DNA of 29,325 bases from a virus, in the IMG/VR virus record IMGVR_UViG_3300034101_000854, positions 1 to 29,325 of that record, one strand, 5' to 3'. Position 1 is the stretch's first letter. The number at the start of each line of letters is the position of its first letter. Positions 1-29,325 of the stretch are shown here, one piece after another. Made by a program: the position numbers and the translations under genes. The notes below the pieces were generated by a model. It did no database searches, had not been told where the DNA came from, and was given only the letters and a program-made list of their open reading frames with translations.

Positions 1-1
1 G

Positions 2-3000
2 AAACCAGGAATGACCGTTGCTGACTTCCAGAGAATAGCTCAGGAAAAAGGATTTGCAGCGGCGGCTGCTGAGGCACCTAAATATATAGTTGAACAAGTA
101 TTACAAAGCGCTCCTCAAATGGCTGGCCCTCTGGCTGTCGGTGCTGGTGCTGCTGCATTGTCTGGCCCCCTTGCTCCTATAGTTGGCCCTGTAGCTGGTA
201 TTGCTACCTACGGTGTTCAGCAGTTTGGTAATTTCTTAATGCGTCAAGCTAAAGAAAAGAATGATCCAGAAGAACTAGAACTTACCAAGGCGGCATTAAC
301 TGCTGCTGGTACTGCACCTATTGGATATTTTGCCGACCGGTTTACTGTTGGATTAGGTGGTGTAGGTAAGAACGCAGGTGAGCAAGTTATTAAAGAGTTA
401 GCTGCAAGACGTGCTGCTGGTGAGATAGGTGCTGGTGCTGTCGGTAAAGAGATAGCTAAGCGTGCTGGTAAAGGTGCAACAATTGGTGTTATTGCCGAAG
501 CTCCGACTGAGGTTCTTGAGCAAGTAGCTGAGCGCTATCAGGCTGGACTTGATCTAAACGACGAGGAAGCTAAGAACGAATACAAAGAAGCTTTCTTTGG
601 CGCTGCCGCAGCCGGTGGTGGTATCGGTGGAGCTGCTCGTGGTGCTACAGGATACGCACAATATAGAAGTCAGCTAAATCAAGCTAGGGCTGAAGCAGGC
701 TTACCACCTGAAGCGCCGTCTGCTAGAGAGAACGCAATTGAGGAGGCAAACACTTATGAAGCTACTGGAAATGTCCCCGGAACAGATCAATCTGGCGTTT
801 CTTTGCCTACAGAAGAAGGCGCAGCCATCAAAGGAGCTACTGGAATTACCGGAGGAGACTTGGGTGGAGCTGGGCAACCTCCTGGAGGCCCTACAAATAG
901 AGAAGAGTTACTCAACAATCAACTAAACGAACTACGTGGACAGCAAGCCGAGATAGCTAAATTTGATCCTACTGATCCCAGAATAGGTGAGATTGATGAA
1001 GTAATTAAAGAACTTCAAGCCGAGCGTAAAGCCCAAGTGTTTAATGCACCTGGCGAGCGTAATTTTGAAACTGTAAGTGATGAAGATTACAAAGCTAATT
1101 TTACATATAACGTTTACGATAAAAAAGAAGGGTATGAGGATTTTCCTAAGCGATATGGTGTAGGCACTGCAGAAGCTGGTAGCGAAGCATATTTTGATAC
1201 CCTAGAAGAAGCTAAGGCATACGCAGCTGAGCAACAAGCTTGGATGGATAAAACACGGCGGCGTTATAGGGCTACAACCTTCAATGCGCCTAGCCAAGAC
1301 TCGTTTGAATTTACTGAGCCTATTGGCGAACCAGATCGCAAAATAACTACCGAAGCCCCTGCTGAATTTACCCTAACCGCACCCGAAGGAGTTGTGCCTG
1401 AAGCTGCTGGTATTGAAGCCGCACCTGAGCCAGAACGTGCTCGGATGATGTTAATTGGTGAGCCTACCAATCCAACTAAACCCCTTAATTCTTTCTTTAA
1501 TAGCCTAAAGCCCGACACAGGCAACCCTGCTCAAGCCGTATCTTTTAGAAACGAAGTCAATAATCTACTTAATGAAGTAGCTGAGTTTGTCGGTGCGCCT
1601 ATGACTAAACAAGTCACTCGCTTTGAAGGCGAAGGCAAAGGCCCAGACGTTACCGCACCTGCTACAGGCCCAGAACTAGCAAATCGTATGCAGTTCTTAA
1701 ACAACTTCTTTGACAGTATTAGCGTAGCACCTAAAGAACGTGAAGCAATAACATCTGCGCTGTCTCAGCGCTTTGCTGGTATGTCTGCCAAAGACCAAGG
1801 TGCAGCCCTATCTGGTTTAACCAACGTACCTAAATTAAATACTTTACGTGGTATACGTGAGTTCCGTGCCAAGTTATCTGACGCCCTAGGTAAGTTTGAA
1901 CGTACCAGAATTGGTGAAGAAGAAACCGCCCTACCTTACAAACTAACTGATGACTTAGCTAAGATGGAACCCTACACTGCTAGGGCTATAGCTAATGCTA
2001 TCCGTAGTATTGATCGGTCTAAGCCAGAGGGTGCAGCTGCTTATGCTTACTTTGGTCCTGAGACTGGATGGCGTTACAGTTTGGCAATGCGCTCGGCTGC
2101 GTTTGACCTAGGAGCTGAGTTAAATACATACGCTACCGCACCGTTTAAAGATCAAAACAAAGACCAGGCAAAACTGTTTAGGGCTTGGGTTGAAGAGAAT
2201 TTACCTAGAACTGAACTTAAACGTTTTGATGCCACGGTAAAAGCCTACGAGCGGATGAACCAAAAAGGCGAAGAATTTAATAAACGCCGAGATGAACTTA
2301 AGAAAGAAGGTGGTGTAGCTCGTAAGTACATCACGATGATTACCCGTGCGCCGACTGGTAAAGAAGCAGCTAATCTTGTGCCCGATGCTGGCATGGGTAA
2401 ATATAAAGTCCGTGGGGAAGTAACCAAGCTAGACCCAACCAAGTTTTACCCAATGCACCCAGCTATCCAAGACCGGATTGCTAATAATGACCTACAAGGT
2501 GCTTTGCAGTTAATGGCTAGAAACCCAGGTAAGCAAGCTTCTAATGCTATGAAGTTTGTGGCTCGTTATGCCGAGCGGTTAGCTGAACTAGGACTTAAAT
2601 CTGAAATCGGGATAAATCAACAAGCTAATATTGCAGCGCATTTAATTAGAGCAAACGCTGGTCCGCAGCGTCGCATGCTTTTACAACAACTTGAAAGTTT
2701 TGAATGGGGTCCACAGTTTATTAAAGAGGCTGGGTTGGATGGTGCTATTAATGACCCCAAGACTATGCGTCAGACTTTGAACGCATTAGAAGGCATCAAA
2801 GCTGGGCAAATTAAATTTAAAGAAGATGTTATAGCCCCGGTGTATGGGCAGTTCATGGATACCCTTGAGGCTTACAAAGAAGCCGTCGGTGTGCTTGACT
2901 CGCTTGGTTCCTACTCTCCAGACCTTAACTTTATCAATATCAATGCCGACCTTGGCGGTATGAACCCAGCTACTTTCTTACACGAAGTAACACATGCTGC

Positions 3001-6000
3001 CACCATATATGCTCTAGAACCTGCAAACTATAGCAAGCTAACACAGGCACAGAAAGACGCCGTTGATGAGTTAAAAGAATTGCATGAGTTTGCTGTCAAG
3101 AAGTACGACACTCTGAAGAAGTTTATGCCCTTGTCCAAGATGGATGAGTATGGCTTTAAGAATATTCAGGAGTTTGTAGCCGAGCTTATGTCTAACGAGC
3201 GCTTCCAAGACGTGCTCAAGAAGATGAAGTACAAAGATGGCAAGACTTCTATGTGGGATCGCTTTGTACGCTTTGTTAAGCAGATGTTTGGTTTGGATAA
3301 CGTTGCTGGCTATAGTATGGCTAGGGTTAACGACATCCTCATGGCGTCCCCAGAACTAAGCAAAGAAGCCGTTGTTCACAACATGGGTGGTCGGACAAGA
3401 AAGCGTGTGTCTAATGGCACGATGCCAAGCAACCCAGGTTACATGTCGTTTATGGACAAAGTATTTGGTGGGCGTCCAGCATGGGGTGGAGTGCGTGGCG
3501 CTATGGGTGACTTTCTTGATAACGTCAATACTACGTCCCGTAAATATTACTTGGGTGCCTTTACCCTACGGCAACTTAATGACCTAGTCGGCAACCGCAT
3601 TCCTCAGTTTAGAACCTTTATTGCCAAGGTCGAGGGTATGTTAGACGAGCGTAACCGTCGCCTAGAAGAAGTCCGTAAGATTACCGACAAGTGGATGCGC
3701 TTTCAGAGTGACAACCCCGCTCAAGTAGATGTGCTCAATGGCGTAATGCTTGATGCTACCTTGCAAGGCAAAGACCCAGATAAAGGTTCAACAGGCGATA
3801 CCGTAATTGACAATGCTTGGATTAAGCTAAACGACGAAGGTAAAGCCATTTATCGCATGGTGCGTGACTACTACAAGAAGAACTTGCAAGACTATATTGA
3901 TACTATTGTTGAGAACAAAAAGGCTGGGCTACGCACAACTATCGACGTAAACAGCCCACAATACAAAGCCGAGACTGCTGCGTTAGAACAAGACCCAGAA
4001 GTCAAAAAAGTCCGTGAGTACTTTAAAAAACACACCCTAGAACCATACTTCCCAATCCGCCGTTTTGGTCGGTTCTCGTTGCAGTTAAGGGAAGGCAAGC
4101 AAAAAGAGTTCTATTTATTTGAAAGCGCTGCCGACCGTAAGGCATTTATGCGTAAGCGCATCCCTGAGCTCGAGGCTGAGATTGGTCGCTCGTTAACTAC
4201 TGATGAGGTAATTACCCGGAACTCTATCCAGAAACTAGCATCGGAAAACATGCGGGACTTTACCTTCTTGCGTGACCTCAAAGAAATTGTGCAGACTGCC
4301 AAGGGTTCAGGTAGCGCCGAGCTTAAGAACAACATTGAAGAGAGCCTAGAACAGCTTTACTTCTTGACCTTGCCTGACCAGAGCATCCGCAAAGCGTTTA
4401 TGAATCGTAAGGGCACCGCCGGTATGAACACCGATATGCTCCGTGCCTTTACATCGTCGGCTTTTCACATGTCGTATCAGCAGTCTCGGTATAAGTTTAG
4501 CCGTGGGTTGTATGGTGATATTGACGCAGCCAAGCAGTTTGTACGTAGCAAAGGTGGCAAAGAAGGTGAAGTTGATGCCGAGTATTTAGGCGAGCTTGAC
4601 CAACGCTTGGGCTACATCATGAACCCAACAGACACAGGAACAATACCGTCGTTCTTGTCAAACGCTTCGTTTATCTGGTTTATGACATCCCCAGCTTCGG
4701 CTTTGGTAAACATGATGGGTGTGCCAGCAGTGGGCGCCCCCGTGCTATCGGCTAAGTTTGGTGCAGCTAATACCGTCAAGAAGATTGCCGAATACACCAA
4801 AAAGTTCACTTCTACTGGGTTTAGGGATACCGATGGCAACATAGCCTTCCCGTCATTTACCAACAAACCTCAGTTGTTTACTCCTATTCAGCAGCGTGCG
4901 TTTGACCAGTTCGTTGCCGACGGTTTGATAGATATTACGCTGTCTCACGACTTGGTTGGAATGGCAGAAGCTCCGTCTAACCTATACACAAGCAGAACAC
5001 AAACTGCTATGAAGTGGCTAAGCGGTATGTTCCACGGTGCTGAGAAGTTTAACCGTGAGATTGTGTCTATGTCGGCCTTTGATATGGCATACGAAAAGGC
5101 CAAGAAGTCTGGCTACAGTGACGACGCTGCCTATCGCAAGGCTATTGATACTGCCAAGGATCTGACCTATAAGTCGATGTTTGACTACTCCACGCTAAAT
5201 AAACCACGCTACTTTCAACAGCCAGCGATGAAGGTTATCCTGCAGTTCAAGCAGTTCTCGCAACAGATGACCTATTTGTTAGCCCGTAGCACCTACGAGT
5301 GGATTGGCAAGAGCTATACCCCTGAAGAAATCCAAGACATCAAGTATCAAATCAAAGTCGACCATGACCAAAATAAACCAGGTTTGCCACCTCTTACAGA
5401 AGCAGAGTTGGACGCAGCCGTGCAGCAATATATTAAAGACGTGCGTATAGAAGCACGGGACCGCTTAGGTGGAACATTAGGTATGACTGCCGTATTTGCT
5501 GGGGCTAGTGGTTTACCCTTATGGTGGATGGTATCGGGCGTAATGAATGCTATGCACGCTGTGTTTGGTGAAGAAGATGAAGAGTTTGACTTTGAGAACT
5601 GGTTTAAGAACTGGTCTGAAAAGACCTTTGGTGGCTTCGTAGGCTCGGCTATCAGTCGTGGTGTTGTATCGCAAGTGCTTGGTGCCGACGTAGCCAGCCG
5701 TCTAAGCCTAAATGACATGTGGTACAGGGATACCCGCAATAGCCCAGATAACGTAACTGCCTTGCAAAATATGTTTATTAACCTGCTCGGCCCAACCGCC
5801 GGCCTAACTGTAAACGTAGCAAAAGGACTTGACCAGTTCCAAGATGGCTATATGGATCGTGCCTTTGAAACATGGAGCCCAGCGCTTGTTAAAAACATCC
5901 TAAAGAGCGGCAGATTCCTTGAAGAAGGCCGAGCCACTACCATCCGTGGTAATGAGCTCTTAGGGGATATTACAGGCTCAGAGATAGCTGCTCAAGCATT

Positions 6001-6337
6001 AGGGTTTACCCCAGAGCGTTTAGCCCAGCGTCAAAAAGCCAACATCGAAATGAAGACGGCGGAGCAAAAGATCTTGCAAAAGCGTCAGGCTTTACTTGAT
6101 GCCTTCTTTATGTCCATAGATAACGCTGATGACGACATGCGAGAGCGTGTTTTAGATAAAGTTGTATCGTACAACCGAGCAAACCCAGGTATGGCAATCC
6201 TGCCTGATAATCTTGTACGTTCTGTAGAGACCCGCTTTAAGCAACGTGCCTTAGCCGACAGTCTTGGTGGTATGGCTCTTAATAAGAAACTTATTGGTCA
6301 GTTAGCTGACATGGGTGATTACGGTAGACCTGACTAA
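2..6337 (+). CDS. Giant virion-associated multi-domain protein with zincin-like peptidase motif (5'-partial)
   Basis: The frame is open from base 2. The first ATG (11) has no usable ribosome site, because AGGA abuts it, so the true start probably lies to the left of the window. At least 2,108 residues are present. The first ~230 residues are Ala/Gly-rich with hydrophobic stretches, followed by a long low-complexity linker. Residues 991-995 (counted from the ATG at 11) read HEVTH, and a downstream EFVAE at 1054-1058 could give the third zinc ligand, as in zincin metallopeptidase domains of phage 'large polyvalent proteins'. Hydrophobic segments occur near 1550-1580 and 1825-1845. The C-terminal ~150 residues are helical and charged. 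Its length, architecture and strand opposite to the replication genes fit an internal virion protein ejected with the DNA. That role is inferred; the protease motif is seen directly. Confidence 0.85.
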   Translation, partial: KPGMTVADFQRIAQEKGFAAAAAEAPKYIVEQVLQSAPQMAGPLAVGAGAAALSGPLAPIVGPVAGIATYGVQQFGNFLMRQAKEKNDPEELELTKAALTAAGTAPIGYFADRFTVGLGGVGKNAGEQVIKELAARRAAGEIGAGAVGKEIAKRAGKGATIGVIAEAPTEVLEQVAERYQAGLDLNDEEAKNEYKEAFFGAAAAGGGIGGAARGATGYAQYRSQLNQARAEAGLPPEAPSARENAIEEANTYEATGNVPGTDQSGVSLPTEEGAAIKGATGITGGDLGGAGQPPGGPTNREELLNNQLNELRGQQAEIAKFDPTDPRIGEIDEVIKELQAERKAQVFNAPGERNFETVSDEDYKANFTYNVYDKKEGYEDFPKRYGVGTAEAGSEAYFDTLEEAKAYAAEQQAWMDKTRRRYRATTFNAPSQDSFEFTEPIGEPDRKITTEAPAEFTLTAPEGVVPEAAGIEAAPEPERARMMLIGEPTNPTKPLNSFFNSLKPDTGNPAQAVSFRNEVNNLLNEVAEFVGAPMTKQVTRFEGEGKGPDVTAPATGPELANRMQFLNNFFDSISVAPKEREAITSALSQRFAGMSAKDQGAALSGLTNVPKLNTLRGIREFRAKLSDALGKFERTRIGEEETALPYKLTDDLAKMEPYTARAIANAIRSIDRSKPEGAAAYAYFGPETGWRYSLAMRSAAFDLGAELNTYATAPFKDQNKDQAKLFRAWVEENLPRTELKRFDATVKAYERMNQKGEEFNKRRDELKKEGGVARKYITMITRAPTGKEAANLVPDAGMGKYKVRGEVTKLDPTKFYPMHPAIQDRIANNDLQGALQLMARNPGKQASNAMKFVARYAERLAELGLKSEIGINQQANIAAHLIRANAGPQRRMLLQQLESFEWGPQFIKEAGLDGAINDPKTMRQTLNALEGIKAGQIKFKEDVIAPVYGQFMDTLEAYKEAVGVLDSLGSYSPDLNFININADLGGMNPATFLHEVTHAATIYALEPANYSKLTQAQKDAVDELKELHEFAVKKYDTLKKFMPLSKMDEYGFKNIQEFVAELMSNERFQDVLKKMKYKDGKTSMWDRFVRFVKQMFGLDNVAGYSMARVNDILMASPELSKEAVVHNMGGRTRKRVSNGTMPSNPGYMSFMDKVFGGRPAWGGVRGAMGDFLDNVNTTSRKYYLGAFTLRQLNDLVGNRIPQFRTFIAKVEGMLDERNRRLEEVRKITDKWMRFQSDNPAQVDVLNGVMLDATLQGKDPDKGSTGDTVIDNAWIKLNDEGKAIYRMVRDYYKKNLQDYIDTIVENKKAGLRTTIDVNSPQYKAETAALEQDPEVKKVREYFKKHTLEPYFPIRRFGRFSLQLREGKQKEFYLFESAADRKAFMRKRIPELEAEIGRSLTTDEVITRNSIQKLASENMRDFTFLRDLKEIVQTAKGSGSAELKNNIEESLEQLYFLTLPDQSIRKAFMNRKGTAGMNTDMLRAFTSSAFHMSYQQSRYKFSRGLYGDIDAAKQFVRSKGGKEGEVDAEYLGELDQRLGYIMNPTDTGTIPSFLSNASFIWFMTSPASALVNMMGVPAVGAPVLSAKFGAANTVKKIAEYTKKFTSTGFRDTDGNIAFPSFTNKPQLFTPIQQRAFDQFVADGLIDITLSHDLVGMAEAPSNLYTSRTQTAMKWLSGMFHGAEKFNREIVSMSAFDMAYEKAKKSGYSDDAAYRKAIDTAKDLTYKSMFDYSTLNKPRYFQQPAMKVILQFKQFSQQMTYLLARSTYEWIGKSYTPEEIQDIKYQIKVDHDQNKPGLPPLTEAELDAAVQQYIKDVRIEARDRLGGTLGMTAVFAGASGLPLWWMVSGVMNAMHAVFGEEDEEFDFENWFKNWSEKTFGGFVGSAISRGVVSQVLGADVASRLSLNDMWYRDTRNSPDNVTALQNMFINLLGPTAGLTVNVAKGLDQFQDGYMDRAFETWSPALVKNILKSGRFLEEGRATTIRGNELLGDITGSEIAAQALGFTPERLAQRQKANIEMKTAEQKILQKRQALLDAFFMSIDNADDDMRERVLDKVVSYNRANPGMAILPDNLVRSVETRFKQRALADSLGGMALNKKLIGQLADMGDYGRPD

Positions 6338-6360
6338 AAAAGCCCCCACCGAAGTGGGGG
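6336..6360 (-). terminator. Leftward intrinsic terminator with cUUCGg loop
   Basis: A 7-bp GC-rich stem (6343-6349 with 6354-6360) encloses CGAA. On the minus strand this is a UUCG tetraloop closed by C-G, followed by six U residues (6341-6336). It ends the leftward replication operon just before the convergent end of the giant gene. On the plus strand the hairpin has no T-run, so it would be weaker for the rightward gene. Confidence 0.85.
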
Positions 6361-6416
6361 TAAAGTCATCTTAACAAGGAAAAAATGAAGTAGTCACAGA
6401 CTACGTCTAAATCATA
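6361..6416. other. Convergent intergenic gap with small hairpin
   Basis: This short gap holds a perfect 6-bp inverted repeat, GTAGTC-ACA-GACTAC, at 6390-6404. Just upstream is a plus-strand AAGGA-like site followed by a two-codon ATG-AAG-TAG. No protein-coding content is supported. Confidence 0.4.
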
Positions 6417-6614
6417 CTACTTAATGCGCCAAATCCGCAAGCCATTGATTCCCTTTTCCACAACAACCTGAGTCTTAATCTTGTACCCAAGCCGTTTAGT
6501 TGTGCGTTTAACTTGAGCTAGGGCCTCTTCCGTATCCAAGCAGGGGATAAAGAATGACGACCCTATTACAAAGTTTTTCCAATTAACTTTGAAGCTCAGC
6601 CCGTGTATCAGCAT
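6417..6614 (-). CDS. Small hypothetical phage protein, last gene of the replication operon
   Basis: A 65-residue protein whose start overlaps the end of the primase-helicase gene by 32 bases. The C-terminal half is basic, with a Gly/Arg-rich end (GINGLRIWRIK). The middle contains a 'GSSFFIP' stretch of a kind often seen in short phage proteins that follow replication genes. No Shine-Dalgarno precedes the ATG at 6614, so translation is probably coupled to the upstream gene, or the true start is an unusual codon further in. The terminator at 6336-6360 follows. Function is unknown. Confidence 0.6.
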   Translation of the reverse strand: MLIHGLSFKVNWKNFVIGSSFFIPCLDTEEALAQVKRTTKRLGYKIKTQVVVEKGINGLRIWRIK

Positions 6615-9408
6615 CTTGTGCTAACTCAATTAGCTGCTCTTCCTCAAAGCACTTGGCAGTTAAATTAAACCCAAAGCAATCAATAGGACCTGACTTGATC
6701 TTGGTGCCTTTGGATAAGCGTTTTTTCTTTAACCCAAGATAAGCCTTGTCAGCATCTAGGGCATGCAATACGTCTTTCAAAGTAATCTGATTGTCGGTGC
6801 AGTACTTCCTAAACTGCTTTGCGTTTATGTACATCTCTTTGGTATCAGGCTCTATGCGGATGTATAACTTATCCAGCCTCGGTTCAACAATCGGCAACTG
6901 CTCCATACCAGTACGCCCATCGACCTCGTCGTTAATAACCAGCACAGAACCACGATGTTCGTTAATAAACTCACTGATTGCCTCAACGGTTGTTGTTTTT
7001 GGAGCCTTAATCTCATGACGCATGACCTTCAACTCGGAAATAATCCAGTCATAGACCCGTTTAACATCAAAGTCGATAAGCCCTAAATCCTTGGCAATCA
7101 AAGCACCAGCTATGTTGCAAGCCGCCACAGCTGACCAAAAACGCTCACGGTTATTCATGCCGACTGCTTCGTCAATCTTCTGCTGTACCTGCATTACAAG
7201 GTCCATAACTTCTTCTAGGTCGCCCACAAGATACTGAGCATATTTAATCCCAGCGTGCCCGTAGTTATCGTATAAAGCGTTAAATATCTCGTCGGCTTCT
7301 TTTTTAGATAAGTTGCCAGTAAGTTCGATCTTGTACTCCAACAGGCGCATAAACTCACCATCGGGGGTAGCTTTGAGCGAAGCAAGTTTGTCATAAAACG
7401 ATGCGTTTGAACTGGTTAGAACAATAGTTCCCCACTTGGTAGCATTGGCACGCTCAGCATTCTCGTGCTGCTTCATACGGTTCTTGCCCCTACCTTGCGA
7501 TGCACCATAAAGCAGATCAGAGAAGTGGTCGCCGCTCATCTTGGTAACTTCGTCGATAGTAACGGGTAAATTATTCATAACACCCATGCGGTGGATCATG
7601 GAGTTCATGGTGTCTTTCCACTGAAGCATCAGTTCTTCGGGGTGCCCCCAGACGCTATTACACATTTTGAGGATGGTTGACTTACCTGTGCCGGACGTGT
7701 TGTTGACTAGGTTAATAATGGCACCGTTTAATTTAAGATGCTTAAGTAGTGGGGCACCAAACGCAGTAAAGAAGCCAAACGCATGGGGTTCAAACCCAGG
7801 GGTGTCGTATACCTTGACTATACGCTGCCATGCTTCAAGACTACCAGTCGGCTTTAGATGGTCAGATAAAGACCCAGTTGCTACAGATGGTGGGCTGTAG
7901 GATACTTTGTCGGCGGATATTTCTTGTTCACCAACAATAAACTTGGTGTTCTTCTCGGCCCAGCCGAATTGGTTACGCATAATTTCTAACTCCATTGAAT
8001 GTTGTAAGTTTTTAGCCGAAGCAATCATGTAACCCATAATTGCATCCATTTGTTTTTTAGCCGCTATGACTCCAAAGAAACCGAGCTTATCCCGTAACTT
8101 CTCGACCGTCATAGCATCTGTTGCTGGCATTGCAAACTCTCGTACTCCGTCTTTTGGTAAGTGCAATCTAATCCAAACCGACTCACCCTTAGCAGGATCA
8201 TGCAGACGCTTGACGATATACAGGTCATGCTCGTAAATATTTATGGCGTCTGAGCCCCCATCGTCGTCTCTGATCTCAAGGTAGACTCCGCCGTTCTTGC
8301 CTCTGAAGTATGGAAACGGGTATGGTGGTATATCGAAAACCTCCTCCTGCCCCTCATCAGATTGCTCAACGATGACATTAGTTTCTGCAGCAGCAATTTC
8401 TGATCCAAGCTGCACCGGAGACGATATCTTACCCTTGTGTTGGCAGCCTTCACAGCCTTGAGGATTGAGCTTCTCGAAAGTTTGACAAGTGTACGGTCCT
8501 TTTGTCTGGTTCGCTTTGCGCTCAGTGCTCTCAGGCGAATACTCTGGATGCCCATCCGATATTTTGTGAATTGCTTCATCTCTATCTACACAGACTGCCG
8601 CTACCGACAAGCCTGCCCTCCATAATGGTTCTTCAATCGTGTCTTGGTTTACCGCAATATTCTCAAGCTGAGCACATCCCTGCCCATTCATGGTCTTAAT
8701 CATGATGGTTTTAAATCGGCTTTGTTTATTACCTAACAACGCTAGTGCCGACTCACTGTACTGGCGGGGCAACCACTCAGGAGCAACTAAGACTCCAATG
8801 GTTTGTTTGATGTACCCATAGTCTATTTCGGGCTGAAGTGCCAGAATTTCAACAGGTAGGGGTGGGTCTTCTTTAAAATTAAGTGTTTCTGATACACGCA
8901 AAATAGATGCGTTATCTGCGGTCCTGGATGGGTCAGCGGCAAATCCGTGCTCTTCACATAAAGTCTTTAGCCGTTCTGCAACTGGGCGCCAGTCGGCTCT
9001 ACCAATTACTTCTTTAAGTCTCCAATACGCATGTACACCCCGCCCCGAGTTAACCACGGATGGCAGTGGCATATTAATCTTTTTGCAGAACTGTTTGAGC
9101 GCTGCTAAACCTTCGGCTTGATCTGCATAGGGTTTACCCTCACCACAATCTATATCTACCCAAAAGGCTTTGATAATGTCGCCGTTGGGCTGAATGCGTC
9201 CTTCCTTGGGATCTTTGTATTTAGAGCACGCAAAATAAACGTTGCATTGTTCTTTTAGTAATACATCAATCTGCGCCTGTGCATCCACGAGAGTTGCGTG
9301 GAATGTTTGCACTGGTGGTTTTGATCCGTCTTGCCGTAAGCCGACTATGCAGTACCATCCCTCGCCTTCGGGGGCTAGAACCGCTGTCAGTAGATCTGTT
9401 GTCGCCAT
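6583..9408 (-). CDS. Phage DNA primase-helicase (AEP-like primase, zinc cluster, DUF927/D5-like ATPase)
   Basis: A 941-residue two-part replication protein. The N-terminal part looks like an archaeo-eukaryotic-type primase: a metal-binding D85-x-D87 (FWVDIDCG), then SGRGVHAYW at 121-129 and an SRTADNASILR segment at 161-171. A Cys cluster (C308, C319, C322) may bind zinc. The C-terminal part is a P-loop helicase of the DUF927/D5-like type: Walker A GTGKST at 573-578, Walker B TIDE ending D619-E620, and a TSSN sensor-like stretch near 665-668. It would lay down primers and unwind DNA for the phage polymerase encoded upstream in the same operon. A GAGG site sits about 5 bases before the ATG. 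The leader holds the three-way-junction RNA described separately. The ATPase assignment is firm; the primase assignment rests on motif pattern. Confidence 0.9.
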   Translation of the reverse strand: MATTDLLTAVLAPEGEGWYCIVGLRQDGSKPPVQTFHATLVDAQAQIDVLLKEQCNVYFACSKYKDPKEGRIQPNGDIIKAFWVDIDCGEGKPYADQAEGLAALKQFCKKINMPLPSVVNSGRGVHAYWRLKEVIGRADWRPVAERLKTLCEEHGFAADPSRTADNASILRVSETLNFKEDPPLPVEILALQPEIDYGYIKQTIGVLVAPEWLPRQYSESALALLGNKQSRFKTIMIKTMNGQGCAQLENIAVNQDTIEEPLWRAGLSVAAVCVDRDEAIHKISDGHPEYSPESTERKANQTKGPYTCQTFEKLNPQGCEGCQHKGKISSPVQLGSEIAAAETNVIVEQSDEGQEEVFDIPPYPFPYFRGKNGGVYLEIRDDDGGSDAINIYEHDLYIVKRLHDPAKGESVWIRLHLPKDGVREFAMPATDAMTVEKLRDKLGFFGVIAAKKQMDAIMGYMIASAKNLQHSMELEIMRNQFGWAEKNTKFIVGEQEISADKVSYSPPSVATGSLSDHLKPTGSLEAWQRIVKVYDTPGFEPHAFGFFTAFGAPLLKHLKLNGAIINLVNNTSGTGKSTILKMCNSVWGHPEELMLQWKDTMNSMIHRMGVMNNLPVTIDEVTKMSGDHFSDLLYGASQGRGKNRMKQHENAERANATKWGTIVLTSSNASFYDKLASLKATPDGEFMRLLEYKIELTGNLSKKEADEIFNALYDNYGHAGIKYAQYLVGDLEEVMDLVMQVQQKIDEAVGMNNRERFWSAVAACNIAGALIAKDLGLIDFDVKRVYDWIISELKVMRHEIKAPKTTTVEAISEFINEHRGSVLVINDEVDGRTGMEQLPIVEPRLDKLYIRIEPDTKEMYINAKQFRKYCTDNQITLKDVLHALDADKAYLGLKKKRLSKGTKIKSGPIDCFGFNLTAKCFEEEQLIELAQDADTRAELQS

Positions 9409-9423
9409 AATTCCTCAACACCG

Positions 9424-9485
9424 AAAAAATAAGGACAGCAAGGGATTCGGCAGTATCCCGATTCGCTCCGTCGAGCTAGCTGTCC
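9424..9485 (-). promoter_or_regulatory. Three-way-junction RNA with U-tract in the primase leader (possible attenuator)
   Basis: On the minus strand a perfect 7-bp closing helix (9485-9479 with 9439-9433) encloses two hairpins: GCUC/GAGC with a 4-nt loop (9476-9465) and GGGAU/AUCCC with an 8-nt loop (9459-9442). The closing helix is followed at once by UUAUUUUUU (9432-9424). This looks like a terminator or attenuator between the HTH gene and the primase gene, but it is more elaborate than the other terminators here. It matches no riboswitch or ribozyme that I recognise. Confidence 0.5.
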
Positions 9486-9494
9486 CCGTAGACG

Positions 9495-9722
9495 TTAACT
9501 GCTTAGTATTTTCTCAATCAGTTCAATCTTGTCTTTGCGTGGGGTACCAGCACCCGTAAACCATGTGTACATAGTCATACGAGAGACGCCAAATTTCTTT
9601 GCCATCGTTGCTACTGGTATGCCCTTTGCGATGCAATGTTTGGCAAGGCGAACCCCGGGGTGCCGAGGGTTGCCCGCTTTTATTGCCTCAACGAGACGTA
9701 AACTATAACCTCTTAGACTCAT
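9495..9722 (-). CDS. Small helix-turn-helix DNA-binding protein
   Basis: A 75-residue basic protein with a Cro/XRE-like helix-turn-helix at about residues 36-56: 'IPVATMAKKFGVSRMTMYTW' has the Ala-x3-Gly-Val-Ser pattern of the turn. A short C-terminal helix follows. The ATG overlaps the stop of the preceding ssDNA-binding-like gene (ATGA). It stands 86 bases upstream of the primase gene, separated by the structured RNA with a U-tract, so it could regulate this operon or its own transcript. The target is unknown. The HTH assignment is from the motif alone. Confidence 0.8.
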   Translation of the reverse strand: MSLRGYSLRLVEAIKAGNPRHPGVRLAKHCIAKGIPVATMAKKFGVSRMTMYTWFTGAGTPRKDKIELIEKILSS

Positions 9723-10618
9723 GCTTCGTCGTCAGTGGACCATCCGCTCATCACGGCTTTCAAGTCTCGTTTGGGAGTCGGTTCTTCCTTCTTCTCTTCA
9801 CGCTTTTTAGGCTCGGGAATTGACTCCGCTTCAACTTCGACTTTGGCTACCTCTGCCTTTGCTTTAGGGGCTTCAAGCTTTGGCTTGACTCCGTCGGCTT
9901 GTGCAATCGTCATAGTTACTGCGCTCTTTGCTGCTTGGGTTTCACCAAGTTTCTTGGCTTGCTCCCACTCGTGCTTCTCTAAGAAACGCACTGGTCTAAA
10001 GAACAACTTACCGACAGTTGAGTCTTCATCAAAGCGCATCTCAGTAACCAAGCTATTTAAGTTGTAGCCTTGTGAGCCAACATACTTAGCGTATTGATTA
10101 AAGGGCATGTGCTCCAAATCACCAGGGTCTTTCATGTCATAGAAAATAGACTTGGACTGGAGAGTCATTTGATAGACGTCGCCACCTAAATCACCCGCCA
10201 GCGCTACTGCAATACGGCGGTTCTTACGACATGCTTTGGTATTACCTTGGCCTGAGCCATTAATATCTTGAGGGCATCCCATGCAAGTTTCGCTTTGTGG
10301 GCTCTTAATAGATGGGTCGGGTTTCTCACCATCGTTAGACCAGCAGTCAGGCGGAGCCGCATCTGCTTTGGGGTCCCATGCTTTTGCATAGAACGTTCTC
10401 GAGATATTTTTGGAAGCGTTAACAATAACAACTTCTAATTTATCGGTATTGGTCTTAGACACTTCTGTGCCATCGACTTTAAGCACAAATTTGTTATTGC
10501 CAAGCGCAATGCGCTTAACTTGTGACCCGCCACCCGCAAGGGCTTTGGTTACATCATCAAGCTCGACTTCCTTTAGGTAGTCAGGCAGTTGGTTGTTAAA
10601 CAAGGCGACGTTACTCAT
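9719..10618 (-). CDS. Probable phage single-stranded-DNA-binding protein
   Basis: A 299-residue protein. An N-terminal ~210-residue globular region contains C92, C112, C115 and C130, which could form a zinc site. A charged Ala/Lys/Glu-rich linker (about 235-280) follows, ending in an acidic tail (GWSTDDEA). A globular core plus flexible linker and acidic tip is the usual layout of ssDNA-binding proteins, and its place between the helicase and primase genes fits. The fold cannot be proven by eye. The ribosome site AGGAG lies 6 bases before the ATG, and the ATG overlaps the preceding stop (ATGA). It would coat replication or recombination intermediates. Confidence 0.6.
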   Translation of the reverse strand: MSNVALFNNQLPDYLKEVELDDVTKALAGGGSQVKRIALGNNKFVLKVDGTEVSKTNTDKLEVVIVNASKNISRTFYAKAWDPKADAAPPDCWSNDGEKPDPSIKSPQSETCMGCPQDINGSGQGNTKACRKNRRIAVALAGDLGGDVYQMTLQSKSIFYDMKDPGDLEHMPFNQYAKYVGSQGYNLNSLVTEMRFDEDSTVGKLFFRPVRFLEKHEWEQAKKLGETQAAKSAVTMTIAQADGVKPKLEAPKAKAEVAKVEVEAESIPEPKKREEKKEEPTPKRDLKAVMSGWSTDDEA

Positions 10619-11034
10619 TTGCTTCTCCTAATAGTGATAGCGTATGTGCGATCCACATTTAAACCGGCGGGATGCAAACCGGGATTCTCTTCCAAAAATT
10701 GCTTCATATTGGATTGATGAATTCGTTTCTCAAGCAGGTCAGGCGCTTCATGCTCGTGCAAGAACTTATAAAAATTCTCCCAGTCATTAGTCCAAAACCT
10801 ACTTTTTACCGTGCGCATTGCAAGACCATGCTTAGTCTTAATGCTGTCGGCATTTGTTGCTTTGCAGACTTCAAGTATTTCTTGTTCAATCAGAGATAAC
10901 TGCTCATTGAGGTCAGCCTCTTTCTCTTCTAGTTCACGACGTAATTGGTCACGGGCGTCACGTATCTTGATATAGATCTTGACCAGTTTGTCCATATCGG
11001 CGACGGGTTGTACTACCGCTTCGGCATCATTCAT
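10615..11034 (-). CDS. Coiled-coil phage protein, possibly Gp157-like
   Basis: A 139-residue protein. Residues ~14-60 form a strongly charged heptad-like helix (IRDARDQLRRELEEKEADLN), followed by a compact domain with 'TKHGLAMRTVKSRFWTNDW'. This layout resembles short phage recombination-region proteins of the Siphovirus Gp157 type, but the likeness is only by pattern. It lies directly upstream of the ssDNA-binding-like gene with an ATGA overlap. AAGGA precedes the ATG by 7 bases. A promoter-like site lies 40-70 bases upstream, at the end of the helicase gene, so this gene may head a sub-operon. Confidence 0.65.
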   Translation of the reverse strand: MNDAEAVVQPVADMDKLVKIYIKIRDARDQLRRELEEKEADLNEQLSLIEQEILEVCKATNADSIKTKHGLAMRTVKSRFWTNDWENFYKFLHEHEAPDLLEKRIHQSNMKQFLEENPGLHPAGLNVDRTYAITIRRSK

Positions 11035-11075
11035 TTTAGGTTCCTTGTCAATATCGGGTCTAAGCCCGTTAATTA

Positions 11076-11104
11076 ATACTACAACTACAACTTTACTCTG
11101 TCAA
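11076..11104 (-). promoter_or_regulatory. Candidate internal leftward promoter
   Basis: A perfect -35 box TTGACA (minus strand, 11104-11099) lies within the last codons of the SNF2 helicase gene. It is followed after exactly 17 bases by TAGTAT (11081-11076). The gap downstream also has a small CGGG/CCCG hairpin. It could give extra expression of the coiled-coil, ssDNA-binding-like, HTH and primase genes. Confidence 0.45.
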
Positions 11105-12661
11105 CTGTTTATCGTCAACTTCTTGCTTGTACAAATCAATTATTTTTGTATGCACATCAAGTTTATTTTGCAACATATGATACAGCTTCGTCTCTACGGG
11201 ACTACCCTTAATATGCACAATAGTCATGGCGTTCTTTTGACCTTGACGATCAATACGTGCATTAGCTTGCAAGTAAGTCTCTATGGATGTCACTGGAGCG
11301 TACCAAATAATAGTATCGGCGGCAGTTAGTGTGACTCCGTGTGCAGCAGCTTGAGGTTGTATTAAAAGCACTTTTGGGTCAGTTTGCTCTTGAAATCTTT
11401 TAAATATATCGGTGCGCTTACCTACGGGAACCTGTCCGTTAATAACCTCGCAGGTAATGCCTGCCCCTCCCAAATGCACTTTGAGTAATTCTATTGTATG
11501 GGTAAACGGTATAAACACAAGCACCTTATGACTGGCTTCTTCAATTACCTCTTCAATAACACGTAGGCGATTACTAACGTCGAATTCAACAACAGCGCCA
11601 GTATCAGAATAAACGGCACCCCCTGATATTTGTAGGAGCTTATTGATCTTAACTGCTGCATTAACGGCGCTAACTTCTTCGCCATCCGCTGCCATAAGGA
11701 ACTCGTCTCTGAGCGTTTTGTAGTATTTCTTCTGTTGCGCAGTAAGGGGGGCGTCCCGAAAAACATGTGTAACCTCCGGTAGGTCTAAGCAATCTTCTTT
11801 TCTAAATCGAATTGCTGGTTGCAGTGCATTAAATACGGTGCGGTCTGAGTCAGGCTTGGGTAGCCATTTGAACTTAGTAATCTGTACCATGGTCTGGTCA
11901 CGGAAAGCCCCAAAAAACCTAGGCACGTTATCAGGCACAGCCATCTTAGCTAGACCAAATGCGTCCGTTGGGCTTTGTGCTGCTGGTGTACCAGTCATCA
12001 TCCATAACCATGTGCGGGGGGTCAGGATGCGGTTGAGGGTCTTCCAACGCTTGGTAGTTATAGTCTTGTAAGCATTAGCTTCGTCAACGATGATAAGATC
12101 AAAATTCTGTTTTGCAATATCGTCGGCAACAATATCAACGCCATCGTAGTTAATGATTACAAACTGAGCATCACTTTCAATAACCGCTTTTCTTTTATCT
12201 CTGTCGCCATACGCAACACCGACTTTGCGGTGCATTGCAAACTTAAACAAATCGGCTTGCCATGCGGACTGCATAATAGATAGAGGGCAGATAATAAGCG
12301 CACGATACACACGCTTTGTTTCCATCAAATAGTCGGCAGCCCATATAGCCGAAGCGGTTTTGCCCGTGCCCTGCTCGTTAAAACAAAATGCACGTTTGTT
12401 CAAGGTTAAAAAATTAGCAGTGTCCTTTTGATGTGACATGGGCTTGTATAACCCAGGCCATTTATAGTCCCGCTGGATTGGGGATGGTACATTCTTAATC
12501 TTAAGCTTTGATAGGGCTTGGGCTTCTTCTAACCCCCACCGAACAGCAACCTTATGTAGGTCGCCGTTGGTTTCAATGATCTCGCTTTTGGGGATGCACT
12601 CAGTTACAAGATTAGGGCGTCTTGTAGTAATTACTATTGCTTTGTTATTTACGATTTCCAT
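11093..12661 (-). CDS. SNF2/SF2-family DNA helicase
   Basis: A 522-residue superfamily 2 helicase with both RecA-like lobes. Motif I is EQGTGKT (96-102), motif II VDEA (192-195), motif III TGTP (223-226) and motif VI QANARIDRQGQ (465-475). The last motif is typical of SNF2-like phage helicases, which remodel or unwind DNA in recombination and replication. Its ATG has no clear ribosome site and lies 14 bases inside the end of the HNH gene, so it is probably expressed by coupling. The length is usual for phage members. It has no HARP, PHD or other accessory domain. Confidence 0.92.
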   Translation of the reverse strand: MEIVNNKAIVITTRRPNLVTECIPKSEIIETNGDLHKVAVRWGLEEAQALSKLKIKNVPSPIQRDYKWPGLYKPMSHQKDTANFLTLNKRAFCFNEQGTGKTASAIWAADYLMETKRVYRALIICPLSIMQSAWQADLFKFAMHRKVGVAYGDRDKRKAVIESDAQFVIINYDGVDIVADDIAKQNFDLIIVDEANAYKTITTKRWKTLNRILTPRTWLWMMTGTPAAQSPTDAFGLAKMAVPDNVPRFFGAFRDQTMVQITKFKWLPKPDSDRTVFNALQPAIRFRKEDCLDLPEVTHVFRDAPLTAQQKKYYKTLRDEFLMAADGEEVSAVNAAVKINKLLQISGGAVYSDTGAVVEFDVSNRLRVIEEVIEEASHKVLVFIPFTHTIELLKVHLGGAGITCEVINGQVPVGKRTDIFKRFQEQTDPKVLLIQPQAAAHGVTLTAADTIIWYAPVTSIETYLQANARIDRQGQKNAMTIVHIKGSPVETKLYHMLQNKLDVHTKIIDLYKQEVDDKQLTE

Positions 12662-12932
12662 GTTTAGTTTTTATCGAGTGGTCTGAGTTCCTTGGGTACG
12701 ATCGGTTATTCTCCGCAGTTTTGACCGCAAGATTACTACGTACCGTTTTTCCGCCTTTAGATAAAGGGACTTTGTGGTCAACATCTTTTCCATCGCCTTT
12801 GTGGACAAGCCCAGCTTTTTCCATAATTCGACGAGCTTTGTTACGTTGCGCCCGTTTCTTCTTAACCGCCGGCGTACCATCATATTGCTCATATTCCTTC
12901 TTGTAAGGGCGGGGTTTGTTCACATAGGGCAT
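12645..12932 (-). CDS. HNH endonuclease
   Basis: A 95-residue protein starting at 12932, where AAGGAG lies 6 bases before the ATG; the longer frame to 12971 lacks such a site. The basic N-terminal helix region is followed by the HNH core: VDHKVPLSKGG with D52-H53, N67 in SNLAV, and N75-N76 in the ENNRS stretch. Small HNH proteins ending in a 'R(S/F)YPR...DHS' tail are common in phages, either as free-standing homing nucleases or as DNA-processing enzymes. Position between replication genes fits either. The conserved cysteines of the zinc-bound subtype are absent. Confidence 0.85.
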   Translation of the reverse strand: MPYVNKPRPYKKEYEQYDGTPAVKKKRAQRNKARRIMEKAGLVHKGDGKDVDHKVPLSKGGKTVRSNLAVKTAENNRSYPRNSDHSIKTKHGNRK

Positions 12933-13107
12933 AGCGATCTCCTTCTTTGCGGAAAAAATAGACTGAACCATCAGCCAATATCACGTATTTTATGTCGCTT
13001 TGGGGGTCGTCGCCAAGCATATCTTTTAGCATGGCTTCAATCTCTTCCTTAGACATTTGCGTGTCTTCGATGTCGACATTGCCTACAAACGGAATCGGCT
13101 CAATCAT
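12889..13107 (-). CDS. Small acidic hypothetical protein
   Basis: A 72-residue acidic protein. An N-terminal helical part is rich in Glu, Asp and Met (MSKEEIEAMLKDMLGDD), followed by a beta-rich stretch with 'YVILADGSVYFFRKEGDRY'. The ATG overlaps the methyltransferase stop (ATGA), and GGAG lies 10 bases upstream. The 3' end overlaps the HNH start by 44 bases. I do not recognise a family. Confidence 0.7.
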   Translation of the reverse strand: MIEPIPFVGNVDIEDTQMSKEEIEAMLKDMLGDDPQSDIKYVILADGSVYFFRKEGDRYALCEQTPPLQEGI

Positions 13108-13841
13108 TTCAGCATTTCTCCATGGTCGGGGTGTTGTGCAAGATTATTACTATTGATGCCTTCGGTTATCTCGTAGCCGTGCCCTTTGAGGTAGTCAAAC
13201 AACGCAGTGCGTTTCTCCTGATACCAAGGCTTCCATGTCCACGCTTCAAAGATAATCGGCGGATACTTGTTGTATTTGATAGTCTCAATACCGCCCTTGA
13301 TAACTTCTAGTTCGTGCCCTTCAACGTCAATCTTAATTAGGCGCACATTAGCATGTTGTCCATCGTCTAATGGGAACACCACCATGGTTTCTTTTGCGCC
13401 TTGAGTTGGGCATTCGTACTCAGTCTCACGCACTTCTTTATCAATACTAAAAGCACCGATGTTGGTCTCGTTGGCATAGTCAGGGACTACTATCTCAAAT
13501 CGATCCCGTTTGTCAGACAAACCAAAGTTATGACAATGGACATTATCTAGTCCATTAATCAAGGTATTGCCACATAATTGGTAATAGATTATCCGTTGTG
13601 GTTCAAACGCATGGAAGGTCAAGTGTGGGTTAGACTTAGCCAAAGGTAGCGTAAAACTACCCAAGTTAGCACCGATGTCCAACACTACACCATCTTCATG
13701 TTTTTGAAGTATCTTCTGAGCGATACCAAAGACTTCTATCTCGTAGCCCCCTTGCCTGAGTGCATTTGAGATAAGGTCTCTACCCTTAAATACTAGATAC
13801 TGAGTACCGAAGGCATTAACAAGTTCGCAGTTAGGTAGCAT
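13104..13841 (-). CDS. FkbM-family SAM-dependent methyltransferase
   Basis: A 245-residue methyltransferase. The SAM-binding motif I is VLDIGANLGSF (54-63), with AFEP at 78-81 ending the second strand and IKIDVEGHE at 169-177. The last is the hallmark of the FkbM (Methyltransf_21) family, which usually O-methylates sugars or small molecules. It follows the glycosyltransferase with a one-base gap and probably acts with it on a glycan or on modified phage or host components. The substrate cannot be read from the sequence. Starts at ATG 13841 with AAGGG just upstream. Confidence 0.9.
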   Translation of the reverse strand: MLPNCELVNAFGTQYLVFKGRDLISNALRQGGYEIEVFGIAQKILQKHEDGVVLDIGANLGSFTLPLAKSNPHLTFHAFEPQRIIYYQLCGNTLINGLDNVHCHNFGLSDKRDRFEIVVPDYANETNIGAFSIDKEVRETEYECPTQGAKETMVVFPLDDGQHANVRLIKIDVEGHELEVIKGGIETIKYNKYPPIIFEAWTWKPWYQEKRTALFDYLKGHGYEITEGINSNNLAQHPDHGEMLK

Positions 13842-13842
13842 G

Positions 13843-14619
13843 TCAAGCCCTTGGCAATGTGCCGTTGAAGTTATAAGTACCGCTATGGGTTAGCTGAGCC
13901 CAAGGCGCCGCATATACCTTAAAGCCATTCTGTCTAGCCAGCTTGCAAAAGTGATAGTCTTCTGAAAGCAAACGGTTGGTCGGTTCGTCGATGCTTGTAG
14001 CAAAATATTCATGGATGATCTTCTTTACTGGGTTCTTGTCAACAATGAGAATCATGTCGTTGGTATAGGTCGGCACTTTGTCTTTAAGGGCTTCAAACAC
14101 ACTACGTTTAATTAACATAAAACCTGTGCCGCCGTTGTCGATTTCCATAGGTTCGTTAATACTGCCTGTGCTTTCCATTGCACCACCTACTAAATTAACT
14201 ACGAACGAGCCTGTGTAGTTGGGCAAGTCTTTATAGTCGACACCACGCTTGACCGCATCGGATACTAACTGCCAGTTAATTTCTTTTTTAGGGTACAAGC
14301 CACAGATGATGTCTTTATCAGCATCAATCATCCGCACAATGTCAGCAGGGTTAAACGTAATGTCTGCATCAATAAACATCAGATGTGTTGCATCGGGTGT
14401 ATTTAAAAAATCATACGCCAAACCGTTACGAGCCCGTGTAATTAAAGACTCATTCATCATGTACGAGTAATACATCTTGATGCCGTGCTTCATAAACTCT
14501 TGAGTGCAGTTTAGGATACCCATGGTGTAACCGCCTACGCACATACCACCGTACATTGGTGTGGCTACAAATAGAATGGCTGGCTTTTTTGCTTCTACTG
14601 CTGGTACGTTTTCTAACAT
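13843..14619 (-). CDS. GT-A fold glycosyltransferase
   Basis: A 258-residue protein. It starts with a beta strand (ILFVATPMYGG) and has a DxD metal/nucleotide-sugar site, FIDADITF (D84-A-D86). The later SEDYHFC segment matches the acidic catalytic region of GT-A enzymes, and the C-terminus ends in 'HSGTYNFNGTL', common in phage members of this group. Such enzymes transfer sugars from nucleotide donors. In phages they modify DNA bases, surface glycans or virion proteins. AAGGAG precedes the ATG by 6 bases. Together with the FkbM gene it forms a two-gene glycan or base modification unit inside the replication operon. Confidence 0.85.
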   Translation of the reverse strand: MLENVPAVEAKKPAILFVATPMYGGMCVGGYTMGILNCTQEFMKHGIKMYYSYMMNESLITRARNGLAYDFLNTPDATHLMFIDADITFNPADIVRMIDADKDIICGLYPKKEINWQLVSDAVKRGVDYKDLPNYTGSFVVNLVGGAMESTGSINEPMEIDNGGTGFMLIKRSVFEALKDKVPTYTNDMILIVDKNPVKKIIHEYFATSIDEPTNRLLSEDYHFCKLARQNGFKVYAAPWAQLTHSGTYNFNGTLPRA

Positions 14620-14641
14620 TTATTGCTCCTTTTTAATTTGT

Positions 14642-15184
14642 TCATTTCTCACTCGCTTTCTTTAGTATTGCTCTAGCAAAACGCATAATGAAGGTGTTAT
14701 ATCCAACGTTTTTCAAATGGCACATATCTTGGATAGTGCGTATTTCTGCATCACTTAACTCTTTTATTTGTGGTGGGGTTCTGTGAACCAAGTCATGTAT
14801 CGGGCTATCGCCAATTTTGCCAATGATTCCATCCACTCTTGACTGCCTTTGCTTTGCCATACCATCAATAACACCTTTTTCATAAGCCGCATTGTTTTCG
14901 GTTGGGCAGTATTTTTGTGGTGTGGTGTAGAGTGGAATAAAGTTAGGGCAGTAATTTTTTTGAACATAAAACTCTTTTCCATTTGACATCCACGCTACTG
15001 GTTCAGCACTTTGTCGTTGGTTAAGGTCTGCAACAATTCCTTGTTCTAATTCAATATGTGATTTCTCCAACTCCGCTATGCGGTCTGCTTGTTGGCGTAG
15101 CATTTTGGCGGCATCAGTCAAATACTCCGCACTTTCTTTATATGCCCATCTATCTACAATATCTGCTAATTCGTATGCGTTCAT
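14642..15184 (-). CDS. Hypothetical phage protein with coiled-coil N-terminus
   Basis: A 180-residue protein. Residues ~20-55 form a charged helix (MLRQQADRIAELEKSHIELE). A segment with 'EPVAWMSNGKEFYV' and 'LYTTPQ' follows, a pattern often seen in Burkholderiales phage proteins of unknown role. A C-terminal helical part contains 'ELSDAEIRTIQDM'. The ATG overlaps the stop of the upstream 57-residue membrane protein (ATGA). The only ribosome-site-like sequence (GGGAG) is about 11 bases away, so translation is probably coupled. Confidence 0.75.
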   Translation of the reverse strand: MNAYELADIVDRWAYKESAEYLTDAAKMLRQQADRIAELEKSHIELEQGIVADLNQRQSAEPVAWMSNGKEFYVQKNYCPNFIPLYTTPQKYCPTENNAAYEKGVIDGMAKQRQSRVDGIIGKIGDSPIHDLVHRTPPQIKELSDAEIRTIQDMCHLKNVGYNTFIMRFARAILKKASEK

Positions 15185-15354
15185 TTCTTAATCTTCTCCC
15201 ATATGGCGGGTATCGGCATACCTTTAATATGTTCCCACCCAATATAAACACAGGCAAACATGATGAACAAGAAGAACCCAAATACCGCCATAAATATGAT
15301 GATGGCAAACGTAGCCACAAATAAAATTAGTAAGTTAATAATTGTTCCAAACAT
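15181..15354 (-). CDS. Small membrane protein (57 aa)
   Basis: A short gene supported by its junctions: its ATG overlaps the upstream stop as TAATG and its own stop overlaps the next ATG as ATGA. The product begins MFGTIINLLILFVATFAIII and is almost entirely hydrophobic for ~40 residues (one long or two short membrane segments). It ends in a short amphipathic tail with 'WEHIKG' and 'IWEKIKK'. It could act in the host membrane, for example in takeover or superinfection exclusion. Nothing marks it as a holin, and it is far from any lysis genes. Confidence 0.75.
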   Translation of the reverse strand: MFGTIINLLILFVATFAIIIFMAVFGFFLFIMFACVYIGWEHIKGMPIPAIWEKIKK

Positions 15355-15596
15355 TAGAACGGCGCCTCCTCTAGCATTGATAAATCAATCGGTTTCTTCT
15401 TGCAACGTAATAGTTTGTATGTCCACCCAACTCTCCCATTTACGATTTGGTCGGCTTCTTCTCGCCTTGAGACCTTTCGCATCAGTTCTTTGTTCTCGTC
15501 GTAAACTAGGTACGTGTTCAAAATAGTGATCCTCGAACTTTGGTATGTAGCATATGGGTTTAGGTAATAATTGCAGGGCTTCGTCAAGCACCTCAA
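15354..15596 (-). CDS. Small hypothetical phage protein, start uncertain
   Basis: The frame has no ATG near its beginning. It opens with TTG immediately after the TGA of the upstream 54-residue gene, in the same frame. Another possible start is the TTG at 15521, with GAGG 9 bases before it, giving 55 residues. The C-terminal part (YLVYDENKELMRKVSRREEA, then GWTYKL and ending EEAPF) matches a recurrent phage pattern, and the stop overlaps the next ATG as TAATG. Both points favour this frame over the competing one at 15385-15624. Function is unknown. Confidence 0.6.
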   Translation of the reverse strand: MRCLTKPCNYYLNPYATYQSSRITILNTYLVYDENKELMRKVSRREEADQIVNGRVGWTYKLLRCKKKPIDLSMLEEAPF

Positions 15597-15761
15597 TCAC
15601 ATGCAATTTACGACGCTTCCGCATATTGTGCAGTTAGTTATCTTGCCATCTTTGACAATAGTTACAATCTCACACGGACCGACCTGAGCGCAAATATCTT
15701 TAGACACAACCATGCTAACGACAAGCACCATGCCAAGCATCATACCGACTACATATTTCAT
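15597..15761 (-). CDS. Small secreted or membrane-anchored Cys-rich protein (54 aa)
   Basis: A short gene with a textbook AAGGAG 6 bases before the ATG, which overlaps the upstream stop (ATGA). The product starts MKYVVGMMLGMVLVVSMVVS, a signal peptide or membrane anchor. A mature part of ~34 residues follows with five cysteines (ICAQVGPCEIV, NCTICG, VVNC), which may form disulfides in the periplasm. The stop is TGA followed in frame by the next ORF. Role unknown; a periplasmic or envelope-directed function is inferred from the leader. Confidence 0.75.
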   Translation of the reverse strand: MKYVVGMMLGMVLVVSMVVSKDICAQVGPCEIVTIVKDGKITNCTICGSVVNCM

Positions 15762-15976
15762 TTTCTTCTCCTTGATTTGACTGCTGCAATCCCAACTTCG
15801 GGTTCTATTTTGTTACGGGCTTCCATCATGGCGTCTGATAAGGCATAGCACAGCCTAGCAAATTTCTCATTATTTTCGGCTTCACCTACCCCAATGCTTT
15901 TACCACCCATACTAGGAATTATTGCCATCATTGCAAACATCGCAAAGCAATCTCTTAAATCATCATCACCAATCAT
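15758..15976 (-). CDS. Small hypothetical helical protein (72 aa)
   Basis: A 72-residue protein. It has a Met- and Ala-rich N-terminal helix (DCFAMFAMMAIIP), a Gly-rich turn, a second helix and a basic end (KSRRRK). It is joined by ATGA overlaps to the nuclease gene upstream and to the secreted peptide downstream. AAGGA lies 8 bases before the start. It is typical of small phage proteins of unknown function; no catalytic motif is visible. Confidence 0.7.
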   Translation of the reverse strand: MIGDDDLRDCFAMFAMMAIIPSMGGKSIGVGEAENNEKFARLCYALSDAMMEARNKIEPEVGIAAVKSRRRK

Positions 15977-16647
15977 CTGTAATGTCCTTTTCCGTTGTGT
16001 TCACAGTCTTTTACTGGGCAGAACTTTTTGCATGTGAAGTTCGGCTTTGCGTTCCATACATTGTTCTCGTGGGCTGCGGCTAGCTTATCGGTCTCCTGAA
16101 CCCAGTTAAGCCACTTCTCTGCTGAGTCATACTTTATGTAGTGGGCTCGCACGAAGTCTTCGCTAACCACAAACGCTAGTCCTGCTTTGACCCGTTCAAC
16201 ATTTGGGAAGTGCTTAAATACGCACAGTGCCATAAGTTCAAGCTGTTTAGTGTCGGCATACTGACTGCTCTTGCCTGTCTTATAGTCGACGATGTGCGCC
16301 AAGTTATCGTTAACGATAACTAAGTCGGCTACACCTCTGAACCAAACGTTCTTGTCAAAGAATCCACATGGCTCTAAATCTTCAGTCAACCCCATTTTGT
16401 ATTCACAATGCTTTTGGCCGGGTATGGCTTTAAGCACATCCAATACTGGTGTAAGAAATGAGAACTTCTCAGGTACCGGATCTCCATCTCTGATGTGTTT
16501 TTCAGCCGCTTCATGTACCATCTTGCCGTAGGTCAAATGCTCGGTCTCAGGCTCGACAATATCCTTCGCAACCCGCAACCGATAGTATTTGCGTGGACAC
16601 TGCTGAAACAAGCCAAGCGACGAGTATGACCAAGTAAAATTAGGCAT
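15973..16647 (-). CDS. PD-(D/E)XK exonuclease, Cas4/RecB-like, with four-Cys cluster
   Basis: A 224-residue nuclease of the PD-(D/E)XK superfamily. The N-terminal SYSSLGLFQQCPRKYY (7-22) is typical. H45 lies in VHEAAEKH, D108 in GVADLV, and HIVDYKTGK supplies D121 and K123, followed by a QLELMA helix (the QhxxY-like motif). C17 together with C206, C210 and C215 recalls the Fe-S cluster of Cas4 and AddB nucleases. It probably resects DNA ends for phage recombination, with the VRR-NUC enzyme and SNF2 helicase of the same operon. Start codon overlaps the upstream stop as TAATG. Confidence 0.88.
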   Translation of the reverse strand: MPNFTWSYSSLGLFQQCPRKYYRLRVAKDIVEPETEHLTYGKMVHEAAEKHIRDGDPVPEKFSFLTPVLDVLKAIPGQKHCEYKMGLTEDLEPCGFFDKNVWFRGVADLVIVNDNLAHIVDYKTGKSSQYADTKQLELMALCVFKHFPNVERVKAGLAFVVSEDFVRAHYIKYDSAEKWLNWVQETDKLAAAHENNVWNAKPNFTCKKFCPVKDCEHNGKGHYR

Positions 16648-16925
16648 TACTTCAAACCTTCGGAAATTAAAAGCGTGGCGATTGCATCGTGAAGGCTCAT
16701 ACCTTCAGGCACTAAAAATAAAGTGTGTTCCCACTCAGGCCCAATTTGAGTAGAGTTATTGCGCTTAGATATTTCTAAAACCCTACCATTCATCGCTGAA
16801 ATAATACCAATACGCACGCTAGATCTTGAGTCAACTGTTTCTGATACAACTACGGGTTGCCCACGTAGGTCTCGATTAAAATCCCAACCCCACTTCATCA
16901 TTTGACTCCAAAGCCATCTAATCAT
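16647..16925 (-). CDS. Hypothetical phage protein (92 aa)
   Basis: A 92-residue protein with a Trp-rich N-terminal amphipathic stretch (MIRWLWSQMMKWGWDF), then a beta-rich domain (PVVVSETV, VRIGIISAMNGRVLEI). It ends in an acidic-to-hydrophobic helix. It is coupled to its neighbours on both sides: ATGA with the upstream gene and TAATG with the nuclease. AGGT lies 5 bases before the ATG. I do not recognise the family. Confidence 0.7.
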   Translation of the reverse strand: MIRWLWSQMMKWGWDFNRDLRGQPVVVSETVDSRSSVRIGIISAMNGRVLEISKRNNSTQIGPEWEHTLFLVPEGMSLHDAIATLLISEGLK

Positions 16926-17116
16926 TTTTTACCTACCGAATCAATTAAATACTTAGCCAGTCTGATGCGAATCTCGTCAGCATCTCCCCAAAGATAGCTT
17001 GTGCTTGTGTAGTGCACTGGTTCAACTTTTAGCTTCTCAATAATAAATTTACTTGTTAACGTAAGCCCTATTACTTGATTGACTTCGCTGGTAGTTAAGC
17101 AAGGTATTTTGTTCAT
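16922..17116 (-). CDS. Small protein with possible winged-helix/MerR-like fold (64 aa)
   Basis: A 64-residue protein. 'CLTTSEVNQVIGLTLTSKFI' followed by 'VEPVHYTSTSYLW' resembles the start-of-helix plus wing pattern of excisionase/MerR-like DNA-binding domains, with a C-terminal basic helix. GGAGG lies 4-5 bases upstream and the ATG overlaps the previous stop (ATGA). The DNA-binding call is tentative. Confidence 0.6.
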   Translation of the reverse strand: MNKIPCLTTSEVNQVIGLTLTSKFIIEKLKVEPVHYTSTSYLWGDADEIRIRLAKYLIDSVGKK

Positions 17117-17295
17117 TCATCCTCCATCGGTATCCAAGTTCTGACCGCACCACTCATCAATTTAATTTCAGCTTGAGCGTTCATGCAGTGGTCATAAGCA
17201 CTTTTAAAATCACGAGCAACTAAGGCATCGTGCGCCATCTTTATCTCTTGCATAGCATGTAAATAAAACCCGCTGTAATCCACTTTGTCTTCCAT
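17113..17295 (-). CDS. Small helical hypothetical protein (60 aa)
   Basis: Translation most likely starts at the ATG overlapping the polymerase stop as TAATG (17295), giving 60 residues; a frame from 17307 would add four. The product is two helices with a TPR-like look (MAHDALVARDFKSAYDHCMN) and an acidic end (PMEDE). No family recognised. It is tightly packed between the polymerase and the next small gene. Confidence 0.65.
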   Translation of the reverse strand: MEDKVDYSGFYLHAMQEIKMAHDALVARDFKSAYDHCMNAQAEIKLMSGAVRTWIPMEDE

Positions 17296-19127
17296 TAAAC
17301 GTTCCATTTCTCAATAGATTGCTTTTTACTGCAATCCCCGTAGCTTCTTCCCATACCTAATTCACAAGCAAGAGGCAAAGTGGTAGCCCAAGAGGGTCGC
17401 CAACGCATACACTCATTGATATACAACAACGCTTCTTTTGCCTGTGCCTCAGGCACTACTGCCATAACGGCATCATGCACCGTCAATGCTACACGATAAC
17501 GCTTTGATATGCGTAGCATCTGCTCTCCGATAATACACCGAGCCAATGCTTGACACACATTCTCGATTACCTTACCACCATAAATTTTTATACGACCCCG
17601 TCGGCTTGCATACGAATACTGCTCGTCTTCATCTTTTTGCAAATCAGGGTAGTTCAAATACAACCCGCTTGGGAGTAAAAAACCATGCTCCGTAAGGGCA
17701 AGTGCCTGCGGCTGACACCCAACTTGCGCAGTCTTCCCAGTTCTGAGCGCATCAAGGGAATTATTAGCTTCCTTCCAAAGTCTAGGGATGTAGGGGTATG
17801 TATCACGATAGACTTGTATAATCCGAGCCGCCTCCGCATCCTCGATTTCCACACCAAAAGTTTTGAGTTGTATCCCAAACTTGGTAGAACCCATGCCATA
17901 CCCCGCACCGAGGATTGTCGTCTTACCCACGAACCGCTCGCCATCCGTGATTTCGCTTTGTCCCTTGCCGTAGATAGAAGATGCCATGATCTTGTATACA
18001 TCTTGTTTATCCTCAAATGCTTGCACTAAATCGTTCTGTCCTGATAGCCATGCAACTGTTCTTGCTTCAATTTGTGACGAGTCGGCATCAATCAATACAT
18101 ACCCATCAGGGGCAACTATGGCTTCCTTGAGTAACGATTTCCTTGGAAGGTTTTGCAAGTTAAGCTTATCGTCACCACCCCAACGCCCTGTATGGGCGGC
18201 ATAATATCTAAGCGGTACTGGCATTCTGCCTCTCTTAGAGATCGCAATAAAACGCTCCGTTCGGGTTTCTTCAAGGGTAGACTTCGTGCCCAAGCGAGCA
18301 GCAACAATCGCTTGCACCCGTTCGTCAGGGTGCTCTGCAAGTTCCTTAAAGCCTTCGTCATTTTTTGCAAAAGCATAGGTCTCCTTTCCAGTCGTAGTGC
18401 TTATCTTCATTGGTGGCTCAACCCCTAAGCTAATTAACAACTCAGCCAACTTTGGATTACTCATTAATGTGTCTTTGTCTGCTACACAAGCGGCAAGTAG
18501 TTTGTCTTTGCGAGCTTTGACTTGCATTAAATGTTGCTCAAGCATCGGTGTATCCAAGAACAACACGGGGTCGTAGAACATCTTGAGTGTCAAATCAATT
18601 AGCTTTAACTCATGAAGGCTAAACCGTGGCAGTAGCATCTGAAATAAATCGTAGGTCAAAGCCACATCATTTTTACAATACTCCCCATACTGTTCCAACT
18701 GTTTGGTCGGAAAGTCGGCAAGTCGTAAGCCTTTGGCATCAACAACTTCTGTGCCTTTTACTCCAAGCCCATAGCGTTCTGCTAACTTAGCAAGGCTATT
18801 TCCCGCTTCAGAACCATCTGTTGCACGAGCCATAGCAAAGGTATCAAACCAGGCTTTTGGTTTAATCCCAAAATACCAAGACAAAATAGCTGAATCAAAC
18901 ATAGCATTGTGGGCTAATGCGAAGCTGTTGTCCCAGTCAAACTGTTCTAACCATGCTTTAATCTCTTGCTTTGTCCCGCTAAACCACTGGGGTTGTCCAT
19001 CATCTTGTTGAACGGCTACCCCTATCACCTCGAAGCGATCATCACGCACATACTCCTCAGTCGTCAACTTGGTCAACGAGAAGTCAACTGCGTAATAAGT
19101 TTCGAAGTCGATCGTTAAAATATTCAA
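17295..19127 (-). CDS. Family A DNA polymerase with 3'-5' exonuclease domain
   Basis: A 610-residue replicative polymerase. The exonuclease domain starts with DFET (D7, E9) and has an LAHNAMFD motif near 71-78 and YCKND near 150-154. The polymerase domain has motif A DSSQIEAR (349-356), the O-helix around K402 and Y410-G411, and motif C VHD with H551-D552. It lacks a 5' nuclease domain, as usual for phage enzymes of this size. The gene begins with TTG at 19127, which overlaps the upstream stop as TTGA. This is the only confident non-ATG start here and may limit its level. Tyr at the O-helix position rather than Phe is seen in T7-like polymerases. Confidence 0.95.
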   Translation of the reverse strand: MNILTIDFETYYAVDFSLTKLTTEEYVRDDRFEVIGVAVQQDDGQPQWFSGTKQEIKAWLEQFDWDNSFALAHNAMFDSAILSWYFGIKPKAWFDTFAMARATDGSEAGNSLAKLAERYGLGVKGTEVVDAKGLRLADFPTKQLEQYGEYCKNDVALTYDLFQMLLPRFSLHELKLIDLTLKMFYDPVLFLDTPMLEQHLMQVKARKDKLLAACVADKDTLMSNPKLAELLISLGVEPPMKISTTTGKETYAFAKNDEGFKELAEHPDERVQAIVAARLGTKSTLEETRTERFIAISKRGRMPVPLRYYAAHTGRWGGDDKLNLQNLPRKSLLKEAIVAPDGYVLIDADSSQIEARTVAWLSGQNDLVQAFEDKQDVYKIMASSIYGKGQSEITDGERFVGKTTILGAGYGMGSTKFGIQLKTFGVEIEDAEAARIIQVYRDTYPYIPRLWKEANNSLDALRTGKTAQVGCQPQALALTEHGFLLPSGLYLNYPDLQKDEDEQYSYASRRGRIKIYGGKVIENVCQALARCIIGEQMLRISKRYRVALTVHDAVMAVVPEAQAKEALLYINECMRWRPSWATTLPLACELGMGRSYGDCSKKQSIEKWNV

Positions 19128-19576
19128 ATCTGCCCCATTTTCCGCATTGCCATGAGTTGCTCTTTCATGAGTTTTATGGTCTGCCCATCTAGCGTTTCGT
19201 TGCCTAGGGTCAATGTGTTAGTGGTTAGGTTGCCCGATGCACTTATGTGTGCCGTAGCCTTGCCTGTTGCCGTATTAGCAAAGATTGATGTATTCGAAGT
19301 CGAGTATGTGTATGCGTCTGTGGAGTGATCGTCTTTTTTGAACACAAGCGTCTCGAGTATTTGGTCGTAGGCTTTTTGACGATAATGGTCATTAATTAGT
19401 TTTCTATGTTTGTTACGAATCAAATGCTGCTCTAGTTTGGTGAAGTGTGGAAAATGTGAAATTGACCCAGGCAAAAACTTCTCCCATTTTGGCTCTCTAC
19501 CAACAAATTCTTCGGGGTGGGTGTCCATCCGCTCAAGCAAAATTTTTACTTGGTCATGACATAATTTTTTTAACAT
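19124..19576 (-). CDS. Hypothetical protein upstream of the polymerase (150 aa)
   Basis: A 150-residue protein. A basic helical N-terminal ~75 residues contains 'LLERMDTHPEEFVG' and 'HRKLINDHYRQKAYDQ', patterns seen in short phage proteins encoded next to DNA polymerases. A Ser/Thr/Asn-rich low-complexity stretch (~88-125) and a Met-rich terminal helix follow. An AAGGAAGAAGAG purine run precedes the ATG. Function unknown. Confidence 0.7.
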   Translation of the reverse strand: MLKKLCHDQVKILLERMDTHPEEFVGREPKWEKFLPGSISHFPHFTKLEQHLIRNKHRKLINDHYRQKAYDQILETLVFKKDDHSTDAYTYSTSNTSIFANTATGKATAHISASGNLTTNTLTLGNETLDGQTIKLMKEQLMAMRKMGQI

Positions 19577-19600
19577 GGCTCTTCTTCCTTGGAACGGTCA

Positions 19601-19993
19601 TCAGCAACGGTCATCGTCTTCTTGTTTCCGCCATTGACGGAAAGCATCCATCTTCTTTTGTAATGCTTTAATATTTTTAAGGGTTTTGCCAGCCGCTTGT
19701 TTGTTGGCTCTGCGTAAGGTAATCCACTCATCAAGTTTGGCTACCTCGTCTTCGTTGATTACATAGGCAGTGCCACCCGCATCAAAGATGCGTTGCATCT
19801 CACGCTCTTGTAATGCAGTCGGCTTGTTGTTACCCGCTTTAATCTCTAGGGCTAGAAACCCACCATCAAAACAGCAGATAATGTCAGGCACACCTGATCT
19901 GCCGAACCCATGTGTGGCGGGGAAGAAGTAATATACTTCGTGTTTTTTCAGTAGCTTAACTACTGAGGCTTTCACCTTTGCTTCGGGCGTCAT
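19601..19993 (-). CDS. VRR-NUC endonuclease
   Basis: A 130-residue nuclease of the VRR-NUC branch of the PD-(D/E)XK fold. GVPDII carries D37, and LALEIKAG carries E50 and K52, followed by an LQ helix (ALQEREMQRI). The C-terminal ~35 residues are a basic tail. Phage members nick or resolve branched DNA. First gene of the replication operon: AAGGA lies 6-8 bases before the ATG and a sigma-70-like promoter lies about 35 bases upstream. Confidence 0.9.
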   Translation of the reverse strand: MTPEAKVKASVVKLLKKHEVYYFFPATHGFGRSGVPDIICCFDGGFLALEIKAGNNKPTALQEREMQRIFDAGGTAYVINEDEVAKLDEWITLRRANKQAAGKTLKNIKALQKKMDAFRQWRKQEDDDRC

Positions 19994-20027
19994 TCATTTT
20001 CCTTGTTTATTTACTGCTTATTGACAC

Positions 20028-20055
20028 AGTATAGTATCTCGGCAGAACTTTGCAA
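20028..20055 (-). promoter_or_regulatory. Leftward sigma-70-type promoter for the replication operon
   Basis: On the minus strand TTGCAA (20055-20050) is separated by 16 bases from TATACT (20033-20028), placing the start near 20021, about 28 bases before the VRR-NUC ATG. The -10 box is identical to that of the strong leftward promoter at 28683-28711. A second TTTGCAA lies just upstream at 20060-20066. Confidence 0.6.
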
Positions 20056-20103
20056 GTGCTTTGCAAAAATATTTTTATTAGGACTTACCCGTAGTTCACA
20101 AAG

Positions 20104-20116
20104 CGACACGGTGTCG
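20104..20116. repeat. Intergenic inverted repeat, copy a
   Basis: CGACAC-G-GTGTCG. Its flanks (GTAGTTCACAAAG on the left, TTTTGTTAA on the right, plus strand) match the flanks of the four other copies. The asymmetric flanks point rightward here. It lies between the terminator and the replication promoter. Confidence 0.7.
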
Positions 20117-20130
20117 TTTTGTTAAGCAAT

Positions 20131-20155
20131 AAAAAAGCCCCTCCGAAGAGGGGCT
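20131..20155 (-). terminator. Leftward intrinsic terminator with cUUCGg loop
   Basis: An 8-bp stem (20136-20143 with 20148-20155) closes a UUCG loop on the minus strand and is followed by six U residues (20136-20131). It would end transcripts of the early AAA+/VWA region before the replication promoter. Nearly the same design as the hairpins at 6336 and 29272. Confidence 0.85.
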
Positions 20156-20159
20156 CGAG

Positions 20160-20300
20160 ACGAAAGGTATTTACTATGAGTAAATCTTGTAGGCTAAAGC
20201 AGATTCCGCATCCTACTTGCGGTTATGAGATGCCCGACTTGCGTCGGAGCCAAGAGTGTCGCATCTGCTAGGTTCGACCCTCGGCATTACAAACGAACCA
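20160..20300 (-). ncRNA. Candidate structured RNA at the end of the early transcript
   Basis: Between the end of the 296-aa gene and the terminator, the minus-strand sequence is unusually self-complementary. It contains CCGAC-GCAA-GTCGG (a GNRA-loop hairpin), CCGCA/TGCGG, AGATGC/GCATCT, AGCAGAT/ATCTGCT (competing with the last), GGTTCG/CGAACC and a TTTACT/AGTAAA hairpin. The terminator follows directly. It may be a stable 3' UTR or a processed small RNA. An opposite-strand ORF occupies the same bases (see 20176), so the folding may be partly coincidental. Confidence 0.35.
20176..20271 (+). CDS. Possible 31-aa cysteine-rich microprotein on the opposite strand
   Basis: ATG at 20176 with AAAGG 8 bases upstream opens a 31-codon frame ending in TAG. 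The product has the pattern C5, H12, C15, C28, C31 ('HPTCGYEMPDLRRSQECRIC'), which looks like a metal-binding knuckle. It is the only rightward frame of interest between 6.4 and 28.7 kb. Inverted repeat copy a just upstream is oriented rightward. No clear promoter was found, and a structured leftward RNA is the rival reading. Confidence 0.35.
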   Translation: MSKSCRLKQIPHPTCGYEMPDLRRSQECRIC

Positions 20301-20329
20301 AACAAGGAGTTGATTCGTTAATTAGTATA

Positions 20330-21220
20330 TCAGGACTGCATTTTTAATTCACCACTTACGATGTAATACATTTCTTGGTTGAACTTGCACCCAAACTGCG
20401 AGTGTGCTTCATCCGTATCAATCACCTTGAACATGGCTAGGCGAGTCTGTATCGCATCAGGCAACTCGTCGATGGACTTATAGCGTCTTACGCTGTCGGT
20501 CGCAAAGTCATATACTGCACACGAACCAGTCGAATATAGCGATATGCCGTAGCCTTGCTTGTTCTTATACATACTCTGTAATGCGTTGGCTTCAAGGTAT
20601 TTGGCAATGTAATCATCCATATCCTTCTTGTTGCGTGTGAACTCCTTGGAATCGGCGGGTAATTGTATGGTTGCTACCCCATCGTGCCTCGCATTATACG
20701 CAAGAAGGGAATAAGTCAATGCCAGATTCTCACCGTGAACCCCCCACTTGATACGACCCTCAAGGGTGTTGACTAATGAATTAATGTTCTTCGTGACTGT
20801 CTCCTTAATCAGGTGGGCTATCTCGGTGTAGTCTCGCCCGACAAGCAACTTCTTGACATTACGCAAAGCGACCTTCAAGTCTTTAGTCGTTGTCTCGTCG
20901 TGTCTGCCTCGACTTTTGTTGATACGGAATGAACCCACACCATACACATCGACATGAGCCCCATTACGGTATTCACCAACAATAGATAAGAAGCCAATCT
21001 CCTCACCATCTTGACGCACTTTGACTTTGTATATTTGATAAAAGTCTTCGGTGTTGCCATCTTCTTTGCGTCGCCACTTGCCATTGATACAGTCGTCGTC
21101 TACATAAAAGTCGCAAGTAGGCTTGACTAGTGCTACTTCGGTTACAAAGTTAGGAAGTAGTGGGTGCATCTCGGCATTAGCCTTTTTCTGTGGGACTTTG
21201 GATTTATCAATGTTTACCAT
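20330..21220 (-). CDS. Hypothetical early protein (296 aa)
   Basis: AAGGAG 5 bases before the ATG at 21220 sets the start; the open frame runs 42 codons further but without a ribosome site. It is a soluble alpha/beta protein. The N-terminal third carries basic and acidic patches ('DDDCINGKWRRKEDGN'). A segment with 'HVDVYGVGSFRINKSRGRHD' and a C-terminal domain with 'SLYSTGSCAVYDF' follow. It begins one base after the secreted-protein gene ends and is the last gene of the early unit containing the DUF3150-like gene. I do not recognise a family. Confidence 0.8.
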   Translation of the reverse strand: MVNIDKSKVPQKKANAEMHPLLPNFVTEVALVKPTCDFYVDDDCINGKWRRKEDGNTEDFYQIYKVKVRQDGEEIGFLSIVGEYRNGAHVDVYGVGSFRINKSRGRHDETTTKDLKVALRNVKKLLVGRDYTEIAHLIKETVTKNINSLVNTLEGRIKWGVHGENLALTYSLLAYNARHDGVATIQLPADSKEFTRNKKDMDDYIAKYLEANALQSMYKNKQGYGISLYSTGSCAVYDFATDSVRRYKSIDELPDAIQTRLAMFKVIDTDEAHSQFGCKFNQEMYYIVSGELKMQS

Positions 21221-21221
21221 A

Positions 21222-21515
21222 TCATCTCCTTCTAATGTCAAAGTTTTGTGCGGGATAACGCTTGGTGTCGCCTGTGTCGTGCCAAATAACTGTGACGGTG
21301 TCGCTACCATCTTCAATAGCCCAACACCCATCGCCTGTTGCACCACTAGGAATATAGAAATAAGCCTTATATAAGTTAGCGTAGTTCCTACCTTTGTATA
21401 TACAAGCCTCGTCAGTCAGCACGATCTTGCCCCCCGCCTGATTAGGCATCGAGGCTACCACCGCACCATACGCAAACATAGGACACAACAGAAGTGTTGC
21501 TAATAACTTTTTCAT
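21222..21515 (-). CDS. Small exported protein with signal peptide (97 aa)
   Basis: MKKLLATLLLCPMFAYGAVV is a classic signal peptide, with cleavage likely near residues 18-22. The mature ~75 residues contain two cysteines (DEACIY and DGCWAIE) suited to a disulfide, and beta-rich segments ('TVIWHDTGDTKRYPAQNF'). Proteins of this shape recur in betaproteobacterial phages. AGGGGG lies just before the ATG and the upstream stop is 9 bases away. Probably periplasmic; role unknown. Confidence 0.8.
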   Translation of the reverse strand: MKKLLATLLLCPMFAYGAVVASMPNQAGGKIVLTDEACIYKGRNYANLYKAYFYIPSGATGDGCWAIEDGSDTVTVIWHDTGDTKRYPAQNFDIRRR

Positions 21516-21523
21516 ACATCCCC

Positions 21524-22411
21524 CTAAAAGTTCATCTTGTTAAGAATAGCGTCTACCTTTGCCTTGGCATCTGTGCGTGCAGTAAACGATTCACGCAAAG
21601 TATCGGCATCATACTTGTCAAGGATACCCTTGAGGTCTTTGCGTGCTTGTTCCATCTGTGGGTCTTTGGTCAGATTCAAGTGCTGTAACAAACCTACCAA
21701 CTCTTTGGCATTTTCAACCAAACTATCTCGGAACACCCTGAACTCGTGGCTCGGTGTGCCGTCTTCGTCATGCACTACATCAACAACTAGGCGATCACTC
21801 ATGCGGGTCAAGCAGTCCTTCAACCTTTCCCAAGCATCACGCATAGCGTTATTGAGCCTGTCGTTGTAAGCCTTCTCGCAGTTAGAAAGGATCTCGGCTT
21901 TGGCTTCTTCGTTGATGTCGATGCGGAAGTCCCCCGCCTGTGGCACTGGGAAGAAACTGTATTGCATTGAGAACCGATTGCGTAGCGTATGCACTTCGGG
22001 ATATTCTGTTCTGTCAAATAGATCACCCAACTGAAATGCGGCGGCGATGATTAGGTTTGGATAAGCATCAATAAACTTATCGACTAATGCGTTGTAGCCT
22101 TGTTCCATCACACCCAACTGTTCTTTGTATGCCATGAAGTTTGACATAGGCAGAAGTCGTGAGCCGTTGTCAGTCCAAGGCAAAGTTTGTGATATGTGCC
22201 AAGAGCGTATTGCGGCGGCTTGCTTGATGATCTTATCCAATACACCAGTGCCAGCCATAAGATTCTTGTTAGCGTTGACTACCGATGTCTTGGTCTTCTT
22301 CGCATTGTCAATCTCGGCAGAGACACTCTTATCCAACTTGCGACCAGTCCAACTACGAATACTGAGTTCGACAAGCATTGCTGATGATCCGATTGAAATA
22401 CTGTTATTCAT
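21524..22411 (-). CDS. DUF3150-like protein of the AAA+/VWA module
   Basis: AAGGAG 6 bases before the ATG at 22411 sets the start (295 aa). The N-terminus 'SIRSWTGRKLDKSVSAEI' and the later 'SWHISQTLPWTDNGSRLLP' with 'YPNLI' resemble the conserved blocks of DUF3150, a helical family often found beside MoxR-type ATPases and VWA proteins in phages. The rest is mostly helical and charged, without catalytic motifs. It is separated from the VWA gene by the small ribbon-helix-helix gene and inverted repeat copy b. Likely a partner or substrate adaptor of the AAA+/VWA pair. The family call is from memory of its motifs. Confidence 0.75.
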   Translation of the reverse strand: MNNSISIGSSAMLVELSIRSWTGRKLDKSVSAEIDNAKKTKTSVVNANKNLMAGTGVLDKIIKQAAAIRSWHISQTLPWTDNGSRLLPMSNFMAYKEQLGVMEQGYNALVDKFIDAYPNLIIAAAFQLGDLFDRTEYPEVHTLRNRFSMQYSFFPVPQAGDFRIDINEEAKAEILSNCEKAYNDRLNNAMRDAWERLKDCLTRMSDRLVVDVVHDEDGTPSHEFRVFRDSLVENAKELVGLLQHLNLTKDPQMEQARKDLKGILDKYDADTLRESFTARTDAKAKVDAILNKMNF

Positions 22412-22439
22412 TTGATTCTCCTTGGTTAAGTTCACATTC

Positions 22440-22452
22440 CGACACTACGTCG
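22440..22452. repeat. Intergenic inverted repeat, copy b
   Basis: CGACACTACGTCG, the least symmetrical copy. Its left flank AAGTTCACATT and right flank TTTTGTTAA still match copy a. The TAG stop of the ribbon-helix-helix gene (22447-22445) lies in its centre, which may explain the changed centre. Confidence 0.65.
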
Positions 22453-22597
22453 TTTTGTTAATTTGATTGACGATATGTTGTATTACTTGAGAAAAGGATG
22501 GAACAAAGCCCAGAATCTCGGCAAGCCTATCCCTTTCTTTTTTAAGCAACTCCATTGTCTCGGGGTTAATCGAGACATTTACTTTTTTACTGTTCAT
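22445..22597 (-). CDS. Ribbon-helix-helix (Arc/CopG-like) DNA-binding protein (50 aa)
   Basis: A 50-residue gene with AAGGAG 6 bases before the ATG. The product has the ribbon-helix-helix layout: a short strand KKVNVSIN, helix A from PETMELLKKERDRLAEI, a turn GFVPS, and helix B from FSQVIQHIVNQI. Such proteins dimerise and bind palindromic operators with the paired strands. Its stop codon sits inside inverted repeat copy b, directly upstream of the DUF3150-like gene, so autoregulation and control of the other copies is an attractive idea, but it is inferred. It lies 10 bases after the VWA gene. Confidence 0.8.
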   Translation of the reverse strand: MNSKKVNVSINPETMELLKKERDRLAEILGFVPSFSQVIQHIVNQINKTT

Positions 22598-22607
22598 CGT
22601 CTTCTCC

Positions 22608-23867
22608 TTATTCCACATGAACGACTTTGCCTACGACTGTTGAGTCTTTGAAGTGACGATTGCCTTTCACGCACCACAACACAGGCATACCGATCTCCCA
22701 ATTACTTGGTTCTTGAGCGGGGATATACCCGTCGGTCAGCATCAATAGACACTCACCTCTTATGTTGTGCTTGTGCATATACTTAGGCACACAGGCGGGC
22801 TCAGTCCCACCCCCACCCGCAGGCTTTGTGGACTCTACGAGGTTGGATAGCTCGTTGCTTTGATATGTTTCTCGTGATGCCACATGAGTATCCCAATACA
22901 ACACATCAATAGCCTCGGGCGATACCTCATCACAGATAGACTTCACCTCGGACAAGAACTGCGTCAACTCCTCAGTCCCAATCGAACCCGATGTGTCGAT
23001 ACCAATGACAATGCTACCTACCTTCTCGTCATAACTGCTGGGCATAATGATGTCTGAGGCTATGTATCTCTTGTGTAAGCGTCGCCAAGATGTTTGGTCT
23101 TTGCCTTGCGTGACAGACTTCACAAACTCACGCAGAGCATCTTTCCAATTTATTTTGGGCACAAGCATCTCGCTAATGTTGCGATCCACATTGCCACCCA
23201 TCTTACCCACGAGAATAGAACCTTGACGCAGAGCAGACTCGATCTCCTTGGCTTGGGATTCCTTCTCTTGCTCGGACATAGACTCAGCACCTTCCCAATC
23301 ATGCTCGTCTAGTCCATCGGGTAGCCCTTCGCCTTGACCCTCGCCCTCGCCTTGCTCGTTGCCACCGCCTACGACATACACCTTCTGTTTACCCGCATCT
23401 TTGCCATGCTTCTTGACAAGTTCGAGAAACACTTGGTGTGCATCCATGCCACGATATGCTTCATCCATACAACCTAGGTTCTTGCCGTCAGGCGTTGTTG
23501 GGAACTCGGTGACTTCCTGTTCCCTGTCATAGTCGTGTATCTGCAAGTTAATGACATAGTCGCAAGCCATGTTCGCAAGCACAGCGTTCTGTTTGTATAA
23601 CTTTTCCCATACGATCAAATGCCGATAAGCCTTGTGCATATTCTCGTGTAGGATAAGAAACGACAACTGCTTGTCATTCAGACTATCGACAAAGCCTCGA
23701 CCATAGATCACATCGAGTCCGTTGGTTTGTGCGGTGAACGGCAAGTCCTTGTCCACCACGCTTACCTTGCCAATCATGAACAAGCCTGAGAACAATGCAA
23801 AGTTCTTGTGCTTCATCATCTGCACATGGCATCTTTCGATGCGTTGCTCGGCAGTTAGTTTAGCCAT
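22608..23867 (-). CDS. DUF2201-type metallopeptidase-like/VWA protein
   Basis: A 419-residue two-domain protein. The N-terminal ~150 residues match the putative metallopeptidase domain of DUF2201, with H74-E-N-M-H78 as an HExxH motif. A Gly/Glu/Gln-rich linker (~168-190) follows. The C-terminal VWA-like domain has the metal site DTSGS (291-295), GGGGT (351-355) and LTDG (377-380). VWA proteins partner with MoxR-type AAA+ rings (compare NorD, ViaA, CobT), and the ATPase is encoded just upstream. AAGGAG lies 7 bases before the ATG, which overlaps the upstream gene by 13 bases. The target is unknown. Both the peptidase and metal sites look intact. Confidence 0.9.
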   Translation of the reverse strand: MAKLTAEQRIERCHVQMMKHKNFALFSGLFMIGKVSVVDKDLPFTAQTNGLDVIYGRGFVDSLNDKQLSFLILHENMHKAYRHLIVWEKLYKQNAVLANMACDYVINLQIHDYDREQEVTEFPTTPDGKNLGCMDEAYRGMDAHQVFLELVKKHGKDAGKQKVYVVGGGNEQGEGEGQGEGLPDGLDEHDWEGAESMSEQEKESQAKEIESALRQGSILVGKMGGNVDRNISEMLVPKINWKDALREFVKSVTQGKDQTSWRRLHKRYIASDIIMPSSYDEKVGSIVIGIDTSGSIGTEELTQFLSEVKSICDEVSPEAIDVLYWDTHVASRETYQSNELSNLVESTKPAGGGGTEPACVPKYMHKHNIRGECLLMLTDGYIPAQEPSNWEIGMPVLWCVKGNRHFKDSTVVGKVVHVE

Positions 23868-24115
23868 TTTGCTACTCCTTCCTCGTTAGATTCATCTTCA
23901 TCATCGTCGTCATAACACTTAGCGACGGCGGTTCCAAACATCAAGATCGCATGATGCGGTGGTGTGTCAGCATCCTTCATAACATTTACCAACATACTCA
24001 TGAGCACACCAACAACCATACCTATCTCAAGTTCTTCCTTTTCAAAGTAAGTGCCAAGCACTTCCTTGATCTTGTTGGCTTGTTCAAACTTTTGTTTCAA
24101 TTCTGCTTCATCCAT
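23855..24115 (-). CDS. Small acidic helical protein between the AAA+ and VWA genes (86 aa)
   Basis: The start at 24115 is chosen because AAGGAG lies 6 bases before it; a frame from 24163 adds 16 residues without a site. An N-terminal charged helix (MDEAELKQKFEQANKIKEVL) leads to a hydrophobic middle (MVVGVLMSMLVNVM) and a strongly acidic end (YDDDDEDESNEEG). It overlaps the VWA gene by 13 bases, so the two are made together. Probably an accessory or assembly factor of the AAA+/VWA pair. No family recognised. Confidence 0.75.
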   Translation of the reverse strand: MDEAELKQKFEQANKIKEVLGTYFEKEELEIGMVVGVLMSMLVNVMKDADTPPHHAILMFGTAVAKCYDDDDEDESNEEGVAKWLN

Positions 24116-24125
24116 GTGCATCTCC

Positions 24126-25220
24126 TTAGAATAGATACTGATTAGTCCGCATCCAATCAACAAACGATTGGCTCGTAAAGAACAACTTCTTCTTCTCGTC
24201 GTCTTTCATACCTGAGAGGCAGAACACAGACTGCAACTCCTTCGGTGTGCGTTTCAGATACTCAAAGAACTTACCGATGGTTTGACGATCAATCTTCTGC
24301 ACCGCAGAGAACGCAAGCAAGCACAAAGCGGCTGGACTATTCGGAACTACTGCGTTGTTGGGGTCTTTGATGATGGATTCCCAAGTCGGTAGGCTGTCGG
24401 CTACGGCAACATAAGCCATCAAATCTCTAGCTGCTGGTGCACCAATCGTGCCTTCCAATGCACAGATAACTGCGTTTTCCGTGAAGTCGTTGCGTTTTTT
24501 GAGAATGTTTGACGCACGCTCGAGCGAACGGGGAGAGACAAATGACCGTTGCACCTCTTTAGGATTAAAGATATATTTGTTCCCGTTCTGTCCCGCATCA
24601 AGATAAGATGCCAAGGCTTGTGGTGTCTCACGAACCCAAGCAAGAATCTCAGGTGCGATCTCGTTCTTCAAAGCCCATTCACCCCAAGAGTTCGGATCGA
24701 CTGAACCATCAACATTCAAACCCGCATGAGGCTTACGCACATTGACCACACTAATACGATTACGAGAGTGAGCCATCATGTTATCGCCTACACCATCGGT
24801 AGTGTAATTACCTGCCGTTACGACTATCGTTTTCTCGTGTAAGGGGATACCCATAATCATGCGTGGGTGGTTGAGCATCGGGTGCAACATATTCTTAACT
24901 GACTGATGACCCTTGGTGAACTCGTCGGCAAACACTACGAGTGGCTCGTTAAGATGAAAACCCCATTGCTCGTTCGGGTAGATGCGAGTAGTCTTGGTCT
25001 CGTGGTTTGGAATCGGAATACCCAACTCACCCAACTCCACATTAGGCACATCAATGTAGATACCACGAAAGCCTGTCCGTGCCACGATGTTCTTGAACAT
25101 AGAAGTCTTACCGACCCCTGGCTCACCCATCAGATGGAAGGTAGCACCTTCGCCCATACCAACAATCATATCCTCGGCTTCTTTTAGGTTTACGAGGCGG
25201 TTCAAAATTACTTCAGACAT
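24126..25220 (-). CDS. MoxR-type AAA+ ATPase
   Basis: A 364-residue AAA+ protein. Walker A is GEPGVGKTS (32-40), Walker B VVFADEF (95-101), sensor 1 TAGNYT with N138, and an Arg-finger-like HSRNR near 150-154. The family type fits MoxR/CobS-like ATPases. These form hexameric rings and remodel protein targets, guided by a VWA partner, here the gene two positions downstream. AAGGAG precedes the ATG by 6 bases. Inverted repeat copy c sits about 39 bases before the start, so this gene leads one cassette of the early region. Confidence 0.92.
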   Translation of the reverse strand: MSEVILNRLVNLKEAEDMIVGMGEGATFHLMGEPGVGKTSMFKNIVARTGFRGIYIDVPNVELGELGIPIPNHETKTTRIYPNEQWGFHLNEPLVVFADEFTKGHQSVKNMLHPMLNHPRMIMGIPLHEKTIVVTAGNYTTDGVGDNMMAHSRNRISVVNVRKPHAGLNVDGSVDPNSWGEWALKNEIAPEILAWVRETPQALASYLDAGQNGNKYIFNPKEVQRSFVSPRSLERASNILKKRNDFTENAVICALEGTIGAPAARDLMAYVAVADSLPTWESIIKDPNNAVVPNSPAALCLLAFSAVQKIDRQTIGKFFEYLKRTPKELQSVFCLSGMKDDEKKKLFFTSQSFVDWMRTNQYLF

Positions 25221-25258
25221 TTAATTCTCCTTGTTTAGATTAAAAATTACATAACAAA

Positions 25259-25273
25259 CCGACACCATGTCGG
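25259..25273. repeat. Intergenic inverted repeat, copy c
   Basis: CCGACA-CCA-TGTCGG, with AACAAA on the left and GTTGTGAACTAC on the right (plus strand). It occupies the 61-base gap before the AAA+ gene and, as RNA, would form a 6-bp hairpin with a 3-nt loop. Confidence 0.8.
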
Positions 25274-25281
25274 GTTGTGAA

Positions 25282-26268
25282 CTACTCTGCACCTTTGACA
25301 TACTTAGCGTTGCGATCACGGAAGGGCACACCAATCTCTTGCGGTATTCTCTCGAACACTACTTCCTCATGGTGATACTTGATGATCTCGTCAAACGCTC
25401 TAGCAAAACTACTTGCTTTAGCAGAATACAAACTGCTCCGATACGAATAGTCCGACGCACCCGAGGCAACCACATACATGAGTTTGTATTTCATCTCGAG
25501 GTCGTTCTTCTCCATCGCCTCTTGCACAAGACGCATGAGCCTACTGCGTTGTTCGGGCACACTGATAACAACTTGTTTGTTGTTTAAGTCATACCTTGTG
25601 TATTCCTGATACCCACGAAAGCCGTCGGTCTGAAACTTAAACTCTTCTCGCATAGAACGAATCTTCTGCCAGTCGCCTAACTGTCCATCAGCCATGAGCA
25701 TGGTCTTGCCGTATTCAATGAAGTCGTTGTAATACTTTCGCAACTTGTTCATCTCTTTGCGACGCACCGCAAACTTGTGCTCTTGCTTGATGTCGGTTGG
25801 TCTAAAGCCATGCCCGTCAACAAACTTGATCGACATCTCAGATCCGTAGGCAGTAGGCATCGGGAAGGCTTCGCCAATCTTGTTGACGAAATACCACTTG
25901 CTACCCTCAGATGCGACCTCGCCTATGTATTCCTTGAGCACATAGTTCAAGAACATCATAGTCGTAGGGCCCCGCCATTGGTTTACACGCAAGATAATCT
26001 CCCCATCAGGGAAGAACTCGATGCAGTCGGTCGCATACAACTTGCACGCATAGGAAGTGACGAACTCTCCGAGTGGATTGTCCTCGGATTCTTTGCTTGA
26101 ATGACGCTTATGAATCTGCATCCATGTGTAGCGTCGGTTCTTGCCAAGGGGTTTCTCCTCGGGGTATCGCCCACGAATGGGCTTGACCTCCTCGAATATC
26201 CGCTTTGCCATGTCAAAGTTAGCGATGCTTGGCAGTCGGGCAGAATTGTAGGTATGGGTGTGATACAT
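25282..26268 (-). CDS. Hypothetical early protein (328 aa)
   Basis: A 328-residue soluble protein. 'GKNRRYTWMQIHKRH' near 43-55 is basic. A beta-rich middle contains 'FPDGEIILRVNQWRGPTTMM', and the C-terminal half is helical and charged (MRRLRK-type segments and 'QEAMEKNDLEMKYKLMYVVA'). The ATG overlaps the upstream stop as TAATG, with AGGGGG upstream. It lies just before the AAA+ gene, separated by copy c. It may be a substrate or partner of the module, but this is position only. No family recognised. Confidence 0.8.
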   Translation of the reverse strand: MYHTHTYNSARLPSIANFDMAKRIFEEVKPIRGRYPEEKPLGKNRRYTWMQIHKRHSSKESEDNPLGEFVTSYACKLYATDCIEFFPDGEIILRVNQWRGPTTMMFLNYVLKEYIGEVASEGSKWYFVNKIGEAFPMPTAYGSEMSIKFVDGHGFRPTDIKQEHKFAVRRKEMNKLRKYYNDFIEYGKTMLMADGQLGDWQKIRSMREEFKFQTDGFRGYQEYTRYDLNNKQVVISVPEQRSRLMRLVQEAMEKNDLEMKYKLMYVVASGASDYSYRSSLYSAKASSFARAFDEIIKYHHEEVVFERIPQEIGVPFRDRNAKYVKGAE

Positions 26269-26807
26269 TACTTGCCCCCCTTAAATAGCAAGGACTCGTA
26301 ATGCTCGACAAGAATCTTGAGCCTGCGGTTCTCCGCCATGAGTTCGTTGTTGGTGTTGGTTTCAGGAGGGACATATATTTCGGGGAACACACCTCGTCTT
26401 TGAAGTGCATCTCTCCATGGGGTCTCCATACCATCTTCGTATAAGCCGTTCTCGATCTTGGGCTTTTTGATCTTAGTCGGCTTTGCCTTTTCCTTGGTTG
26501 CGTCTTTGATTAGCATGATCTTCAACTCTTTGGTTTTCTTGGCTCTGCGTTGTAGGGCTTTGACCCGCTTGGGGTTGCGTATCTTCCACATGGCTGTGTG
26601 AATTGTGTTCACTTGCTTGCCTGTTAGATTGGCAATCTCAGGGGCTTTGGTAATCCCATGCTCTATGCACCACTTCGTTGCTTCCATGATAGACATGGTT
26701 TTGAAGTCAGGCGTTGTGGGGGTTGGAGAGGGATTTGTCGGTGCACTTGGCAACGAGGCTAGGTCTTGCTTTACTTTCTCTAATAATGCGTTTACTTCGG
26801 GTTTCAT
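26268..26807 (-). CDS. Putative HTH-containing early protein (179 aa)
   Basis: The start at 26807 has AAGGAG 6 bases upstream; the frame open to 26837 lacks a site. A Pro-rich spacer (~20-34) leads to a helix-turn-helix-like region at ~38-78 ('APEIANLTGKQVNTIHTAMW'), then a Lys-rich stretch. A motif 'WRDALQRRGVFPEIYVPP' (131-148) and a final leucine-rich helix (~155-174), likely a coiled coil, follow. DNA binding and self-association are plausible. It may regulate early genes. Confidence 0.7.
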   Translation of the reverse strand: MKPEVNALLEKVKQDLASLPSAPTNPSPTPTTPDFKTMSIMEATKWCIEHGITKAPEIANLTGKQVNTIHTAMWKIRNPKRVKALQRRAKKTKELKIMLIKDATKEKAKPTKIKKPKIENGLYEDGMETPWRDALQRRGVFPEIYVPPETNTNNELMAENRRLKILVEHYESLLFKGGK

Positions 26808-26838
26808 AATTAACTCCTTGGTTAGATTGATTAACATA

Positions 26839-26853
26839 CCGACACCATGTCGG
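26839..26853. repeat. Intergenic inverted repeat, copy d
   Basis: CCGACA-CCA-TGTCGG, identical in core to copy c. AACATA lies on the left and CTTGTGAACTGCGG on the right. It is in the gap between the 88-aa membrane protein and the HTH-like gene. Confidence 0.8.
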
Positions 26854-26880
26854 CTTGTGAACTGCGGTGATACTTACTGC

Positions 26881-27147
26881 TTACTTCGTTAGCCATAAAA
26901 CAAGAAAAATCGGGAGGGCTATGGCACACCCACCCATGAAAAGGGTTGTAAAAAACTGCGAGAAAAACTCAAGTGTGTGTCTTATATCTGACTTGTGTTT
27001 CTCTATTGCACACGCATAGGTTGCGTCTTTGAACGCTTCGCTCACCGAGCGACTGGTTCTGCCTGCCACATGGTGCGGGTCAGCCGTGCCACGATAAGTC
27101 CGCATATCAATACCTTCAACTACCATCACTGGTTTTGTTTTCTTCAT
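26881..27147 (-). CDS. Small membrane-anchored protein (88 aa)
   Basis: A hydrophilic N-terminal ~60 residues contains 'RTYRGTADPHHVAGRTSRSV'. One C-terminal membrane segment (FMGGCAIALPIFLVLWL) is followed by a two-residue tail, so it is probably a tail-anchored inner-membrane protein with the bulk in the cytoplasm. GGAG lies 7 bases before the ATG. Its start overlaps the end of the 56-aa gene by 32 bases. Function unknown. Confidence 0.7.
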   Translation of the reverse strand: MKKTKPVMVVEGIDMRTYRGTADPHHVAGRTSRSVSEAFKDATYACAIEKHKSDIRHTLEFFSQFFTTLFMGGCAIALPIFLVLWLTK

Positions 27148-27286
27148 TTAGTTTCTCCAATAGTCGTTGTAAATCAAAACAAGCCTTCCACACGAGCACC
27201 TCCTTGTGTCGCCTATCAATGCCTCGTGCTTGTGCTTCCTGTAAGTCCTTGATTGCTAAAGCAATCGCCTCCTTAACTTCTTCCAT
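27116..27286 (-). CDS. Small coiled-coil protein (56 aa)
   Basis: A short gene whose ATG overlaps the upstream stop as TGATG, with AGGGGGAG just before it. The product is one long charged helix: MEEVKEAIALAIKDLQEAQA, then 'FDLQRLLEKLNEEN'. It overlaps the 88-aa membrane protein gene by 32 bases in another frame. Helical accessory proteins of this type are common in early phage regions; role unknown. Confidence 0.65.
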   Translation of the reverse strand: MEEVKEAIALAIKDLQEAQARGIDRRHKEVLVWKACFDLQRLLEKLNEENKTSDGS

Positions 27287-27468
27287 CACTCCCCCTGTAA
27301 TGCGGTTAGTTTGGCTTTCATAATGGCAAGTGTGGCTTCACCTTGGACATAATCCACAAAGTCTTGCTCATTCTTGATGCCGTCTCGGTTTATTTCGAGG
27401 GCGACTTGTAACTCTTTGATTCTCAAGAGTAGTTCGTCTATCCTCTCACCTTTGTAGTATTCAGCCAT
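27286..27468 (-). CDS. Small helical protein (60 aa)
   Basis: A 60-residue charged helical protein ('IDELLLRIKELQVALEINRD', later 'ATLAIMKAKLTALQGE'), probably a two-helix hairpin. It has only a weak ribosome site and starts two bases after the stop of the 29-aa peptide, so coupling is likely. Its stop overlaps the next start as TGATG. No family recognised. Confidence 0.65.
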   Translation of the reverse strand: MAEYYKGERIDELLLRIKELQVALEINRDGIKNEQDFVDYVQGEATLAIMKAKLTALQGE

Positions 27469-27470
27469 GA

Positions 27471-27560
27471 TTACAGTCCATACTCAATCTTGATTGACCA
27501 AAGCACCACGCACATGGCGAGCACCAATATAAAAACCCCCGCTTGCAAGTAGCCCTTCAT
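27471..27560 (-). CDS. Membrane micropeptide (29 aa)
   Basis: A 30-codon frame, tightly bounded: its ATG overlaps the upstream stop as ATGA, and its stop is two bases from the next ATG. A GGGGGG purine run lies upstream of the start. The product is one membrane segment, MKGYLQAGVFILVLAMCVVL followed by WSIKIEYGL. The overlap pattern and clean hydrophobic profile support it as a real gene. Confidence 0.65.
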   Translation of the reverse strand: MKGYLQAGVFILVLAMCVVLWSIKIEYGL

Positions 27561-27772
27561 CTGCCACCCCCCATCTTGCTCATGGTATCCATGGCATTGT
27601 GGTATGCGTCTTTCCAGCCCTCGGCACGCTTTTCGGCTTGGGTTAGTTTGACTTTGAGGCTTTGAATCTCCTCGTTTAGTATGCGGTTTTGGTCACGCAA
27701 CATACGCTCTCGGTCTTCCCGATCCTCTATGTCGTAGGCTTTCATGCGATCTTCAGATGTGAATGTGGTCAT
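27557..27772 (-). CDS. Small coiled-coil protein (71 aa)
   Basis: A 71-residue protein dominated by a continuous charged helix ('RMLRDQNRILNEEIQSLKVK' and 'QAEKRAEGWKDAYHNAMDTM'), surely a coiled coil, with a short Gly-rich end. AAGGA lies 6-7 bases before the ATG and is formed by the stop of the previous gene. Role unknown. Confidence 0.7.
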   Translation of the reverse strand: MTTFTSEDRMKAYDIEDREDRERMLRDQNRILNEEIQSLKVKLTQAEKRAEGWKDAYHNAMDTMSKMGGGR

Positions 27773-27781
27773 GGTTTTTCC

Positions 27782-27936
27782 TTAGTCGTTGGTGTCAATA
27801 ATGTCTTGTTGCATCTGCTTTACTTCATACTCACCAATGGCGAGTTCATACAAAATGTCGATAATCCCACTTCGTAGGGTATCGCTACCCACCCATAACT
27901 CGACCATTTCTCGAGTTATTTCTTTTTTATTTCCAT
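27782..27936 (-). CDS. Small protein read through a -1 frameshift, or broken by a homopolymer change
   Basis: The well-placed start at 27936 (AGGAG 6 bases upstream) gives only ATG-GAA-ATA-AAA-AAG-AAA-TAA. Its in-frame A AAA AAG is a canonical -1 slippery heptamer (27926-27920). Slipping back one base joins a frame that runs on for 40-odd codons: MEIKKEITREMVELWVGSDT, then LRSGIIDILYELAIGEYEVK and QMQQDIIDTND. Without slipping, the only start in that frame is the ATG at 27907 with a poor ribosome site, giving 41 residues. One extra A in the run of six would fuse the frames outright. The product is acidic and helical, family unknown. Confidence 0.55.
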
Positions 27937-27937
27937 C

Positions 27938-28294
27938 TCATTCTCCTGTTGTATGTGTTAGGCGGTGTGCAAAACCCTCAAGGAATCCCGCCGTATAGCC
28001 TTCCTTGAGAGCATGGTAATTGGGTTTATCTTGGACTGTGCCTGTGCTTGGGTTGTATTCCTGTGCATAGGTGTGGGCTTTGACACTTGCGATTCCGTAA
28101 AGCGTTATTTCGCCTTCGCTCATTATTGATACTTCCTGTGGTTCTTCGTCGCAGTCAAAGTCGTCTTCAAATCTTGGTTCGTTTGGGTTGCTCATTTGGT
28201 AGTTCCTTCCGTCGTTATATCCTTGTGATTGTGCGTAGGCTTCATCTACTATCTGCCTTAGTTCTTCTTGGGTTACGGGTTTTGTCTTGTTCAT
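27938..28294 (-). CDS. Acidic hypothetical early protein (118 aa)
   Basis: A 118-residue acidic protein. An N-terminal helix (QEELRQIVDEAYAQSQGYND) is followed by a very acidic loop (FEDDFDCDEEPQE), then a C-terminal part with 'HALKEGYTAGFLEGFAHRL', a helical pattern often found in small phage proteins. GAGG lies 5 bases before the ATG, which overlaps the upstream stop (ATGA). A host-enzyme inhibitor or DNA mimic is possible from the charge, but unsupported. Confidence 0.7.
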   Translation of the reverse strand: MNKTKPVTQEELRQIVDEAYAQSQGYNDGRNYQMSNPNEPRFEDDFDCDEEPQEVSIMSEGEITLYGIASVKAHTYAQEYNPSTGTVQDKPNYHALKEGYTAGFLEGFAHRLTHTTGE

Positions 28295-28578
28295 GTTGTC
28301 CTCTTTGGGTTTAGTTGCTTGAGCATCTCGGGGTCGCTGATGTAGGTCGGGGTGCTCTTGTTGATGGGTAATACTCGGCTTTGCTTGATCTTGGATTCTT
28401 GCTTGGCTTCATACTCTCCGCATGGTGGGCAAGTAAAGCGTGCATTGGGGTTTGTGGTCTTGCGGATATGTTTGATGTGGTCGTAGCGACCTTGAGGTAT
28501 GCGGGGTAAGTGGCAACGCACGCAGAGGTGGTTTGAGAAATCGTAGGCTAGGAACTGCGGTTGATACATGGTTGTCAT
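28291..28578 (-). CDS. Zinc-ribbon-like protein, first gene of the early operon (95 aa)
   Basis: The start at 28578 follows AAGGAG by 6 bases; the longer frame to 28644 would run through the inverted repeat and is rejected. Two CxxC pairs, CVRC (19-22) and CPPC (50-53), are spaced as in zinc ribbons. A basic stretch 'HIKHIRKTTNPNARF' lies between, and a polar tail follows. It is the promoter-proximal gene, about 100 bases after the early promoter, so it is probably made very early. It may bind nucleic acid or RNA polymerase. Function unproven. Confidence 0.75.
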   Translation of the reverse strand: MTTMYQPQFLAYDFSNHLCVRCHLPRIPQGRYDHIKHIRKTTNPNARFTCPPCGEYEAKQESKIKQSRVLPINKSTPTYISDPEMLKQLNPKRTT

Positions 28579-28596
28579 AATCATCTCCTTAACAAA

Positions 28597-28642
28597 CCGA
28601 CAAACTGTCGGGAAGTGAACTGCGGTTGAACTGCGATTGAAC
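28597..28642. repeat. Intergenic inverted repeat, copy e, with 11-bp phased TGAACTGCG repeats
   Basis: CCGACA-AAC-TGTCGG at 28597-28611 lies between AACAAA and AGTGAACTGCGG. Two exact TGAACTGCG units (28616-28624, 28627-28635) and a partial third (28638-28642) follow at an 11-bp period, i.e. on one face of the helix. The array lies downstream of the early promoter start, immediately before the first ribosome site. Confidence 0.75.
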
Positions 28643-28682
28643 AAAGAAAAAACACAAAAACTGGGCGAATTCCCACTCTATT

Positions 28683-28711
28683 AGTATACCACAGATAGTA
28701 TACAATGTCAA
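28683..28711 (-). promoter_or_regulatory. Strong leftward early promoter (sigma-70 type)
   Basis: On the minus strand: TTGACA (28711-28706), exactly 17 bases, then TATACT (28688-28683), placing the start near 28676. It is the best sigma-70 match in the window. The element contains two direct copies of TAGTATAC on the plus strand (28682-28689 and 28696-28703), one over the -10 box and one in the spacer, which could be a repressor site. Confidence 0.85.
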
Positions 28712-28825
28712 GTTTTTGTTAGGTTTAGTGGGAGAAAGTAGGAGGGATTTTGGGGAGTGTTATGGGTGCAAGGGGATTGCGTTGCCCTTGCGGTGGGGGT
28801 TGCGGGTATTAGGGTTTACGAGGGT

Positions 28826-29144
28826 ATTGTTCCAATCGTTCTTGATTGTTCTATGTGCGACAGAACAATATAAACCCTTATGGGTATTGGCTTAGCGGTC
28901 TGTTTTAATGTAATGTTCTATTGTTCTATATAAATATAATTAAGAGGTCGGGGTTTTAAAATAGAACCTCTGCACTATGCGAAGGGGGTCTCCCGATCTG
29001 CAAAAAATATTTGGCGAATGAAGTTTCACAGAACAATAGAACAATACCCCAAAAAACGCTAAAAAACTTAGTTAAATCAAGAGGTTAGAATTGTTCTATG
29101 CACACAGAACAATACTGAACAATAGGGGGGTTTTGCAGAACAAT
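28826..29144. repeat. Array of ten GAACAAT/ATTGTTC repeats
   Basis: Exact 7-mers start at 28826, 28845, 28863, 28920, 29031, 29039, 29090, 29107, 29117 and 29138, in mixed orientation. Most are extended to AGAACAATA or TATTGTTCT. Two pairs form inverted repeats of ATTGTTCT and AGAACAAT around 8-9 bases (28845-28870 and 29090-29114). These look like binding sites for a dimeric regulator or an origin-binding protein. Confidence 0.8.
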
Positions 29145-29152
29145 GCAAATGC

Positions 29153-29193
29153 TTGACAGCGAAAAAACTATGTGCTATTCTGCGTATTACGCA
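29153..29193 (+). promoter_or_regulatory. Rightward promoter with overlapping palindromic operator
   Basis: TTGACA (29153-29158), 17 bases, TATTCT (29176-29181). A perfect 13-bp palindrome, TGCGTA-T-TACGCA (29181-29193), starts at the last -10 base and covers the expected start site, an ideal repressor position. No ORF follows inside the window, so its gene lies to the right or the product is a short RNA. Confidence 0.6.
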
Positions 29194-29271
29194 GAACCAA
29201 AAAACGGAAAAGGGCTAATGCGTTGCTACAAATGACCGTTCCTTAAAAATAAGAAGAATAAAAATATAAAC

Positions 29272-29296
29272 AAAAAAGCCCCACCGAAGTGGGGCT
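29272..29296 (-). terminator. Leftward intrinsic terminator with cUUCGg loop
   Basis: An 8-bp stem (29277-29284 with 29289-29296) closes a UUCG loop on the minus strand and is followed by six U residues (29277-29272). It nearly repeats the hairpins at 6336-6360 and 20131-20155. It would stop leftward transcripts entering from the right. Confidence 0.8.
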
Positions 29297-29300
29297 AGAT

Positions 29301-29323
29301 AAAAAGGCGGGTTTCCCCGCCTT
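29301..29323 (-). terminator. Second leftward terminator hairpin
   Basis: AAGGCGGG (29304-29311) pairs with CCCGCCTT (29316-29323) across a 4-nt loop, followed on the minus strand by U-rich sequence (29305-29301). It forms a tandem pair with the UUCG terminator next to it. It could be partly bidirectional, but the window ends here. Confidence 0.65.
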
Positions 29324-29325
29324 GA

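What the first reader, a model, noticed from the sequence alone, without database searches (positions are those of the whole stretch)
21524..25220. Phage-encoded MoxR AAA+ / metallopeptidase-VWA / DUF3150 module with small partners
The core trio is intact: Walker motifs, HENMH, and the MIDAS DTSGS. It sits in the early region with an 86-aa acidic helical protein between the ATPase and VWA genes and an RHH protein after them. MoxR/VWA pairs elsewhere load metals or remodel enzymes (NorQ/NorD, CobS/CobT, RavA/ViaA). What a phage does with one is not established. A host-takeover, anti-defence or enzyme-activation machine is possible. The extra small protein and the flanking 328-aa and 296-aa unknowns may be dedicated parts.
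Basis: partly seen in the sequence, partly recalled or inferred. Interest (0 to 1): 0.75.

Follow-up and report, generated by a model that had tools for sequence, protein, structure and literature searches.

The report
MoxR-DUF3150-VWA machine of phages and plasmids
A phage from an uncultured, mostly metagenome-known lineage carries an intact three-protein ATP-driven machine (a MoxR motor, a peptidase-like VWA partner and a DUF3150 protein), and the same trio also sits on many large plasmids, often beside DNA-recombination genes, so its most likely job is handling the mobile element's own DNA complexes rather than building virus particles.

Summary
The minus-strand trio is intact: MoxR ATPase (24126-25220), zincin-VWA protein (22608-23867; HENMH, complete MIDAS) and a DUF3150-family protein (21524-22411). 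The window protein alone misses PF11348, but 26 of 35 aligned relatives match it.

Within one large phage lineage the order p328-MoxR-VWA-DUF3150-p338-VRR-PolA is nearly invariant. The VRR nuclease and polymerase are equally constant, so this synteny alone does not prove partnership. The 86-aa and ribbon-helix-helix proteins are optional (13 of 28 loci each).

The MoxR/peptidase-VWA pair is not new. It is N4 gp24/gp25, and was described in jumbo phages with a proposed virion-assembly role. What appears undescribed is DUF3150 as a recurrent third component. Contiguous or near-contiguous MoxR-DUF3150-VWA cassettes occur on proteobacterial plasmids and MOBH conjugative elements; in 8 of 10 sampled gammaproteobacterial plasmids they lie beside bet/recT and/or lambda-type exonuclease genes. 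Plasmids make no virions, so virion assembly cannot be the shared function. I favour a remodelling machine for DNA recombination or replication complexes (about 45%); counter-defence is the main rival.

A repeated, lineage-specific palindrome marks MoxR and DUF3150 gene starts and suggests co-regulation. No interaction or activity was tested.

The parts
24126..25220 (-). MoxR-type AAA+ ATPase, 364 aa, core
   Evidence: Pfam AAA_5/AAA, phrog_1297 1.9e-46, invariant Walker A/B, sensor and arginine residues; best solved relative by sequence Midasin 2.1e-24
22608..23867 (-). N-terminal zincin metallopeptidase-like domain plus C-terminal VWA domain, 419 aa, core
   Evidence: PF13203 and PF09967, phrog_1314 1.1e-80, HExxH and MIDAS conserved
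21524..22411 (-). DUF3150-family protein, 295 aa, third core component
   Evidence: PF11348 in 26 of 35 relatives; conserved with MoxR/VWA in phages and plasmids; AlphaFold2 pLDDT 86.5, mostly helical, no significant PDB match
25282..26268 (-). p328, 328 aa, lineage-specific associated protein
   Evidence: 28/28 VWA-anchored and 26/31 DUF3150-anchored loci; AlphaFold2 pLDDT 95.9, no PDB match, significant matches only among phage proteins without known function
   Evidence: 28/28 VWA-anchored and 27/31 DUF3150-anchored loci; no family assigned
23855..24115 (-). small acidic helical protein, 86 aa, optional
   Evidence: family alignment; 13/28 loci, 26 of 93 nonredundant loci. Its conserved C-terminus (..WLN) is explained by overlap with the VWA start codon
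22445..22618 (-). RHH-like small protein, 57 aa, optional
   Evidence: 13/28 and 11/31 loci; no significant family hit
25251..25288 (.). dyad element upstream of MoxR
   Evidence: copy of the 38-nt repeat with CCGACAnnnTGTCGG core; a lineage palindrome lies at the MoxR start in 39 of 46 loci against 9% at random positions
22431..22468 (.). dyad element upstream of DUF3150
   Evidence: at the DUF3150 start in 35 of 51 loci against 8.5% at random positions
26831..26868 (.). dyad element upstream of the p189-p328 unit
20095..20132 (.). dyad element about 100 bp upstream of VRR-NUC
28589..28626 (.). dyad element upstream of the gene starting near 28580

Best explanation
The module is a mobile-element AAA+ remodelling machine made of three core subunits. 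Shown by sequence: a MoxR ATPase with its key catalytic residues intact, a partner joining a zincin-type peptidase domain to a VWA domain with an intact MIDAS, and a DUF3150-family protein that recurs with such pairs. Inferred: MoxR forms a ring that engages the VWA protein through its VWA domain, as NorQ engages NorD, and ATP turnover pulls on the partner and its bound target. DUF3150 is the adaptor or clamp that gives the machine its target. Inferred and most likely: the target is a DNA-recombination or replication complex of the element, or a host complex that acts on the element's DNA, which is remodelled or cleaved by the zincin domain. In this phage lineage p328 and p338 are added, fast-evolving specificity factors.
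For: Intact motor, peptidase and MIDAS motifs; HExxH and a MIDAS-type motif also in 21 of 22 other VWA partners examined, from phages, plasmids and CobT-type VWAs. DUF3150 occurs with MoxR 31/31 and VWA 31/31 when used as anchor. On plasmids 41 of the 44 records matching the window DUF3150 also match the window VWA; the other three are Manganitrophus plasmids, two of which were read and carry DUF3150 next to a different AAA+ ATPase. Cassettes on Rhodovastum, Simplicispira, Burkholderia, Cupriavidus and Variovorax plasmids. A second subtype (CbbQ/NorQ-type MoxR + PF11348 1.2e-82 + CobT-type VWA) has a DUF3150 matching 1,119 plasmid records, 968 predicted conjugative, and in 8 of 10 sampled loci sits within about 8 kb of bet/recT and/or lambda-type exonuclease genes, often with ssb. 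In the window lineage VRR-NUC, PolA and a PD-(D/E)XK nuclease follow directly. Distance correlations after removing pol, nuclease and VRR signal remain for MoxR-VWA (0.50), MoxR-p338 (0.47), p328-VWA (0.36) and p328-DUF3150 (0.37). NorQD mechanism: PMC13036017.
Against: No interaction, ATPase or peptidase activity was tested. The MoxR-DUF3150 partial correlation is weak (0.12, p 0.08). The DNA link is guilt by association; the Burkholderia, Cupriavidus and Variovorax cassettes have no bet/recT neighbour within 10 kb. In SXT, deletion of s067, s068 and s070, which by position may be these genes, lowered transfer at most tenfold. In Rts1 the VWA gene is split by IS2 and neither MoxR nor DUF3150 is among the 32 genes needed for efficient conjugation. 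Homology of the window DUF3150 to the plasmid subtype rests on PF11348; direct profile comparison is weak. Most phages with the pair lack a detectable DUF3150.
Confidence: 0.45

Rival explanations
1. Counter-defence or host takeover: the machine disassembles or cleaves host complexes (defence enzymes, RecBCD, or other host machinery) when phage or plasmid DNA enters the cell.
For: Shared by phages and conjugative elements, both of which enter as naked DNA; zincin domain available for cleavage; p328 and p338 diverge far faster (mean identity 27% and 25%) than the trio (56-61%) in the same loci, as expected of parts facing host targets; dispensable for conjugation in laboratory strains.
Against: No hit in the PADLOC defence library, though that library does not list counter-defence; the pair is a core gene set of N4-like phages of many hosts, which fits a housekeeping role; position inside recombination/replication operons.
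Confidence: 0.27
2. Virion assembly or maturation chaperone-protease, as proposed for the jumbo-phage pair and shown in part for the archaeal virus ATV.
For: Published proposal for the same MoxR/peptidase-VWA architecture (PMC7824862); ATV p618/p892 interact and are linked to tail development (PMC4124505).
Against: The same trio is on plasmids and conjugative elements, which have no virion; in the phages it lies with replication genes, not structural genes.
Confidence: 0.13
3. Metal-cofactor loading of a phage or host enzyme, as CobST or NorQD do.
For: MoxR/VWA pairs insert metal in NorQD (PMC13036017); the plasmid subtype has CobT and CbbQ_C domains.
Against: No conserved metalloenzyme gene is linked to the module across the lineage among the genes tracked; the window MoxR has no CbbQ_C hit.
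Confidence: 0.08
4. Only MoxR and VWA work together; DUF3150, p328 and p338 are neighbours kept by lineage synteny and do something else.
For: VRR-NUC and PolA are as constant as the module in the same lineage (28/28 each); most phages with the pair lack DUF3150.
Against: DUF3150 accompanies MoxR/VWA in two subtypes and in unrelated element types; orders inside the cluster are rearranged while members stay together.
Confidence: 0.1

Closest known systems
MoxR / metallopeptidase-vWA pair of group 2.2 jumbo phages (Iyer et al. 2021, PMC7824862)
   Same: Same pair architecture: MoxR plus vWA with an N-terminal metallopeptidase domain, phage-encoded.
   Different: No DUF3150, p328 or p338 in the passage read; proposed for virion assembly; ours sits among replication genes and has plasmid counterparts.
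N4 gp24/gp25 and Schitoviridae relatives
   Same: AAA+ ATPase and vWFA protein, core genes of N4-like phages (PMC4193335, PMC2784036); relatives homologous by profile.
   Different: No DUF3150, p328 or p338 detected near the pair in the relatives sampled; function unknown.
MoxR-DUF3150-VWA cassette beside ssb-bet/recT-exo in IncC, IncT (Rts1) and related plasmids
   Same: Same three roles, PF11348 third component, HExxH and MIDAS in the VWA protein.
   Different: CbbQ/CobT-type ATPase and VWA, longer DUF3150; only remote sequence relation to the window proteins.
MoxR-vWA ternary conflict systems (VMAP, iSTAND, FtsH; Kaur et al. 2020, PMC7159879)
   Same: A MoxR-vWA core plus a third component.
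   Different: No VMAP, iSTAND, FtsH or effector domain found; here in phages and plasmids, not chromosomal systems of multicellular bacteria.
NorQ/NorD, CobS/CobT, RavA/ViaA
   Same: MoxR ATPase working with a VWA protein; likely same ring-plus-VWA mechanics (PMC13036017).
   Different: No metal-enzyme or respiratory target linked; zincin-VWA of DUF2201 type; extra DUF3150 subunit.
ATV p618/p892
   Same: Virus-encoded MoxR ATPase with interacting VWA protein (PMC4124505).
   Different: Archaeal virus, tail development, reported without the peptidase domain (PMC7824862).

Membership tests
MoxR AAA+ ATPases | Walker A, Walker B, sensor and arginine-finger residues intact | tested here: met
MoxR AAA+ ATPases | Encoded with a VWA partner | tested here: met
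MoxR AAA+ ATPases | Hexameric ring with ATPase activity modulated by the VWA partner | not testable with these tools
   needs biochemistry
DUF2201 metallopeptidase-VWA proteins (PF13203 + PF09967) | Both domains above the curated cut-off in one protein | tested here: met
   85.3 and 54.5 bits against 23.2 and 26.4
DUF2201 metallopeptidase-VWA proteins (PF13203 + PF09967) | HExxH and MIDAS residues | tested here: met
DUF2201 metallopeptidase-VWA proteins (PF13203 + PF09967) | Peptidase activity | not testable with these tools
   never tested for this family to my knowledge
DUF3150 (PF11348) | Window protein itself matches the Pfam model | tested here: not met
   no hit at E 0.1
DUF3150 (PF11348) | Aligned, co-located relatives of the window protein match the model | tested here: met
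   26 of 35, best 1e-6, one relative over the cut-off (27.1 bits)
MoxR-vWA ternary conflict systems (Kaur 2020) | Third component VMAP, iSTAND or FtsH, or an effector domain | tested here: not met
   no such domain in the seven proteins
NorQ/CbbQ-type MoxR systems | CbbQ_C domain in the ATPase | tested here: not met
   CbbQ_C seen only in the pAQU1 ATPase
N4 gp24/gp25-type phage pair | Homologous ATPase and VWA in an N4-like phage | tested here: inconclusive
   Proteins are homologous; the window phage was not shown to be N4-like
Known anti-phage defence systems | Match to a PADLOC model | tested here: not met

The most novel reading that the evidence does not exclude
DUF3150 defines a so far unnamed, mobile-element-wide MoxR-DUF3150-VWA machine, used by phages and conjugative plasmids alike to remodel or cleave complexes on their DNA during recombination or establishment in a new cell.
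Probability: 0.4. Interest if true: 0.75.

Novelty: new variant of a known kind. Interest (0 to 1): 0.55.

Why it matters
The MoxR/VWA pair is a core gene set of N4-like phages, and DUF3150 relatives are on over a thousand sequenced plasmids, most of them conjugative, in MoxR-DUF3150-VWA cassettes wherever sampled; yet the role is unknown. Linking the two makes an old question (what N4 gp24/gp25 do) testable in tractable systems: phage N4 in E. coli K-12 and well-studied MOBH plasmids. It also weakens virion assembly as the shared function.

Tried and rejected
Structure route: confident AlphaFold2 models of p328 (pLDDT 95.9) and DUF3150 (86.5) gave no significant PDB match; p328 matched significantly only phage proteins without known function. 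Sequence search of solved structures gave nothing convincing for DUF3150 or the zincin-VWA protein. Reverse anchoring on p328 and p338 failed: too divergent for the pattern scan, so their co-occurrence is known only from VWA and DUF3150 anchors. p328 and p338 are not related to each other. No p328, p338 or DUF3150 homologue was found beside the MoxR/VWA pair of the sampled N4-like phages, phage G, phiFa, CRP-7, a Rhizobium phage or a jumbo phage, nor p328/p338 in MinM2. The RHH protein as regulator of the dyad was considered and not supported: lineages without it have the dyad too. The idea that the conserved end of the 86-aa protein is functional was dropped, since it overlaps the VWA start. 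The literature library has no paper naming DUF3150, which is weak evidence of novelty because most subscription papers are missing.
Full report
WHAT IS THERE. The window is a 29,325-base virus record. On its minus strand runs a gene series that ends in replication genes: p189, p328, MoxR, an 86-aa protein, a zincin-VWA protein, an RHH-like protein, a DUF3150-like protein, a 97-aa protein, p338 (296 aa from its likely start), VRR-NUC, a 150-aa protein, PolA and a PD-(D/E)XK nuclease. The three core proteins are intact. The ATPase keeps Walker A, Walker B, N138, R155 and R231 across 32 relatives including phages of other groups. The VWA protein has both Pfam domains over cut-off, with the HExxH zinc-binding motif and the MIDAS residues invariant or nearly so. 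The DUF3150 call is right by family: the window protein misses PF11348 but 26 of 35 aligned relatives hit it. The real start is near 22411, after a ribosome site.

CONSERVATION IN THE LINEAGE. VWA-based and DUF3150-based scans of viral contigs gave about 160 loci, some overlapping. Counting only nonredundant loci with enough flank, p328, MoxR, VWA, DUF3150 and p338 are each in 28 of 28 VWA-anchored loci, in one order in 26; with DUF3150 as anchor MoxR and VWA are in 31 of 31, p338 in 27, p328 in 26. VRR-NUC and PolA are 28 of 28 as well, so synteny in one lineage is not proof of partnership. Two facts go further. The inner order is rearranged in several lineages (for example MoxR-VWA-p328-DUF3150-p338, or DUF3150 first) while the members stay together. 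And after removing the signal shared with PolA, the nuclease and VRR-NUC, residual distance correlations remain for most pairs, strongest for MoxR-VWA (0.50) and MoxR-p338 (0.47) and weakest for MoxR-DUF3150 (0.12, p 0.08). p328 and p338 evolve much faster (mean identity 27% and 25%) than the trio (56-61%) in the same 36 loci. The 86-aa and RHH-like proteins are optional: 13 of 28 loci each, and 23 of 93 loci have no ORF of at least 45 aa between MoxR and VWA. The conserved WLN end of the 86-aa protein is the out-of-frame reading of the VWA start.

BEYOND THE LINEAGE. 757 phage records match the VWA protein and 325 the ATPase, among them N4-like phages, phage G, jumbo phages, Thermus and Rhizobium phages. 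Those examined have only the pair. DUF3150 was found in three related cyanophage records; the one read (MinM2) has MoxR and VWA with it. It is also in a Sumerlaeota contig in the order MoxR-DUF3150-VWA. On plasmids, 44 records match the window DUF3150 and 41 of them also match the window VWA (my intersection of the lists). Loci read from Rhodovastum, Simplicispira, Burkholderia, Cupriavidus and Variovorax plasmids show MoxR-DUF3150-VWA, contiguous in four of five. The remaining three records are Manganitrophus plasmids; the two read place DUF3150 beside another AAA+ ATPase with DUF1257 and DUF2997.

A SECOND SUBTYPE. The plasmid pAQU1 carries PF11348 (1.2e-82) with a CbbQ-type ATPase and a CobT-type VWA protein, interleaved with bet and exo. 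Its DUF3150 matches 1,119 plasmid records, 968 of them predicted conjugative. In ten sampled loci all ten have an AAA+ ATPase, DUF3150 and VWA, and eight have bet/recT and/or a lambda-type exonuclease within about 8 kb, often with ssb. The CobT-type VWA proteins tested also have HExxH and a MIDAS-type motif; of 23 VWA proteins examined, window included, only the Variovorax one lacks HExxH. The link between the two subtypes is remote: direct profile comparison is weak, so it rests on PF11348 and the shared layout.

WHAT THIS MEANS. The pair is not new. It is N4 gp24/gp25, two of 14 core genes (PMC4193335), and the metallopeptidase-VWA form was described in jumbo phages with a virion-assembly proposal (PMC7824862), by analogy with ATV p618/p892 (PMC4124505). 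Plasmids and conjugative elements have no virion, so assembly cannot be the shared function of the DUF3150 form. Position among recombination and replication genes in both phages and plasmids points to DNA complexes. Published deletions limit the claim: in SXT, deleting bet, exo, s067, s068 or s070 lowered transfer at most tenfold (that s067, s068 and s070 are the trio is my inference from position and was not checked), and in Rts1 neither MoxR nor DUF3150 appears among the 32 genes needed for efficient conjugation, by the order of its genes after bet and exo, while the VWA gene there is split by IS2. The trio is therefore not a transfer engine. Mechanism by analogy: NorQ pulls on NorD through the VWA domain (PMC13036017); here the VWA protein adds a peptidase domain and DUF3150 would supply the target. 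None of this was tested experimentally.

A CIS ELEMENT. Five copies of a 38-nt dyad with a CCGACAnnnTGTCGG core (two copies imperfect) lie in the gaps of this region, upstream of MoxR, DUF3150, p189-p328, the gene near 28580, and about 100 bp upstream of VRR-NUC. Across the lineage, 72 of 159 loci have an exact 6+6 palindrome in three or more copies against 0 of 60 mononucleotide shuffles; some of these loci overlap, and in 104 nonredundant loci the figure is 51. The sequence differs between lineages; the arms are constant by construction of the search and the centres vary. A copy lies at the MoxR start in 39 of 46 loci and at the DUF3150 start in 35 of 51, against about 9% at random positions; at PolA it is 0 of 38. 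The random positions were not restricted to intergenic sequence, so the contrast with PolA and p338 (5 of 46) is the better control. This looks like a shared operator or promoter feature that puts MoxR and DUF3150 under common control; the closest published parallel I found is the inverted repeat of the cluster K mycobacteriophage start-associated sequences (PMC3203893). The binding protein is unknown.

VERDICT. Observation confirmed; interpretation partly supported. The system is a new variant of the known MoxR-VWA kind, with DUF3150 as a recurrent third component shared by phages and plasmids.

Noticed in passing
window 20095-20132, 22431-22468, 25251-25288, 26831-26868, 28589-28626; family-wide in L004-L166: Repeated palindromic element near gene starts; each lineage has its own palindrome sequence (29 types as scored in 51 loci), concentrated at MoxR and DUF3150 starts. 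Looks like a fast-changing operator system; regulator unknown.
   Followed up: partly
window 22608-23867 and phage records: PHROG 1314 and many RefSeq phage records call this zincin-VWA protein 'HNH endonuclease'; no HNH domain was found by Pfam, so this looks like a propagated misannotation.
   Followed up: partly
window 25282-26268: p328 gives a very confident AlphaFold2 model (pLDDT 95.9) with no significant PDB match; possibly an unsolved fold, with smaller uncharacterised phage proteins matching part of it.
   Followed up: partly
L190 29030-32192: Plasmid Rts1 has its VWA gene interrupted by IS2 while MoxR and DUF3150 stay intact.
   Followed up: no
L182, L183: Manganitrophus plasmids carry DUF3150 next to a different AAA+ ATPase with DUF1257 and DUF2997, a third context for DUF3150.
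   Followed up: no
window 11-6337: 2108-aa protein on the plus strand with a DarB-like antirestriction match over its middle part.
   Followed up: no
window 13104-14619: FkbM-like methyltransferase-type and glycosyltransferase-type reading frames inside the replication region (from sequence pattern only).
   Followed up: no
window 9495-9722 and 26268-26807: Two proteins with helix-turn-helix-like stretches (75 aa, and p189), candidates for the palindrome-binding regulator.
   Followed up: no

Follow-up and report, generated by a model that had tools for sequence, protein, structure and literature searches.

In a group of related uncultured phages, copies of one ~31-bp palindrome stand at the gene starts of a single early-type region, and on balance we lean towards reading them as an operator that is recognised by a protein family referred to below as F8, with a 50-aa ribbon-helix-helix (RHH) protein as an accessory. 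The focus thereby shifts away from the RHH gene, which is likely an accessory, and towards an operator regulon that is family-wide and differs in dialect from phage to phage. The analysis started from one stretch of viral DNA of 29,325 nucleotides (the window), in which five 31-bp palindromes were found with scores of 38-44, the threshold of 9.7 having been set higher than the best score of a shuffled window. Copy a (20095-20125) has a terminator on one side and the promoter-like sequence of the VRR-NUC/polymerase unit on the other. Copy b (TTCACATTCCGACACTACGTCGTTTTGTTAA, 22431-22461) lies in the leader of a conserved 295-aa gene (21524-22411, minus strand), 19 nt 5' of its ATG, while copy c (25251-25281) and copy d (26831-26861) precede, by 30 nt and 23 nt, the ATG of an AAA+ ATPase gene (phrog_1297; 24126-25220, minus strand) and that of g189 (26268-26807, minus strand), whose 179-aa product is HTH-like in its N-terminal and coiled-coil-like in its C-terminal part. 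Copy e (28589-28619) is located 7 nt 5' of the ATG of the first small gene of its unit. All five share outer ACA/TGT and inner CGACA/TGTCG.

A strong promoter of sigma-70-like type (TTGACA-N18-TATACT), which serves the unit, was read from the sequence at 28683-28712 (minus strand). It includes the repeat GTATAC-N8-GTATAC, part of which (TGTGGTATACTAATAGAGTGGGAATTCG) was found again in the related record G039 and could be a separate operator, perhaps the target of the RHH protein. A promoter within the palindrome itself (-35 TTCACA, -10 at the right arm) seemed possible in the window, but was rejected, as other dialects have TGTCC or TGTGC for the right arm and the promoter-like sequences, judged by eye, are 40-60 nt off. 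Three similar terminator-like stems (GCCCC..CCGAAG..GGGGC; 6334-6364, 20128-20158 and 29269-29299) divide the transcription units of the window. Outside the palindrome region, positions 11-6337 encode a protein of 2108 aa in which an LPD39 domain (large polyvalent protein associated) is recognised, and positions 13104-14619 an FkbM-type methyltransferase adjoining a weak Anp1-like glycosyltransferase match.

The 50-aa gene (22445-22597, minus strand; product MNSKKVNVSINPETMELLKKERDRLAEILGFVPSFSQVIQHIVNQINKTT) follows directly on a gene for a VWA/DUF2201 protein (phrog_1314; 22608-23867, minus strand), from whose stop its start is 11 bp apart. The first-pass annotation had described it as an ORF with a strong ribosome site and an Arc/CopG-like layout that belongs to the AAA+/VWA cassette and has its stop codon within copy b, and this description holds: the ribosome site AAGGAG is found 7 nt 5' of the ATG, the gene is located in the AAA+/VWA operon, and its stop codon (TAG, 22447-22445) is exactly the central CTA of the palindrome. 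A dN/dS of ~0.11-0.22 (NG86, against relatives) indicates that the gene is conserved and that purifying selection acts on it. In RHH proteins the N-terminal strand pairs in the dimer only. The AlphaFold2 model of the monomer (mean pLDDT 86.5) accordingly has residues 1-11 extended, with no strand assigned, ahead of helices 12-29 and 35-49, and agrees with the order of the RHH fold, i.e. an N-terminal strand with two helices thereafter. In a second-look structural comparison its best match was CopG (1ea4; Z 5.5, 2.0 A over 42 residues), further matches being Arc (1par; Z 5.2), AmrZ (5.0) and NikR (5.0). By sequence the protein remains below the Pfam RHH cut-off, with neither an RHH_1 nor a CcdA match for the window protein and sub-cut-off matches among relatives (RHH_1 in one, E 0.055; CcdA in 4 of 16, best E 0.0056), and a search of the PDB with a profile of the family returned no sequence relative. 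The gene is real and its product, as modelled, probably DNA-binding.

A scan with the AAA+ protein yielded 45 relatives with a common gene order (HTH gene, g328, AAA+, VWA, a small-ORF slot, the 295-aa gene, g338, VRR-NUC, polymerase). De novo search detected an array of a repeated ~31-bp palindrome at gene starts in nearly every record with the AAA+/VWA block, comprising 5-11 copies where coverage is good and 8-11 per near-complete genome, all of them, in the near-complete records, inside one region of 9-10 kb. The finder also gave a spurious array in G014 and, in places, additional sites of low score; copies scoring below 30 were discarded. The outer ACA/TGT is mostly conserved across phages and the core varies, the recorded forms being CCGACA, TCGACA, TCAAG, CGGAT, TCGAAA, GTGTCA, GTTACA, AATAAG, CTTAG, CAGACA, CTGACA and GCGACAT, so that ten or more phage-specific operator dialects are apparent from the sequences. 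Megablast of the region against phages found no relative, tblastn with the AAA+ protein only distant phage ATPases (24-26% identity among the matches listed), and a search of bacterial genomes no relative of the AAA+ gene; a literature search on these palindromes found nothing specific. Five more distant phages (L099, L103, L111, L113 and L115; terminase ~50% identical) also contain CCGACA palindromes, of which two are separated by 46 bp.

Strong inverted repeats located, in nearly all cases, 12-32 nt 5' of the start codon of the 295-aa gene could also function in RNA, as hairpins ahead of a ribosome site that are involved in processing, stability or translational control. RNA pairing would, however, require the two arms of a copy to match each other better than the arms of different copies, and the opposite was observed: arm pairing amounts to 0.73 within and 0.78 between copies, with the same direction in 26 of 27 phages (eight records were omitted, and several of the contigs are near-duplicates). 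Moreover, both arms share one half-site consensus, which matches the expectation for a symmetric protein-DNA site, and one copy, flanked by a terminator and a promoter, is not part of a leader. Also the two-base spacers between the outer ACA and the core are complementary in 28 of 193 cases against 40.6 expected in the 27 phages, and identical on the same strand in 64 against 45.3 expected, a bias that may indicate either a hidden polarity of the site or an avoidance of RNA hairpins. We therefore regard the hairpin explanation as very improbable. The palindromes fit a dimer- or tetramer-type DNA operator, and the earlier suggestion that the repeats are operator-like is borne out by these arm statistics.

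The protein family that best accounts for the dialects is F8 (~190-250 aa), which heads the palindrome region beside the terminase genes, the latter being on the other strand. Its place is outside the window, just beyond its end; every record of the group whose contig reaches this place has one or two F8 copies, each adjoining palindromes, and in L109, which has the dialect of the window, the F8 gene lies 30 nt behind a palindrome. F8 displays the strongest covariation with the operator (rho 0.53, partial 0.46, p 0.0005, n=19), compared with 0.16-0.31 for other genes in the same records. The candidates are separated by G029 and G010, two phages with different operators in which g328 is 91% and the HTH gene 79% identical but F8 only 28%. 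Conversely, G001 and G029 have a common dialect and F8 proteins that are 59% identical, although their g328 proteins are only 55% identical. The AlphaFold2 model of F8 is confident and helical (pLDDT 87). No known DNA-binding domain was recognised by significant family or fold match, nothing significant was obtained with Foldseek in PDB and BFVD, all PDB matches in a VIA second look had Z <5, and tblastn found nothing. F8 thus appears as an undescribed helical protein and as the best candidate for the reader of the palindromes, and we infer that it binds DNA and represses. In the distant CCGACA group no F8 profile match was found (L099 and others); L099 and L115 carry in the F8 position a 181-aa protein that is F8-like by eye.

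The RHH protein had initially been proposed as the regulator of the repeats, with the absence of its ORF from relatives that keep the repeats named as evidence to the contrary. This absence is what we found. About half of the phages that have the AAA+/VWA block and carry palindromes lack the gene: a profile search of whole records detected it in 19 of 42, and did not detect it in G035 (60 kb, nine palindromes), G036 (45 kb), G012, G018 and G025. G035 is incomplete, with contig ends that appear to border a missing capsid segment, an unlikely site for the RHH gene. In L016, L044, L025, L017, L027, L032-L035 and L045 no RHH ORF intervenes, the palindrome coming directly after the VWA stop and the 295-aa gene after the palindrome; altogether at least ten records lack the gene and retain the palindromes, including the one in the VWA/295-aa slot, and the gene was not found elsewhere in those records. 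The Pfam RHH_1 model is insensitive here, given that on whole records it gave a single weak match (G017) and missed the RHH-positive G039 and G032. The overlap of stop codon and palindrome is likewise incidental to the RHH gene, since, where a copy was found ahead of the 295-aa gene, its gap to the ATG is 12-32 nt whether or not RHH is present (with G017, at 91 nt, as outlier), while the RHH stop varies among relatives from 11 to 59 nt beyond the palindrome start. RHH relatives (64-69% identical) occur also in phages with another gene context, and the palindrome array was not seen in the stretches of these examined (up to 16 kb). Since many phages keep the palindromes without RHH, their reader is better sought in another family of phage proteins.

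It may still be that the RHH protein binds the palindromes in those phages that carry it, either by itself or in a Cro-like relation to F8, as partner or competitor. Apart from the predicted fold, this is suggested by the whole protein tracking the dialect beyond its neighbouring genes, with a partial Mantel correlation of 0.68 (n=11), or 0.35-0.49 in larger sets (n=20-26), in tests that, like that of F8, kept near-duplicate contigs and whose p-values retain some phylogenetic structure. In the KVNVS..ETM class the RHH strand alone correlates with the operator (rho 0.84, n=9), and in L151 a G007-like backbone (93-96%) goes with the GTGTCA operator and with an RHH of the GTGTCA type; no dialect with both RHH-positive and RHH-negative members was seen. 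The three residues that would contact DNA (K, N and S in the window protein), however, are uncoupled from the operator over all 26 proteins (rho -0.08, against 0.37 inside a narrow group), and in the wide CCGACA group they vary (N/S, T/A/K) under a fixed operator. Furthermore, comparison of L131 and G037, which are 91-96% identical in the 295-aa gene, g338 and VWA, reveals that the VRR nuclease next to copy a has been switched in the same way as the RHH gene next to copy b, so that linkage to switched palindromes explains the pattern without any binding by RHH. The tracking in the narrow group may hence reflect linkage or a secondary (Cro-like) role; together with the loss of the gene from palindrome-keeping records, this makes RHH binding unlikely, and the regulator role of the first-pass annotation is not supported.

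Somewhat less probable still is a reader among the remaining phage proteins, such as the small Cys-rich g117 protein encoded behind copy e, or in the host. The identity of g117 is higher in pairs of the same dialect (73% versus 50-57%) and its correlation with the operator is weak (partial 0.18), weaker than that of F8 in the same records, and a host protein would leave ten or more dialects unexplained. The HTH/coiled-coil protein g189 might be expected to read the palindromes from its HTH-like segment and its position directly behind copy d, but it was rejected because it does not follow the dialect: it is 79% identical in two phages with different dialects, has three or more unrelated types of N-terminal part among phages of the GTGTCA dialect alone, and is not encoded at this place in L008, L014, L017, L024 and L046. 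Among all readings considered we give this one the least credence. Across phages the g189 proteins keep a YLEGK-type coiled-coil-like C-terminal end and possess several, apparently unrelated, DNA-binding-like N-terminal domains, as if a reading head had been swapped between phages.

Under the preferred reading, with F8 as reader, F8 would bind every copy of its own dialect, also those that surround the F8 gene, and would restrain transcription at many early-type gene starts together, in the manner of stoperators; operator and F8 co-diverge into phage-specific dialects. The RHH protein would be an accessory DNA-binding protein, encoded in the unit's small-ORF slot, that has a target of its own or acts at most as a helper or competitor. 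No match to a tyrosine or serine integrase, a resolvase or ParA was obtained in the 12, mostly incomplete, records searched, and a temporal switch or the exclusion of co-infecting phages therefore fits better than classical lysogeny. More tentatively, and with slightly less than even confidence, we propose that F8 represents a new class of regulator with no known fold, which silences or times the early region through ~10 symmetric 31-bp operators, in at least ten mutually foreign dialects and in a phage family without sign of lysogeny, RHH being an optional second player. The dialects provide a natural collection of matched protein/operator pairs and, if F8 is the reader, a new DNA-binding fold with a directly testable code. 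They also raise the question why phages without detectable integrase diversify their operators as temperate phages diversify immunity.

Several known systems invite comparison. The 50-aa protein resembles the Arc and CopG repressors (1par, 1ea4) in predicted fold and size, but the palindrome adjoining its gene is independent of that gene. In lambda-type immunity, CI and Cro share operators; a second small DNA-binding protein could here likewise use the same operators as the main repressor, and this would account for the correlation of RHH with the dialect, although this sharing is putative and many of the phages lack RHH. Cluster A mycobacteriophages (L5, Bxb1) contain many repressor sites per genome, mostly not at promoters, and repressor and site consensus co-diverge between phages (PMC6550527). 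Their stoperators are asymmetric, 13-14 bp long and present in 20-30 copies per genome of these temperate phages (PMC6550527). The phages described here are similar in having many copies of one site (5-11, at gene starts), which diverges together with a putative repressor, F8. They differ in that the sites are symmetric, ~31 bp long and confined, at 8-11 per near-complete genome, to one early-type region, with only the spacers hinting at a polarity, in that the candidate protein is without known fold, and in that an integrase was not found in the 12 records. In the temperate Bacillus prophage SPbeta, the master repressor MrpR, which has a tyrosine-recombinase fold, binds a repeated intergenic element, SPBRE (15-bp motif), at ~10 places (PMC10516654). 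F8 differs from MrpR in having no tyrosine-recombinase fold match, and the two systems are alike in a repeated element with a presumed single reader; SPBRE was predicted long before its reader became known (PMC10516654).
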